Source of the DNA: Microgenomates group bacterium RBG_16_45_19
GTDB lineage: Bacteria > Patescibacteriota > Microgenomatia > UBA1400 > RBG-16-45-19
NCBI GenBank assembly: GCA_001803415.1
Contig: MHDC01000014.1
Location: 1-40,659 of the forward strand
Length of the DNA: 40,659 bases
Direction of reading: 5' to 3'
Under the pieces are notes generated by a model. It was given only the letters and a program-made list of their open reading frames with translations, made no database searches and was not told the DNA's origin. The translations under genes and the position numbers were made by a program. Each line of letters starts with the position of its first letter. Position 1 is the first letter of the stretch. Positions 1 through 40,659 of the stretch are shown here, piece after piece.

Positions 1-1656
1 TATACCGTCGCCACCAGTTCCGCCGCTGGCAATTTCACTGCCGCTTCCACTACCGGTGAAAACATCTGGGCTAATCCCTTTACTTTGGGTACGATTGCCA
101 ATAACACTCAACTTTACCTTTACCAGTTCGATAGCCAAATCAGCCCCTGGTGGAGCCTGGGCCATATGGACATTCTCGTCTTAGTTAAAGAGGCCGGTAG
201 CTTGATCGACCGCGGTTATGTCACTTTCTTTGCCCGCCAATACACCAAACTCTATGACCACTACCTTTCCGATCTCTCCGGTGGCAGCCGCACTCCTATC
301 CCTTTAGCCACCTTTGCCGATTCCAATAACCCTACCGGTTACCGCCAGATGGTCTTAACCGATGCCTCAGCCGGTTTTACTGTCGGTGAGGTGATCCAAG
401 ATAACACCGACGCCACCATTCAGGGCGTAGTCACGGCTAGTACCGGCCCCGTCCCCGATATCACCCTCGGATATTATCTCTTCAATGCCACCCAAACCGA
501 CTTCTCATCCGCCTCTGGCGGATTCACCGGCCAAACGTCCAACTCCACCGCCACGGCGGTCAATTCCACCAACCTTGGGCCGGCCGGTTATACCGGCATC
601 ACCTTTACCTTTGGCGCTACCAGTCAAGATTTAGATAACGGCAATGGCTCTCGGCCTTACGACGTCATCATCAATGTTAACAGCTACACCATCGCCCAAC
701 TGTACGAATACTTAAAGTACGTTACCCGTTACGGCTCGTCTACCTCTTTAAACGGTCACGTCGGTGAAGATTATGTGGCGGTGGGCGATATTCGCCTGCC
801 TTACGATGCCCAAACCGGTGACTTTACCCAAGAGCTTACCGTAACCGGTACTACTTCCGGTGCCACTGGCATCATTGTCTCCGATCATGAAAACGGGACC
901 GCCGGGGCCTTGGTTTTGAGAGACGTTTCAGGTACCTTTGTTGACAATGAAGCCCTCACCGATACCTCGACCGGCGCCGCCGACGTTGACCTAACCCTGG
1001 CATTGGACGAAATTGCCTCCACTAAACAATCCCCCTTTGGTACTTATGCCGGCGGCAAGTTCTTTGGTGCCCGAGGCGTTTGGCTTTCCGGCTACTTAGT
1101 TGCTGATGCCAATAATTTCGAGTTAATCGATTCCACCAGCACCCGTCAAGTGCCTCCGAGTCAAATCGCTTTGACAGTTTCCGGAGTCGAAGTCGGCGAC
1201 CGCGTCTCCGTTTTTCGCACCACCGGTGATAACGAAGTTATCGACCGAGAACTGTATACCTCTCACGCTACCAATAACTCTCAAGGTGATAATACTTTTG
1301 ACGTTCAGGAAACCATCGACACCGACACGCCGGCCACCGGTGTCCTCCGCGTCATTGATAATAGCCTCAATAAAGAAACCCGCTATACCTACACCTCCTG
1401 GTCTGGCTCCACTTTTTCAGGCATTTCTCCGACTCTAGTCACCACCTACGAGGGTACTGATACCGCTTATGTGCCCTATCTCGACCAACAAGCGACTGGT
1501 ACCAGTATTGCTACCTCAGTCATCTATGCCGCCGACCGTTATGTGTTAACGGTGGTGCGGGTGACCGGTATTCAACCGTTCAAAGTCAAAGGTGTGGTCA
1601 CTAGCAACGGATTAGCCGTGACTGCCATTCGCAATCCTGATACTATATACCAATAA
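1..1656 (+). CDS. Phage-type fibre/structural protein, 5'-truncated by window edge
   Basis: The frame is open from base 1 to a TAA at 1654-1656, giving 551 visible residues, so the gene starts upstream of the window. The visible part is clearly paralogous to the protein at 2546-4990. Shared stretches are LGTI followed by WW, a DILV/DVLI-KE segment, LYDH..., an SPFGT-AGG-FGARGVW block and a DTAYVPY near the C-terminus. Low-complexity Thr/Ser/Gly/Ala-rich modules with a TSGATG signature (about residues 290-330) resemble the Ig-like or beta repeats of phage virion proteins. No enzyme motif, signal peptide or membrane segment is visible. By comparison with the paralogue, about 250 N-terminal residues are probably missing. 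A role as tail fibre, baseplate or other virion surface protein is inferred from family resemblance. A host surface adhesin is the main alternative. Confidence 0.7.
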   Translation, partial: YTVATSSAAGNFTAASTTGENIWANPFTLGTIANNTQLYLYQFDSQISPWWSLGHMDILVLVKEAGSLIDRGYVTFFARQYTKLYDHYLSDLSGGSRTPIPLATFADSNNPTGYRQMVLTDASAGFTVGEVIQDNTDATIQGVVTASTGPVPDITLGYYLFNATQTDFSSASGGFTGQTSNSTATAVNSTNLGPAGYTGITFTFGATSQDLDNGNGSRPYDVIINVNSYTIAQLYEYLKYVTRYGSSTSLNGHVGEDYVAVGDIRLPYDAQTGDFTQELTVTGTTSGATGIIVSDHENGTAGALVLRDVSGTFVDNEALTDTSTGAADVDLTLALDEIASTKQSPFGTYAGGKFFGARGVWLSGYLVADANNFELIDSTSTRQVPPSQIALTVSGVEVGDRVSVFRTTGDNEVIDRELYTSHATNNSQGDNTFDVQETIDTDTPATGVLRVIDNSLNKETRYTYTSWSGSTFSGISPTLVTTYEGTDTAYVPYLDQQATGTSIATSVIYAADRYVLTVVRVTGIQPFKVKGVVTSNGLAVTAIRNPDTIYQ

Positions 1657-1666
1657 AAGGAGGTTT

Positions 1667-1942
1667 ATGCTTCATTACGTCTGTTCGGGCGGTTGCTTAA
1701 CGGTTCAACTTAAGCCGGGTTTCTGCCTGGTTGACGGTTGTCATCGTAACCGCAATCCCCTGTCCCTCTGTGATTGTCTCAACGGCACTCACAACGAATG
1801 GTTATTCCGCAATCATCCCGATCCCGAGAATGCCAGAGCCGCCGCCAAAAGCCAACTTAAAAAACTCCCCGAAAAATTCCAGGCTCTAACCAAACCCAAA
1901 CCAACCAAATCAAAAGCCGACAAGAGTTTAAAACCGACCTAG
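1667..1942 (+). CDS. Small Cys-rich, Lys-tailed protein
   Basis: This 91-residue protein has six Cys in its first 37 residues (C6, C10, C20, C25, C35, C37) plus H26, a spacing that could bind one or two zinc ions. It ends in a strongly basic tail rich in Lys, Pro and Thr. A near-perfect Shine-Dalgarno AAAAGGAGG overlaps the stop codon of the preceding structural gene and lies 3 nt before the ATG, so the two are translationally coupled in one operon. I recognise no family. Its position between virion-like genes suggests a small accessory virion or assembly protein, but that is inference. Confidence 0.6.
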   Translation: MLHYVCSGGCLTVQLKPGFCLVDGCHRNRNPLSLCDCLNGTHNEWLFRNHPDPENARAAAKSQLKKLPEKFQALTKPKPTKSKADKSLKPT

Positions 1943-2001
1943 TCTGATCACTATTTGATCGTTTTCTAGCTATATGCTGGCTTGTACTTATAAAATCCCC
2001 T

Positions 2002-2030
2002 TTGACTTTCACCTGAAATTTTCGTTATCA
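2002..2030 (+). promoter_or_regulatory. Sigma70-type promoter, apparently leaderless
   Basis: A -35 TTGACT (2002-2007) is separated by 17 nt from a -10 TTATCA (2025-2030). The start codon at 2041 is only 10 nt after the -10, so the transcript should begin at or a few bases before the ATG. No Shine-Dalgarno sequence is present. Confidence 0.5.
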
Positions 2031-2040
2031 TGCAAGCTGT

Positions 2041-2511
2041 ATGGCCAAAAATGACACGGTAGTCAATATTGATGATACTCGAGAAGTAGTGATCGAACCG
2101 AAAAAACCGCCCCAAGTTCGACTCAAGCAATACGTCACGGTCAAAGCCTTCACCTACAAAAAACATGATTATCAATCAGGCGATCTGGTCCTTCTGACTG
2201 AAGCCGATGCCACCGCCTTCTTATCCGGACGCTTTCTTATTCCTCTGGAAGTAGCCCTCAACCAAGGTATCTATCCTATCGCCCCAGAATCTCCTCTCGA
2301 AAAAGTCGTCCAAGCCGTCACCGGTGAAGACATTCCCGATACTCCCGCCGAAGCGGCTATCCTCTCCTCCAGTGGAGGAAAAAAATCTTTCTTAGGCAAT
2401 CGGCTCCGCTCGGCCGTTCAGAAAAAGAAAAAAGCGGTCGCCGCCACTCCGATCACTAAAATCGATCTTGACAAGTTAGCCGCCATTCAATCAGGCGGCA
2501 AACCATCCTAG
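2041..2511 (+). CDS. Hypothetical phage-associated protein
   Basis: The protein has 156 residues and no recognised family. Residues about 30-75 hold a compact segment (a run of Tyr/Val/Lys, then Y..GDLV.L.EADA..FL.GRF) of the kind seen in small phage head-tail or neck proteins. The C-terminal half is Ser/Gly- and Lys-rich and probably disordered. There is no signal peptide or membrane helix. It has its own promoter (2002-2030) and sits between two paralogous structural genes, which supports a role in the same particle or surface assembly. The function remains unknown. Confidence 0.6.
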   Translation: MAKNDTVVNIDDTREVVIEPKKPPQVRLKQYVTVKAFTYKKHDYQSGDLVLLTEADATAFLSGRFLIPLEVALNQGIYPIAPESPLEKVVQAVTGEDIPDTPAEAAILSSSGGKKSFLGNRLRSAVQKKKKAVAATPITKIDLDKLAAIQSGGKPS

Positions 2512-2513
2512 TT

Positions 2514-2537
2514 ATTGAAAATTGAAAATTGATAATT
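2514..2537. repeat. 7-bp tandem array (ATTGAAA type)
   Basis: Three degenerate copies of ATTGAAA lie end to end (two exact, the third ATTGATA), ending 8 nt before the start codon at 2546. The last unit supplies a -10-like GATAAT at 2531-2536. Confidence 0.6.
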
Positions 2538-2545
2538 AAGCTCAT

Positions 2546-4990
2546 ATGGCCATTGCCAACGACTGGTTCGTCGACTACCAAAATAAGGTCATCGTCCACG
2601 CCACTACCGCCATCGCCTATGATGGCGAACTCAACACTTTTCAGGCTGGTCAGACCATTGGCAACGCTACTCCCACTCCGACCAAAACTGCCATCATCGT
2701 TTACGTCGATGACCAAGGCACCACCGGTACCTTAGATGTGGTTTACGTTAATGGCACTTGGGCTAACAACGACGAGATTTACGTTGGCGCTACTAAATAT
2801 GCCGATGTTAACGGCACTCCCGCCACCAAGTCCACGGTTTATACAGTTCGCGCCCTCTACTCCTTTGTCCAAGATACCTTTGATGAACTAGGGGCTATGG
2901 ATGACACCGTCCCCATGTCGGCCCAGACGCCCACCGAGTTCACCATGATCAATGGTTGGTTCATTGACGATGAATCCACCAAATACTTGTCCGGTGGTGC
3001 CATTTCCACTTCTGGTTATACCAGTGCCATCCAAGTCATTACTCACCAAGCCGGTGGTTATACCAACGCCGTCGCTACCGACATCGGCAAATCGGTTATG
3101 CAGGGCGCCACACCCCGGGGAACCCTGATCTACTACAACAACACTACCCGTAAATGGTGGAGCCGCTACGACACTCAGATATCGAGTGGGGTGGCGCTCA
3201 CCATTTCCAGCGGCACCGGTGCCGGCACTACTGCTGCCGCTTCCGACTCCGGCGAAGACCTCTTTGCCAATATCTATACCTTAGGTACCATCGTTACCGA
3301 TCCCAAACCCAAATCTTATGTCTTCCAAAACGGATCCGCCTTGGCGGAATGGTGGGGTCGGGGTGACTCTGAAGCCCACATTGACGTTTTAATCAAAGTC
3401 AAGGAAGCCGACGACGAAATCGACGGGGCCAACATTACCGCCTTTGTCCGCCACTTTGGTGACCTTTACGACCACTTCCCCATCGATCTGTCATCCGGCG
3501 GCCGCAACGCTGTCCCTCTGGCTACCTCGACCGATTTATCCAATAACAGCAGCGGCGAAGTGATTCTTTCGGTCACCAGTGCCACTGGCTTTGACGTGGG
3601 CAACTTCGTCCGCGGTGGTACCTCCGGAGCCTATGGTGAAATTCTGGCGGCCAGTACTTCCGCTTCTCCCAATACCTTGACCGTTGGCAACATCGTTGGT
3701 GCCACTACCTTTACCGACGCCGAAACCGTCTACGAAACCACCACCGGTTTAGCTGCCGGTGATACCGCCACTAATACCACCCTGACCGCGCCGCATAAAA
3801 CCAATGTGGTCGCCGGTTACAACGACATCAAAATCCTCTTCATGAACATCACCCTACCCTTTAACTCCGGGTCCGAAGAACCCACCGTCGGCGCCCATCT
3901 CCAAGGCGCCGTTTCCGGGGCTGATGCTTACTACATCAGTTCTTCCCTGACCTCTGGCAGTTGGACTGGCGGTACCGCCACCGGCACCATGTATTTGGCT
4001 AATTGGGACAGTGTTGCCTGGAACGCTTCCGAAGCCATCAATATTGTTGGCGGTTCTTCCGATATTGCCACCACTACCGGTACCCAAACCGTTACCGCTT
4101 CCGTCAACAAAGCCTTTGAACAAGGTACCGCTTACCCCTACAACATTGTCGTCTACTGCGCCAACCGCACCATGTCCCAAGTCTACGAGTGGTTTAAGTA
4201 TGTCACCCGCGAAGATGCCAATTCGACCCAACAAAACTACCAAACTATGTTCCGGGTCCATTCCGGCGCCATCGTTGAAGAAGACGGCGAAGAATATATC
4301 TATGCCCTATCCACTTACGCCCCGGTCAAAGCTTCGCCCTTTGGCACCTTGGCTGGTGGTAAACTCTTCGGCGCTCGGGGTGTCTGGGTCGAAGGCATGG
4401 CCACCGCCGATCGCCAGAACTTCTCCTTAATCGATGCTAATAACAATCCTCAAACCCCGCCTAACTTTATTACCATTACCGTTACTTCGGTCGTTTCCGG
4501 TGATAAAGTCTCGGTCTTTAGGACCAGCTCCAGCACCACCATTAACAAAATCCAGTTCACTTCCGGTCTCTCTAACGACCAAAGCGATGCCCAATTCTTT
4601 GTCTCTGAAACCATTCCTTCGGATACCCCCAACTCCGGTTTTATTAGGGTAGTCGACACTTCAGATACCTCGATCAATCGGGAAAAACGCTACGCTTATT
4701 CTGCTTGGAGTAACACCACCAGCTCCTTCACTCTCTCCGGTTCCACTGTTCTAGATCGTACCTACTCCGCCGGCGAGGACACCGCTTATGTTCCTTATTA
4801 TGATGAAATTGCCGGTAATACCTCTGTTTATGTCACCGTCATCTATAGCGCTGACCGTACCGTCTTAACCAGAGTCCGCCGTTATTCCGGGGCTGGCACC
4901 TCCATCCTGCCCTTCGAGATTACCGGCTCGGTTGTCTCTACCGGTTACTCCGTCGCCGCTATCCGCACTCTTGACACCATTGTCACCTAA
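2546..4990 (+). CDS. Phage-type fibre/structural protein, full length
   Basis: This 814-residue protein is the intact paralogue of the truncated gene at the window start. The N-terminus begins MAIANDWFVDY. A block near residues 105-145 (ALYSFVQDTFDE, then VPMSAQTPTEF and INGWFID) is of a type I know from uncharacterised virion proteins of environmental tailed phages. The middle is built of Thr/Ser/Gly-rich modules with TSGA and VSGA signatures. The C-terminal domain (about 600-814) shares SPFGT-AGG-FGARGVW and DTAYVPY with the first gene. It lacks a signal peptide and membrane segments. There is no Shine-Dalgarno sequence; a GATAAT 9 nt before the ATG suggests a leaderless message. It is probably a fibre, baseplate or virion decoration protein. 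Confidence 0.7.
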   Translation: MAIANDWFVDYQNKVIVHATTAIAYDGELNTFQAGQTIGNATPTPTKTAIIVYVDDQGTTGTLDVVYVNGTWANNDEIYVGATKYADVNGTPATKSTVYTVRALYSFVQDTFDELGAMDDTVPMSAQTPTEFTMINGWFIDDESTKYLSGGAISTSGYTSAIQVITHQAGGYTNAVATDIGKSVMQGATPRGTLIYYNNTTRKWWSRYDTQISSGVALTISSGTGAGTTAAASDSGEDLFANIYTLGTIVTDPKPKSYVFQNGSALAEWWGRGDSEAHIDVLIKVKEADDEIDGANITAFVRHFGDLYDHFPIDLSSGGRNAVPLATSTDLSNNSSGEVILSVTSATGFDVGNFVRGGTSGAYGEILAASTSASPNTLTVGNIVGATTFTDAETVYETTTGLAAGDTATNTTLTAPHKTNVVAGYNDIKILFMNITLPFNSGSEEPTVGAHLQGAVSGADAYYISSSLTSGSWTGGTATGTMYLANWDSVAWNASEAINIVGGSSDIATTTGTQTVTASVNKAFEQGTAYPYNIVVYCANRTMSQVYEWFKYVTREDANSTQQNYQTMFRVHSGAIVEEDGEEYIYALSTYAPVKASPFGTLAGGKLFGARGVWVEGMATADRQNFSLIDANNNPQTPPNFITITVTSVVSGDKVSVFRTSSSTTINKIQFTSGLSNDQSDAQFFVSETIPSDTPNSGFIRVVDTSDTSINREKRYAYSAWSNTTSSFTLSGSTVLDRTYSAGEDTAYVPYYDEIAGNTSVYVTVIYSADRTVLTRVRRYSGAGTSILPFEITGSVVSTGYSVAAIRTLDTIVT

Positions 4991-5002
4991 AAATAGTTTT
5001 CC

Positions 5003-5034
5003 AGTGTCTAGTGGCTAAGCCTTAATGGCTAATT
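5003..5034. repeat. Degenerate 7-bp tandem array (AGTGGCT type)
   Basis: Four imperfect heptamers run AGTGTCT, AGTGGCT, AAGCCTT, AATGGCT and are followed directly by the -10 box of the gene at 5047. The degeneracy makes this less certain than the other arrays. Confidence 0.4.
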
Positions 5035-5040
5035 TATAAT
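5035..5040 (+). promoter_or_regulatory. Consensus -10 box, leaderless start
   Basis: A perfect TATAAT ends 6 nt before the ATG at 5047, so transcription should start at the A of the start codon. No good -35 is visible; the heptamer array occupies that region. Confidence 0.5.
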
Positions 5041-5046
5041 GCCTTC

Positions 5047-5571
5047 ATGGCCTACCTTTTTAACTATTACACCCAAATTATTGATGTCCTCTCCCCTCAA
5101 GTCGATGTTGATCTCAACGATTTAACCAACAACATCCGGGCGGCCGAATTCAACGACATCGGTATGGGCTACCCTAAAATCTGCGACGCTTCCGGTAAAG
5201 ACAACTTAGGCGGCGGTATCTACACCGGCATTGTGCTTTATCTCTACCCCAACTGGCAATTACGCTTTTGGGAAGGCACCTATACCGCCACTGTCAGGGG
5301 GGGGAATATCTTGGGCGGTTTAAACAATCAACCGATTGCTTACGTACCCGGAGTCTTAGTCCAAATCATCCAATCGGCTTCTTCCACCTTAGTTTACGGC
5401 ACTGGCGGTTTAACCGAAGCCGAACACGACAAGTTAATGACCGGCCTGGACATTACTATTCCCGATGGTGTTTGGGACGAGCTTTTAGCCGGCCATACCA
5501 TTTCTGGCTCGGCCGGCCGTGAACTCGTTCAAGCTCGCCGCAAAGCCACTTTGGCTTCACTTAAGAAATAA
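5047..5571 (+). CDS. Phage-type structural protein with VWDELL...GSAG motif
   Basis: The protein has 174 residues. A beta-rich region (about 40-125: GMGYPKI, GKDNLGGGIYTGI, a Trp-containing strand pair, then GGN..GG) precedes a GLTEAEHDKLM stretch and a C-terminal VWDELLAGHT...GSAGRELV motif. This combination is familiar from uncharacterised proteins near tail-fibre genes of tailed phages, where the VWDE...GH...GSAG segment probably forms a helical, oligomer-forming tail. The message looks leaderless, with TATAAT 6 nt before the ATG. It is the last recognisably phage-like gene of the group. The exact virion role is unknown. Confidence 0.65.
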   Translation: MAYLFNYYTQIIDVLSPQVDVDLNDLTNNIRAAEFNDIGMGYPKICDASGKDNLGGGIYTGIVLYLYPNWQLRFWEGTYTATVRGGNILGGLNNQPIAYVPGVLVQIIQSASSTLVYGTGGLTEAEHDKLMTGLDITIPDGVWDELLAGHTISGSAGRELVQARRKATLASLKK

Positions 5572-5578
5572 CCTCACC

Positions 5579-5610
5579 AATTATCCTAATTGTTCTAATT
5601 ACTCTAAATA
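5579..5610. repeat. 9-bp tandem array, left of the four-helix-bundle gene
   Basis: The units AATTATCCT, AATTGTTCT and AATTACTCT run in tandem into an AT-rich tail, ending 7 nt before the ATG at 5618. In reverse complement the unit matches the AATTAGAGT array on the other side of the gene. Confidence 0.65.
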
Positions 5611-5617
5611 AATCCCA

Positions 5618-5974
5618 ATGACCCAAAAACCAATAAGTTACGATTTAGAAGAACGAACTGCAAAATTTGGTGAAGCGATCATTCGACTTTGTCTAAGTCT
5701 ACCCGAAAGCAATATCACCAAATCCCTAATTAATCAGTTAGTTAGAGCCGCTACCAGTATCGGGGCAAATTACTGCAAGGCCGATGACTCCGAATCACCT
5801 AAAGACTTTAAACATAAAATCGGTATCGTAAAAAAAGAAACCAGAGAAACTAAACACTTCCTGCGCATGTTAGCTACCGCTCTACCAGACAGAAAAAATG
5901 AACTAAGACTTCATTGGCAAGAAGCTAAGGAACTAAACCTCATCTTCAACGCCATCTACCGGAAGCTAAAATAA
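5618..5974 (+). CDS. Four-helix-bundle protein (23S rRNA intervening-sequence protein family)
   Basis: This 118-residue all-alpha protein has the family's hallmarks: an N-terminal DLEERTAKFGEAI helix, an LINQLVRAATSIGANY helix, an EA/ES-KDF-HKI-I-KKE-RET helix and a final helix ending in L. This family is encoded in 23S rRNA intervening sequences of several bacteria and also, very often, at free-standing sites. The DGR accessory protein Avd has the same fold. Its biochemical role is unknown; RNA binding has been proposed for relatives. Here it is not in an rRNA gene. It lies between AT-rich 9-bp arrays of opposite orientation (5579-5610 and 5988-6034) that could pair in a transcript, separating the phage-like module from the glycan cassette. 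Confidence 0.85.
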   Translation: MTQKPISYDLEERTAKFGEAIIRLCLSLPESNITKSLINQLVRAATSIGANYCKADDSESPKDFKHKIGIVKKETRETKHFLRMLATALPDRKNELRLHWQEAKELNLIFNAIYRKLK

Positions 5975-5987
5975 TTTTGGTGCTTGG

Positions 5988-6034
5988 TAATTATTTAGAA
6001 TAATTAGGTTAATTAGAGTAATTAGAGTAATTCT
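5988..6034. repeat. 9-bp tandem array, right of the four-helix-bundle gene
   Basis: The units AATTAGGTT, AATTAGAGT, AATTAGAGT follow a related AT-rich stretch and run right up to the ATG at 6035. The unit is the reverse complement of the left-hand array unit (ACTCTAATT phase), so the gene sits between inverted arrays. Confidence 0.65.
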
Positions 6035-6931
6035 ATGAAGTTGACTCTCGCCCTTCCTTTCTTCAACCAGCTCGATTCGGTTAAGGGCATCTTGGGTTTA
6101 CTTAAACTGGTTACCTCTCCTAACGTCGAGTGGCTCATCATTGACAACGGCTCCACCGATCCGGTCGAAAGTTTTTTTCGCGACACCCTCCGTCCACCCC
6201 GCTTGCGCTACGTTCGCAACTCCGCCAACCTCGGCATGGTCAAAACCTATAATCAGATCTTTCAACTAACCCAAACCGACCTGGTGGCGATCATCCACAA
6301 CGACGTTTACATCTATGAACCAAGCTGGGATAAAAGAGTCAAAAAAATGTTCAAAAATATCCCTAAACTCGGCTCTTTGGGCTTTTTTGGCTCTCAAGGT
6401 GTTGGCCCCATTGGTGAACGCCTCCAGGATCCTGAATTACCTGGCCAAATGGCTGGCATCAGTCAACTATTAGAAGCTGACCGCCATGGTATCAGGTTAC
6501 TCAATGACTATAGACCGGCCGCCATCCTCGACGGCTTCGCTATGGTCTTTGCCATGGCCATGATCCAGGCCGCCGGTGGTTTAGACCCCCACTATCACTA
6601 CCATCATCTCTACGACCGCGATCTCCCCTTAACCTCGCTGGCCTTGGGTTACCAAAACGTCGTTTTAAATATCCCCTGCCATCACCAATCCGGGGTCACC
6701 GCCAATCGCCCCGAGTATCAAACCTGGATTAATCAGGTCACCGGCCGAAAACAAGGGGACGCTTGGACCCACGACCAAAACACCCACTACTTCAAACAGA
6801 AATGGGCCAAAGTTCTCCCCCTCTACGTTGAAACCGATTTCTCCTTTCGGACCGGCACTAAAAATGGCTGGACGTATAAGGGAGATGCTATACTCAGCTT
6901 GAAATCACCAAGCAGGGTTATTGGATATTAG
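6035..6931 (+). CDS. GT2-family glycosyltransferase
   Basis: This 298-residue GT-A fold enzyme transfers a sugar from a nucleotide sugar. It shows the N-terminal beta-alpha unit (LALPFFNQ), the nucleotide-binding IIDNGSTD at 35-42, and HNDVYI at 88-93 in the place of the metal-binding DXD. An acceptor-side DGFAM stretch follows near 165, then a YDRDLPLT segment near 195. There is no membrane helix, so it should work in the cytoplasm or at the inner face. It is the first gene of a six-gene cassette that is nearly all on one strand with short spacings. Donor and acceptor cannot be told. The start directly follows the 9-bp array. Confidence 0.85.
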   Translation: MKLTLALPFFNQLDSVKGILGLLKLVTSPNVEWLIIDNGSTDPVESFFRDTLRPPRLRYVRNSANLGMVKTYNQIFQLTQTDLVAIIHNDVYIYEPSWDKRVKKMFKNIPKLGSLGFFGSQGVGPIGERLQDPELPGQMAGISQLLEADRHGIRLLNDYRPAAILDGFAMVFAMAMIQAAGGLDPHYHYHHLYDRDLPLTSLALGYQNVVLNIPCHHQSGVTANRPEYQTWINQVTGRKQGDAWTHDQNTHYFKQKWAKVLPLYVETDFSFRTGTKNGWTYKGDAILSLKSPSRVIGY

Positions 6932-6936
6932 CTAAT

Positions 6937-7542
6937 ATGGCAAAACCCAGTTTACCCGGAGCCAAACGGCGGGGCCGTCCCCCCCAAAACCCCTGGGTGA
7001 CTGCCCTCTCCCTGGCCCAGACAGTCTCCGACCAATACGCCCTCACCGAAGCTGAACAATCCCTGGCTTTTAAGACCGCGCTGGTGCTTCGCCGGGGGGC
7101 CATTATCGTTGAACTCGGGGTCATGTATGGCCGTACCGCCATCATCTTAGCCTCTGCCGCCAAACTGACCGGGGCTCATTATCACGGTATCGATAACTTT
7201 AAGATGGGTTCATCACTTGCCGAGGTTGAGGCCAACTTGACCAAACTCGACCTTCAGGGTCAAATCCACCGGGGTGATACCTACACCATCAGGTGGTCCA
7301 AACCCATCGACTATCTCCTCATTGATGCCGGCCATGACGAAATGAATATGCGCCAAGACACTGCCCGCTGGCTGCCGCTCATTAATCCCGGTGGTCTAGT
7401 CCTCTTCCACGCCTACAATCCTGATATCGACTTTACCGATCCCCACTTCCCCGTCAAACGCTACGCCGACGAGCGTACTTTAGGTTGGACCCAAATCGCC
7501 TATATCCCTAACCTGCTCATCAAACAAAAACCCCTCACCTAA
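6937..7542 (+). CDS. Class I SAM-dependent methyltransferase
   Basis: The protein has 201 residues. Motif I VELGVMYGRTA (58-68) binds SAM, GIDNF (84-88) supplies the acidic residue for the ribose, and DYLLIDAGHD (125-134) with PGGLVLFHAY (151-160) match the Methyltransf_24-like family found in glycan clusters. Its place between two GT2 genes suggests O-methylation of a sugar or glycan chain end. The N-terminus carries KRRGRPP (10-16), an AT-hook-like motif unusual for a sugar methyltransferase; it may simply be a basic tail. The gene follows the previous stop by 5 nt and precedes the next start by 1 nt, which indicates co-transcription. Confidence 0.8.
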   Translation: MAKPSLPGAKRRGRPPQNPWVTALSLAQTVSDQYALTEAEQSLAFKTALVLRRGAIIVELGVMYGRTAIILASAAKLTGAHYHGIDNFKMGSSLAEVEANLTKLDLQGQIHRGDTYTIRWSKPIDYLLIDAGHDEMNMRQDTARWLPLINPGGLVLFHAYNPDIDFTDPHFPVKRYADERTLGWTQIAYIPNLLIKQKPLT

Positions 7543-7543
7543 C

Positions 7544-8239
7544 ATGGCTTCGCTTCTCTCGATCATCACCCCCAGCTACAATAAACATGAATACGTTCAA
7601 GCTACCATCAACAGTGTCTTAAACCAGTCCTTTACCGATTATGACTACTGGCTAATTGATAACAGCACCGATCAACTCACTCGCCCTCTCGTCAAAGCCA
7701 AAGCCCAAACCGACGCCCGCATTAAATATTTGGAAATCGATTTTACTCCCACCGAACGGACAACAGTCTACATCCCCGCCTATATCTTCAACCAAGTCAT
7801 CGCCGAAATCGATACCAAATATATTTTCTATCTCTCCGATGATGACCTGGTCTACCCCTCATGCTTGGCCCAAGTCATTGACTTTATGGAATCCGATCCG
7901 ACCAAATACTTCGTCTGTTACTTTACCCTGGACCGCCTTTACTGGCGCGACGGTGAATGGCTTAAAGATAGTTCGATTACCGTTAGCGGTCGGTTTGGTA
8001 AAGGCACGACTCACCCTTCGGTTGATTGTAAACTCGACGGCGGCCAAATCATCTTCCGTACCGATTGTTTAAAATCCCTGTCCTACCCTTTTGCTCCGGA
8101 AAATCTTCGCGATGCTTCTCACAGTGACGGTTTATTTATGGACCGCTTGGCCAAACATTACACTTTCTATCCCTTGCCCACCAACCAAGCCCTGATCGGC
8201 CATCGCCTCACCCCCAAGTCCACCTGGACCCGACCGTAA
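7544..8239 (+). CDS. GT2-family glycosyltransferase
   Basis: The protein has 231 residues. It has the classic N-terminal SIITPSYNK (6-14), SVLNQSF...DYWLIDNSTD (24-43) and a SDDD metal-binding motif (98-101, the DXD). The short C-terminal acceptor domain ends in RLTPKSTW without a membrane helix. It starts 1 nt after the methyltransferase stop, so it is coupled to it. Donor and acceptor are unknown. The full DXD makes this the most typical GT2 of the three. Confidence 0.85.
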   Translation: MASLLSIITPSYNKHEYVQATINSVLNQSFTDYDYWLIDNSTDQLTRPLVKAKAQTDARIKYLEIDFTPTERTTVYIPAYIFNQVIAEIDTKYIFYLSDDDLVYPSCLAQVIDFMESDPTKYFVCYFTLDRLYWRDGEWLKDSSITVSGRFGKGTTHPSVDCKLDGGQIIFRTDCLKSLSYPFAPENLRDASHSDGLFMDRLAKHYTFYPLPTNQALIGHRLTPKSTWTRP

Positions 8240-8279
8240 GCTGACTTGATATTTACGCTAATTCTTGTAGGTTTAAACC

Positions 8280-9830
8280 ATGACTCCACCAGTGGACCAA
8301 TCTTTAGCTTTATCCCTAAACCCTCTGACCGCCGCCGACATCGATCGCCTCCGTCGCTGGCGCAATCGCGTCCGCTCCGCTTTTGTCGACAGCCGTTATC
8401 TCACCAAAAAAGCCCAACGCCAATGGTATCGACAATACCAGAAAGACTCTTCTCAAAAAATTTACCTCATCAAAGCCAAGCGTCAGCCCATCGGGATTAT
8501 CGGTTTGAAATTAACGCCACCCACTAATCCCGATTTTGGTCCGGCTATCTTAGGTGATCTCACCTACGCTCGCCGGGGGGTGATGACCTGGGCTTACCGG
8601 GAGTTAATGCGCCTCCATCCGGCTCCCAAGTACCACGGCTTAGTCAAGAAATCCAACCCCAAAGCCTTAGCCCTTGATCTCAAAGTCGGCTTCCAGGTAG
8701 TCAAGACAGATCAAAAGTATTGGTATGTCGAATTTGACTCCATTAAACGGATCCCGGTTATTCCGCTCCTTAAACCCTCCCCCTCTCCCGCTGAAATTAA
8801 AGCCGTCAAACGCGTCCTCCAATCCAGCTGGTGGGGTTTAGGTCCGGTGACCGCTCAATTGGAAACCGCTTTTGCCGCTTTTGTCGGTACCACCTATGCC
8901 ATTGCCGTCAATTCCTGCAGTGCCGCCTTACATCTGTCAGTCCACATTCTCAGCCGTCGCTTCCCTAAAAAAACTAACCTGGTCACCACTCCCTTAACTT
9001 TTATCTCCACCGCTGCCGCCGGTCTCTATGAAAACCTCGAGGTTCGCTTTGGCGATATTGAAGAACAAACTCTATGCCTGGATCCTCAAGATGCCTTGGC
9101 CAAAGCTGACGCCCTAACTTTAACTATCATCCCGGTCCACTATGCCGGCATTTTAAGTCCTATCCCTCAAACCCCGCTCCCCATCATCGAAGATTGCGCG
9201 CATGCCGCCGGTACCCCCGGTGCCGGTCATTCTAGTCTCCTAGCCTGCTGGTCCTTCCACCCCGTCAAAAACATCGCCACCGGCGATGGCGGCATGATCA
9301 CCACTAATGACCGTCAGCTGGCCGCCGAACTCCGCCGTTTGCGTTGGCTAGGCATCGACCAAGATACCTGGGCTCGCGAACAGAAAGGTTACAATTGGGA
9401 ATACCAGATCCCTTCCTTAGGTTTTAAATACCACACCAATGACATCATGTCGGCAATTGCTCTTGAACAACTCAAACGTCTTCCCACTTTGAACCGCCGC
9501 CGCCGCCGTCTAGCTAAACGCTATCGCACTGGCCTCAAAGACTTACCGCTCATCCTGCCTCCGCCCTCGGGCAGCTGGCATCTTTACCCGATTCGTCTCC
9601 ACCGAGCTTCCCTTCGCCCTCGGTTAATCCAATACCTGCGCGACCATCATATTTCCGTCGGGGTTCATTACCAACCGTTGCATCACTACCCCTTCTTTAA
9701 TTGGCATCAACCCCTACCGGTCACCGACCGAGTCTACCCGACTCTCCTGGATCTACCCATCTTCCCCGATATGACTCTGGCTGAACAAGATTATGTCATT
9801 CACACCCTTCATGATTTTTATAACCTATGA
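8280..9830 (+). CDS. GNAT N-acetyltransferase fused to DegT/DnrJ/EryC1/StrS aminotransferase
   Basis: This 516-residue protein has two domains. Residues 10-152 are a RimL/PseH-like GNAT domain (RLRRWRN at 23-29, GIIGL at 72-76, then N-P-A and GF near the end). Residues about 160-516 are a PLP sugar aminotransferase with VNSCSAALHLS (210-220), EDCAHA (304-309), the PLP lysine K330 in FHPVKNI and GDGGMI (335-340). Together they would convert a keto-sugar nucleotide to an amino sugar and then acetylate it, as separate PseC/PseH or WecE/WecD pairs do. No dehydratase that makes the keto-sugar is in the window. The next GT overlaps by 4 nt, so the acetamido sugar may be its donor. The fusion order GNAT-then-DegT is unusual. 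Confidence 0.9.
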   Translation: MTPPVDQSLALSLNPLTAADIDRLRRWRNRVRSAFVDSRYLTKKAQRQWYRQYQKDSSQKIYLIKAKRQPIGIIGLKLTPPTNPDFGPAILGDLTYARRGVMTWAYRELMRLHPAPKYHGLVKKSNPKALALDLKVGFQVVKTDQKYWYVEFDSIKRIPVIPLLKPSPSPAEIKAVKRVLQSSWWGLGPVTAQLETAFAAFVGTTYAIAVNSCSAALHLSVHILSRRFPKKTNLVTTPLTFISTAAAGLYENLEVRFGDIEEQTLCLDPQDALAKADALTLTIIPVHYAGILSPIPQTPLPIIEDCAHAAGTPGAGHSSLLACWSFHPVKNIATGDGGMITTNDRQLAAELRRLRWLGIDQDTWAREQKGYNWEYQIPSLGFKYHTNDIMSAIALEQLKRLPTLNRRRRRLAKRYRTGLKDLPLILPPPSGSWHLYPIRLHRASLRPRLIQYLRDHHISVGVHYQPLHHYPFFNWHQPLPVTDRVYPTLLDLPIFPDMTLAEQDYVIHTLHDFYNL

Positions 9831-10594
9831 AACTGACTTTCGTCATCCCCGTCTACATCTCCAATGCTCTGCACTTGGATTTCACCCGCCAAACCCTCAA
9901 ATCCATCCAGACTTCCCATGACCATAAAGTGATTATCGTTAACAATTTCTGCGCTCCAGCCTTCCGACCGGACTTAGAGCGACTCGCGACCTGCGACTGG
10001 CAACTAGTGGATAATCCCAAGGGCAATATCCTAGCCTCCGCCTGGAATTTAGGAATCAAAATGTCTTTTAGTGGCGACGCCGGCAGCCCAAGCGATTATT
10101 GTCTCCTGCTTAACAATGACCTCATTCTCCATCCCAAATGCCTCGACAACTTGGTCACTTTTGCCACTAATCACCCAAAATTCCTGATCTGGTCGGCCTC
10201 AGAGTGGGCTAATGCCCGGACTCTCTCTCAGGCTAAAATGACTCAAAGTTTCTCCTTCCACCCCCACTTTTCCTGCTTTATGGTGGCCCCTAAAACCATT
10301 GAGGTAGTCGGTTACTTTGACGAGCACTTCACTATGGGCTATTTCGAAGACAATGACTACCACACCCGGATATTACATGCCGGTTACCAAGCCGCCGCTA
10401 CCAACTCGGCTAAGTTTTACCACTACGGCTCCCGCACCATCAACATTGACGACAATCTCAAGATCGAAGGTAAGTACCACTACCAGAAAAACCGGGCTTA
10501 CTTTGCTAAAAAATGGGGCGTCGACATCCACGGCCGCGCCTTCGACCCACCCGAAGCCATCCTTAAAGCCATCAAGCCGACTTCTTCCCCTTGA
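9827..10594 (+). CDS. GT2-family glycosyltransferase (WcaE/rhamnosyl-like)
   Basis: The protein has 255 residues, and its ATG overlaps the previous TGA as ATGA. Visible motifs are FVIPVY (5-10), HKVIIVNN (33-40), LNNDLIL (95-101) in the DXD position and YFEDNDYHTR (172-181), the catalytic-base motif typical of rhamnosyl/hexosyl GT2 enzymes. FYHYGSRT follows near 200. There is no membrane helix. Tight coupling to the aminotransferase-acetyltransferase fusion suggests it may use that gene's acetamido sugar, which is inference. Confidence 0.85.
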   Translation: MKLTFVIPVYISNALHLDFTRQTLKSIQTSHDHKVIIVNNFCAPAFRPDLERLATCDWQLVDNPKGNILASAWNLGIKMSFSGDAGSPSDYCLLLNNDLILHPKCLDNLVTFATNHPKFLIWSASEWANARTLSQAKMTQSFSFHPHFSCFMVAPKTIEVVGYFDEHFTMGYFEDNDYHTRILHAGYQAAATNSAKFYHYGSRTINIDDNLKIEGKYHYQKNRAYFAKKWGVDIHGRAFDPPEAILKAIKPTSSP

Positions 10595-10626
10595 ACCATT
10601 CTTCGCGATGCAGGATACTATTTCCC

Positions 10627-12102
10627 ATGCCAAAGACCTTAAAACCCACTCGTCGCATTAAAGTGCTCGCTTACGGTGACTCCCCCCTGGTGCCTTCCGG
10701 TTTCGGCACCGTCATGAAGAACCTCTTTTACTACCTGGGTAAAACCGAACGTTATGACATTGATCTTTTCGGCATCAATGACCGCGGCGGCTGGAAAGAC
10801 CCGCAGGCGTTCCCCTACCATGTCTACCAATCTATGCCTCCGGGTGAACAAGACCCTTACGGCCGTTCCCGCTTTGTCGACGTCCTCCGCGGTGGTGGTT
10901 TGGACCTCCAGCCACCGTGGGACCTGATTTTCTTTTTAAACGACCCCTTTGTCTTGGAAAACCCCATCCCCTACTTCAACCTCGGCACCCTCCCGGCCGT
11001 CCGCGATATCCAAAAAACTCACTACCTCAATTTGCCGCCGGACATGTGGTTCAAAACCCTCGGCTACTTCCCCATCGATTCCCCTGTTAAACCGCACTGG
11101 GTCCTCTCGGCCATTAATTTGGTCGATTACCCGGTCACCTACACTCGTTACGGCCAGCGGGAAATATTGAAGGCCGACAAACAGCTCGACCAACCCACCC
11201 GGGTCAAGGTTGTCCGGATCCCCCACGGCAATAATCCGGCCGATTTCTACCCCTTAAAAAAGGATTTGGTGCGACAATTTCGGCGCGATTTTTTCGGCGG
11301 TGCCGTTCGTGACGAGACTTTCTTAGTCATCGTGGTCGGCCGCAACCAAAGACGCAAAGACATCCCCCGAGCCATGATGGTCTTTAAAGAGCTTCAAAAG
11401 CGGCGGCCGGATTCTTTCCTCTACGTTCACGCCGAAGAACAAGAAGCCTGGGGTTCCCTGATCGAAACCGCCCTCCAGTTTGGCTTAAGGCAAGGGAAAG
11501 ACTGGAACTTCCCCAACGACTTTATTGCTACTAAAGGTTATCCGACTAATATTCTCAATGCCATCTTCAATGCCGCCGACGTCAATCTCTCCATGTCTCA
11601 AGGCGAAGGCTGGGGCTTACCCATCACCGAGGCGATGGCGGTTAAAACCATCAACCTCGCCCCCGCCCATACTTCTATCCCTGAATTGTTTCATCTGCCC
11701 GACATTAAAGATCCGGGATCTGTCTTGCGCTTAGATCCCGGATCTAAACTCCATCACTGGCGGGGCCTACCCATCGCCGCCGGCACCACTACTTCCGAAT
11801 GGATCTGCCACGGCTCACCCGATTTGGAACGGGTCCGGCCTCTGGCCAACGTCGATGACGCCCTCGCCAAACTCCTCTGGGTCTATGACCACCCGGAAAC
11901 CGTCAAAACCATCGAAAACCGGGCCTACCGTTGGATCTCTCGTTTAACCTGGGAAAAGGTGGCTCACCGGTGGGATCAACTCTTTCAAACTGCCTTTACC
12001 CAACTCGAACAGGAGCGGGCTCACCCAGAACGGCTCAAGAAAAAATGGGCTAAAATGAAAATTCCCTCCCGCCCCCACCCTTCAAATTTAACTCAAAGAT
12101 AA
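10627..12102 (+). CDS. GT4-family glycosyltransferase
   Basis: This enzyme of about 491 residues has a GT-B fold. The N-terminal domain begins KVLAYGDSPLVPSGFGTVM. The donor-binding C-terminal domain shows VVGRNQRRKDIPRA and the GEGWGLPITEAM motif (about 326-337) with the two Glu residues of the E-X7-E site. I chose the ATG at 10627. A TTG at 10591 overlapping the previous stop is possible but would add 12 atypical residues. The coding sequence contains a strong 13-bp inverted repeat (11709-11745). The stop lies 1 nt from the convergent toxin gene's stop. It closes the glycan cassette. Confidence 0.85.
   Translation: MPKTLKPTRRIKVLAYGDSPLVPSGFGTVMKNLFYYLGKTERYDIDLFGINDRGGWKDPQAFPYHVYQSMPPGEQDPYGRSRFVDVLRGGGLDLQPPWDLIFFLNDPFVLENPIPYFNLGTLPAVRDIQKTHYLNLPPDMWFKTLGYFPIDSPVKPHWVLSAINLVDYPVTYTRYGQREILKADKQLDQPTRVKVVRIPHGNNPADFYPLKKDLVRQFRRDFFGGAVRDETFLVIVVGRNQRRKDIPRAMMVFKELQKRRPDSFLYVHAEEQEAWGSLIETALQFGLRQGKDWNFPNDFIATKGYPTNILNAIFNAADVNLSMSQGEGWGLPITEAMAVKTINLAPAHTSIPELFHLPDIKDPGSVLRLDPGSKLHHWRGLPIAAGTTTSEWICHGSPDLERVRPLANVDDALAKLLWVYDHPETVKTIENRAYRWISRLTWEKVAHRWDQLFQTAFTQLEQERAHPERLKKKWAKMKIPSRPHPSNLTQR
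11709..11745. repeat. 13-bp perfect inverted repeat inside the GT4 gene
   Basis: The arms AGATCCGGGATCT (11709-11721) and AGATCCCGGATCT (11733-11745) are exact reverse complements with an 11-nt loop. Each arm is itself palindromic around one central base. The repeat encodes a duplicated DPGS motif in the protein. Confidence 0.8.
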
Positions 12103-12103
12103 G

Positions 12104-12367
12104 TTACCGATAAACCTGATTGTGACTACCGATATCCATGAACTCTATTATCCCTGGTTTTTTCTCCCGGTAAACCACTCTCAGGTCTCCCGCCACCCAA
12201 AAAGCTCTTTTGCCTTTTAACTTCCCCGTTAGACTGTGATCCTTAATCAGCCTATCATTCCGATCGCGCAAGAACACCTGAAACCTCTCTTCATACCTCG
12301 AAAGCAAATTCCAATCACTACCCAATCGCTGCTTAAAATGCTTTACGAATACCCGATGGTAAATCAC
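12104..12367 (-). CDS. RelE/YafQ-type mRNA interferase toxin
   Basis: This protein of about 87 residues has the RelE-superfamily pattern: IYHRVFVKHFKQRL at the N-terminus, then HSLTGKLKGKRAFWVAGDLRVVY and a C-terminal IEFMDIGSHNQVY. The basic and His residues in the last two motifs are those used by YafQ-like ribosome-dependent endoribonucleases. I prefer the GTG at 12367, which overlaps the antitoxin TGA as GTGA. An upstream GTG at 12388 would add seven residues inside the antitoxin gene. It follows the antitoxin in the usual order. The pair sits between the glycan and tat clusters on the opposite strand. Confidence 0.8.
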   Translation of the reverse strand: MIYHRVFVKHFKQRLGSDWNLLSRYEERFQVFLRDRNDRLIKDHSLTGKLKGKRAFWVAGDLRVVYREKKPGIIEFMDIGSHNQVYR

Positions 12368-12672
12368 TTGGACGATTGTATCAGCCACTTGAGTGCCTCT
12401 TGAGGATCATCAAAACTAATGGTGTTACGCCCTTCATCCAAATCGTTTTCGATTCGGGCAAAACGCTTCTGAGCGGCTTTACTCAACACCACTTTCTCCG
12501 GCGGAAATTTTTCTGGTACCAGCGCCAGGCCTACCCGCTTCTCTACAAATCCCTTCAAAAATAACCTAATTGCCTCTTGCACGCTCGACAAACCCACCTC
12601 CCCAGCCCGCTTTTCTGAAGCCTCACGCAAAGACTCCGGCAGTCTCACTTGTATCACCGATGTATTATCCAT
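12364..12672 (-). CDS. Ribbon-helix-helix antitoxin
   Basis: The protein has 102 residues. An N-terminal ribbon-helix-helix domain (about 5-42: VIQVRLPESLREASEKRA then SSVQEAIRLFLKG) should bind DNA as a dimer. The C-terminal segment (about 60-102) would wrap the toxin. It is the first gene of the toxin-antitoxin operon, with a TATTAC box 11 nt before the ATG and no Shine-Dalgarno sequence. A palindrome at 12674-12689 directly upstream is the likely operator for self-repression, as is usual in this class. Confidence 0.8.
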   Translation of the reverse strand: MDNTSVIQVRLPESLREASEKRAGEVGLSSVQEAIRLFLKGFVEKRVGLALVPEKFPPEKVVLSKAAQKRFARIENDLDEGRNTISFDDPQEALKWLIQSSK

Positions 12673-12673
12673 A

Positions 12674-12689
12674 TATTACTATTGTAATA
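12674..12689 (-). promoter_or_regulatory. Palindromic operator of the toxin-antitoxin operon
   Basis: A perfect inverted repeat TATTAC-N4-GTAATA lies 1 nt from the antitoxin start and overlaps its -10 region. The placement fits repression by the ribbon-helix-helix antitoxin. Confidence 0.5.
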
Positions 12690-12737
12690 CAAATTCTACT
12701 AAAATCAACCCAAACGTCTAGACAAATGTTTTTCAAA

Positions 12738-12764
12738 CCATCTAGCCATCTAACCATCAAACCA
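12738..12764. repeat. 8-bp tandem array (CCATCTAA type)
   Basis: The units CCATCTAG, CCATCTAA, CCATCAAA and a partial CCA end 15 nt before the tatC start. A TATGAT box follows at 12766-12771. Confidence 0.6.
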
Positions 12765-12779
12765 CTATGATGTTCCCGT

Positions 12780-13550
12780 ATGCCTGACGCCCACACCCAA
12801 AAAACCGCCAACCAGATTGCCCGCGACTTAACCTCCCTCAAACTCTCCCCTGAATCCCGCGCTGCCATGGAACGCTACCTGCCTTACTTGGATGAACTGA
12901 GACGCAAACTCTTTATCGTCCTCATTGTCTTTTTAATCATGGCCGTCATCGGCGCCCTCTTTTACAAACAAGTCCTCCTCTTTATCCTCGGTCGCTTCAA
13001 CCTGGAAGGCGTCAACATCGTCCTCACTTCCCCTTACCAGATTATCGAATTGGCCGTCCAAATCGGCTTGCTCCTCGGTTTGCTCACCGCCCTACCCCTG
13101 TTAATCTGGTATCTTATTGGTTTCTTAAGGCCCGCCCTCGAGCATGACGAGTTCAAAATCATCGTTTCCCTCCTCCCCCTCAGTCTGTTTCTCTTTATCG
13201 TTGGCTTTATGTTTGGCACCACCGTCATGAACGCCATTATCGGCATCTTCACCCACGCCACCAGCGAACTCAACCTCCAAAACCTCTGGGATGTCAGTCG
13301 CTTCTTCTCCCAAACCATGTTTATGGGCATGGCCATGGCCTTGGCCTTTCAATTTCCGATCATCCTGACCTTGCTCCTGCGCCTGGGTTTTATTGAGAAA
13401 CCGAAGCTCTATACTTACCGCCCAGTTATCTACGTCGCCATCCTCTTATTTGCCGTGATCATGCCTCCCACCGATATCTTTTCCTTGTTTATCCTCACCC
13501 TGCCCCTGTTTCTCTTGTTTGAATTGACACTGCTCTTGAATCGCACTTAA
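12780..13550 (+). CDS. tatC: Sec-independent protein translocase TatC
   Basis: This 256-residue, six-helix membrane protein is the receptor of the twin-arginine translocase that moves folded proteins across the membrane. Family marks are YLDELRRKL (36-44) before TM1, ALPLLIWYLIGFLRPALEHDE (104-124) containing the conserved Glu region, FQFPI (190-194), MPPTD (228-232) and P-LLFE (242-248). The N-terminus carries about 30 extra soluble residues. TATGAT at 12766-12771 lies 8 nt before the ATG with no Shine-Dalgarno sequence, suggesting a leaderless message. Three tatA genes follow on the same strand, so the whole translocase is encoded here. Confidence 0.95.
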   Translation: MPDAHTQKTANQIARDLTSLKLSPESRAAMERYLPYLDELRRKLFIVLIVFLIMAVIGALFYKQVLLFILGRFNLEGVNIVLTSPYQIIELAVQIGLLLGLLTALPLLIWYLIGFLRPALEHDEFKIIVSLLPLSLFLFIVGFMFGTTVMNAIIGIFTHATSELNLQNLWDVSRFFSQTMFMGMAMALAFQFPIILTLLLRLGFIEKPKLYTYRPVIYVAILLFAVIMPPTDIFSLFILTLPLFLLFELTLLLNRT

Positions 13551-13753
13551 AAGACGTGATATACATTAAATATCAGCCTTTGGATACAAAGTAATCTCAG
13601 TCCATCCAAAAAGATCTGACCCTATGATCAACTCTGCCCCGATTTCTCACGCTAACCAGGCGGTCACGCCGCCGGTTCAATCAACGCAAACCATAGGCTG
13701 GGACTAATTCGTTGGTCAGGACTGAACCTTTAAGAGGGTGGTGACATTAAGCT
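13551..13753 (+). other. Intergenic leader between tatC and the tatA genes
   Basis: About 200 nt hold no convincing gene. A 27-codon ATG-TAA frame (13624-13707) has no good ribosome binding site or recognisable sequence. A GGCGG/CCGCC hairpin lies at about 13657-13672. A GA-rich AGAGGGTGG near 13733 may serve as the ribosome binding site of the first tatA. Confidence 0.4.
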
Positions 13754-13939
13754 ATGTTCCAAAATATCGGTACAGTCGAAATCCTGGTGATCGCCTTGGT
13801 CCTGATGATCCTCTTCGGCGCCAAAAAAATCCCCGAATTCGCCCGCGGCTTAGGTGAAGCCGGCTCCGAATTTAAAAAAGGTCTCAAAGGTGATCCCAAC
13901 CAGAAAAAAACTAACCAAGAACCTAAAAAAGACAACTAA
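13754..13939 (+). CDS. tatA: Twin-arginine translocase subunit TatA (copy 1)
   Basis: The protein has 61 residues. A short N-terminal membrane helix (about 5-20) is followed by the [17 protein letters not shown] hinge and amphipathic helix, then a charged Lys/Asn/Gln tail. TatA oligomers form the pore element recruited by TatC when a substrate is bound. The FGAKK-P pattern is the classical TatA/TatE signature. It is the first of three tandem paralogues. Confidence 0.93.
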
Positions 13940-14001
13940 ATCTCCTTTGCATCGCCACAAACAGTCAGGTAATATCTAATAAAGGAGGTGAAACCATTCA
14001 T

Positions 14002-14187
14002 ATGTTTAAAAATATCGGTGTTACAGAAATTATCATTATTTTAGTCGTCCTGATGGTGCTTTTCGGCGCCAAGAAACTCCCCGAATTTGCCCGCGGCCTA
14101 GGTGAATCCGGCCGAGAACTCAAAAAAGCCAGTAAAGAATTGCGCGAAGCTTTAACTGATGACGAAGAGAAAGAGAAAAAATCCTAA
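14002..14187 (+). CDS. tatA: Twin-arginine translocase subunit TatA (copy 2)
   Basis: The 61-residue paralogue has the membrane helix [12 protein letters not shown], then [23 protein letters not shown] and a Glu/Lys-rich tail (DDEEKEKKS). A strong AAAGGAGGTG ribosome binding site lies 8-10 nt before the ATG. It differs from copy 1 mainly in the acidic tail, so the copies may have different partner preferences. Confidence 0.93.
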
Positions 14188-14202
14188 AAGGAGGTCAACC
14201 AT

Positions 14203-14370
14203 ATGTTTCAAAATATCGGCACCACTGAAATTATCATTATCGCCCTAGTTTTACTGCTCCTCTTTGGCGCCAAGCGAATTCCCGATTTTGTCCGAGCCAT
14301 TGGCCAATCCGTCAAAGAGTTCCGTCACGCTATAAACGAAGACGACAAATCAACTAAATCAGAAGAATAG
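14203..14370 (+). CDS. tatA: Twin-arginine translocase subunit TatA (copy 3, 55 aa)
   Basis: Reading ATG 14203 to TAG 14370 gives 55 residues: MFQNIGTTEIIIIALVLLLL, then FGAKRIPDFVRAIGQSVKEF and an acidic tail ending KSEE. An AAAAGGAGG ribosome binding site lies 8 nt upstream, overlapping the stop of copy 2. It is the most divergent copy: the hinge is KRIPDF and the amphipathic helix lacks ARGLGE. This divergence suggests it may cover the missing TatB role, which is inference; its short length argues against a classical TatB. Confidence 0.88.
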   Translation: MFQNIGTTEIIIIALVLLLLFGAKRIPDFVRAIGQSVKEFRHAINEDDKSTKSEE

Positions 14371-14381
14371 TCTGAATTACT

Positions 14382-14439
14382 ACCAAACCACTTCTCCCTC
14401 CCCTATGGACAGGGTAGACTAAAGGGAGATTGTGGTGGT
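14382..14439 (+). promoter_or_regulatory. Leader hairpin sequestering a ribosome binding site
   Basis: An imperfect stem of about 15 bp pairs ACC, ACCAC and TCTCCCT (14382-14399) with AGGGAGA, GTGGT and GGT (14423-14439). The 3' arm contains AAAGGGAG, the only Shine-Dalgarno-like site before the ATG at 14445. No T-run follows, so it is less likely a terminator. Confidence 0.45.
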
Positions 14440-14444
14440 ATTCT

Positions 14445-17159
14445 ATGATTCGACCTGCCCTAGCCAAAGCCATTATCAGTCTCCCCTTTTTGCTTGCACT
14501 GTTTCTTGTTTCTTGTTTCCTGTTTCCTGTTCAGGCCGCCGATTATCAGCCATGCACGGTGGACACTACCTGCCCGATAGGCGAATTCCTTTATGACGAC
14601 GAATACACACCCATTGCCACCGCCTCCTGTGCCTTAACCACCAAAGACCCGGCCGGCGCCGATCTCCTCACCGACGAACCCATGACCGCCAACAGCGACG
14701 GCTGGTATACCTACGACTTTGACGCCACCAGCCAAGCCTTGGGGCTTTACCGCAGTCAAATGTGTTGCACCTTTGCCAGCGACTTTCTCTGCTTGGATAA
14801 ATCCTTCGAGGTTATTCCCGAAACCTTCGTCGCTGGCGATATCGCTACCGCAGTCTGGGGCTACTCCGGCCGGACTCTGACCGGTTTTGGCTCATTAGTC
14901 GCTGACGTTTGGAATTATTCCAGCCGCTCCCTCACCTCCTTTGGCACACTGGTGACTAGTGTCTGGTCCAACTCCGAACGCACTCTTACCAGCCCCAACG
15001 CCGCCGACCTAGCCATGAAGGGTGACCTGACCAAACAAACCGAAAGCCTGCGCCATGAAATCCGCGATGAACTGGCCGATCTCGAAAACATCAACCTCGA
15101 CTACACCGACCCGGCTCTGCTTAAACAAATCTCTCGCCAAGTCGCCGAAAACCGCGACTTGTTAGAAGTTTTAGTCAACGAACCGATTGTCAAGTCATTT
15201 ATTGAGGAGGGTGAGATCCCCGATCTCTCAGCCAAGCTTAATCAAACTAAAACCGTGGTTAACGCCTTGTATGCCGGTGTCAAGCAGGCTGACTCCCGGG
15301 CTGGCCTCTTGGCTCTCAAACTGACCAAGCTCCCGGCCACCGAAGTCAGCGACGAACTCCAAAGTTTAGAAAACCTGCTCGGCGGTTCGGCCCAAACGGC
15401 TTCTCCCGACACCATCACCAGTAGTTTGGAATGGTTCAGTCAAGCCTGGGGCGGCGACTTGGTCGACAACTTGCTCCAAACCAACCAACAAGTCAGAAGC
15501 GGCCTCCACGCCGCCCGCCTCAGTGTTGAAGCCGGCCAATTTGAGGCGGCGGCTCTGGAACTTCAGCTAGCTCTGGATGCTTTCAACGACTTAAGTCAAG
15601 GCATCGGTGACGTCACCAACAGTGCCGCCGACCGCACTCTTTTTGGCAGACTTAAAGAAGTTCAAGCCCTCTCTATAGCCTTGGACCAGAACGAACAAGC
15701 CTTAGCTTCTCTCTTCTCTGACTGGAATACCGCGCCCGAGCCCGAACGCCACCGCCAACTCTCCCTGGTTAAAAAAGACGTCATCAAAGCCAACCGCCTG
15801 CCTCAAGCCGCCGACATCATCGAAGCCGCCACCAGCAAACCAGAAAACAAAGATAAAAATCAGGCTTTAAGTTTGCAGGCAGTCACCACCTTAAACCGTC
15901 TCCTCCTGGCCAAAATGGCCGGTCAGCCCCTTAAAGGCCTCTGGCTGGAAGAAGGCAGTATCGTCTTTAAAATCCTGATTACTAACCCGTCCGACCGTAT
16001 TAGCCAAACCGTTCCCGTCAATTATCTCCTCCCCCGGGAAGTTAAACCGGAAGCGATCATGGTCACTCCACCCGGTATCACCGTCGAGTACAACCCCGAC
16101 GAAGACGCCCTCTACGCTAAAGGCGAATTTGACCTCTTACCTGGGGAGACCAAAACCTTTGCCATTGAGGTCACCGATGTCTGGACCATTGACCCCAACG
16201 AAATTGCCAGCTTGCGCAGCCAAGCCGAAGAATTGATGAAACCGCTGGTCAAGACCGCCTTCTACGGCCAGGGTACCACCATTAAATCGGACATCGACGT
16301 TACCCTCAACAAACTCCAAGCCATCTCCAACAATGGTGTCACCCCCGAAGCCCGGATTAAAAACTACCGCGAAGCTCAGATCGAATTGGCCGGCGTTCGC
16401 GACAAACTCGATAAACTCAAAGATTTAGTGGCTCAAGCCGGTTCTTCCGGCACCATCTTCGGCTTTATTGGCGGTGTCCAGGCAGTGGCGGTTTGGGGGA
16501 TTATTATTATCTTTATTGCCGGCTTTGTCTTCTTAACCCTGTATATGCGTAGTTTAAGAATTCATGACGCTCGCCCGGCTTCAACCGCCGCCGTCAGCAA
16601 ACTCCCCCACCTCAGCCTGCCGATCTTTAATCCGGCCAAGGCTCTTAAAGACACCCCCCGGCCCCGCGCCCCCCGAAAAAGCGTTCTAGGTAGCGGCCGT
16701 CTGGCCATCAGTGTCAGCCTGACTCCGGAGAATCTCAAAGCCACCCGCCTCTTCTTACTTTTAGTCGGAGTTTTAAGTTCCACCATCTTGATCATCATCG
16801 TCTTAACCTCGGTCATCGGCCGGACTCGACCTAATCTCTTAAGCCCTTCTAACCAACTGGCTGCAGTCGCCGTTCTTGAGGCTAGCCTGACTCCCCCCTT
16901 AGCCCCGCCGCCACCTACCCTAGAGGCCGCCACCTCCAACTCTACCCTGGCTCTTTTGGCTCCGCCCGACGATGACACGCCGGTTAACCTCCGGGCCGAG
17001 CCCGACACCGCCGCCCCCCTGATCCAAAAACTCTCCGCCCCGCTCTCCCTAACCGTCCTCTCTCTCGAAGAACCTTGGGCTGAAGTTGAAGTTATCGTCG
17101 ACGGCCAAACTCTCACTGGTTACCTCCACACCGACTACCTGGAATTTGTCTCGCCCTAG
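14445..17159 (+). CDS. Secreted/anchored membrane protein with phage-fibre-like repeats and SH3-like C-terminus
   Basis: The protein has about 904 residues. A Sec-type signal peptide (1-32) has its hydrophobic core encoded by a 7-bp repeat. A Cys-containing domain follows (about 34-130: PCTVDTTCP, DGWYTYDF, MCCTF). Three 18-residue repeats (about 136-190) read VWGYSGRTLT, VWNYSSRSLT and VWSNSERTLT, a pattern known from phage tail fibres. Long helical segments (190-500), a beta domain (about 510-590), TM helices (about 681-703 and 769-792) and a C-terminal SH3b-like domain (about 842-902: VNLRAEPD...GYLHTDYLEF) complete it. I chose ATG 14445; a TTG at 14430 leaves no room for a ribosome binding site. 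Function is unknown; an envelope scaffold or surface adhesin is plausible. Confidence 0.75.
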   Translation: MIRPALAKAIISLPFLLALFLVSCFLFPVQAADYQPCTVDTTCPIGEFLYDDEYTPIATASCALTTKDPAGADLLTDEPMTANSDGWYTYDFDATSQALGLYRSQMCCTFASDFLCLDKSFEVIPETFVAGDIATAVWGYSGRTLTGFGSLVADVWNYSSRSLTSFGTLVTSVWSNSERTLTSPNAADLAMKGDLTKQTESLRHEIRDELADLENINLDYTDPALLKQISRQVAENRDLLEVLVNEPIVKSFIEEGEIPDLSAKLNQTKTVVNALYAGVKQADSRAGLLALKLTKLPATEVSDELQSLENLLGGSAQTASPDTITSSLEWFSQAWGGDLVDNLLQTNQQVRSGLHAARLSVEAGQFEAAALELQLALDAFNDLSQGIGDVTNSAADRTLFGRLKEVQALSIALDQNEQALASLFSDWNTAPEPERHRQLSLVKKDVIKANRLPQAADIIEAATSKPENKDKNQALSLQAVTTLNRLLLAKMAGQPLKGLWLEEGSIVFKILITNPSDRISQTVPVNYLLPREVKPEAIMVTPPGITVEYNPDEDALYAKGEFDLLPGETKTFAIEVTDVWTIDPNEIASLRSQAEELMKPLVKTAFYGQGTTIKSDIDVTLNKLQAISNNGVTPEARIKNYREAQIELAGVRDKLDKLKDLVAQAGSSGTIFGFIGGVQAVAVWGIIIIFIAGFVFLTLYMRSLRIHDARPASTAAVSKLPHLSLPIFNPAKALKDTPRPRAPRKSVLGSGRLAISVSLTPENLKATRLFLLLVGVLSSTILIIIVLTSVIGRTRPNLLSPSNQLAAVAVLEASLTPPLAPPPPTLEAATSNSTLALLAPPDDDTPVNLRAEPDTAAPLIQKLSAPLSLTVLSLEEPWAEVEVIVDGQTLTGYLHTDYLEFVSP
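14501..14534. repeat. 7-bp tandem array in the signal-peptide coding region
   Basis: GTTTCTT occurs twice and GTTTCCT twice in tandem, followed by a partial unit. Read in frame it encodes the Leu/Phe/Val hydrophobic core of the signal peptide. Confidence 0.75.
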
Positions 17160-17165
17160 TATACT
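17160..17165 (+). promoter_or_regulatory. -10 box TATACT, leaderless start
   Basis: TATACT begins right after the preceding stop codon (TAG 17157-17159) and ends 6 nt before the ATG at 17172. There is no Shine-Dalgarno sequence, so the message probably starts at the ATG. Confidence 0.45.
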
Positions 17166-17171
17166 AAGCTC

Positions 17172-17876
17172 ATGCCGCGTCGCCCTAAAGCTAAATCCAG
17201 AACTCGCCCGGAAACCACCCTCTTTTTAAATCTCTCCGTTGATGGTCGGATCACCTCCCACGACTCCGACATTTTTGACCCCGACAAACACTGGAAGCAG
17301 ACCCCCGGTATCCGGGCCATCCTCCAACAATTCTACGAGTTTCAAGGCAAAGACCTAACCGCTTTAACCACCGGCAGTACCATGGCAGCCTTAGGCATCA
17401 ACACCCGCCGCGGCACCCCCCACCCCGAACCGGTCAAACTAGTGGTCCTCGACCCGGATGTCGACCTCACCTCTCAGGGCCTTGACTATCTATCCCAAAA
17501 TGTTCAAAAGCTATTTCTCATCTGTCTCAACACCCATCCAATATTAAGCCATCCACCAGTCGCCAGTCACCAGTCGCTAACCACTATTTCCTACCCCCAT
17601 GAAATCGATCTCAACCACGCTTTTAACCAGCTCTACCAAAAACATCAAGTTAAACAACTCTTTATCCATTCGATTGCCCCCTTAAATGCCGATCTGATTG
17701 ACGCCGGCCTCATCGACCACCTCTCGGTCATTATTTCCCCCCTCTTAGTCGGTGGTCACGGCACACCTGCCCTGCAGGACAACGACATCCTGACCATTCG
17801 TCCCCTTAAACTCATCCTGGTGAAATCCTTCTTAGATAACTATGTTAACTTGCGTTATGATGTCTTCAATGGTTGA
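17172..17876 (+). CDS. RibD C-terminal-like (DHFR-fold) reductase
   Basis: The protein has 234 residues. The N-terminal strand LFLNLSVDGRIT (17-28), a TTGSTM segment (66-71) and the C-terminal DHLSVIISPLLVGGHGTPAL match the RibD_C/dihydrofolate-reductase-like fold, which reduces a ribosylamino-pyrimidine or a pterin with NADPH. Nothing else of riboflavin or folate synthesis is in the window, so the substrate is uncertain. A 7-bp repeat inside the gene (17556-17583) adds a loop, HPPVASHQSL. The stop overlaps the next gene. A specialised role in CPR cells is possible. Confidence 0.65.
   Translation: MPRRPKAKSRTRPETTLFLNLSVDGRITSHDSDIFDPDKHWKQTPGIRAILQQFYEFQGKDLTALTTGSTMAALGINTRRGTPHPEPVKLVVLDPDVDLTSQGLDYLSQNVQKLFLICLNTHPILSHPPVASHQSLTTISYPHEIDLNHAFNQLYQKHQVKQLFIHSIAPLNADLIDAGLIDHLSVIISPLLVGGHGTPALQDNDILTIRPLKLILVKSFLDNYVNLRYDVFNG
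17556..17583. repeat. 7-bp tandem array (CCAGTCG type) in a coding region
   Basis: The units CCAGTCG, CCAGTCA, CCAGTCG and a diverged CTAACCA run in tandem within the RibD-like gene and encode a Pro/Ser/His/Gln loop. Confidence 0.6.
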
Positions 17877-18606
17877 ACCTGCCCCTGTCCCACCAGCTCC
17901 GTTAGCCGCTGTCCCCGCCCCGCCCCCGCCCACGCCGGCGCCGCCAAAATCTAATGCCAAACTCCTTTTAGTTGGTCTTCTCAGTCTGATTGGTCTGTGT
18001 CTGATCCTGGGTGCCGGCCTCGCCCTCTCCTTACGCCGGACTCCCCGATTGATCTCTATTATCCAACCGACCGCCGCCCCCGTCCCCACCGGACTCAGCC
18101 TTAACCTCACTCCTGGCCCCAGTCCCATTCAATTCACTCTCCCCCCCGATTTTACTTGGCAAGAAAGTTCACCCAGCGGCTTCAATCTGGTCTATCTCAA
18201 CCAAGCCCCCGTTAGTCTTCCCGGTACCGCCTATATCGCTACCTTAACTACCACCAATCCCGAGGCCTTAGCCACCCTCCTCAGTCAAGCTGACAGCCTA
18301 GACAGCTACTTTAACTATGACCCGGCCATCGCCACTTATGGTTCCACCCACCTTGACCAATGGCAGCTTGACCCCGACTCCGGTGATGGACCATTCGGTT
18401 CCACCGCCGGGGTCATCCTCAACGAAAACGGCGTCATCCAAATAATCAATTGGGGTTACGCTGCTTCTTGGGATCTTTTCGACCATGATAGTCTCAACCC
18501 ACCCCAGTGCCCGTGTACCCTGACGCTCCATTTGTTTTACTCCCGCCCGCAAACCGCCGCCTCCCTCGCGACGCTGCCTACCCCCACCCCGCTGCCAGCT
18601 GATTGA
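17857..18606 (+). CDS. Pro-rich membrane-anchored protein, unknown function
   Basis: This protein of about 249 residues starts with a Pro/Ala-rich cytoplasmic tail, then has one membrane helix (about 35-59) and an external domain of about 190 residues. That domain contains an FNLVYLN strand and several Asp/Tyr-rich turns, and the C-terminus carries a Pro/Thr-rich tail. It overlaps the end of the reductase gene. ATG 17857 follows a TATGTT box by 10 nt; 17842, 17860 and 17869 are alternative starts. The 3' end overlaps the convergent PrsW-like gene by 29 nt. I recognise no family. Confidence 0.6.
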   Translation: MMSSMVEPAPVPPAPLAAVPAPPPPTPAPPKSNAKLLLVGLLSLIGLCLILGAGLALSLRRTPRLISIIQPTAAPVPTGLSLNLTPGPSPIQFTLPPDFTWQESSPSGFNLVYLNQAPVSLPGTAYIATLTTTNPEALATLLSQADSLDSYFNYDPAIATYGSTHLDQWQLDPDSGDGPFGSTAGVILNENGVIQIINWGYAASWDLFDHDSLNPPQCPCTLTLHLFYSRPQTAASLATLPTPTPLPAD

Positions 18607-19003
18607 AACTCCAGTGCCACAGGACGGCTGTTGCCCACCCCGCCCACCCTAACCGTTCCCTTACCCCCCACCATAGGACAAATAGGCTGATTAGATGCAT
18701 TGACCCGGTTAAGACTAACCGCCACCAAAAAACCGCCAAATTGCCGTATTGGGCGGCGTTGATCAGATATAGGAACGCCTCCGACGCCGCCAATAGCCCG
18801 CCACAAAGGAGGATCATCTTCGCTTGCGCCCCTCTAGTATTGGTCCTGACTACCAACCAGACTATCCCCAACTTGGTCGTTTCCTCAATCAAGGCCGGAT
18901 ACGGCAGCCACAGTTCCACCGGCCATAAGAGCAAAGGTAAGCTTAAGGCCAAGAGCGGTACTCCCGCCCGCTTGAAAGTCGGCTGCTCATTGGTCACTTC
19001 CAT
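18578..19003 (-). CDS. Small PrsW-like intramembrane protease
   Basis: The protein has 141 residues and four or five membrane helices. The PrsW/CPBP-type motifs are present: EETTK (40-44), SEAFLYL with E75, SMHLISL with H103, and a C-terminal HWSFNQL with H130. Relatives are glutamic or metal-type intramembrane peptidases that cut membrane-bound regulators. At 141 aa it is shorter than typical PrsW (about 200 aa or more), so it may be a minimal form. I chose ATG 19003 because TATGAT (19010-19015) lies 6 nt upstream; an ATG at 19021 is also possible. The gene converges on the Pro-rich protein gene, a possible substrate by position only. Confidence 0.65.
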   Translation of the reverse strand: MEVTNEQPTFKRAGVPLLALSLPLLLWPVELWLPYPALIEETTKLGIVWLVVRTNTRGAQAKMILLCGGLLAASEAFLYLINAAQYGNLAVFWWRLVLTGSMHLISLFVLWWGVRERLGWAGWATAVLWHWSFNQLAAGWG

Positions 19004-19030
19004 ACTCCCATCATACGGCAATTTCGATCC

Positions 19031-19056
19031 GAGTTTTGAGTTTTGAGTTTTGAGTT
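19031..19056. repeat. 7-bp tandem array (GAGTTTT)
   Basis: There are three perfect GAGTTTT units plus GAGTT. The array lies 28 nt upstream of the PrsW-like start, in its promoter region. Confidence 0.8.
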
Positions 19057-20075
19057 AAAAATTGTGAGTACCCCCTCTCCCTATAGTCTATTCAGTCTCA
19101 AACTGAGTCCTAAAACCTATATTATCATCATGTAGGTCAACCTATATTTATTTTAAGCCTCCTAATCCATGAAAAAGGCTCGGCCACCTTCCAGATTAAC
19201 TCTGCCCTTGGCTTCGGTCTGACTCCCTTGATTCTCCCGGCCCGACTAATAATAGTATCCGGCTTTTCCAGAGTATTTCCAATTTTAGCTGTACCTCGAA
19301 CTTCATCTCTGTCAGCGGGTTCCACTTCCACCCGAAATATTAACGAAATCAAATCGGGGCAAAACGCGTGAAAAAGCCAAAGCCTCCCCCACCGCCACCA
19401 CCACTTGCCAAATCCGGTCATTATTAGCTTCATCCCGGTTCCAACTCTCTAGATCATTTTTACTACTAATTTACCGGTTTTTACCATAAGGCTCAAAAAA
19501 TGGCCCTTTCGCCCAAGATCTTTACCACTTTTTCACCCTAACTTGACCCAAAACCAAGCTTTAGTCGCACCTCAATCTTGACTCATAAGTCTATTTTAAA
19601 AATATTAACCCATATTAAACAATAATATGCTTTATTCTTGCTTGAAAATCTAGACTCCACTGCCTTACCCCGGTGACTTTTTTGGTTTTGAAACCAAGCC
19701 CCTGTTTCTGTCCTTACTTCACCCCATCGATAGATTCCAATACTCTAACTGCCCCTTCAGCCAAGACTAAAACCTAAAATGTCTTAATTTCAATACCAAT
19801 TTCCGATCAAAAGTTTAAATCCTTTTGAAATCATCAGCTTTTAGCAAAAAGGCTCAACGACTGACTCCCCCACCTGGTCACTATTATCGCAGCCATAATC
19901 CATTATTTAACCTGAAAAAGTTAACCCGAAGAAACACCATATATACCCTATAGACATAGAATCAAAGACGTTAACCGTTGATCCCCCCTTTTCCAGGTAA
20001 AGACTCTTCCCGTTGACTGGACCAACTCTCCCCCACCCGTTCACAAAAAGTTTCCAAAACCCCTACCGCTCTTTT
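19057..20075. other. About 1-kb spacer without a recognisable gene
   Basis: I see no convincing CDS, rRNA, tRNA, tmRNA or RNase P RNA here. A 98-codon minus-strand frame (19137-19433) has an atypical Trp/Arg-rich composition and no start signals. The sequence is C-rich over G on the + strand and AT-rich around 19560-19640. It may be decayed coding sequence or hold an unrecognised RNA. Confidence 0.5.
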
Positions 20076-20546
20076 TTAAGCCCGTTCCGCTTCAGAATAG
20101 ATAAACAACTCGATATCTTTCTGATAATGAAAGATTTCCTCTGGTTTAAAAATTAAATCCCTTTCTTTATCGGCCATAGCCACACTATCGGAGGCATGAA
20201 TCAGGTTCAACTGTTGACTCATCCCCAAGTCTCCCCGGATTGATCCGGCCTCGGCCGCCCGAGATTTGGTAATCCCCGTCAGTTTGCGGACGGCATCCAC
20301 ACACTCGATCCCTTCCCACAACATAGCCACGACCGGTGACTTCTGCATAAAGCTCTTTAGTTGAGGGAAAAACGGCTTATCTTTGTGATGCGCGTACCAT
20401 TCGTCCAACAAGGTATCATTCAAATAAGTCATCTTCATGGCCGCCAACTTTAAACCCTTTTGTTCAAACCGGGAAATAATCTCCCCTACCAAACCTCGCT
20501 GCAAGCCATCCGGCTTGATCAAAACCACTGCTTGTTCTAAATTCAT
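20076..20546 (-). CDS. ndk: Nucleoside diphosphate kinase
   Basis: This 156-residue cytoplasmic enzyme balances nucleoside di- and triphosphates with ATP as phosphate donor. It has KPDGLQRGLVGEI (11-23), GITKSRAAEAGSIRGDLG (91-108) and the active-site His117 in NLIHASDS. Length is in the normal range (about 140-155). A TACAAT box lies 11 nt upstream of the ATG. In a cell with little nucleotide synthesis it would help recycle salvaged nucleotides. Confidence 0.95.
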   Translation of the reverse strand: MNLEQAVVLIKPDGLQRGLVGEIISRFEQKGLKLAAMKMTYLNDTLLDEWYAHHKDKPFFPQLKSFMQKSPVVAMLWEGIECVDAVRKLTGITKSRAAEAGSIRGDLGMSQQLNLIHASDSVAMADKERDLIFKPEEIFHYQKDIELFIYSEAERA

Positions 20547-20595
20547 AGGTCGCTTTTATTGTATCTCAGCCATCGCTTTGTCGCCAGCACCACCG

Positions 20596-21885
20596 TTATT
20601 TCAAGTAAGTGAGAAAAGGCTGCTCGTCTTTAAACGGTCCGACGATGGCTAAATTCAGTCGTTCCGGGCGGATAATTTCCCTGGCTAATGCCACCACTTG
20701 ATCCAAACTCACCCCCCGAATTTTGGCCATAACCTCAACGACCGTCGTCACCTCATCTTCTAAAAGCCACTTGCGCACCATCATATTTGCCATATTGGCG
20801 CTGTCTTCCAGGTCCAAACTCATCTTCCCCACCAGATACTCCTGAGCCCTTTTAAGTTCGGCCTCGGTCAATTGACCAGCTACCTTGACTTTAGCCAATT
20901 CGGCCAGGGTCACCGTCAAAGCCTCACCGATCTTGCCGATAGCCACCCCCTCCAAAGCGTAGAGCGCCCCGGTTTCCTGATATAGATCGTTTGACGCATA
21001 GGCATAATAAGCCAGCCCTCGTTTTTCCCGGATCTCGTTGAATAATCGGGAACTGGAATTACCGCCCAGGATCGTAGTCAACACCGCTAAAGCATAGCGT
21101 CGCTGATCGGTCCAGCCGATAGCCGGATAACCCAGGTAGAAATGGGCTTGCTCTGTTTTTTTATAATAAACCGTTAATCTGGGCTGAGTCTGTTTACTAA
21201 GACCTACCGCTTTCACCCCACCCCCGGCTCTCATTTCCCCTTTTTTGAAATAGTTTTCAACTTCAGTTTTGAGTTTTGCGTTTTGCGTTGTGATATTGCC
21301 TACCACCCCGACTACCACATTGGCCGGGTGATACCAAGTTTGGTAATGCCGTTTAAAATCAACCAGATTCAAACCCTTAACCGTCTGTTTATACCCAGCT
21401 GTATCCATGGCTAAAGGGGACCCGGCATAAACCAACTCGTCAAACAAATTCGCCACTTTTACCTGCGGTTCGTCCTCATACATGTTGATCTCTTCAATGA
21501 TTACCCCTCGCTCTCGTTCGATATCATCAGGATCTAACTTTGGCGTTAAAAGTAAATCGCTGACCACATCCAAAGCCAACTCCCGCCGCTCGGCGGCGAC
21601 CTTGACCCAATATCCGGTGTACTCTTTGCTGGTAAAGGCGTTATGTTTGCCTCCCACGCTATCAATCGCCTCAGCCACCGCCATGGGCGTTGGATAATGC
21701 TTCGTCCCCTTAAACGGCAGGTGCTCCAAAAAATGGGAAATGCCGGCTTGTTCGGCTGTCTCAAAGCGGCTACCGACCCCAACCATCGCCAGAACCGTCA
21801 CGCTGTTAATCCCCGCCATCGGTACGGTCATCACTCTCATGCCTGAATCTAAATTCACCACTTGGGGTTTTGCCACTTTAGTCAT
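20596..21885 (-). CDS. M16-family zinc peptidase
   Basis: This 429-residue insulinase/processing-peptidase relative has the inverted zinc motif H51-F-L-E54-H55 (HFLEH). The third ligand is Glu131 or Glu132 in VIIEEINMYEDEP, the expected distance away. The C-terminal half has R-KRGLAYY, the conserved M16 substrate-clamp motif. The length fits the two-domain half-molecule that acts as a dimer. It degrades peptides or processes short proteins. The ATG is 7 nt after TACAAT (21893-21898), suggesting a leaderless message. A 7-bp repeat (21264-21290) is inserted in frame and encodes NAKLKTE. Confidence 0.92.
   Translation of the reverse strand: MTKVAKPQVVNLDSGMRVMTVPMAGINSVTVLAMVGVGSRFETAEQAGISHFLEHLPFKGTKHYPTPMAVAEAIDSVGGKHNAFTSKEYTGYWVKVAAERRELALDVVSDLLLTPKLDPDDIERERGVIIEEINMYEDEPQVKVANLFDELVYAGSPLAMDTAGYKQTVKGLNLVDFKRHYQTWYHPANVVVGVVGNITTQNAKLKTEVENYFKKGEMRAGGGVKAVGLSKQTQPRLTVYYKKTEQAHFYLGYPAIGWTDQRRYALAVLTTILGGNSSSRLFNEIREKRGLAYYAYASNDLYQETGALYALEGVAIGKIGEALTVTLAELAKVKVAGQLTEAELKRAQEYLVGKMSLDLEDSANMANMMVRKWLLEDEVTTVVEVMAKIRGVSLDQVVALAREIIRPERLNLAIVGPFKDEQPFLTYLK
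21264..21290. repeat. 7-bp tandem array in the M16 peptidase gene
   Basis: The units CAGTTTT, GAGTTTT, GCGTTTT and GCGTTG run in tandem. The unit is related to the GAGTTTT array at 19031-19056, which suggests a common source. Confidence 0.65.
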
Positions 21886-21892
21886 GGCCGCT

Positions 21893-21898
21893 ATTGTA
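21893..21898 (-). promoter_or_regulatory. -10 box of the M16 peptidase gene
   Basis: TACAAT on the minus strand lies 7 nt before the start codon at 21885, with no Shine-Dalgarno sequence. Confidence 0.4.
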
Positions 21899-21900
21899 CC

Positions 21901-22491
21901 TTAAAGCTGTACCTGACCCAAGCCGGAACTGGTTTCCACTCTCACCTTAATCGGCAACCAACTCAAACCGAAAACCTCACCCTCAGTCTCCCGACCCGTC
22001 CAGGCTATTGGCCTGGATACATAAATCATCCCCCGGCGATGACTGATCTTGACTGTCCCCGCAATCTCTAGGCTTACTTGGGCCCGGGCCCAACTCTTGG
22101 CCAGCTGATTCATGGCCACCAGTCGTTGCCACGACCATTGCCAAGCCCAAACCCCTGTCTGGGCCCCGAGATAAACCAAGCCTAAACCTATGACTGAGAG
22201 CCACCCCAGCTCTCTAAAGCCAGTTTTGGTTAAGAGATTGTAAACTACTCGCTCTCGGGTCAGTTCAGCCAGGTTCATTAAGTAAGGTTCTTGATTCGGT
22301 CTGACTTGAAGTTTCTGACTTAAATCAAGTTTCAAGCCCCAGTGTAGTCGCTGCCGCCCCGACTGCTGCCGGCTTAACCCTTGATAAACCAAACCGACAG
22401 TTAATAACACCACTACCGCCAGGATCAGGCCAATCAGGCGGACTTCGGCTACAGGCCAATGGCTGAGTTTTATTGCTTTCATCTTTGGCAT
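21901..22491 (-). CDS. Two-TM membrane protein, unknown function
   Basis: The protein has 196 residues with membrane helices at about 17-36 and 94-116. A polar segment lies between them and a C-terminal beta-rich region of about 75 residues follows. No family is recognised. It lies 15 nt upstream of the M16 peptidase on the same strand, so it may be an anchor or partner of that protease, by position only. The ATG at 22482 is an alternative start. Confidence 0.6.
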   Translation of the reverse strand: MPKMKAIKLSHWPVAEVRLIGLILAVVVLLTVGLVYQGLSRQQSGRQRLHWGLKLDLSQKLQVRPNQEPYLMNLAELTRERVVYNLLTKTGFRELGWLSVIGLGLVYLGAQTGVWAWQWSWQRLVAMNQLAKSWARAQVSLEIAGTVKISHRRGMIYVSRPIAWTGRETEGEVFGLSWLPIKVRVETSSGLGQVQL

Positions 22492-24025
22492 TAAGATAAC
22501 TAATTATTTTTTGCCTGGCAATACGCCGTCATTGTGTCGATGATCGCTGTCCTTATCTTAAAACGGCGCTGTCGTTAGGTAAAGACGAATATAACCCGTA
22601 AAATGGCTTGCTATTCAACCTGATATATTTTCATTTAGGCTTAAATAAGACTGATATTTACCCTTATTACCCCCCTTAAAAACCCCATCATTTATTTCGA
22701 TTTGCTTAAATTTAATAATTAGCAATTAATATAATTGATTGTCAGAATGTCTGGTATTTTTATATCATTCTTATCTATCGCTTGCCAGAGAGTCATCTAT
22801 CCTGGCATTCAATAGTCGCCAGTGCCTCTAGTTTTATAGTATATTACTATAAATCTATACCCCCTTTTAGTAACCTGTTGCGGCAAGCCTGCTTTACTCA
22901 GGTTTAAGCCTGTGACTCTCACTTCAATTCTTTACCCGAGTGGTTCAATTGCCAACTTTGTTTATATCAATCTTTAGCCTCTCGCGCTAGTTTGACTTAA
23001 GCTAAAATCAGCACTATTAATAGCATGCTGCTTGCCATTATCATTCAAATATAATATCTGCGATGACTGATTGTTTCTGATCTAACCAGAACTTAACCGA
23101 AAACATCCGCCTCGACTTTTCCCTCTGTTCTTGACTTATAACCATCTGGACCCAGGCATATTATTCGCTTCATCATTACTGACCCATCCTGCTCGCTTCG
23201 GCCGATCCTTTACCCTGGAGCACCTGAATTTCTCTCCATGCCTTGCTCCCGCTCCCGTCACCTTTATTACCTCTCCAGAGGTGGTCAAAGCACCAAAATT
23301 CACCTTCCTGGCCTTATATATAGTCAAAATCATGGCCTTTAATACCTTGATGGTATAAGCCATTTCTCTTTACCCCCTCACTCATCACTCCCCTAATGCA
23401 AGTGATAATCTTTCACTCGAGCTCGGATCTCAAAACGCATCCAAAATATAGATTGATTCATCATGTATATATTCAATAAACGCAAAACCTCACCGCTCAC
23501 TCCCAAACCCCCTTTTTGCCTTTACTCCGCTTAACCTCGCTTTTATGACCCCAGATACCTGAACTTGCCTAATCTTTAGCTATTCTCCCATGGTGACTGG
23601 GCAACTCTGGCGCTTCATCGTCTAACCTTGCCTCCCAGAGGCCATCTGGTTTAGGGTGACTTTTCATTTCCTCTGCTTCACCGCCGTCCCACCTCAAGGA
23701 GGGCTTGTCTAAGGCCTTTAAATCGGTCAGTTTCATGTCAATCTGACTCTTTGATCTGCTGATGTCTGACCCTACCGACAACCTCAACGAAGTCAATCAG
23801 GCTTAAGTTGACTTTTTGGCCGGTCTAATCACTTTTAACATACCCCCGTTAGTGCCCCTGTTCCTTCGATTTTCCTATCACCCCGTCACTATGATTGCCT
23901 CGACCTTAACCTTTCCCCCACTTTTTGACCAGCGTCAGCGTTTGTTTGTCTAATGACGTACAATTTATGCAAAAATATCTCTATGGTAAAGATTATATAT
24001 AGGTCCTGAAATACATGACGCACAA
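22492..24025. other. 1.5-kb spacer without a recognisable gene
   Basis: No CDS with supporting motifs, tRNA, rRNA or standard structural RNA could be recognised. Three 75-codon frames (23131 on +, 23136 and 23569 on -) have no homology I know and no start signals. The first 350 nt are AT-rich and include a perfect palindrome (22833-22853). The remainder is strongly C-rich on the + strand. A 13-nt near-direct repeat (ATGACGYACAATT at 23953 and 24015) lies at the right end. Confidence 0.5.
22833..22853. repeat. Perfect 9-bp inverted repeat in the 1.5-kb spacer
   Basis: The arms TTTATAGTA and TACTATAAA are separated by 3 nt. The short loop and symmetry suit a protein-binding site more than a terminator; no T-run follows. 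Confidence 0.6.
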
Positions 24026-24955
24026 TTAATCATTCTTTTGACTTTCAATCGTTAACTGCCGGCCGTCACTGCTGACCGTGATTTGCCCGTTTAAATCTGT
24101 CCGCCAAATTAGACTCCCGTGAGCTTTCAACCGATCCAAAACGGTTGCTTGCGGGTGACCGTAAGTATTTTTCTCCCCCACTTCCACAATCGCTATTTTC
24201 GGCTCGATCGCTGCCAGCAACTCCTCACTAGTGGATGTTTTCGAGCCATGATGAGCCACCTTGAGAATTTCGGCTTGACTCAGACCAACCTTAACCAGTT
24301 CTTTCTCCTCGTTAAGGCTAATATCTCCGGTCAGCAACGCCTCTATTTCCCTAAAAGCCACCCACAAGACCACCGACCGCTGGTTGACTTCATTGCGCCC
24401 CCCCGTTTGCTTAGCTCCTAGTACCGTTTGATCCATATAGGCTGGATTTTGATACCATTGAGCCAAAATGGCTTCATCTTTTTGCGGGGCTAAGACTGTC
24501 AGTTTGATTTCCCCCAAAGCCAACTCCATTCCCCGGTCGGCAATCAGTAGATCCGCGCGCGATTGCCGCACTCCCTCAAGAAACTGGTTAAAAATTTCCG
24601 TTTCTTTTCCCGCGTCCGATACCAGAACGGTCTCAATTTGATAGCGTTTGAGCACTGGTACTAAACCGGCGATATGATCCAATTCCGGATGCGTGGCCAC
24701 CACCAGTTCGATTCGCTTATCCCAAAACGGCATCGTTTGGCCTAAACAAGCCAGCAATTTATTGGCTGACGGCCCGCCATCAACTAGTACTTGATTGAAC
24801 CCTTGGGTGATCAAGGTTGCGTCACCTTGGCCGACATCGCAAGCAATTAACTTAAAATCATCGGTCGGCCACTCAAAAACTACCAAACTGACCGCCGCCA
24901 AAGCCAGACCTATCCCCCACCAGATTAATCGCTGCCCCGTCATGTGGTTAAGCAT
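24026..24955 (-). CDS. ComEC C-terminal-type metallo-beta-lactamase protein
   Basis: The protein has 309 residues. A single N-terminal membrane helix (about 9-28) anchors a metallo-beta-lactamase domain. DVGQGDATLI (40-49) is the ComEC-specific strand; metal ligands are in THPELDHIAG (H89, D93, H94), then LLTGDIS and KVAHHGS. In other bacteria this domain is the C-terminal part of ComEC and is thought to degrade the non-transforming strand at the channel. Here it is a separate gene placed 15 nt after the channel gene, so the two products should act together at the membrane. Confidence 0.9.
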   Translation of the reverse strand: MLNHMTGQRLIWWGIGLALAAVSLVVFEWPTDDFKLIACDVGQGDATLITQGFNQVLVDGGPSANKLLACLGQTMPFWDKRIELVVATHPELDHIAGLVPVLKRYQIETVLVSDAGKETEIFNQFLEGVRQSRADLLIADRGMELALGEIKLTVLAPQKDEAILAQWYQNPAYMDQTVLGAKQTGGRNEVNQRSVVLWVAFREIEALLTGDISLNEEKELVKVGLSQAEILKVAHHGSKTSTSEELLAAIEPKIAIVEVGEKNTYGHPQATVLDRLKAHGSLIWRTDLNGQITVSSDGRQLTIESQKND

Positions 24956-24970
24956 ATCACGCTTCGATTA

Positions 24971-26284
24971 TTAGTCCTTGGTTCTAGCACTGCCCTTCCA
25001 CCACCAACCAAACAGCAGCAACCAGTAACCACTCACCCAATACCAATTAAGATTGGGCAAGGTGACACTGGCCAACGGCCAAGCCGCCGTGGTCTCGACA
25101 GCTGTCACAAACCACCATAATAACGGGTAGCTCAAATAGGCTAAAGCTTGAGCCGCGGCTGGCCAGATAAAACTCAATAGCCCCACCCCTCCACCCAACA
25201 TCATTAGCGGCGGCACGGTCCACAATACCAAGAGGTTGGTTAATGGTGCCACCAGAGACAGACGCTGGAAGAAAAGGCCGATCAACGGCAAAGTCGCTAA
25301 GGTTGCCGCCCCGGTGGTCACCATATCCTTCTGGATCACTCGCCACCAAGGGGGAATCAGTTTACCTGACCACCGCTCGATCACTCGAGCCAGACTGGGT
25401 CCTCCACCCATGATCCCGGCGGTGGCCGCCAAAGACAACCAAAAAGCAATCGAGAAGACCAGCCACGGCCAGATTATCAACATCAATAATCCCGTTAAAG
25501 CTAAGCTATAACCGGGTAAATACAATCGACCCAGCTGCTGTGACCAGATCAACATCGCCCCCATGATCCCGGCTCTGATTACCGGTGGCGTGGCTCCCGC
25601 CAACACCACATAAATCACAATCCCCAGCAGCGCTAACCATAAAGCCTGACGCCGCTTGACTACCAACACTAAGCCGGCGACCAAAGCGCCGGCGACCACG
25701 CTGATGTTGTAGCCTGATGCGGCCACAATGTGGACTGTTCCCGTCGTGATTAGCGCGGCATACCAGTCTGGCGGAAATTGACTTTGTTTACCCAAAACAA
25801 TCCCAGACAAGAGACTGTTGTAGGGTTCAGCCAAATATGCCTGATACGCCTCTATCAACTGATTCCTGATATCCTCCAACCAGCGAATTAATCCCCACCA
25901 GTTACCTGGTTCCGTTAACTGGGTCACCGCCAACACCTCGACTACCTGAAGGTAAAACCGCCCAGTCTCCCCTTGTCGCCAAACAGCCTTAAAGCGCCAG
26001 CGATCGCCGGCGGCTAATTGAGCCACTCTTTGGCTTTGAGCGATTTTAGGATTGACTCTAGCCGTCCAGGCTTGAAAAGGTAGGCTCAGGTAAGTCTGGT
26101 AGCGGCTGGGCGACTCAAAGATAACTGACTCCGCCACCAAGTCACCCCCGATGACTCGGCTTTTGCCGATTTGCTGCCACCACTGGTAACTGCGCCAACC
26201 TAACAAACTTAAAAGGATCACAAGATAAACTAAGAGATCAACCTTCCCCACCATAAACTTAGTAAACACTGATTTTGCCTTCAT
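24971..26284 (-). CDS. comEC: ComEC competence channel (split, without MBL domain)
   Basis: This protein of about 437 residues contains an N-terminal helix, an OB-like soluble region (about 45-130) and then the competence transmembrane domain with roughly eight to nine helices. Signature segments are PYNSLLSGIVLGKQ, TGTVHIVAASGYNISVVAG (about 180-200) and GATPPVIRAGIM. It would form the pore for single-stranded DNA uptake. The ATG at 26284 lies inside the comEA 3' end; a TTG at 26293 or ATG at 26254 (after the comEA stop) are alternatives. The MBL domain is encoded by the next gene. Confidence 0.92.
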   Translation of the reverse strand: MKAKSVFTKFMVGKVDLLVYLVILLSLLGWRSYQWWQQIGKSRVIGGDLVAESVIFESPSRYQTYLSLPFQAWTARVNPKIAQSQRVAQLAAGDRWRFKAVWRQGETGRFYLQVVEVLAVTQLTEPGNWWGLIRWLEDIRNQLIEAYQAYLAEPYNSLLSGIVLGKQSQFPPDWYAALITTGTVHIVAASGYNISVVAGALVAGLVLVVKRRQALWLALLGIVIYVVLAGATPPVIRAGIMGAMLIWSQQLGRLYLPGYSLALTGLLMLIIWPWLVFSIAFWLSLAATAGIMGGGPSLARVIERWSGKLIPPWWRVIQKDMVTTGAATLATLPLIGLFFQRLSLVAPLTNLLVLWTVPPLMMLGGGVGLLSFIWPAAAQALAYLSYPLLWWFVTAVETTAAWPLASVTLPNLNWYWVSGYWLLLFGWWWKGSARTKD

Positions 26285-26858
26285 TCTTCTCAATCACATC
26301 CTGGGGCAGCTTAGCTTTACTGACCAACTCTTCCAGGGAAGCGTAGGGCCGGTTAGCCACAATCGCCTCAGCCCTAACTGCCCCGATACCCCACAAACTA
26401 TCCAACTGGCTCAAGCTGGCGCTATTCACATTAACCAAGCCGCCCCCGGTCCCTCCCGTCACTTCATCACTCTGCCCCAGGACTTGACTCGTCTCCTGGC
26501 CGGCCAGCGGTAAGTAAATCTTTTGACCGTCCTTGACCACTTCAGCCTGGTTTAAGACTCGACTGATCCAAGCCGTATCTGCCTCAGCCGTCAAACCGCC
26601 GGCTAAAGCCACAGCCTCAGCCACCCTAGCGCCCTCATTTAACTGATAGACTCCGGGTTTAACCACCGCCCCACCGACATCAACCACGATTTGCCTAACT
26701 TGGCCTTGCGGTAATTCCGCTTGATTGGAAACCACCACTTGATCTTTCTGCTTTTCCTGCAGCATTGTGGCAAGTCCTAGGACCATTAAAAATATTCCCG
26801 CCGCTCCCAAACCGACTACCAGCTTATTTCTCGCCATAAATGCCGCAATTGGTTCCAT
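26259..26858 (-). CDS. comEA: ComEA DNA-binding competence protein
   Basis: The protein has 199 residues. An N-terminal membrane helix (about 14-32) is followed by an SLBB domain (about 58-118: VDVGGAVVKPGVYQL, then V-DGQKIYLP). After a Gly-rich linker comes a helix-hairpin-helix pair (about 140-199: NVNSASLSQLDSLWGIG, then ASLEELVSKAKL). It binds incoming double-stranded DNA outside the membrane and hands it to ComEC. It overlaps comEC, so the competence genes form one minus-strand operon. Confidence 0.93.
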   Translation of the reverse strand: MEPIAAFMARNKLVVGLGAAGIFLMVLGLATMLQEKQKDQVVVSNQAELPQGQVRQIVVDVGGAVVKPGVYQLNEGARVAEAVALAGGLTAEADTAWISRVLNQAEVVKDGQKIYLPLAGQETSQVLGQSDEVTGGTGGGLVNVNSASLSQLDSLWGIGAVRAEAIVANRPYASLEELVSKAKLPQDVIEKNEGKISVY

Positions 26859-27055
26859 ACTATTAACCTACGAGACTCTGATGACCTTGGTCAATACAAA
26901 GCTTAGTTGGTTGCATCAGCCCAAAATAAATATAACCTCCACTTTAACCTTGAATCTGGCAGCTTCCCCTCAACGATTGCTACACTTTTCTTAACACTGG
27001 GATTAGTTCATTGCCAACTTCACTTCAGCTGCACCAATCTGATCTCTTTTGAACT

Positions 27056-29578
27056 CTAGTCAACCACGAAGTTAACCAAGCCTTGACGCTTAGGCGTTGG
27101 CTGGATTACCACCGTCCGCTGAATCGTTTTGCCTTCCAGCCACCTCCTCACCTTTACCTCCTCCTTGGCTCTGGCGGACAAGGATGACTCATCCCATTGG
27201 CTTTGGGGTGGCAAGGCTAGGGTCGCCCGCAGTTTACCATTGACTTGCACTACTACCACTAAGTCTTTAGCCTTGATAATTTGCTCATCAGCCTGGGGAA
27301 AACTTTGCCGATGCACTGATTCAACTCGGCCAGACCCAGCCAGCCGCTGATACCATTCCTCAGCCATAAACGGAGCCAGTGGTGCTAATAACTTGACTAC
27401 CCCTAGTTTCTCCGATCGTCCCATTTTTCCGGACGCCTTCCAGACATTGACCAATTCCATCAAAGCGGCGATGGCCGTATTAAACCGAAAATGAGCCAAG
27501 TCCTGATCTACTTTTATGATCGTTTCCATCAGTTTGCTGTTCAATGCCTCGTTGGTCTCCGTTTCCTCCGGCTCGGCTGCCAACAACTGCCACAACCTAT
27601 CTAAAAACCGCTTCATGCCCCGGATGCCGGTATCCTTAAAATCACCCCCCTGGTCATATGGCCCCAAGAACATCAAATACAAGCGCAAAGCATCCACTCC
27701 ATACCGACTCATATACTCGTCCGGGATAACCACGTTACCTCTCGACTTACTCATCTTGGCCCCCTCTTTGATGATCAAACCATGACCGTAAAGAAACGGA
27801 AACGGCTCCGGTTTGTCCTTAAACGGCAACAGCTCTTGATCACTCAAAAACTTCCACACGAATCTGGAGTAAAGTAAGTGCAACACCGCGTGTTCGGCAC
27901 CGCCGATATAGGCATCCACCGGCAACCATTTCTTCATTATTTCCAGGTTAAACGGCTGCTCTTGGCCGTGCCATTCCGGCGTTTGTAAATTTGGATATGC
28001 CAAAAAGTACCACGAACTATCCAAAAATGTATCACACACATCCGTTTCCCGCTTGGCTTTCCCCCCACACACCGGGCATTTGGTATACAACCACTCCTCC
28101 GGTGCGTTATCCAGTGGCCCCCTACCGTCTCCCTTTGGTTGCCAATCGACCAGATCTGGTAGTCTGATCGGCAATTCCACCTCAGGCACCGCCTGCCAAC
28201 CACACTTGGGACACTCTACCATTGGTATCGGCGCTCCCCAATACCTTTGTCTCGAGATCAACCAGTCCCTCAGGTGATAGTTGAACACCCGCTCTCCCCA
28301 ACCCTTGGCTTCATGATGAACCATCATCTTTTCAATCGCCTCATTTATCTCCAAACCATTGAGAAAGTCAGAGTTTATCATCTGCCCCTCTTTTTCTTGA
28401 ACCTGACTTTCCTTGGTGATAGCCGACTTATCGCCATCACTGCCCACCACCACCCGTATCACCGGCAACTTCTTTTCTTGAGCAAACTGAAAATCTCTTA
28501 GATCGTGACCCGGCACCCCCACCACTGCCCCGGTGCCTACCTGACCCAAGACAAAATCCGAGATATAGATGGGTATGCGGTAATCATTTAACCGGTTTAA
28601 AGCATAACAACCGGTAAATACCCCGGTCTTGGCTCGACCTTCGGTAATCCGTTCATTTTCGGTCTTAGCCATTGCCTGGACCACATACTTCTCGATCTCT
28701 TTTCTTTCTCTAGGACTAACCTTAGCAGCAATCTCGCCTACCAGCTGATGCTCCGGCCCTATCACCACGAAGGTGGCGCCAAAATTAGTATCCGGCCTGG
28801 TGGTAAAGCAGACCACCTCTAATTCCTGTCGTCCCTCATTGATCCTTGTTCCTTGCTCATTGACGATGGGGTAATGGATATTTATCCCCGCCTTCCGACC
28901 GATCCACTGCCGCTGGGCGGTTTTAATTTTCTTAGGCCATTTCAAGCCTTCAATCTCCTCCAAGAGTCTGTCGGCGTAAGCCGTAATCTTAAAAAACCAC
29001 TGGGGCAGTTCCTTAAAAGTGGTCTGACTTTTACAGCGTTCGCAGATGCCCCCAACCACTTGCTCATCGGCTAAGACTGTTTTACAGGAAGGACACCAAT
29101 TAACCCTAGCTGTTTTCCGATAAGCCAAACTCCGCTTGAACATTTGGATAAATAACCACTGGGTCCACTTGTAATACTCCGGGTGGTATGTTTCCAGCCG
29201 GTTATCCCAGGCAAAACCATTGCCGATATTGGACAATTGCTCATAAAACCGCGCCTCGCTCACCTTGGCTTGCTCTTTAGGGTGCTTGCCGATCTTAATC
29301 GCGTAATTCTCCGAATGGATGCCAAACCCATCCAAGCCGATGGGCTCAAAGACATTAAACCCTTTCATCCTCATATAGCGGCCGTAAATATCCGCCCCGG
29401 TAAAAGCGTAGACATTGCCCACATGCAATCCTTCCGCCGAAGGGTAGGGAAACATCATTAGGTTATAAAACGGCTTGGCAGCACTTTTTAGCGAGGGCTG
29501 GTAAATCTTCTCCTTCGCCCACCACTCCCGCCACTTCCTCTCAATCGGCGCATGATCATACTTCCCTATCTCAGCCAT
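27056..29578 (-). CDS. leuS: Leucyl-tRNA synthetase
   Basis: This class I enzyme of 840 residues charges tRNA-Leu. The HIGH-type motif is HVGN (52-55), followed by an unusual GLDGFGIHSEN (81-91) where most bacteria have GWDAFGLPAEN. Zinc-type Cys pairs lie in NWCPSC...CERC and in KCPVCGG. The CP1 editing domain contains TRPDTNFGATFVV, and the KMSKS motif is intact (about 608-612). The ATG at 29578 is supported by TATAAT 7 nt upstream; the frame is open for 25 more codons upstream but those are not family-like. The message appears leaderless. Confidence 0.96.
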   Translation of the reverse strand: MAEIGKYDHAPIERKWREWWAKEKIYQPSLKSAAKPFYNLMMFPYPSAEGLHVGNVYAFTGADIYGRYMRMKGFNVFEPIGLDGFGIHSENYAIKIGKHPKEQAKVSEARFYEQLSNIGNGFAWDNRLETYHPEYYKWTQWLFIQMFKRSLAYRKTARVNWCPSCKTVLADEQVVGGICERCKSQTTFKELPQWFFKITAYADRLLEEIEGLKWPKKIKTAQRQWIGRKAGINIHYPIVNEQGTRINEGRQELEVVCFTTRPDTNFGATFVVIGPEHQLVGEIAAKVSPRERKEIEKYVVQAMAKTENERITEGRAKTGVFTGCYALNRLNDYRIPIYISDFVLGQVGTGAVVGVPGHDLRDFQFAQEKKLPVIRVVVGSDGDKSAITKESQVQEKEGQMINSDFLNGLEINEAIEKMMVHHEAKGWGERVFNYHLRDWLISRQRYWGAPIPMVECPKCGWQAVPEVELPIRLPDLVDWQPKGDGRGPLDNAPEEWLYTKCPVCGGKAKRETDVCDTFLDSSWYFLAYPNLQTPEWHGQEQPFNLEIMKKWLPVDAYIGGAEHAVLHLLYSRFVWKFLSDQELLPFKDKPEPFPFLYGHGLIIKEGAKMSKSRGNVVIPDEYMSRYGVDALRLYLMFLGPYDQGGDFKDTGIRGMKRFLDRLWQLLAAEPEETETNEALNSKLMETIIKVDQDLAHFRFNTAIAALMELVNVWKASGKMGRSEKLGVVKLLAPLAPFMAEEWYQRLAGSGRVESVHRQSFPQADEQIIKAKDLVVVVQVNGKLRATLALPPQSQWDESSLSARAKEEVKVRRWLEGKTIQRTVVIQPTPKRQGLVNFVVD

Positions 29579-29585
29579 ACCTGAG

Positions 29586-29591
29586 ATTATA
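29586..29591 (-). promoter_or_regulatory. Consensus -10 box of leuS, leaderless start
   Basis: A perfect TATAAT on the minus strand ends 7 nt before the leuS ATG. The -35 region is weak. Confidence 0.5.
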
Positions 29592-29659
29592 ATATATACA
29601 CCACCAGAATTTAATCTGAGAAGTAATTCGTTCAGCGTTAATCCACCAACCACCTTCTC

Positions 29660-29839
29660 TTAAGCCCCAGCTCCCTTACCACGCTCAGCTTCACTAGCAG
29701 CCACATCGAGTTTTTTTTCAGCTAATTCTTCAGCTCTGCCAGGTGGTGCTATTCTATCAGCATGTTTTCCAGTTTCGGTAAATGCTTTATACTCTTCTTT
29801 CGTCATTGGTGCCTCATCAGATTCTTGTGGTTGTACCAT
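29660..29839 (-). CDS. 59-residue charged small protein
   Basis: Reading from the ATG at 29839 to a TAA gives 59 residues, rich in Glu, Lys and Ala, mostly helical in outlook (MTKEEYKAFTETGKHADRI, then RAEELAEKKLDVAASEAE). The ribosome binding site GGTGAGG overlaps the stop of the upstream gene, 6 nt away, so it is coupled. I recognise no family. Base composition is AT-richer than the neighbourhood. Confidence 0.6.
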   Translation of the reverse strand: MVQPQESDEAPMTKEEYKAFTETGKHADRIAPPGRAEELAEKKLDVAASEAERGKGAGA

Positions 29840-29845
29840 ACACCC

Positions 29846-30109
29846 TCACCCCCTACCTAAAGCAATATCACGCGCCCTTCTTTTTATCGCCTCCAGATCA
29901 ACTTGAGACGGTTGCGCCAAACATGCGTTAACCTTATTATTAACTTCCGTTATCACCTCAGGACGACCTTCTCTACCAGTTATTTGATCTCCCCATTTGT
30001 TAATCTCTTCCCAATTAATCGGATGGCGACCATTAAGTCCTTTGATATCAGGTCTAACCGGGGCGGCCACTTGGCTTGAATTAGGCTCTTGCTGAATTGG
30101 TAATTTCAC
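29846..30109 (-). CDS. 87-residue small hypothetical protein
   Basis: The frame starts at GTG 30109, 6 nt after a GATACT box (30116-30121), with no Shine-Dalgarno sequence. The first 30 residues are Pro/Gln/Ser-rich and probably disordered. The rest (NWEEINKWGDQITG, then PEVITEVNNKVNACL and EAIKRRARDIAL) looks helical. There is no family match. It shares a transcript with the 59-residue gene and lies just downstream of the deoxyribosyltransferase-like gene, all on the minus strand and all AT-richer than their neighbours. Confidence 0.6.
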   Translation of the reverse strand: MKLPIQQEPNSSQVAAPVRPDIKGLNGRHPINWEEINKWGDQITGREGRPEVITEVNNKVNACLAQPSQVDLEAIKRRARDIALGRG

Positions 30110-30235
30110 TTCTTAAGTATCACTAGATTCTGGCATAAACTCACCTCGTTCTACGCTTATACCCTTGCCTCCAACCCTATTATCCGGCTTCAACTTAAAG
30201 AATTTCAATTCATCACCATGGTGTCATCATAAACC

Positions 30236-30787
30236 TTAACTCTTTATGTCTTTATCTATCAAATCGCGTAAAAAAACCGCCTTTGGGACTCTCTTCGCCT
30301 GAGCTCTTTCTTCTAAGTGAGCCATTTGCGCCGCTGTCAAATAAAAAGTAAATCGAGTATCAGTCTTACCCCCGACGTAATTTAAAAATCTTCCGATAAT
30401 CTCAGATAACGAATCCATATTGTATCGTTCACATATGACCCGATCCTCATTACAGCTACTAATTAATGCCGGTGGATCACCGATCAGATGAAGTAGTAGG
30501 ACCATTTTATTACGATGGAGGGCTAATGATATTTCATATCCGACACTAATTGATGGAAAGCTACCTTCGACGACCACACAATCACACTCGGTAATCCACT
30601 TCTCTAGCTGTTTATGAAAAGCCAATCGTTCTTCACGCGTCTCTAAACGAATTTGCGATTCAGTTTGATTCAACACATGATCAGCTAAGACTTCACTACC
30701 CTGTTTTTCTAATTCTGAGACTATCGCTCGATAATGCGTCAAATACTGCTTCTTGCCCGCAATCGAGGCCGTAAAATAGACTCTCAT
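30236..30787 (-). CDS. Nucleoside deoxyribosyltransferase-like enzyme fused to a ribbon-helix-helix domain
   Basis: The protein has 183 residues. Residues 1-125 have the nucleoside 2-deoxyribosyltransferase/DRHyd Rossmann-like fold: MRVYFTASIAG, DCVVVEGSFPSISVGYEISLAL with E74 or E85 as catalytic candidate, then KMVLLLH. Residues about 139-183 (TRFTFYLTAAQMAHLEERA then PKAVFLRDLIDK) read as a ribbon-helix-helix DNA-binding domain. The family acts on the glycosidic bond of nucleosides or nucleotides, either salvage or hydrolysis. The fusion suggests DNA-bound, possibly self-regulated activity. ATG 30787 is supported by TACAAT 6 nt upstream; an upstream ATG at 30829 would add a charged stretch. 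Confidence 0.7.
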   Translation of the reverse strand: MRVYFTASIAGKKQYLTHYRAIVSELEKQGSEVLADHVLNQTESQIRLETREERLAFHKQLEKWITECDCVVVEGSFPSISVGYEISLALHRNKMVLLLHLIGDPPALISSCNEDRVICERYNMDSLSEIIGRFLNYVGGKTDTRFTFYLTAAQMAHLEERAQAKRVPKAVFLRDLIDKDIKS

Positions 30788-30949
30788 ATAGTTATTGTAC
30801 TCCTCCTCCCCATCCTCTTTCTTCATCATCCCTCCACATTCAGCCTTTAGACTGATGTCAGACTGGTTCGCTAGTGGACGCTCAAGACAATCTTCAACTC
30901 ATGAATTTTTAAGGTTGTCAGTCAGGAACATCCACTCCGGACCGGTTTT

Positions 30950-32398
30950 CTATTCTCCCCAAAACCACCACATCAACCGCCAGTCGTTCAAATCAACCAG
31001 GCAGCCACCGGCTACGGACATCAAGCAATATTCGGTCCCGAAGTGGTTAAGCATCAACCGCCAATCGATAAAATCCATATCCCCGTCATGATCCAAATCC
31101 ACCATGGTTATCGCCGGCCGGGCATAATAATTTATCTCCCCCTCCAGAATCCGCTGGGATACCGGATTAAAATAGACCGCCTTGAGTTCCCGCATGATAC
31201 TGCTGGCAGTCGACCGATACCAATTTTGATACAAACATCCTTGAGGTAGGTCACTGCCGGCCAACCCCTCCCAGGCAGCCACCGGCCCTGGCTGGGGACT
31301 GCAATTGCGTTGGATCCCTCCCAAAGGCCCCTGGCCAAAGATGACGTACTCGTCCACCAGGTGACCTAAAACATGCCCCAACTCATGCACAAACACCGCC
31401 GGACCCTGCTGGCCGTTATAAGCCGTCACCACCGAAGTCGCCGAGCCGCCGTAATTGGGATTATTAACGATCACCACCACCACATCAGCCGGCGCCCCGG
31501 CACTATTCACCGCCTGCCACACTTTAGCTTCATCACACAAGATCAACCGGGGATTGGCGGGCAAGTATTGGCAACCCAAATCGATCTGATTATTAATCCG
31601 GTGGAACACCAGTTGATAACTTCTTGAGGCAAATGGTTCATACTTAACTAATTCATTGCTAAAACGCTGACTGTCACTCTGAAACTGCTGGTCAGTGTCA
31701 TAACCTGCCCCAATGAAAGTCAGATCAACCGTTTGCTCCGCCACCGGCAAAGCCCCAGCCGGTGCCAAGACTACCTCCCCGCTCCGCAATAACTGCTCCA
31801 AGCGGACTTGATTCGCCCCTTTGGTCTCAAAGTCCTTGGCTGGCTCGACTACCGCCACCTTCTCCAGTGGCCACCGCCCCCGGCTCTCTCCACTCATTGT
31901 CTCGACCGCCACCTCCGTGGCCTGAGTTAAGTCGGGTAACACCACCACCAGTCGTCCCTCGCTCGGGTTATAAGGCACGATCGTTTCTCCCTCCAGCGGG
32001 GGGGGGTCCAGAATCGCCTCCACTATCCCCACCTTTAAGCCATAAAGTTTGGCGCCGCTGGCATCCAGTAACAAAACCAAATGACTCCCGTCTTTGGCTG
32101 GAAAAGTGGGATAACCCTGTAACCGCCTCAAACCTGCCAACCGCCATGGATCCTGATGTTTAGGTCCATAAACCAGGGTGGCTTCGATCACTCCTTGAGG
32201 CGTATCGACTTTCTCTGCCTGGAGCGCCTCATCCGCCGTCAACCAGCTTTCGGCTGCCGGCGCCTCCTCGAGCGGCCGGGAGCGAATCCGCCGATCAGTC
32301 ACTCGATACCCCCAAGCCAGCATGGCCAATAAGGCCGTCGCCGCGACCACTAGACTCAATCCCATCCATGACCGGTATCGCTGTCTCATCTCCCTCAT
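30950..32398 (-). CDS. M64-type (IgA-peptidase-like) zinc metallopeptidase with dockerin-like tail
   Basis: The protein has 482 residues. An N-terminal membrane anchor (about 13-30) is followed by a beta-rich region and a metzincin-like catalytic domain with HELGHVLGHLVDEY (338-351: H338, E339, H342, D349), the M64 pattern. Just before it a VVVVIVNNPNYGGSA strand and TAYNGQ support the family. Four Cys residues near the active site may form disulfides. The C-terminus (about 432-478) has VDLDHDGDMDFIDWRLML and a second LNDWRLM unit, a dockerin-like calcium-binding pair. It should be a surface-anchored protease that cuts extracellular proteins. Confidence 0.82.
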   Translation of the reverse strand: MREMRQRYRSWMGLSLVVAATALLAMLAWGYRVTDRRIRSRPLEEAPAAESWLTADEALQAEKVDTPQGVIEATLVYGPKHQDPWRLAGLRRLQGYPTFPAKDGSHLVLLLDASGAKLYGLKVGIVEAILDPPPLEGETIVPYNPSEGRLVVVLPDLTQATEVAVETMSGESRGRWPLEKVAVVEPAKDFETKGANQVRLEQLLRSGEVVLAPAGALPVAEQTVDLTFIGAGYDTDQQFQSDSQRFSNELVKYEPFASRSYQLVFHRINNQIDLGCQYLPANPRLILCDEAKVWQAVNSAGAPADVVVVIVNNPNYGGSATSVVTAYNGQQGPAVFVHELGHVLGHLVDEYVIFGQGPLGGIQRNCSPQPGPVAAWEGLAGSDLPQGCLYQNWYRSTASSIMRELKAVYFNPVSQRILEGEINYYARPAITMVDLDHDGDMDFIDWRLMLNHFGTEYCLMSVAGGCLVDLNDWRLMWWFWGE

Positions 32399-32426
32399 TC
32401 CACCATAAATACCCTAAATTTGCTAC

Positions 32427-32455
32427 TTGATCTAAAGTCAGACTATATCTATAGT
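32427..32455 (+). promoter_or_regulatory. Promoter of the superoxide dismutase gene
   Basis: TTGATC (32427-32432) and TATAGT (32450-32455) are spaced by 17 nt. The ATG follows 8 nt later without a Shine-Dalgarno sequence, suggesting a leaderless message. This is the clearest full promoter in the window. The region is shared with the divergent M64 gene. Confidence 0.6.
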
Positions 32456-32463
32456 AGTACCCG

Positions 32464-33075
32464 ATGGCCTACACCTTACCCAAACTACCCTATCCCTATA
32501 ACGCTCTCGAACCCCACCTTGATGCCGCCACCATGGACATTCACCACACTAAGCATCACCAGACTTATGTCGATAAACTCAACGCCGCCTTGGAGAAATA
32601 TCCTGAGCTTCAAGCCCAAGCCGTCGAATCCCTTCTCAAAAACCTCGATACTCTTCCTGAAGCCATCCGCACTCCGGTCAGAAATCATGGCGGTGGCCAC
32701 ACCAATCATACCCTCTTCTGGACTAGCCTCACTCCTACTCAAGATTTGACACCTACTAGCGACCTGCTTCAAGCCCTTCATACTGCGTTTGGCAGCTTTG
32801 ATCAATTTAAGCAGCAATTCTCCGATGCCGCTGCCACCCATTTTGGTTCCGGTTGGGCCTGGTTAGCCTTAGACGCCAGCCAAACTTTAAAGATCTACTC
32901 TCTCCCCAACCAGGACTCTCCTCTTAGCCAAGGTCACCAACCGCTATTTGGCCTCGACGTTTGGGAACACGCCTACTATCTTAAATACCAGAACCGCCGC
33001 CCCGACTATATCGCCGCCATCTGGCACTGCCTTAATTGGCCCGAAATCGGCAAGCGTTTCCAAGCTAAGGTATAA
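32464..33075 (+). CDS. sodA: Superoxide dismutase, Fe/Mn family (Mn-type residues)
   Basis: This 203-residue enzyme converts superoxide to hydrogen peroxide and oxygen. Metal ligands are H27 (MDIHHTKHH), H82 (GGGHTNHTLFW), D165 and H169 (DVWEHAYYLKYQ). G77 and Q150 (NQDSPL) are the residues usual in Mn-type enzymes. It has no signal peptide, so it is cytoplasmic. The next gene starts 11 nt later. Oxygen defence is notable in a lineage usually taken to be a fermenting anaerobe. Confidence 0.95.
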   Translation: MAYTLPKLPYPYNALEPHLDAATMDIHHTKHHQTYVDKLNAALEKYPELQAQAVESLLKNLDTLPEAIRTPVRNHGGGHTNHTLFWTSLTPTQDLTPTSDLLQALHTAFGSFDQFKQQFSDAAATHFGSGWAWLALDASQTLKIYSLPNQDSPLSQGHQPLFGLDVWEHAYYLKYQNRRPDYIAAIWHCLNWPEIGKRFQAKV

Positions 33076-33086
33076 TCAACGGTATA

Positions 33087-33482
33087 ATGACTCGTTCTCT
33101 TATCACCGTTGTTAGTTTGGGCTTAATCCTAGCCGGTTGTACCGCCCCTGCTTCGCCCCCGGCCGAACCAACCGCCGCCCCTACTCAAGTCCTAAAGCCT
33201 CTGTCCACCGCCTCAGCCGATATCACTACCCAAATTTATAGCCTGGACGAAGTGGCTAAGCACCACACTCCCCAAGACTGCTGGTTAGTTATCCGGGGTA
33301 AAGTTTATGACGTCTCCGGCTTTGGCGAAGCCGGCCATCCGGGAAAAGTCGCCATCTACCAAGGCTGCGGCACTGATGCCACTACTCTCTTCGAAACCCG
33401 ACCCATGGGTTCGGGCACGCCTCACTCCGCTAATGCCAGAACAAAACTTGACGGTTTCTACCTAGGTGATCTGGCCCAATAA
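33087..33482 (+). CDS. Lipoprotein with cytochrome b5-like haem-binding domain
   Basis: The protein has 131 residues. A lipoprotein signal with lipobox LAGC (Cys18) is followed by a Pro/Ala/Thr-rich linker and a cytochrome b5-like domain (about 50-130): YSLDEVAKHH, DCWLVIRGKVYDVS, then AGHPGK with H84 and a second His, H113, in TPHSANA, the expected axial haem ligands. It would be an anchored external haem protein for electron transfer. TATAAT at 33071-33076 overlaps the end of sodA, 10 nt before the ATG, so it may be read from its own leaderless transcript and also with sodA. Its 3' end overlaps the convergent phosphatase gene by 25 nt. Confidence 0.88.
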   Translation: MTRSLITVVSLGLILAGCTAPASPPAEPTAAPTQVLKPLSTASADITTQIYSLDEVAKHHTPQDCWLVIRGKVYDVSGFGEAGHPGKVAIYQGCGTDATTLFETRPMGSGTPHSANARTKLDGFYLGDLAQ

Positions 33483-33907
33483 GTTTCAAACTTCTCGATT
33501 CGACGCTTGATATACCAGATATAAGGATCAGCTTCCGGCCTTTGTCGGTCGATCAGTTTCATCGCTTCCTCGGCCGAATAACCCAAGCCAATCAGAATGG
33601 CTGCTGCCATGGCTATGCTCCGGTGCCGGCCGAATTTGCAGTAAACCAGCACCTTTCCACCCCGGTCCATTATCCTCAAGGCGACCGCCACCCCTTTGGC
33701 CAAAGTCCTCATCGGTATCGGTAGTAAAAAGAAATCAAAAGTGGCTAATCTAAGATATCCCAGGCGCGTCGCCTGATATTCTTTGGCTTTGGTTTCATGC
33801 AGCATGGAGATCACCAGGGTGATTCCCAACTGCTGCAGCTGTTTCAGCTCTGACTTATCCGGTTTTGACCCTAAATACAGGTTTTCCCTGACTGCCGCAA
33901 TATCCAT
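33458..33907 (-). CDS. Dual-specificity/tyrosine phosphatase (CX5R)
   Basis: This small cytoplasmic enzyme of 149 residues begins with a DSP-like ENLYLGS. The phosphate-binding loop is C90-KFGRH-R96-S within VLVYCKFGRHRS, preceded by Tyr where most family members have His. D58 (in FDFF) could be the general acid. A C-terminal EEAMKLIDRQRP helix is typical. It removes phosphate from Tyr/Ser/Thr or another small phospho-substrate. CATAAT (33914-33919) lies 6 nt before the ATG, again leaderless. Confidence 0.85.
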   Translation of the reverse strand: MDIAAVRENLYLGSKPDKSELKQLQQLGITLVISMLHETKAKEYQATRLGYLRLATFDFFLLPIPMRTLAKGVAVALRIMDRGGKVLVYCKFGRHRSIAMAAAILIGLGYSAEEAMKLIDRQRPEADPYIWYIKRRIEKFETYWARSPR

Positions 33908-33997
33908 ATCCCCATTATGACATAAACTCTTTAGCTGACAGGTATTTATATATTACTTATGATTTATATAGTTATCGATACGAATATAATACTGATA

Positions 33998-34020
33998 TTA
34001 AATATCATAAAGATATTTAA
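33998..34020. repeat. Perfect 9-bp inverted repeat between divergent genes
   Basis: The arms TTAAATATC and GATATTTAA are separated by 5 nt in an AT-rich divergent intergenic region. It is a candidate operator for the phosphatase or the ligase-like gene. Confidence 0.5.
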
Positions 34021-34080
34021 CATAATGTAATAATGCAAACTAAATCTTAAGAACTCAGCCTGTCCAGCCAATTGTCCATC

Positions 34081-34110
34081 TTGACGACTGGAACCTAGCC
34101 AGGGCATACT
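34081..34110 (+). promoter_or_regulatory. Promoter of the ligase-like gene
   Basis: TTGACG (34081-34086) and CATACT (34105-34110) are spaced by 18 nt. The ATG at 34121 is 10 nt downstream of the -10 and lacks a Shine-Dalgarno sequence. Confidence 0.5.
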
Positions 34111-34120
34111 GATCCCCGCT

Positions 34121-36220
34121 ATGTTAAATCGTCTCGCCAAACTCAATCACAGCCTTATATATATAGTAGTCTTAATCTACCTCTTTCTTTTCCCCCTCTT
34201 CTTCCTCCCCTTTACCGCTAACTTTTTTGACACCAATAAACTGCTCTTAACTATAGTCATGGCTGCCCTTTGTCTCATCCTCTGGGGGGTGGACATTATC
34301 AGCCACAAGGCCTTGCGCTTGACTATTTCCCCTTTCACCCTCCCCTTAATTGTCATCGCCTTGGCCGTCTTGGCCTCCACCTTCTTCACCGCCAACAAGG
34401 TTGAAGCCTTCATGGGTCGCGGTACTTTTTTACCGGCTTTAATCCTGATCGCCGTCATTATTCCCTTTCTCATTCACGCCAAGAAATTTCTCGAACACGC
34501 CCTCTATGCCTTGATCGCCTCAGGTGTCGTCCTCAGCTTAATCAGTATCTTCCAAAGTCTAGGTTATGGTCCGTCCAAACTCTTAAACCGCATCTTTAGT
34601 CTGACTATCCCGGACACCCTAGCTTTTACCCCCGCCGGCTCTCCCCTGGCCTTGATTGTCTTTTTAGCCATTCTCATCCTGATTGCCATTATCTTGGGTA
34701 TGAGCCACAAACACCTGTTTGCCCGAATCAGCCTCCTCGTCATCTCAGCCCTGATGGGTGCCAGCCTAATTCTGCTCTTAGTCTACTCCTGGCCTGGCAA
34801 AACCACTGCTCCGGTTTTCTTACCTCTGGAACACGGCTACGTCATCGCTCTGGAATCATTAAAAACTCCTCGGACCGCCCTCATCGGTTTTGGGCCAGAA
34901 TCCTACGTTGTCGCTTATAACACTACCCGCCCGGCCCGCATCAACTTGACTCCTCTCTGGAATGTCCGCTTCAGCAACGGTTCCAACGAACTCTTCCAGA
35001 TCATCACCACCCTGGGAGTAGTCGGTTTATTCGCTTGGGTGATCTTGACCGTGGTCAGTTTGAAAACCGCCAAGATCCCGGCCAAACAACCCCTGGGTAA
35101 TGTCATCAAGTTTACCGCGCTAACCCTCCTCTTTCTCATGATCCTCGTTCCCGGTACTTATCTATACCTCTTCTTAACTCTAATTATGTTTCTGTTTTGG
35201 TCGCTCTATCTCAAGTTTTACCATCCCGATCAAGTGAAGACCATCAACGCCGCTTTGGGAGGTATTAGCTTGGTCCGCTCAGGTACCGCCGAGCCCCAAG
35301 AAAGAAACCTCTCACTGCTCCCCTTCCTCACCGCCCTACCATTATGGGTCATCGCCGGTGCCCTGCTCACTCTAACTAGCCAAGCCTACAGCGGTGAGGT
35401 CTATTTTCGGCAAGCCTTAGTCGCCTTAGCTAAAAATCAGGGTATCGAAACCTATAATCTGGAACGTCAAGCCATTACCAAGAACCCCTACGTCACTGCC
35501 TATCGCCGGGCTTATGCCGCCACCAACCTCGCTCTCGCCAACTCCATCGCTGCCAAAGAAAATCTGACCGACCAGGACCGGCAAAATGTGACCCAACTTA
35601 TCCAACAAGCTATCCGGGAAGGCAAGGTGGCCGCCTCCCTCGACCAAGCCAACGCGGCCAACTGGGAAAACTTGACCACTATTTATAAAAGCCTGATCAA
35701 CGTGGCTCAAAATGCCGATTCCTGGACCATCGCCGCCCTGGCTCAAGCCATTAGAAATGACCCCCTGAACCCTCGGCTTCGCTTAGACTTGGGCGGCGTC
35801 TACTATTCTTTAGGTCAATACGACCAAGCCATTCGTTTTTACCAACAAGCCGCCGAACTCAAACCCGACTGGGCTAATGCCTACTACAACCTCGCCGCCG
35901 CCCATAAGCAGAAAAAGGAACCGGCCCAAGCCTACGACTACTTGGTAGTGACCATTCGCTATCTCGACCCTACCTCCGCTGACTACGCCAAAGTCCAAGA
36001 CGAGCTCAAAGTTTTAGCCGATGAATTGAACTTGGACCAAGCCGACCAAACCGTCACCTCACCGCCGCAAAGTGATTTGACTGTCCCCTCACCCGCCCTC
36101 ACTCCTAATCCCACCCAAAGTGTGGCTTTACCCGAAGAAGCCGCTCTTGAAAACAACAATCAGCCGCTGCCAACCACTGCTCCCCTGGAAACTCCACCCT
36201 CCCCAACCTCAACTCCTTAA
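34121..36220 (+). CDS. O-antigen ligase/polymerase-like membrane protein with TPR domain
   Basis: The protein has 699 residues. About eleven membrane helices fill the first 420 residues. A large external loop (about 230-290) contains an IGFGPESYVVAYN and a VRFSNGSNELFQI stretch, as in Wzy/WaaL-type proteins that join glycan to glycan, lipid or protein. Residues about 550-625 form TPR repeats (YYSLGQYDQAIRFYQQAAELKPDWANAYYNLA). The C-terminus is Pro/Thr/Ser-rich. The glycan cassette at 6-12 kb may supply its substrate. TPR-tailed ligases in other bacteria transfer glycans to proteins, which would fit a glycosylated surface layer; that is inference. Confidence 0.8.
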   Translation: MLNRLAKLNHSLIYIVVLIYLFLFPLFFLPFTANFFDTNKLLLTIVMAALCLILWGVDIISHKALRLTISPFTLPLIVIALAVLASTFFTANKVEAFMGRGTFLPALILIAVIIPFLIHAKKFLEHALYALIASGVVLSLISIFQSLGYGPSKLLNRIFSLTIPDTLAFTPAGSPLALIVFLAILILIAIILGMSHKHLFARISLLVISALMGASLILLLVYSWPGKTTAPVFLPLEHGYVIALESLKTPRTALIGFGPESYVVAYNTTRPARINLTPLWNVRFSNGSNELFQIITTLGVVGLFAWVILTVVSLKTAKIPAKQPLGNVIKFTALTLLFLMILVPGTYLYLFLTLIMFLFWSLYLKFYHPDQVKTINAALGGISLVRSGTAEPQERNLSLLPFLTALPLWVIAGALLTLTSQAYSGEVYFRQALVALAKNQGIETYNLERQAITKNPYVTAYRRAYAATNLALANSIAAKENLTDQDRQNVTQLIQQAIREGKVAASLDQANAANWENLTTIYKSLINVAQNADSWTIAALAQAIRNDPLNPRLRLDLGGVYYSLGQYDQAIRFYQQAAELKPDWANAYYNLAAAHKQKKEPAQAYDYLVVTIRYLDPTSADYAKVQDELKVLADELNLDQADQTVTSPPQSDLTVPSPALTPNPTQSVALPEEAALENNNQPLPTTAPLETPPSPTSTP

Positions 36221-36227
36221 GGGAAAA

Positions 36228-36260
36228 GCCGTTTTTGGCCTAAATGAAACGGCCGATTTT
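36228..36260 (+). terminator. Intrinsic terminator, possibly bidirectional
   Basis: A 7-bp stem GCCGTTT/AAACGGC with a 12-nt loop is followed by a T-run (36257-36260). AAAA precedes the left arm. It lies between the convergent ligase-like and zinc-ribbon genes. Confidence 0.65.
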
Positions 36261-36273
36261 CTCCCCACGTCTC

Positions 36274-36459
36274 TCAAAAATCTGCGGCCTGCTTGGTTCG
36301 ACCCCGAAATTGATCCTGACTCCCCGCTTTATACTTCCCTCGGCAAATCTGACAATACTGAGGCTGCTTTAAACCTTTGCTTTGATAAAAGCTTTGTTCT
36401 TCCGCCGACCAGACAAATTCCTTACCGCAATCCTCACACCGCAGCGTCAAATCAATCAT
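36274..36459 (-). CDS. Small zinc-ribbon protein
   Basis: The protein has 61 residues. C8-x2-C11 (RCEDCGKEF) and C36-x2-C39 (YCQICRGKYK) form a four-Cys zinc site, with the conserved VWSAEEQSFYQSKGL between them. This family is small and widespread in bacteria, with unknown function. I chose ATG 36459: the open frame extends upstream into the tRNA gene and is not family-like there. The tRNA-Ala gene is 23 nt upstream on the same strand, so they may share a transcript. Confidence 0.82.
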   Translation of the reverse strand: MIDLTLRCEDCGKEFVWSAEEQSFYQSKGLKQPQYCQICRGKYKAGSQDQFRGRTKQAADF

Positions 36460-36482
36460 AGTTACTCGCCTCGCTATCAGGG

Positions 36483-36555
<73 letters not shown>

Positions 36556-36575
36556 CTTGTCTAATCGCGCAGGTT

Positions 36576-36605
36576 ATTATAGCGGCAACGCCGGCTTAAC
36601 TTCAA
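36576..36605 (-). promoter_or_regulatory. Promoter of tRNA-Ala (GGC)
   Basis: On the minus strand TTGAAG (36600-36605) and TATAAT (36576-36581) are spaced by 18 nt. The mature tRNA begins 20 nt after the -10. Confidence 0.5.
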
Positions 36606-36737
36606 CCACCAGGCTTTAGCTTGACCAATTCGAACACTATTAATATTCAGACCAGCCACGTTCACTTTCACCAATCTAAAGAATTATCCCACCACATCAC
36701 AACAAATATTACTCAAAAACGATGAAATATACCTTCT

Positions 36738-39700
36738 CTAAGGGCCAGGCCATGATTCAAATACGGCTTCATCTACCTTCTGCGGCAACTCCTGTTTCCA
36801 GTTAAACACCGGGTACCTTAAGTCATCGGGGGCATACAACAAGAAATCCGGCCGGTAGGTCATCAGTTCGGCCGGATTAGCGTTATTAGTCAAACTCCGG
36901 CCAAAACTGACTCCGCTCCAGCCGACAAACACCCCTTCCCCGTTAAAGGGGCGTAGACTCGGATCAGCTTCAAAGTTCAAGCTCTCATCGGCCACATAGA
37001 TGCCTTGAGCCATCAAGGCCTCTCCCGAAATGATGATATTACCGCTGGCGATGATCATCAAGAAGCCCCTGGGCGCCACCGTCAATCGCGGCGCCTCAAT
37101 CAGGACATCACCATTAACCAAGATGATATAAGCCTGGTTAGCGGCCACGTCATCACTCCCGCCCCAATCACCGATAATCAACTCCCCCTCATAAACAAAG
37201 ACTCCAGGTATCCGGGCCGTGGCCGATACCCCCAGGGGTTTATTACCCGTTCCGGAAAAATCATCCGAAACCCAAGGCGTCACCGGTATATTTAAAAGTT
37301 CCCTAAACAATTCAAAATCTTCCCGCCTCTGGTTAGTCGGACCGGTCTCATAAGCCGAATGTGCCACCCAGTTAAACAGTTGACTCGGATAACCTTCGGA
37401 GAAAAAGCCGGCTCCCAGACTGGGATCAGCCAGACTCCGGTTCAAGAGGATCCCTGAATCCATGATCACTCCGCTGACTAAGGATAAAGCTTCACCGGTG
37501 GGCAAGGCGCTGGTGACGCTGACCCCACCACCTGCCTGGTTGGCCCCCACATCTCCACCTCTGGTTTGCCACCAATAAGGCCGCATCAAGTAATAATCCC
37601 TGACTATGGCCGCCCCATTGGTCATCACCTGCAAGTGATAACGACACCCTCCCGGGCAATTACAGCCATATTGGCTGGTATCTGCAATCACCAATCTCAA
37701 ATCTGCCCCCTGGTCCAACAATTGCGGCTCAGCAAAGGCATAAGAGCCGTCAGCGTTAACAGTTGTCGTCACCGTCCGAGCTAAACTGCTAAATTCCACC
37801 ACTGAACCAGCCCCTGGCTGGACGGGCACTCCCATGCCGTTACAAACTGCTCCCGATCCCGCCCCTAAATAAACATTACCGGAAATTAGCGACGGTTGAG
37901 GAATCGTAATTGACTGATTTACCCGGAGGCAGACATCGTTCAAGTTGACCTGGCGGGTTACTAAATTGGCGCTGACGGCAATATTGTCGCTCTGGCCGGC
38001 ACTGCCCACGGCGGTGAAAAGAGCTGAGTATTCACCCAAATTATCCTGGCCGTAAGGTGCAAACTCAGCAATCGGCGGCTCATAGGTTTGACTGGCGCCT
38101 AACACCGGCGTGTTATCCAGCACTCCGGTGGCTGGACTAAAGACACCATCATGTTGTGGGTCAAATAAAGTACTAAAGCGGTTATCGACAATCAGCCGAT
38201 TCCAATAATCTACCAGTTTAGCCTTAAGTTCGAAGCTACCGCCCTCGTAAACACTACTGGCCACAAGGGGTCGGGCTTGGCAGTAAGGGCGGCTGAAAAA
38301 CTCGACCGAACACCTAGCCACCGGATAAGATACCGGCCGGCTGGGTAATTGGACATAACCACCCAACTGGACATTCAATAACAGTGGTCGGCTCTCCATG
38401 CCCACTGATCGATCTTGGATATAAACATCATCGTAGGCCAAAACCATGGTTCCCTCCCGTCTCGGCCCCAAGCTGGCCCGATAGGGATCGTAATAGCGCA
38501 AAGCTCGGGAACCAGCCGGACAATCAGCTGCATCTATAAACACCAGCTCCCGATGTGGCCCGGGATTACCATCATTTAGATTGCTGTCAATCATCGACAA
38601 TTGGGGCTGAAATTGGCTCGTATCCACACACACGGCTTTGGGCACGTCGCAATTGGGGTAACCGGGCATCGAGGGATTACAGGGATTTTGATTATCATCG
38701 TTGTAAAGGAGAAAATAGAAATCATCTGCCGGCTCGGTAGCCCGAATATTCACCCTAATATAGTCATTAAAATCAAAGCCGTTAGGGTCATCCGGTAAAC
38801 CACCGGGATTAGCCACGTTGATAATTTGGGTCGGGACTTGATGGCCATTAGGCAAGAGTTGTGGCCCTCTGGGACTGGTTAAGTAGCCACCGGCTCCCTC
38901 ACAAGCATCCGGTCTGGCAGTACACGGAAACCAGTGGACGATAACATTTGCCTCGCAGGTACCGCCGTTATTGGGAATCTGCCAATTATTCAACTGGTTG
39001 GATCCCGGTGCTAAGGCCGTCGGGTTATTGGCTGTCACCGACCCCCGGTAATTATCCAAGCTGCCACCACTTAAACGGACCCTGACATCGGTGCATGGTA
39101 CCGGACTATTCGGTCCTTCAAAACAGTAGCTCAACCGGGCATCATTACAAGAAGGTAATACCTGCTGGTTAACCGTGTTCCACGGCCATGACGCCAGCGG
39201 CGGCACCCATTGCACCGTAAATTGACTACCGTACTGGGGGTAATTACCGACTTGGGCTCCCCCAAATGATACCGGCCAGTTGACTCGGCCGTCATTACTC
39301 GGCATCTCCCGCCAAACCGCGGGCGCGTTATCCGAACTGGCGTCGTAAATCACTTTCTTGACGTTGACATGGCAGTTTACCGCCGGCACCGCCGAGTAAT
39401 TGCAGGTTTTCAGATTCCCATTATTATCAGCGTAACCCACGCAAGCCCCGGCTCGAAAATTATTACAGACATTGGCTGCATCTAAGCAGGTTGCGCTGAA
39501 TCCATAAGTTTGACAATCCACCATTCGGTCGGTGGTGCAATAGTTATGAGCCGTACAACTATAACCGGTACCGGCACAATCCAGATCACTCAGACACGGC
39601 CGGCCAAAGGGATCGTCGGTCCCGCAAGTATGAATGGTATTGAGCGTGCCGCAGGTAATATTACCCCAACATGACTGAGCCGACACCGGTGGCGCTAGTC

Positions 39701-40382
39701 GCTTCACCAACCACTGACCGAAATTACGCCAACTGGCCGCTCTTTTCACCAAAAAAATCTGGTCTGCCCCACTGCCATAATCATTCACGTAGTCTCTGAC
39801 TCGATCTTCAAAATCCTCTTCAAACGTACCGTTGGTATTGACTAAGAGTAACCCCCGAATCAAACCCTCACTCACGGCTCCTTCCGGCTTTAAACCAAAA
39901 ACTTCCATCTGCTTCAGATTAAGGTAAAGCCGTAATGTCACTTCACCTTCAGGCGTCACCCGGTAATCTACCGATCTCACTGGCTGTTCATAATCTTTCG
40001 AAATAAAAGCCCCATCTAGCGATCCCACCCCCTCCATCACTTCGATCGCCAAACGTTTCACTCTCACTCCTTCTGCCGTCCGGACGGCATCACCTATCTC
40101 TCGCACTGAAAGGTATCGATTCCACATCCCCAACTCCTGTAACAATTCCTGCAACTTGGACTCGTTCCAGATTTCCACTGAATATGAGGGTAACTCGGCG
40201 GTCAAACTAACCTGATTGTTTGCCGTTCCCGGTAATCCTGGGGCATGAGCCATGAACTTAAAGAGCTTCCGCCAACCTGTCGGCACATACTCCGGCGGTA
40301 ACACTTGCGTCCCCAGGCTAATTAATCCTAAAAGCACCACCAAACCTAAGGCTAAATAAATTAACCGCTTCTTGCGTTGCAT
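36738..40382 (-). CDS. Large anchored surface/pilus-associated protein
   Basis: The protein has 1214 residues. After a short basic N-terminus, a membrane helix (about 7-26) anchors a long external chain. A mixed region (60-220) precedes a Cys-rich part (about 235-345, many CxxxxC pairs suggesting disulfides). A carboxypeptidase-regulatory-like beta domain lies near 807-890 (SGNVYLG, NADGSYAF). A beta-helix-like C-terminal region follows (about 1060-1195: YIILVNGDVLIEA, FLMIIASGNIIISG, GIYVAD) and ends with AELMTYRPDFLLYAPDDLRYP. Such C-termini are common in large CPR surface proteins next to pilus genes. ATG 40382 is chosen from the anchor; the frame is open 12 codons further. Adhesion or a pilus-tip role is inference. 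Confidence 0.75.
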   Translation of the reverse strand: MQRKKRLIYLALGLVVLLGLISLGTQVLPPEYVPTGWRKLFKFMAHAPGLPGTANNQVSLTAELPSYSVEIWNESKLQELLQELGMWNRYLSVREIGDAVRTAEGVRVKRLAIEVMEGVGSLDGAFISKDYEQPVRSVDYRVTPEGEVTLRLYLNLKQMEVFGLKPEGAVSEGLIRGLLLVNTNGTFEEDFEDRVRDYVNDYGSGADQIFLVKRAASWRNFGQWLVKRLAPPVSAQSCWGNITCGTLNTIHTCGTDDPFGRPCLSDLDCAGTGYSCTAHNYCTTDRMVDCQTYGFSATCLDAANVCNNFRAGACVGYADNNGNLKTCNYSAVPAVNCHVNVKKVIYDASSDNAPAVWREMPSNDGRVNWPVSFGGAQVGNYPQYGSQFTVQWVPPLASWPWNTVNQQVLPSCNDARLSYCFEGPNSPVPCTDVRVRLSGGSLDNYRGSVTANNPTALAPGSNQLNNWQIPNNGGTCEANVIVHWFPCTARPDACEGAGGYLTSPRGPQLLPNGHQVPTQIINVANPGGLPDDPNGFDFNDYIRVNIRATEPADDFYFLLYNDDNQNPCNPSMPGYPNCDVPKAVCVDTSQFQPQLSMIDSNLNDGNPGPHRELVFIDAADCPAGSRALRYYDPYRASLGPRREGTMVLAYDDVYIQDRSVGMESRPLLLNVQLGGYVQLPSRPVSYPVARCSVEFFSRPYCQARPLVASSVYEGGSFELKAKLVDYWNRLIVDNRFSTLFDPQHDGVFSPATGVLDNTPVLGASQTYEPPIAEFAPYGQDNLGEYSALFTAVGSAGQSDNIAVSANLVTRQVNLNDVCLRVNQSITIPQPSLISGNVYLGAGSGAVCNGMGVPVQPGAGSVVEFSSLARTVTTTVNADGSYAFAEPQLLDQGADLRLVIADTSQYGCNCPGGCRYHLQVMTNGAAIVRDYYLMRPYWWQTRGGDVGANQAGGGVSVTSALPTGEALSLVSGVIMDSGILLNRSLADPSLGAGFFSEGYPSQLFNWVAHSAYETGPTNQRREDFELFRELLNIPVTPWVSDDFSGTGNKPLGVSATARIPGVFVYEGELIIGDWGGSDDVAANQAYIILVNGDVLIEAPRLTVAPRGFLMIIASGNIIISGEALMAQGIYVADESLNFEADPSLRPFNGEGVFVGWSGVSFGRSLTNNANPAELMTYRPDFLLYAPDDLRYPVFNWKQELPQKVDEAVFESWPGP

Positions 40383-40387
40383 ACTCC

Positions 40388-40418
40388 ATTCTATGCATAT
40401 CCATACCCCCAGAGTCAA
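40388..40418 (-). promoter_or_regulatory. Promoter of the large surface protein gene
   Basis: TTGACT (40413-40418) is followed by CATAGA (17-nt spacing) or TAGAAT (40388-40393, 19-nt spacing). The ATG at 40382 is 5-7 nt after the -10. Confidence 0.5.
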
Positions 40419-40473
40419 CCAGAAGCGCCCGTCCTCTCCCCCTACCCATTGGCTGTATAATTAGGCTTGCTTT

Positions 40474-40548
40474 GGGCCGTTAGCTTAGTCGGTAGAGCAC
40501 CGCATTCGCATTGCGGCAACGGGAGTTCGATTCTCCCACGGTCCACCA
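40474..40548 (+). tRNA. tRNA-Ala (CGC)
   Basis: The acceptor stem GGGCCGT/ACGGTCC has the G3:U70 alanine identity pair. The anticodon stem CCGCA/TGCGG holds loop TTCGCAT (anticodon CGC), and the T-arm is GGGAG/CTCCC with TTCGATT. Discriminator A is followed by an encoded CCA. A TATAAT lies at 40456-40461 upstream. Confidence 0.95.
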
Positions 40549-40659
40549 TTTCAGATTTGCACGAGACCAATTTCTTTTAAAAAGGAAAGAACATTTTTCT
40601 TTGGTGTTCTGCCCTCCAAGTATTCGGGCAGGTGGCGGGGCGACAATCCTATCCGCTCG

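Follow-up and report, generated by a model that had tools for sequence, protein, structure and literature searches.

The window examined here, a 40,659-nucleotide stretch of the Microgenomates group bacterium RBG_16_45_19 (contig MHDC01000014.1), encodes a predicted membrane protein that combines repeats of the form VWxYxxRTLT with a position directly beside tat genes. A preliminary description of the sequence had read this gene as a host envelope protein into which virion fibre modules were recruited, perhaps for attachment to another cell. The recognition and holding of partner cells by Patescibacteria is largely an open question, and the locus raises it in a specific form: where do the repeats come from, which genes travel with them, and what might such a protein do at the cell surface?

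Architecture of the anchor protein

The open reading frame spans 14430..17159 from a TTG start; the coordinates 14445-17159 of the preliminary description are correct, because an in-frame ATG at 14445 encodes 904 amino acids (Table 1). We aligned the protein, here called the anchor (family VWfam), in 18 rows that include full-length relatives from 17 other loci. Its domains run from a signal peptide through a Cys-rich Ig-like domain, three VWxYxxRTLT repeats, a helical stretch and a second domain to two transmembrane segments (TMs) and a weak SH3b domain. The Sec signal and paired TMs proposed earlier coincide with three hydrophobic segments. The SH3b end proposed alongside them stands less firmly, in that Pfam SH3_3 matches with an E value of 1.1e-4 but a score of 22.7 bits, below the curated cut-off of 27. 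Searches of Pfam, PHROG and NCBIfam returned no useful match to the N-terminal region. Self-matches of 27-29 bases in the DNA of the signal-peptide stretch were set aside.

Table 1. Features of the window at and upstream of the anchor gene, with the basis for each assignment.
Feature	Position	Strand	Basis
Second P814-family protein, cut by contig start	1..1656	+	Family match, tree
P814-family phage structural-type protein	2546..4990	+	Family match, phage synteny, tree
P174/FFKY-family phage tail-type protein with C-terminal VWDE unit	5047..5571	+	Family match, phage synteny, structure match
tatC	12780..13550	+	Pfam PF00902, E 2.5e-38
tatA copy 1	13754..13939	+	Pfam PF02416, E 2.7e-16
tatA copy 2	14002..14187	+	Pfam PF02416, E 5.5e-18
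tatA copy 3, 55 aa	14203..14370	+	Sequence
VWfam membrane anchor protein, 904 aa	14445..17159	+	Full-length relatives aligned
Sec-type signal peptide, ~residues 1-31	14445..14537	+	Hydrophobic segment 1-34; cleavage after VQA judged by eye
Cys-rich Ig-like beta-sandwich, ~residues 32-125	14538..14819	+	AlphaFold2 pLDDT, fold matches
VW repeat 1 (VWGYSGRTLTGFGSLVAD)	14853..14906	+	VW motif, 18-residue period, repeat profile
VW repeat 2 (VWNYSSRSLTSFGTLVTS)	14907..14960	+	VW motif, 18-residue period, repeat profile
VW repeat 3, truncated (VWSNSERTLTS)	14961..14993	+	VW motif, 18-residue period, repeat profile
Conserved second domain (WLEEGSIVFK...), residues 500-583	15942..16193	+	Dense invariant columns in alignment; beta nature by eye
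TM1, strongly conserved (GFxGGVQxVAVWGI), hydrophobic segment 669-706	16449..16562	+	Alignment and hydrophobicity
TM2, hydrophobic segment 764-794	16734..16826	+	Hydrophobicity
SH3b-like domain, under Pfam cut-off	16983..17144	+	Pfam SH3_3

Residues 137, 155 and 173 mark the starts of the three VW motifs, which thus have exactly the 18-residue spacing that was first described. At an offset of 18, residues are identical in 19 of 36 columns, far more than chance would give: none of 20,000 shuffles attained this level, and no other period between 8 and 59 scored as high.

Cysteines lie at positions 37, 43, 62, 107, 108 and 116, with one more within the signal peptide. Structure prediction, which the preliminary description had suggested as a check, gave a clear answer for the Cys domain, a confident AlphaFold2 beta-sandwich (block-mean pLDDT 86-98 over model residues 11-100 and 96-98 over 11-90), but not for the repeat region, which was modelled at low confidence as short helices. 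Among the fold matches to the Cys-domain model are viral models named for phage minor tail proteins, baseplate proteins and BppU, a possible likeness to the N-terminal domain of that baseplate protein. However, the fold also matches macroglobulin-type domains and others of Ig-like fold, which rank high among the solved structures (best Z overall 10.1), and an Ig-like fold of this kind is common to many proteins. A search of viral contigs with the domain found no match, profile comparison with viral proteins was weak (hhalign probability 22% against phage N-terminal domains, with a reversed control at 0.1%), and no BppU_N-type Pfam match was found in the anchor. The earlier claim that the Cys domain resembles phage tail-fibre sequence is therefore not upheld at the sequence level.

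The VW repeats recur in proteins of tailed phages

We used the repeat alignment to scan IMG/VR and obtained 86 pattern matches, from which 78 loci were confirmed. A regular expression located 71 repeat ORFs on 70 of these, and the remaining eight loci, which yielded no repeat ORF in this way, were left out. The viral ORFs carry one to seven copies of the motif, commonly at 18-residue spacing, and several also contain VWDE units. The likeness to phage proteins, for which a profile search had been proposed, was borne out: the 18-row profile of the host repeat region matches 70 of the 71 viral ORFs (E <= 1e-3, Z = 6e7; best 2.7e-47), with no match among shuffled versions of the same ORFs (five shuffles each). 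The repeats sit in many phage proteins having different N-terminal domains. In proteins such as L044, L052 and L105 they take the form VWxYxxRTLTSFGTLVADIW and follow an N-terminal domain in the same 18-residue register as in the anchor, in some cases accompanied by VWDE. Unlike the anchor, the phage proteins show no TM or SH3b that we noticed, and they are encoded in the vicinity of genes for packaging, head and tail.

The viral carriers of the repeats are real tailed phages. ORFs within ~6 kb of the repeat genes match terminase large subunit, portal, major head and head protease families (88 of the 140 listed ORFs, from 11 viral loci, were scanned, and these families are among the first 25 of 152 matched). 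PHROGs assigned a clear function to none of the 50 viral repeat ORFs scanned (of 71), so that the label 'tail fibre', though likely, is unproven. When the N-terminal region, the repeats, P174, P814 and a viral repeat segment were compared by tblastn with the 50,697 cultured-phage records of INPHARED, no significant match was obtained, and the phage link therefore rests on uncultivated contigs. On this comparison of sequences, the VWxYxxRTLT repeats of the anchor are homologous to modules of uncultivated tailed-phage proteins. The idea that virion fibre modules had been recruited is thereby supported in part: it may hold for the repeats, which phage proteins share, but the support extends neither to a phage origin of the Cys domain nor to the direction of transfer or a role in attachment, and 'tail fibre' is over-specific.

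Nor do the repeats prove to be a motif common among hosts, the possibility that the preliminary description had named as fatal to its own proposal. Matches were found in just five of 239 Patescibacteria genomes, four of them belonging to the anchor family (the window, G005, L213 and L214). The fifth, L215 (G236 contig 4, 1123-3084), is a separate surface protein of Patescibacteria. It has a signal peptide, followed by a related N-terminal domain of the GEFL type and many VW modules (including VWDVLTTSLTTVGSIG); its C-terminus appears dockerin-like by eye.

A conserved Tat locus

We compared 19 anchor loci: the window, G025 and 17 from named genome records (Levy-, Roizman-, Gottesman-, Davies-, Woese- and Beckwithbacteria, together with unplaced ones). 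The count includes the fragment L043 and excludes L213 and the divergent copy of G022 (L025), which has no Cys domain. The anchor lies beside tat genes in all 19 loci, in agreement with the tandem first described. TatA is present in every one, in 2-8 small copies, and TatC in 16; in 12 loci the nearest TatA is 0-8 bp from the anchor gene. The translocase is recognisable as Tat by its Pfam TatC and TatA families, but differs in this multiplicity of small TatA copies and in the frequent placement of one of them against the anchor gene. In a survey of 89 related genomes, the anchor was found in seven, TatC above cut-off in 12 and P814 in seven; G026 and G041, in which the SH3 end alone matched, were dropped from the anchor count. 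TatC is present in six of the seven anchor genomes against 12 of the 89 overall (hypergeometric p 1.0e-5, relatedness not corrected), and in the seventh, G016, the anchor lies at a contig end. Co-location of the anchor with Tat is a conserved Microgenomates locus.

Phage tail-type genes complete the picture. One or two of them, from the P814 and P174/FFKY families, are carried by 14 of the 19 loci (P814 by 11, P174/FFKY by 14), and the five loci with neither all lie on short contigs of 8.5-13.6 kb. We inspected 26 proteins, either of P814/FFKY type or encoded nearby, and saw no twin-arginine signal at their N-termini; an early KR or RR occurs in five of them, in no case ahead of a hydrophobic signal stretch as judged by eye, and the N-terminus of the anchor has no RR. 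The link between Tat and the fibres is therefore one of co-location. A census of Tat substrates with TIGR01409 was dropped, because the model also matched Tat-less genomes.

Several further genes were noted around these loci. In the window, a gene for a 23S rRNA-intervening-sequence-type protein (5618-5974) directly follows the VWDE gene; glycosyltransferases, a methyltransferase and an aminotransferase (6035-12102) separate the phage-type genes from tatC, and a predicted M64-type metallopeptidase with an end that looks dockerin-like is encoded at 30950-32398. By eye, glycosyltransferase-like genes also follow the tat genes in L224-L226. A small helix-turn-helix gene (of the AAKILGLSTNTTYKYLNEGRI type) occurs in several of L217, L220, L224, L225 and L226, and a membrane protein of ~155 aa (KEY...VLEAVVDPL type) in L217 and L220 as well as L033, L036 and L040.

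Phage tail-type neighbours and their exchange

The window starts at a contig end, and the locus is consequently cut off upstream. Two P814-family genes stand close together here, the first of which falls on a different tree branch, with L029_host2. The phage-type VWDE gene, placed about 9 kb away by the preliminary description, ends 8.9 kb upstream of the anchor gene. Relatives of P814 were found on 36 IMG/VR loci, some of them near-copies of each other, and 33 of these carry a P174/FFKY relative downstream on the same strand. Other ORFs on these phage contigs match major head protein, Neck1, tail tube, tape measure and HK97-gp10 (79 ORFs of five loci were scanned, from 124 ORFs of six, with one locus left out). 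The host loci keep the order used by the phages, P814 followed by FFKY. Foldseek returned three viral matches to the P174 model at E <= 0.001, and VIA-align no useful match. The repeat profile found no VWxYxxRTLT match on the 36 P814 phage loci, which suggests that the anchor repeats and the fibre genes may derive from different phages.

A VWDE unit is common to fibres and anchors. FFKY proteins terminate in this unit and a conserved KATLASLK-type tail, and a profile of the C-terminal unit matches 10 of the 18 aligned anchors (E 3.5e-10 to 1.1e-4), with 3 of 360 shuffles scoring at E < 0.1. The same search found no VWDE unit in the window's own anchor; docking via this unit therefore cannot be general.

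Phylogenies set the two components apart: the anchor follows host lineage, whereas P814 has been exchanged among lineages and is mixed with phage copies. In the anchor tree, made without the VW region, the four Roizmanbacteria-type anchors form one clade (100/100). The P814 genes of those same four are split, two grouping with the window and L033 (100/99) and two with L042 and L022 (100/98). A single clade was rejected both for the four Roizmanbacteria-clade P814 copies (p-AU 7.4e-43) and for the 11 main host copies (p-AU 0.0016), each group having been named after the tree was inspected. Mapping P814 type onto the anchor tree requires four changes over 11 typed rows. Host P814 copies are intermixed with viral ones, and under midpoint rooting the deepest branch is viral only.

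Discussion

The reading we favour, to which we assign a probability of about 0.5, is that the gene supplies the envelope anchor for a surface locus in Microgenomates (Patescibacteria), phage-derived and linked to Tat, that displays exchangeable fibres for adhesion. Homology, the locus and the exchange of P814 follow from the data above; docking, export and adhesion are the steps that we infer. Among the points in favour is purifying selection, which dN/dS values of 0.155/0.916 and 0.23/1.62 indicate for two of the seven pairs compared, the other five being saturated. The outer repeats of the anchor would derive from tailed-phage proteins. Following export by Sec, the protein would be held in place by its two TMs and the SH3b domain. 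Its VW modules may then act as joints on which co-encoded fibre proteins dock, as they possibly do in virions; a VWDE-type unit closes the C-termini of these fibre proteins. For folded parts, the likeliest export partner would be the Tat system next door, and the exchangeable fibres would bind other cells. More tentatively, these parts could amount to an undescribed Microgenomates surface system, consisting of a conserved anchor whose repeats serve as phage-type joints, a Tat translocase with multiple TatA copies dedicated to it, and a cassette slot at which phage tail-fibre genes are swapped between lineages, altering which neighbour cells are held.

The anchor might instead be a Tat-associated envelope protein outside any fibre display, the adjoining tail-type genes being prophage remnants or repeated insertions at a hot spot. 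Host P814 copies intermixed with viral ones would fit such insertions, as would relatives such as G036, G044 and G058, where TatC and several TatA occur and anchor or fibres were not seen. However, the same two genes, as long ORFs, recur in phage order in 11-14 of the 19 loci, the anchor itself bears phage modules, and neither terminase (PF03237) nor portal (PF04860) was found in any of the seven anchor host genomes, although each model matched just two of nine viral records. On balance we consider this explanation unlikely.

The VW repeats could also have moved in the opposite direction, as a host surface module acquired by phages for host attachment or mimicry. Their presence on uncultivated phage contigs only, with nothing significant among the cultured records, is compatible with such an origin, and so is L215, a second Patescibacteria surface protein that joins a related N-terminal domain to VW modules. 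The scarcity of the repeats in host genomes, set against the many phage proteins in which they accompany different N-terminal domains, and the viral-only deepest branch of P814 make this direction improbable. A further possibility is that the product of the locus is not anchored to the cell but is a particle resembling a phage tail and set free by lysis. This would suit fibre proteins that lack export signals, like virion proteins, but is very improbable given the signal peptide and two TMs of the anchor. In addition, genes for tube, sheath, tape measure or baseplate were not recognised in the host loci among the 25 PHROG families listed of 60 matched, from a scan covering 87 of 164 host ORFs.

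For an anchored fibre display of the kind we propose, a close comparison is with PblA/PblB of streptococcal prophages, in which, as outlined in PMC4508584, a protein of phage tail-fibre type serves as a bacterial surface adhesin; in S. mitis, lysis by the phage sets it free to bind other cells that are alive. PblB thus shows, on that outline, that a phage tail protein can act as an adhesin that reaches cells after lysis. PblA/PblB are prophage-encoded and are themselves the adhesin, whereas the anchor is a TM protein whose Tat locus has no recognised phage head gene. We found no published account of an anchor/Tat/fibre locus, including in the consulted portions of PMC12206443, PMC6509639, PMC4508584 and PMC5777986, with bioRxiv preprints outside the scope of the search.

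For the biology of these bacteria, the anchor gives the rare Tat system of the host order (12 of 89 genomes) a consistent neighbour. A conserved anchor with an exchangeable, phage-derived fibre slot would be a second, testable candidate for the holding of partner cells in this large uncultured group, and would tie partner range to the evolution of phage fibres. If this is true, exchange at the slot would shift the neighbour cells that can be held, much as fibre exchange shifts the host range of a phage.
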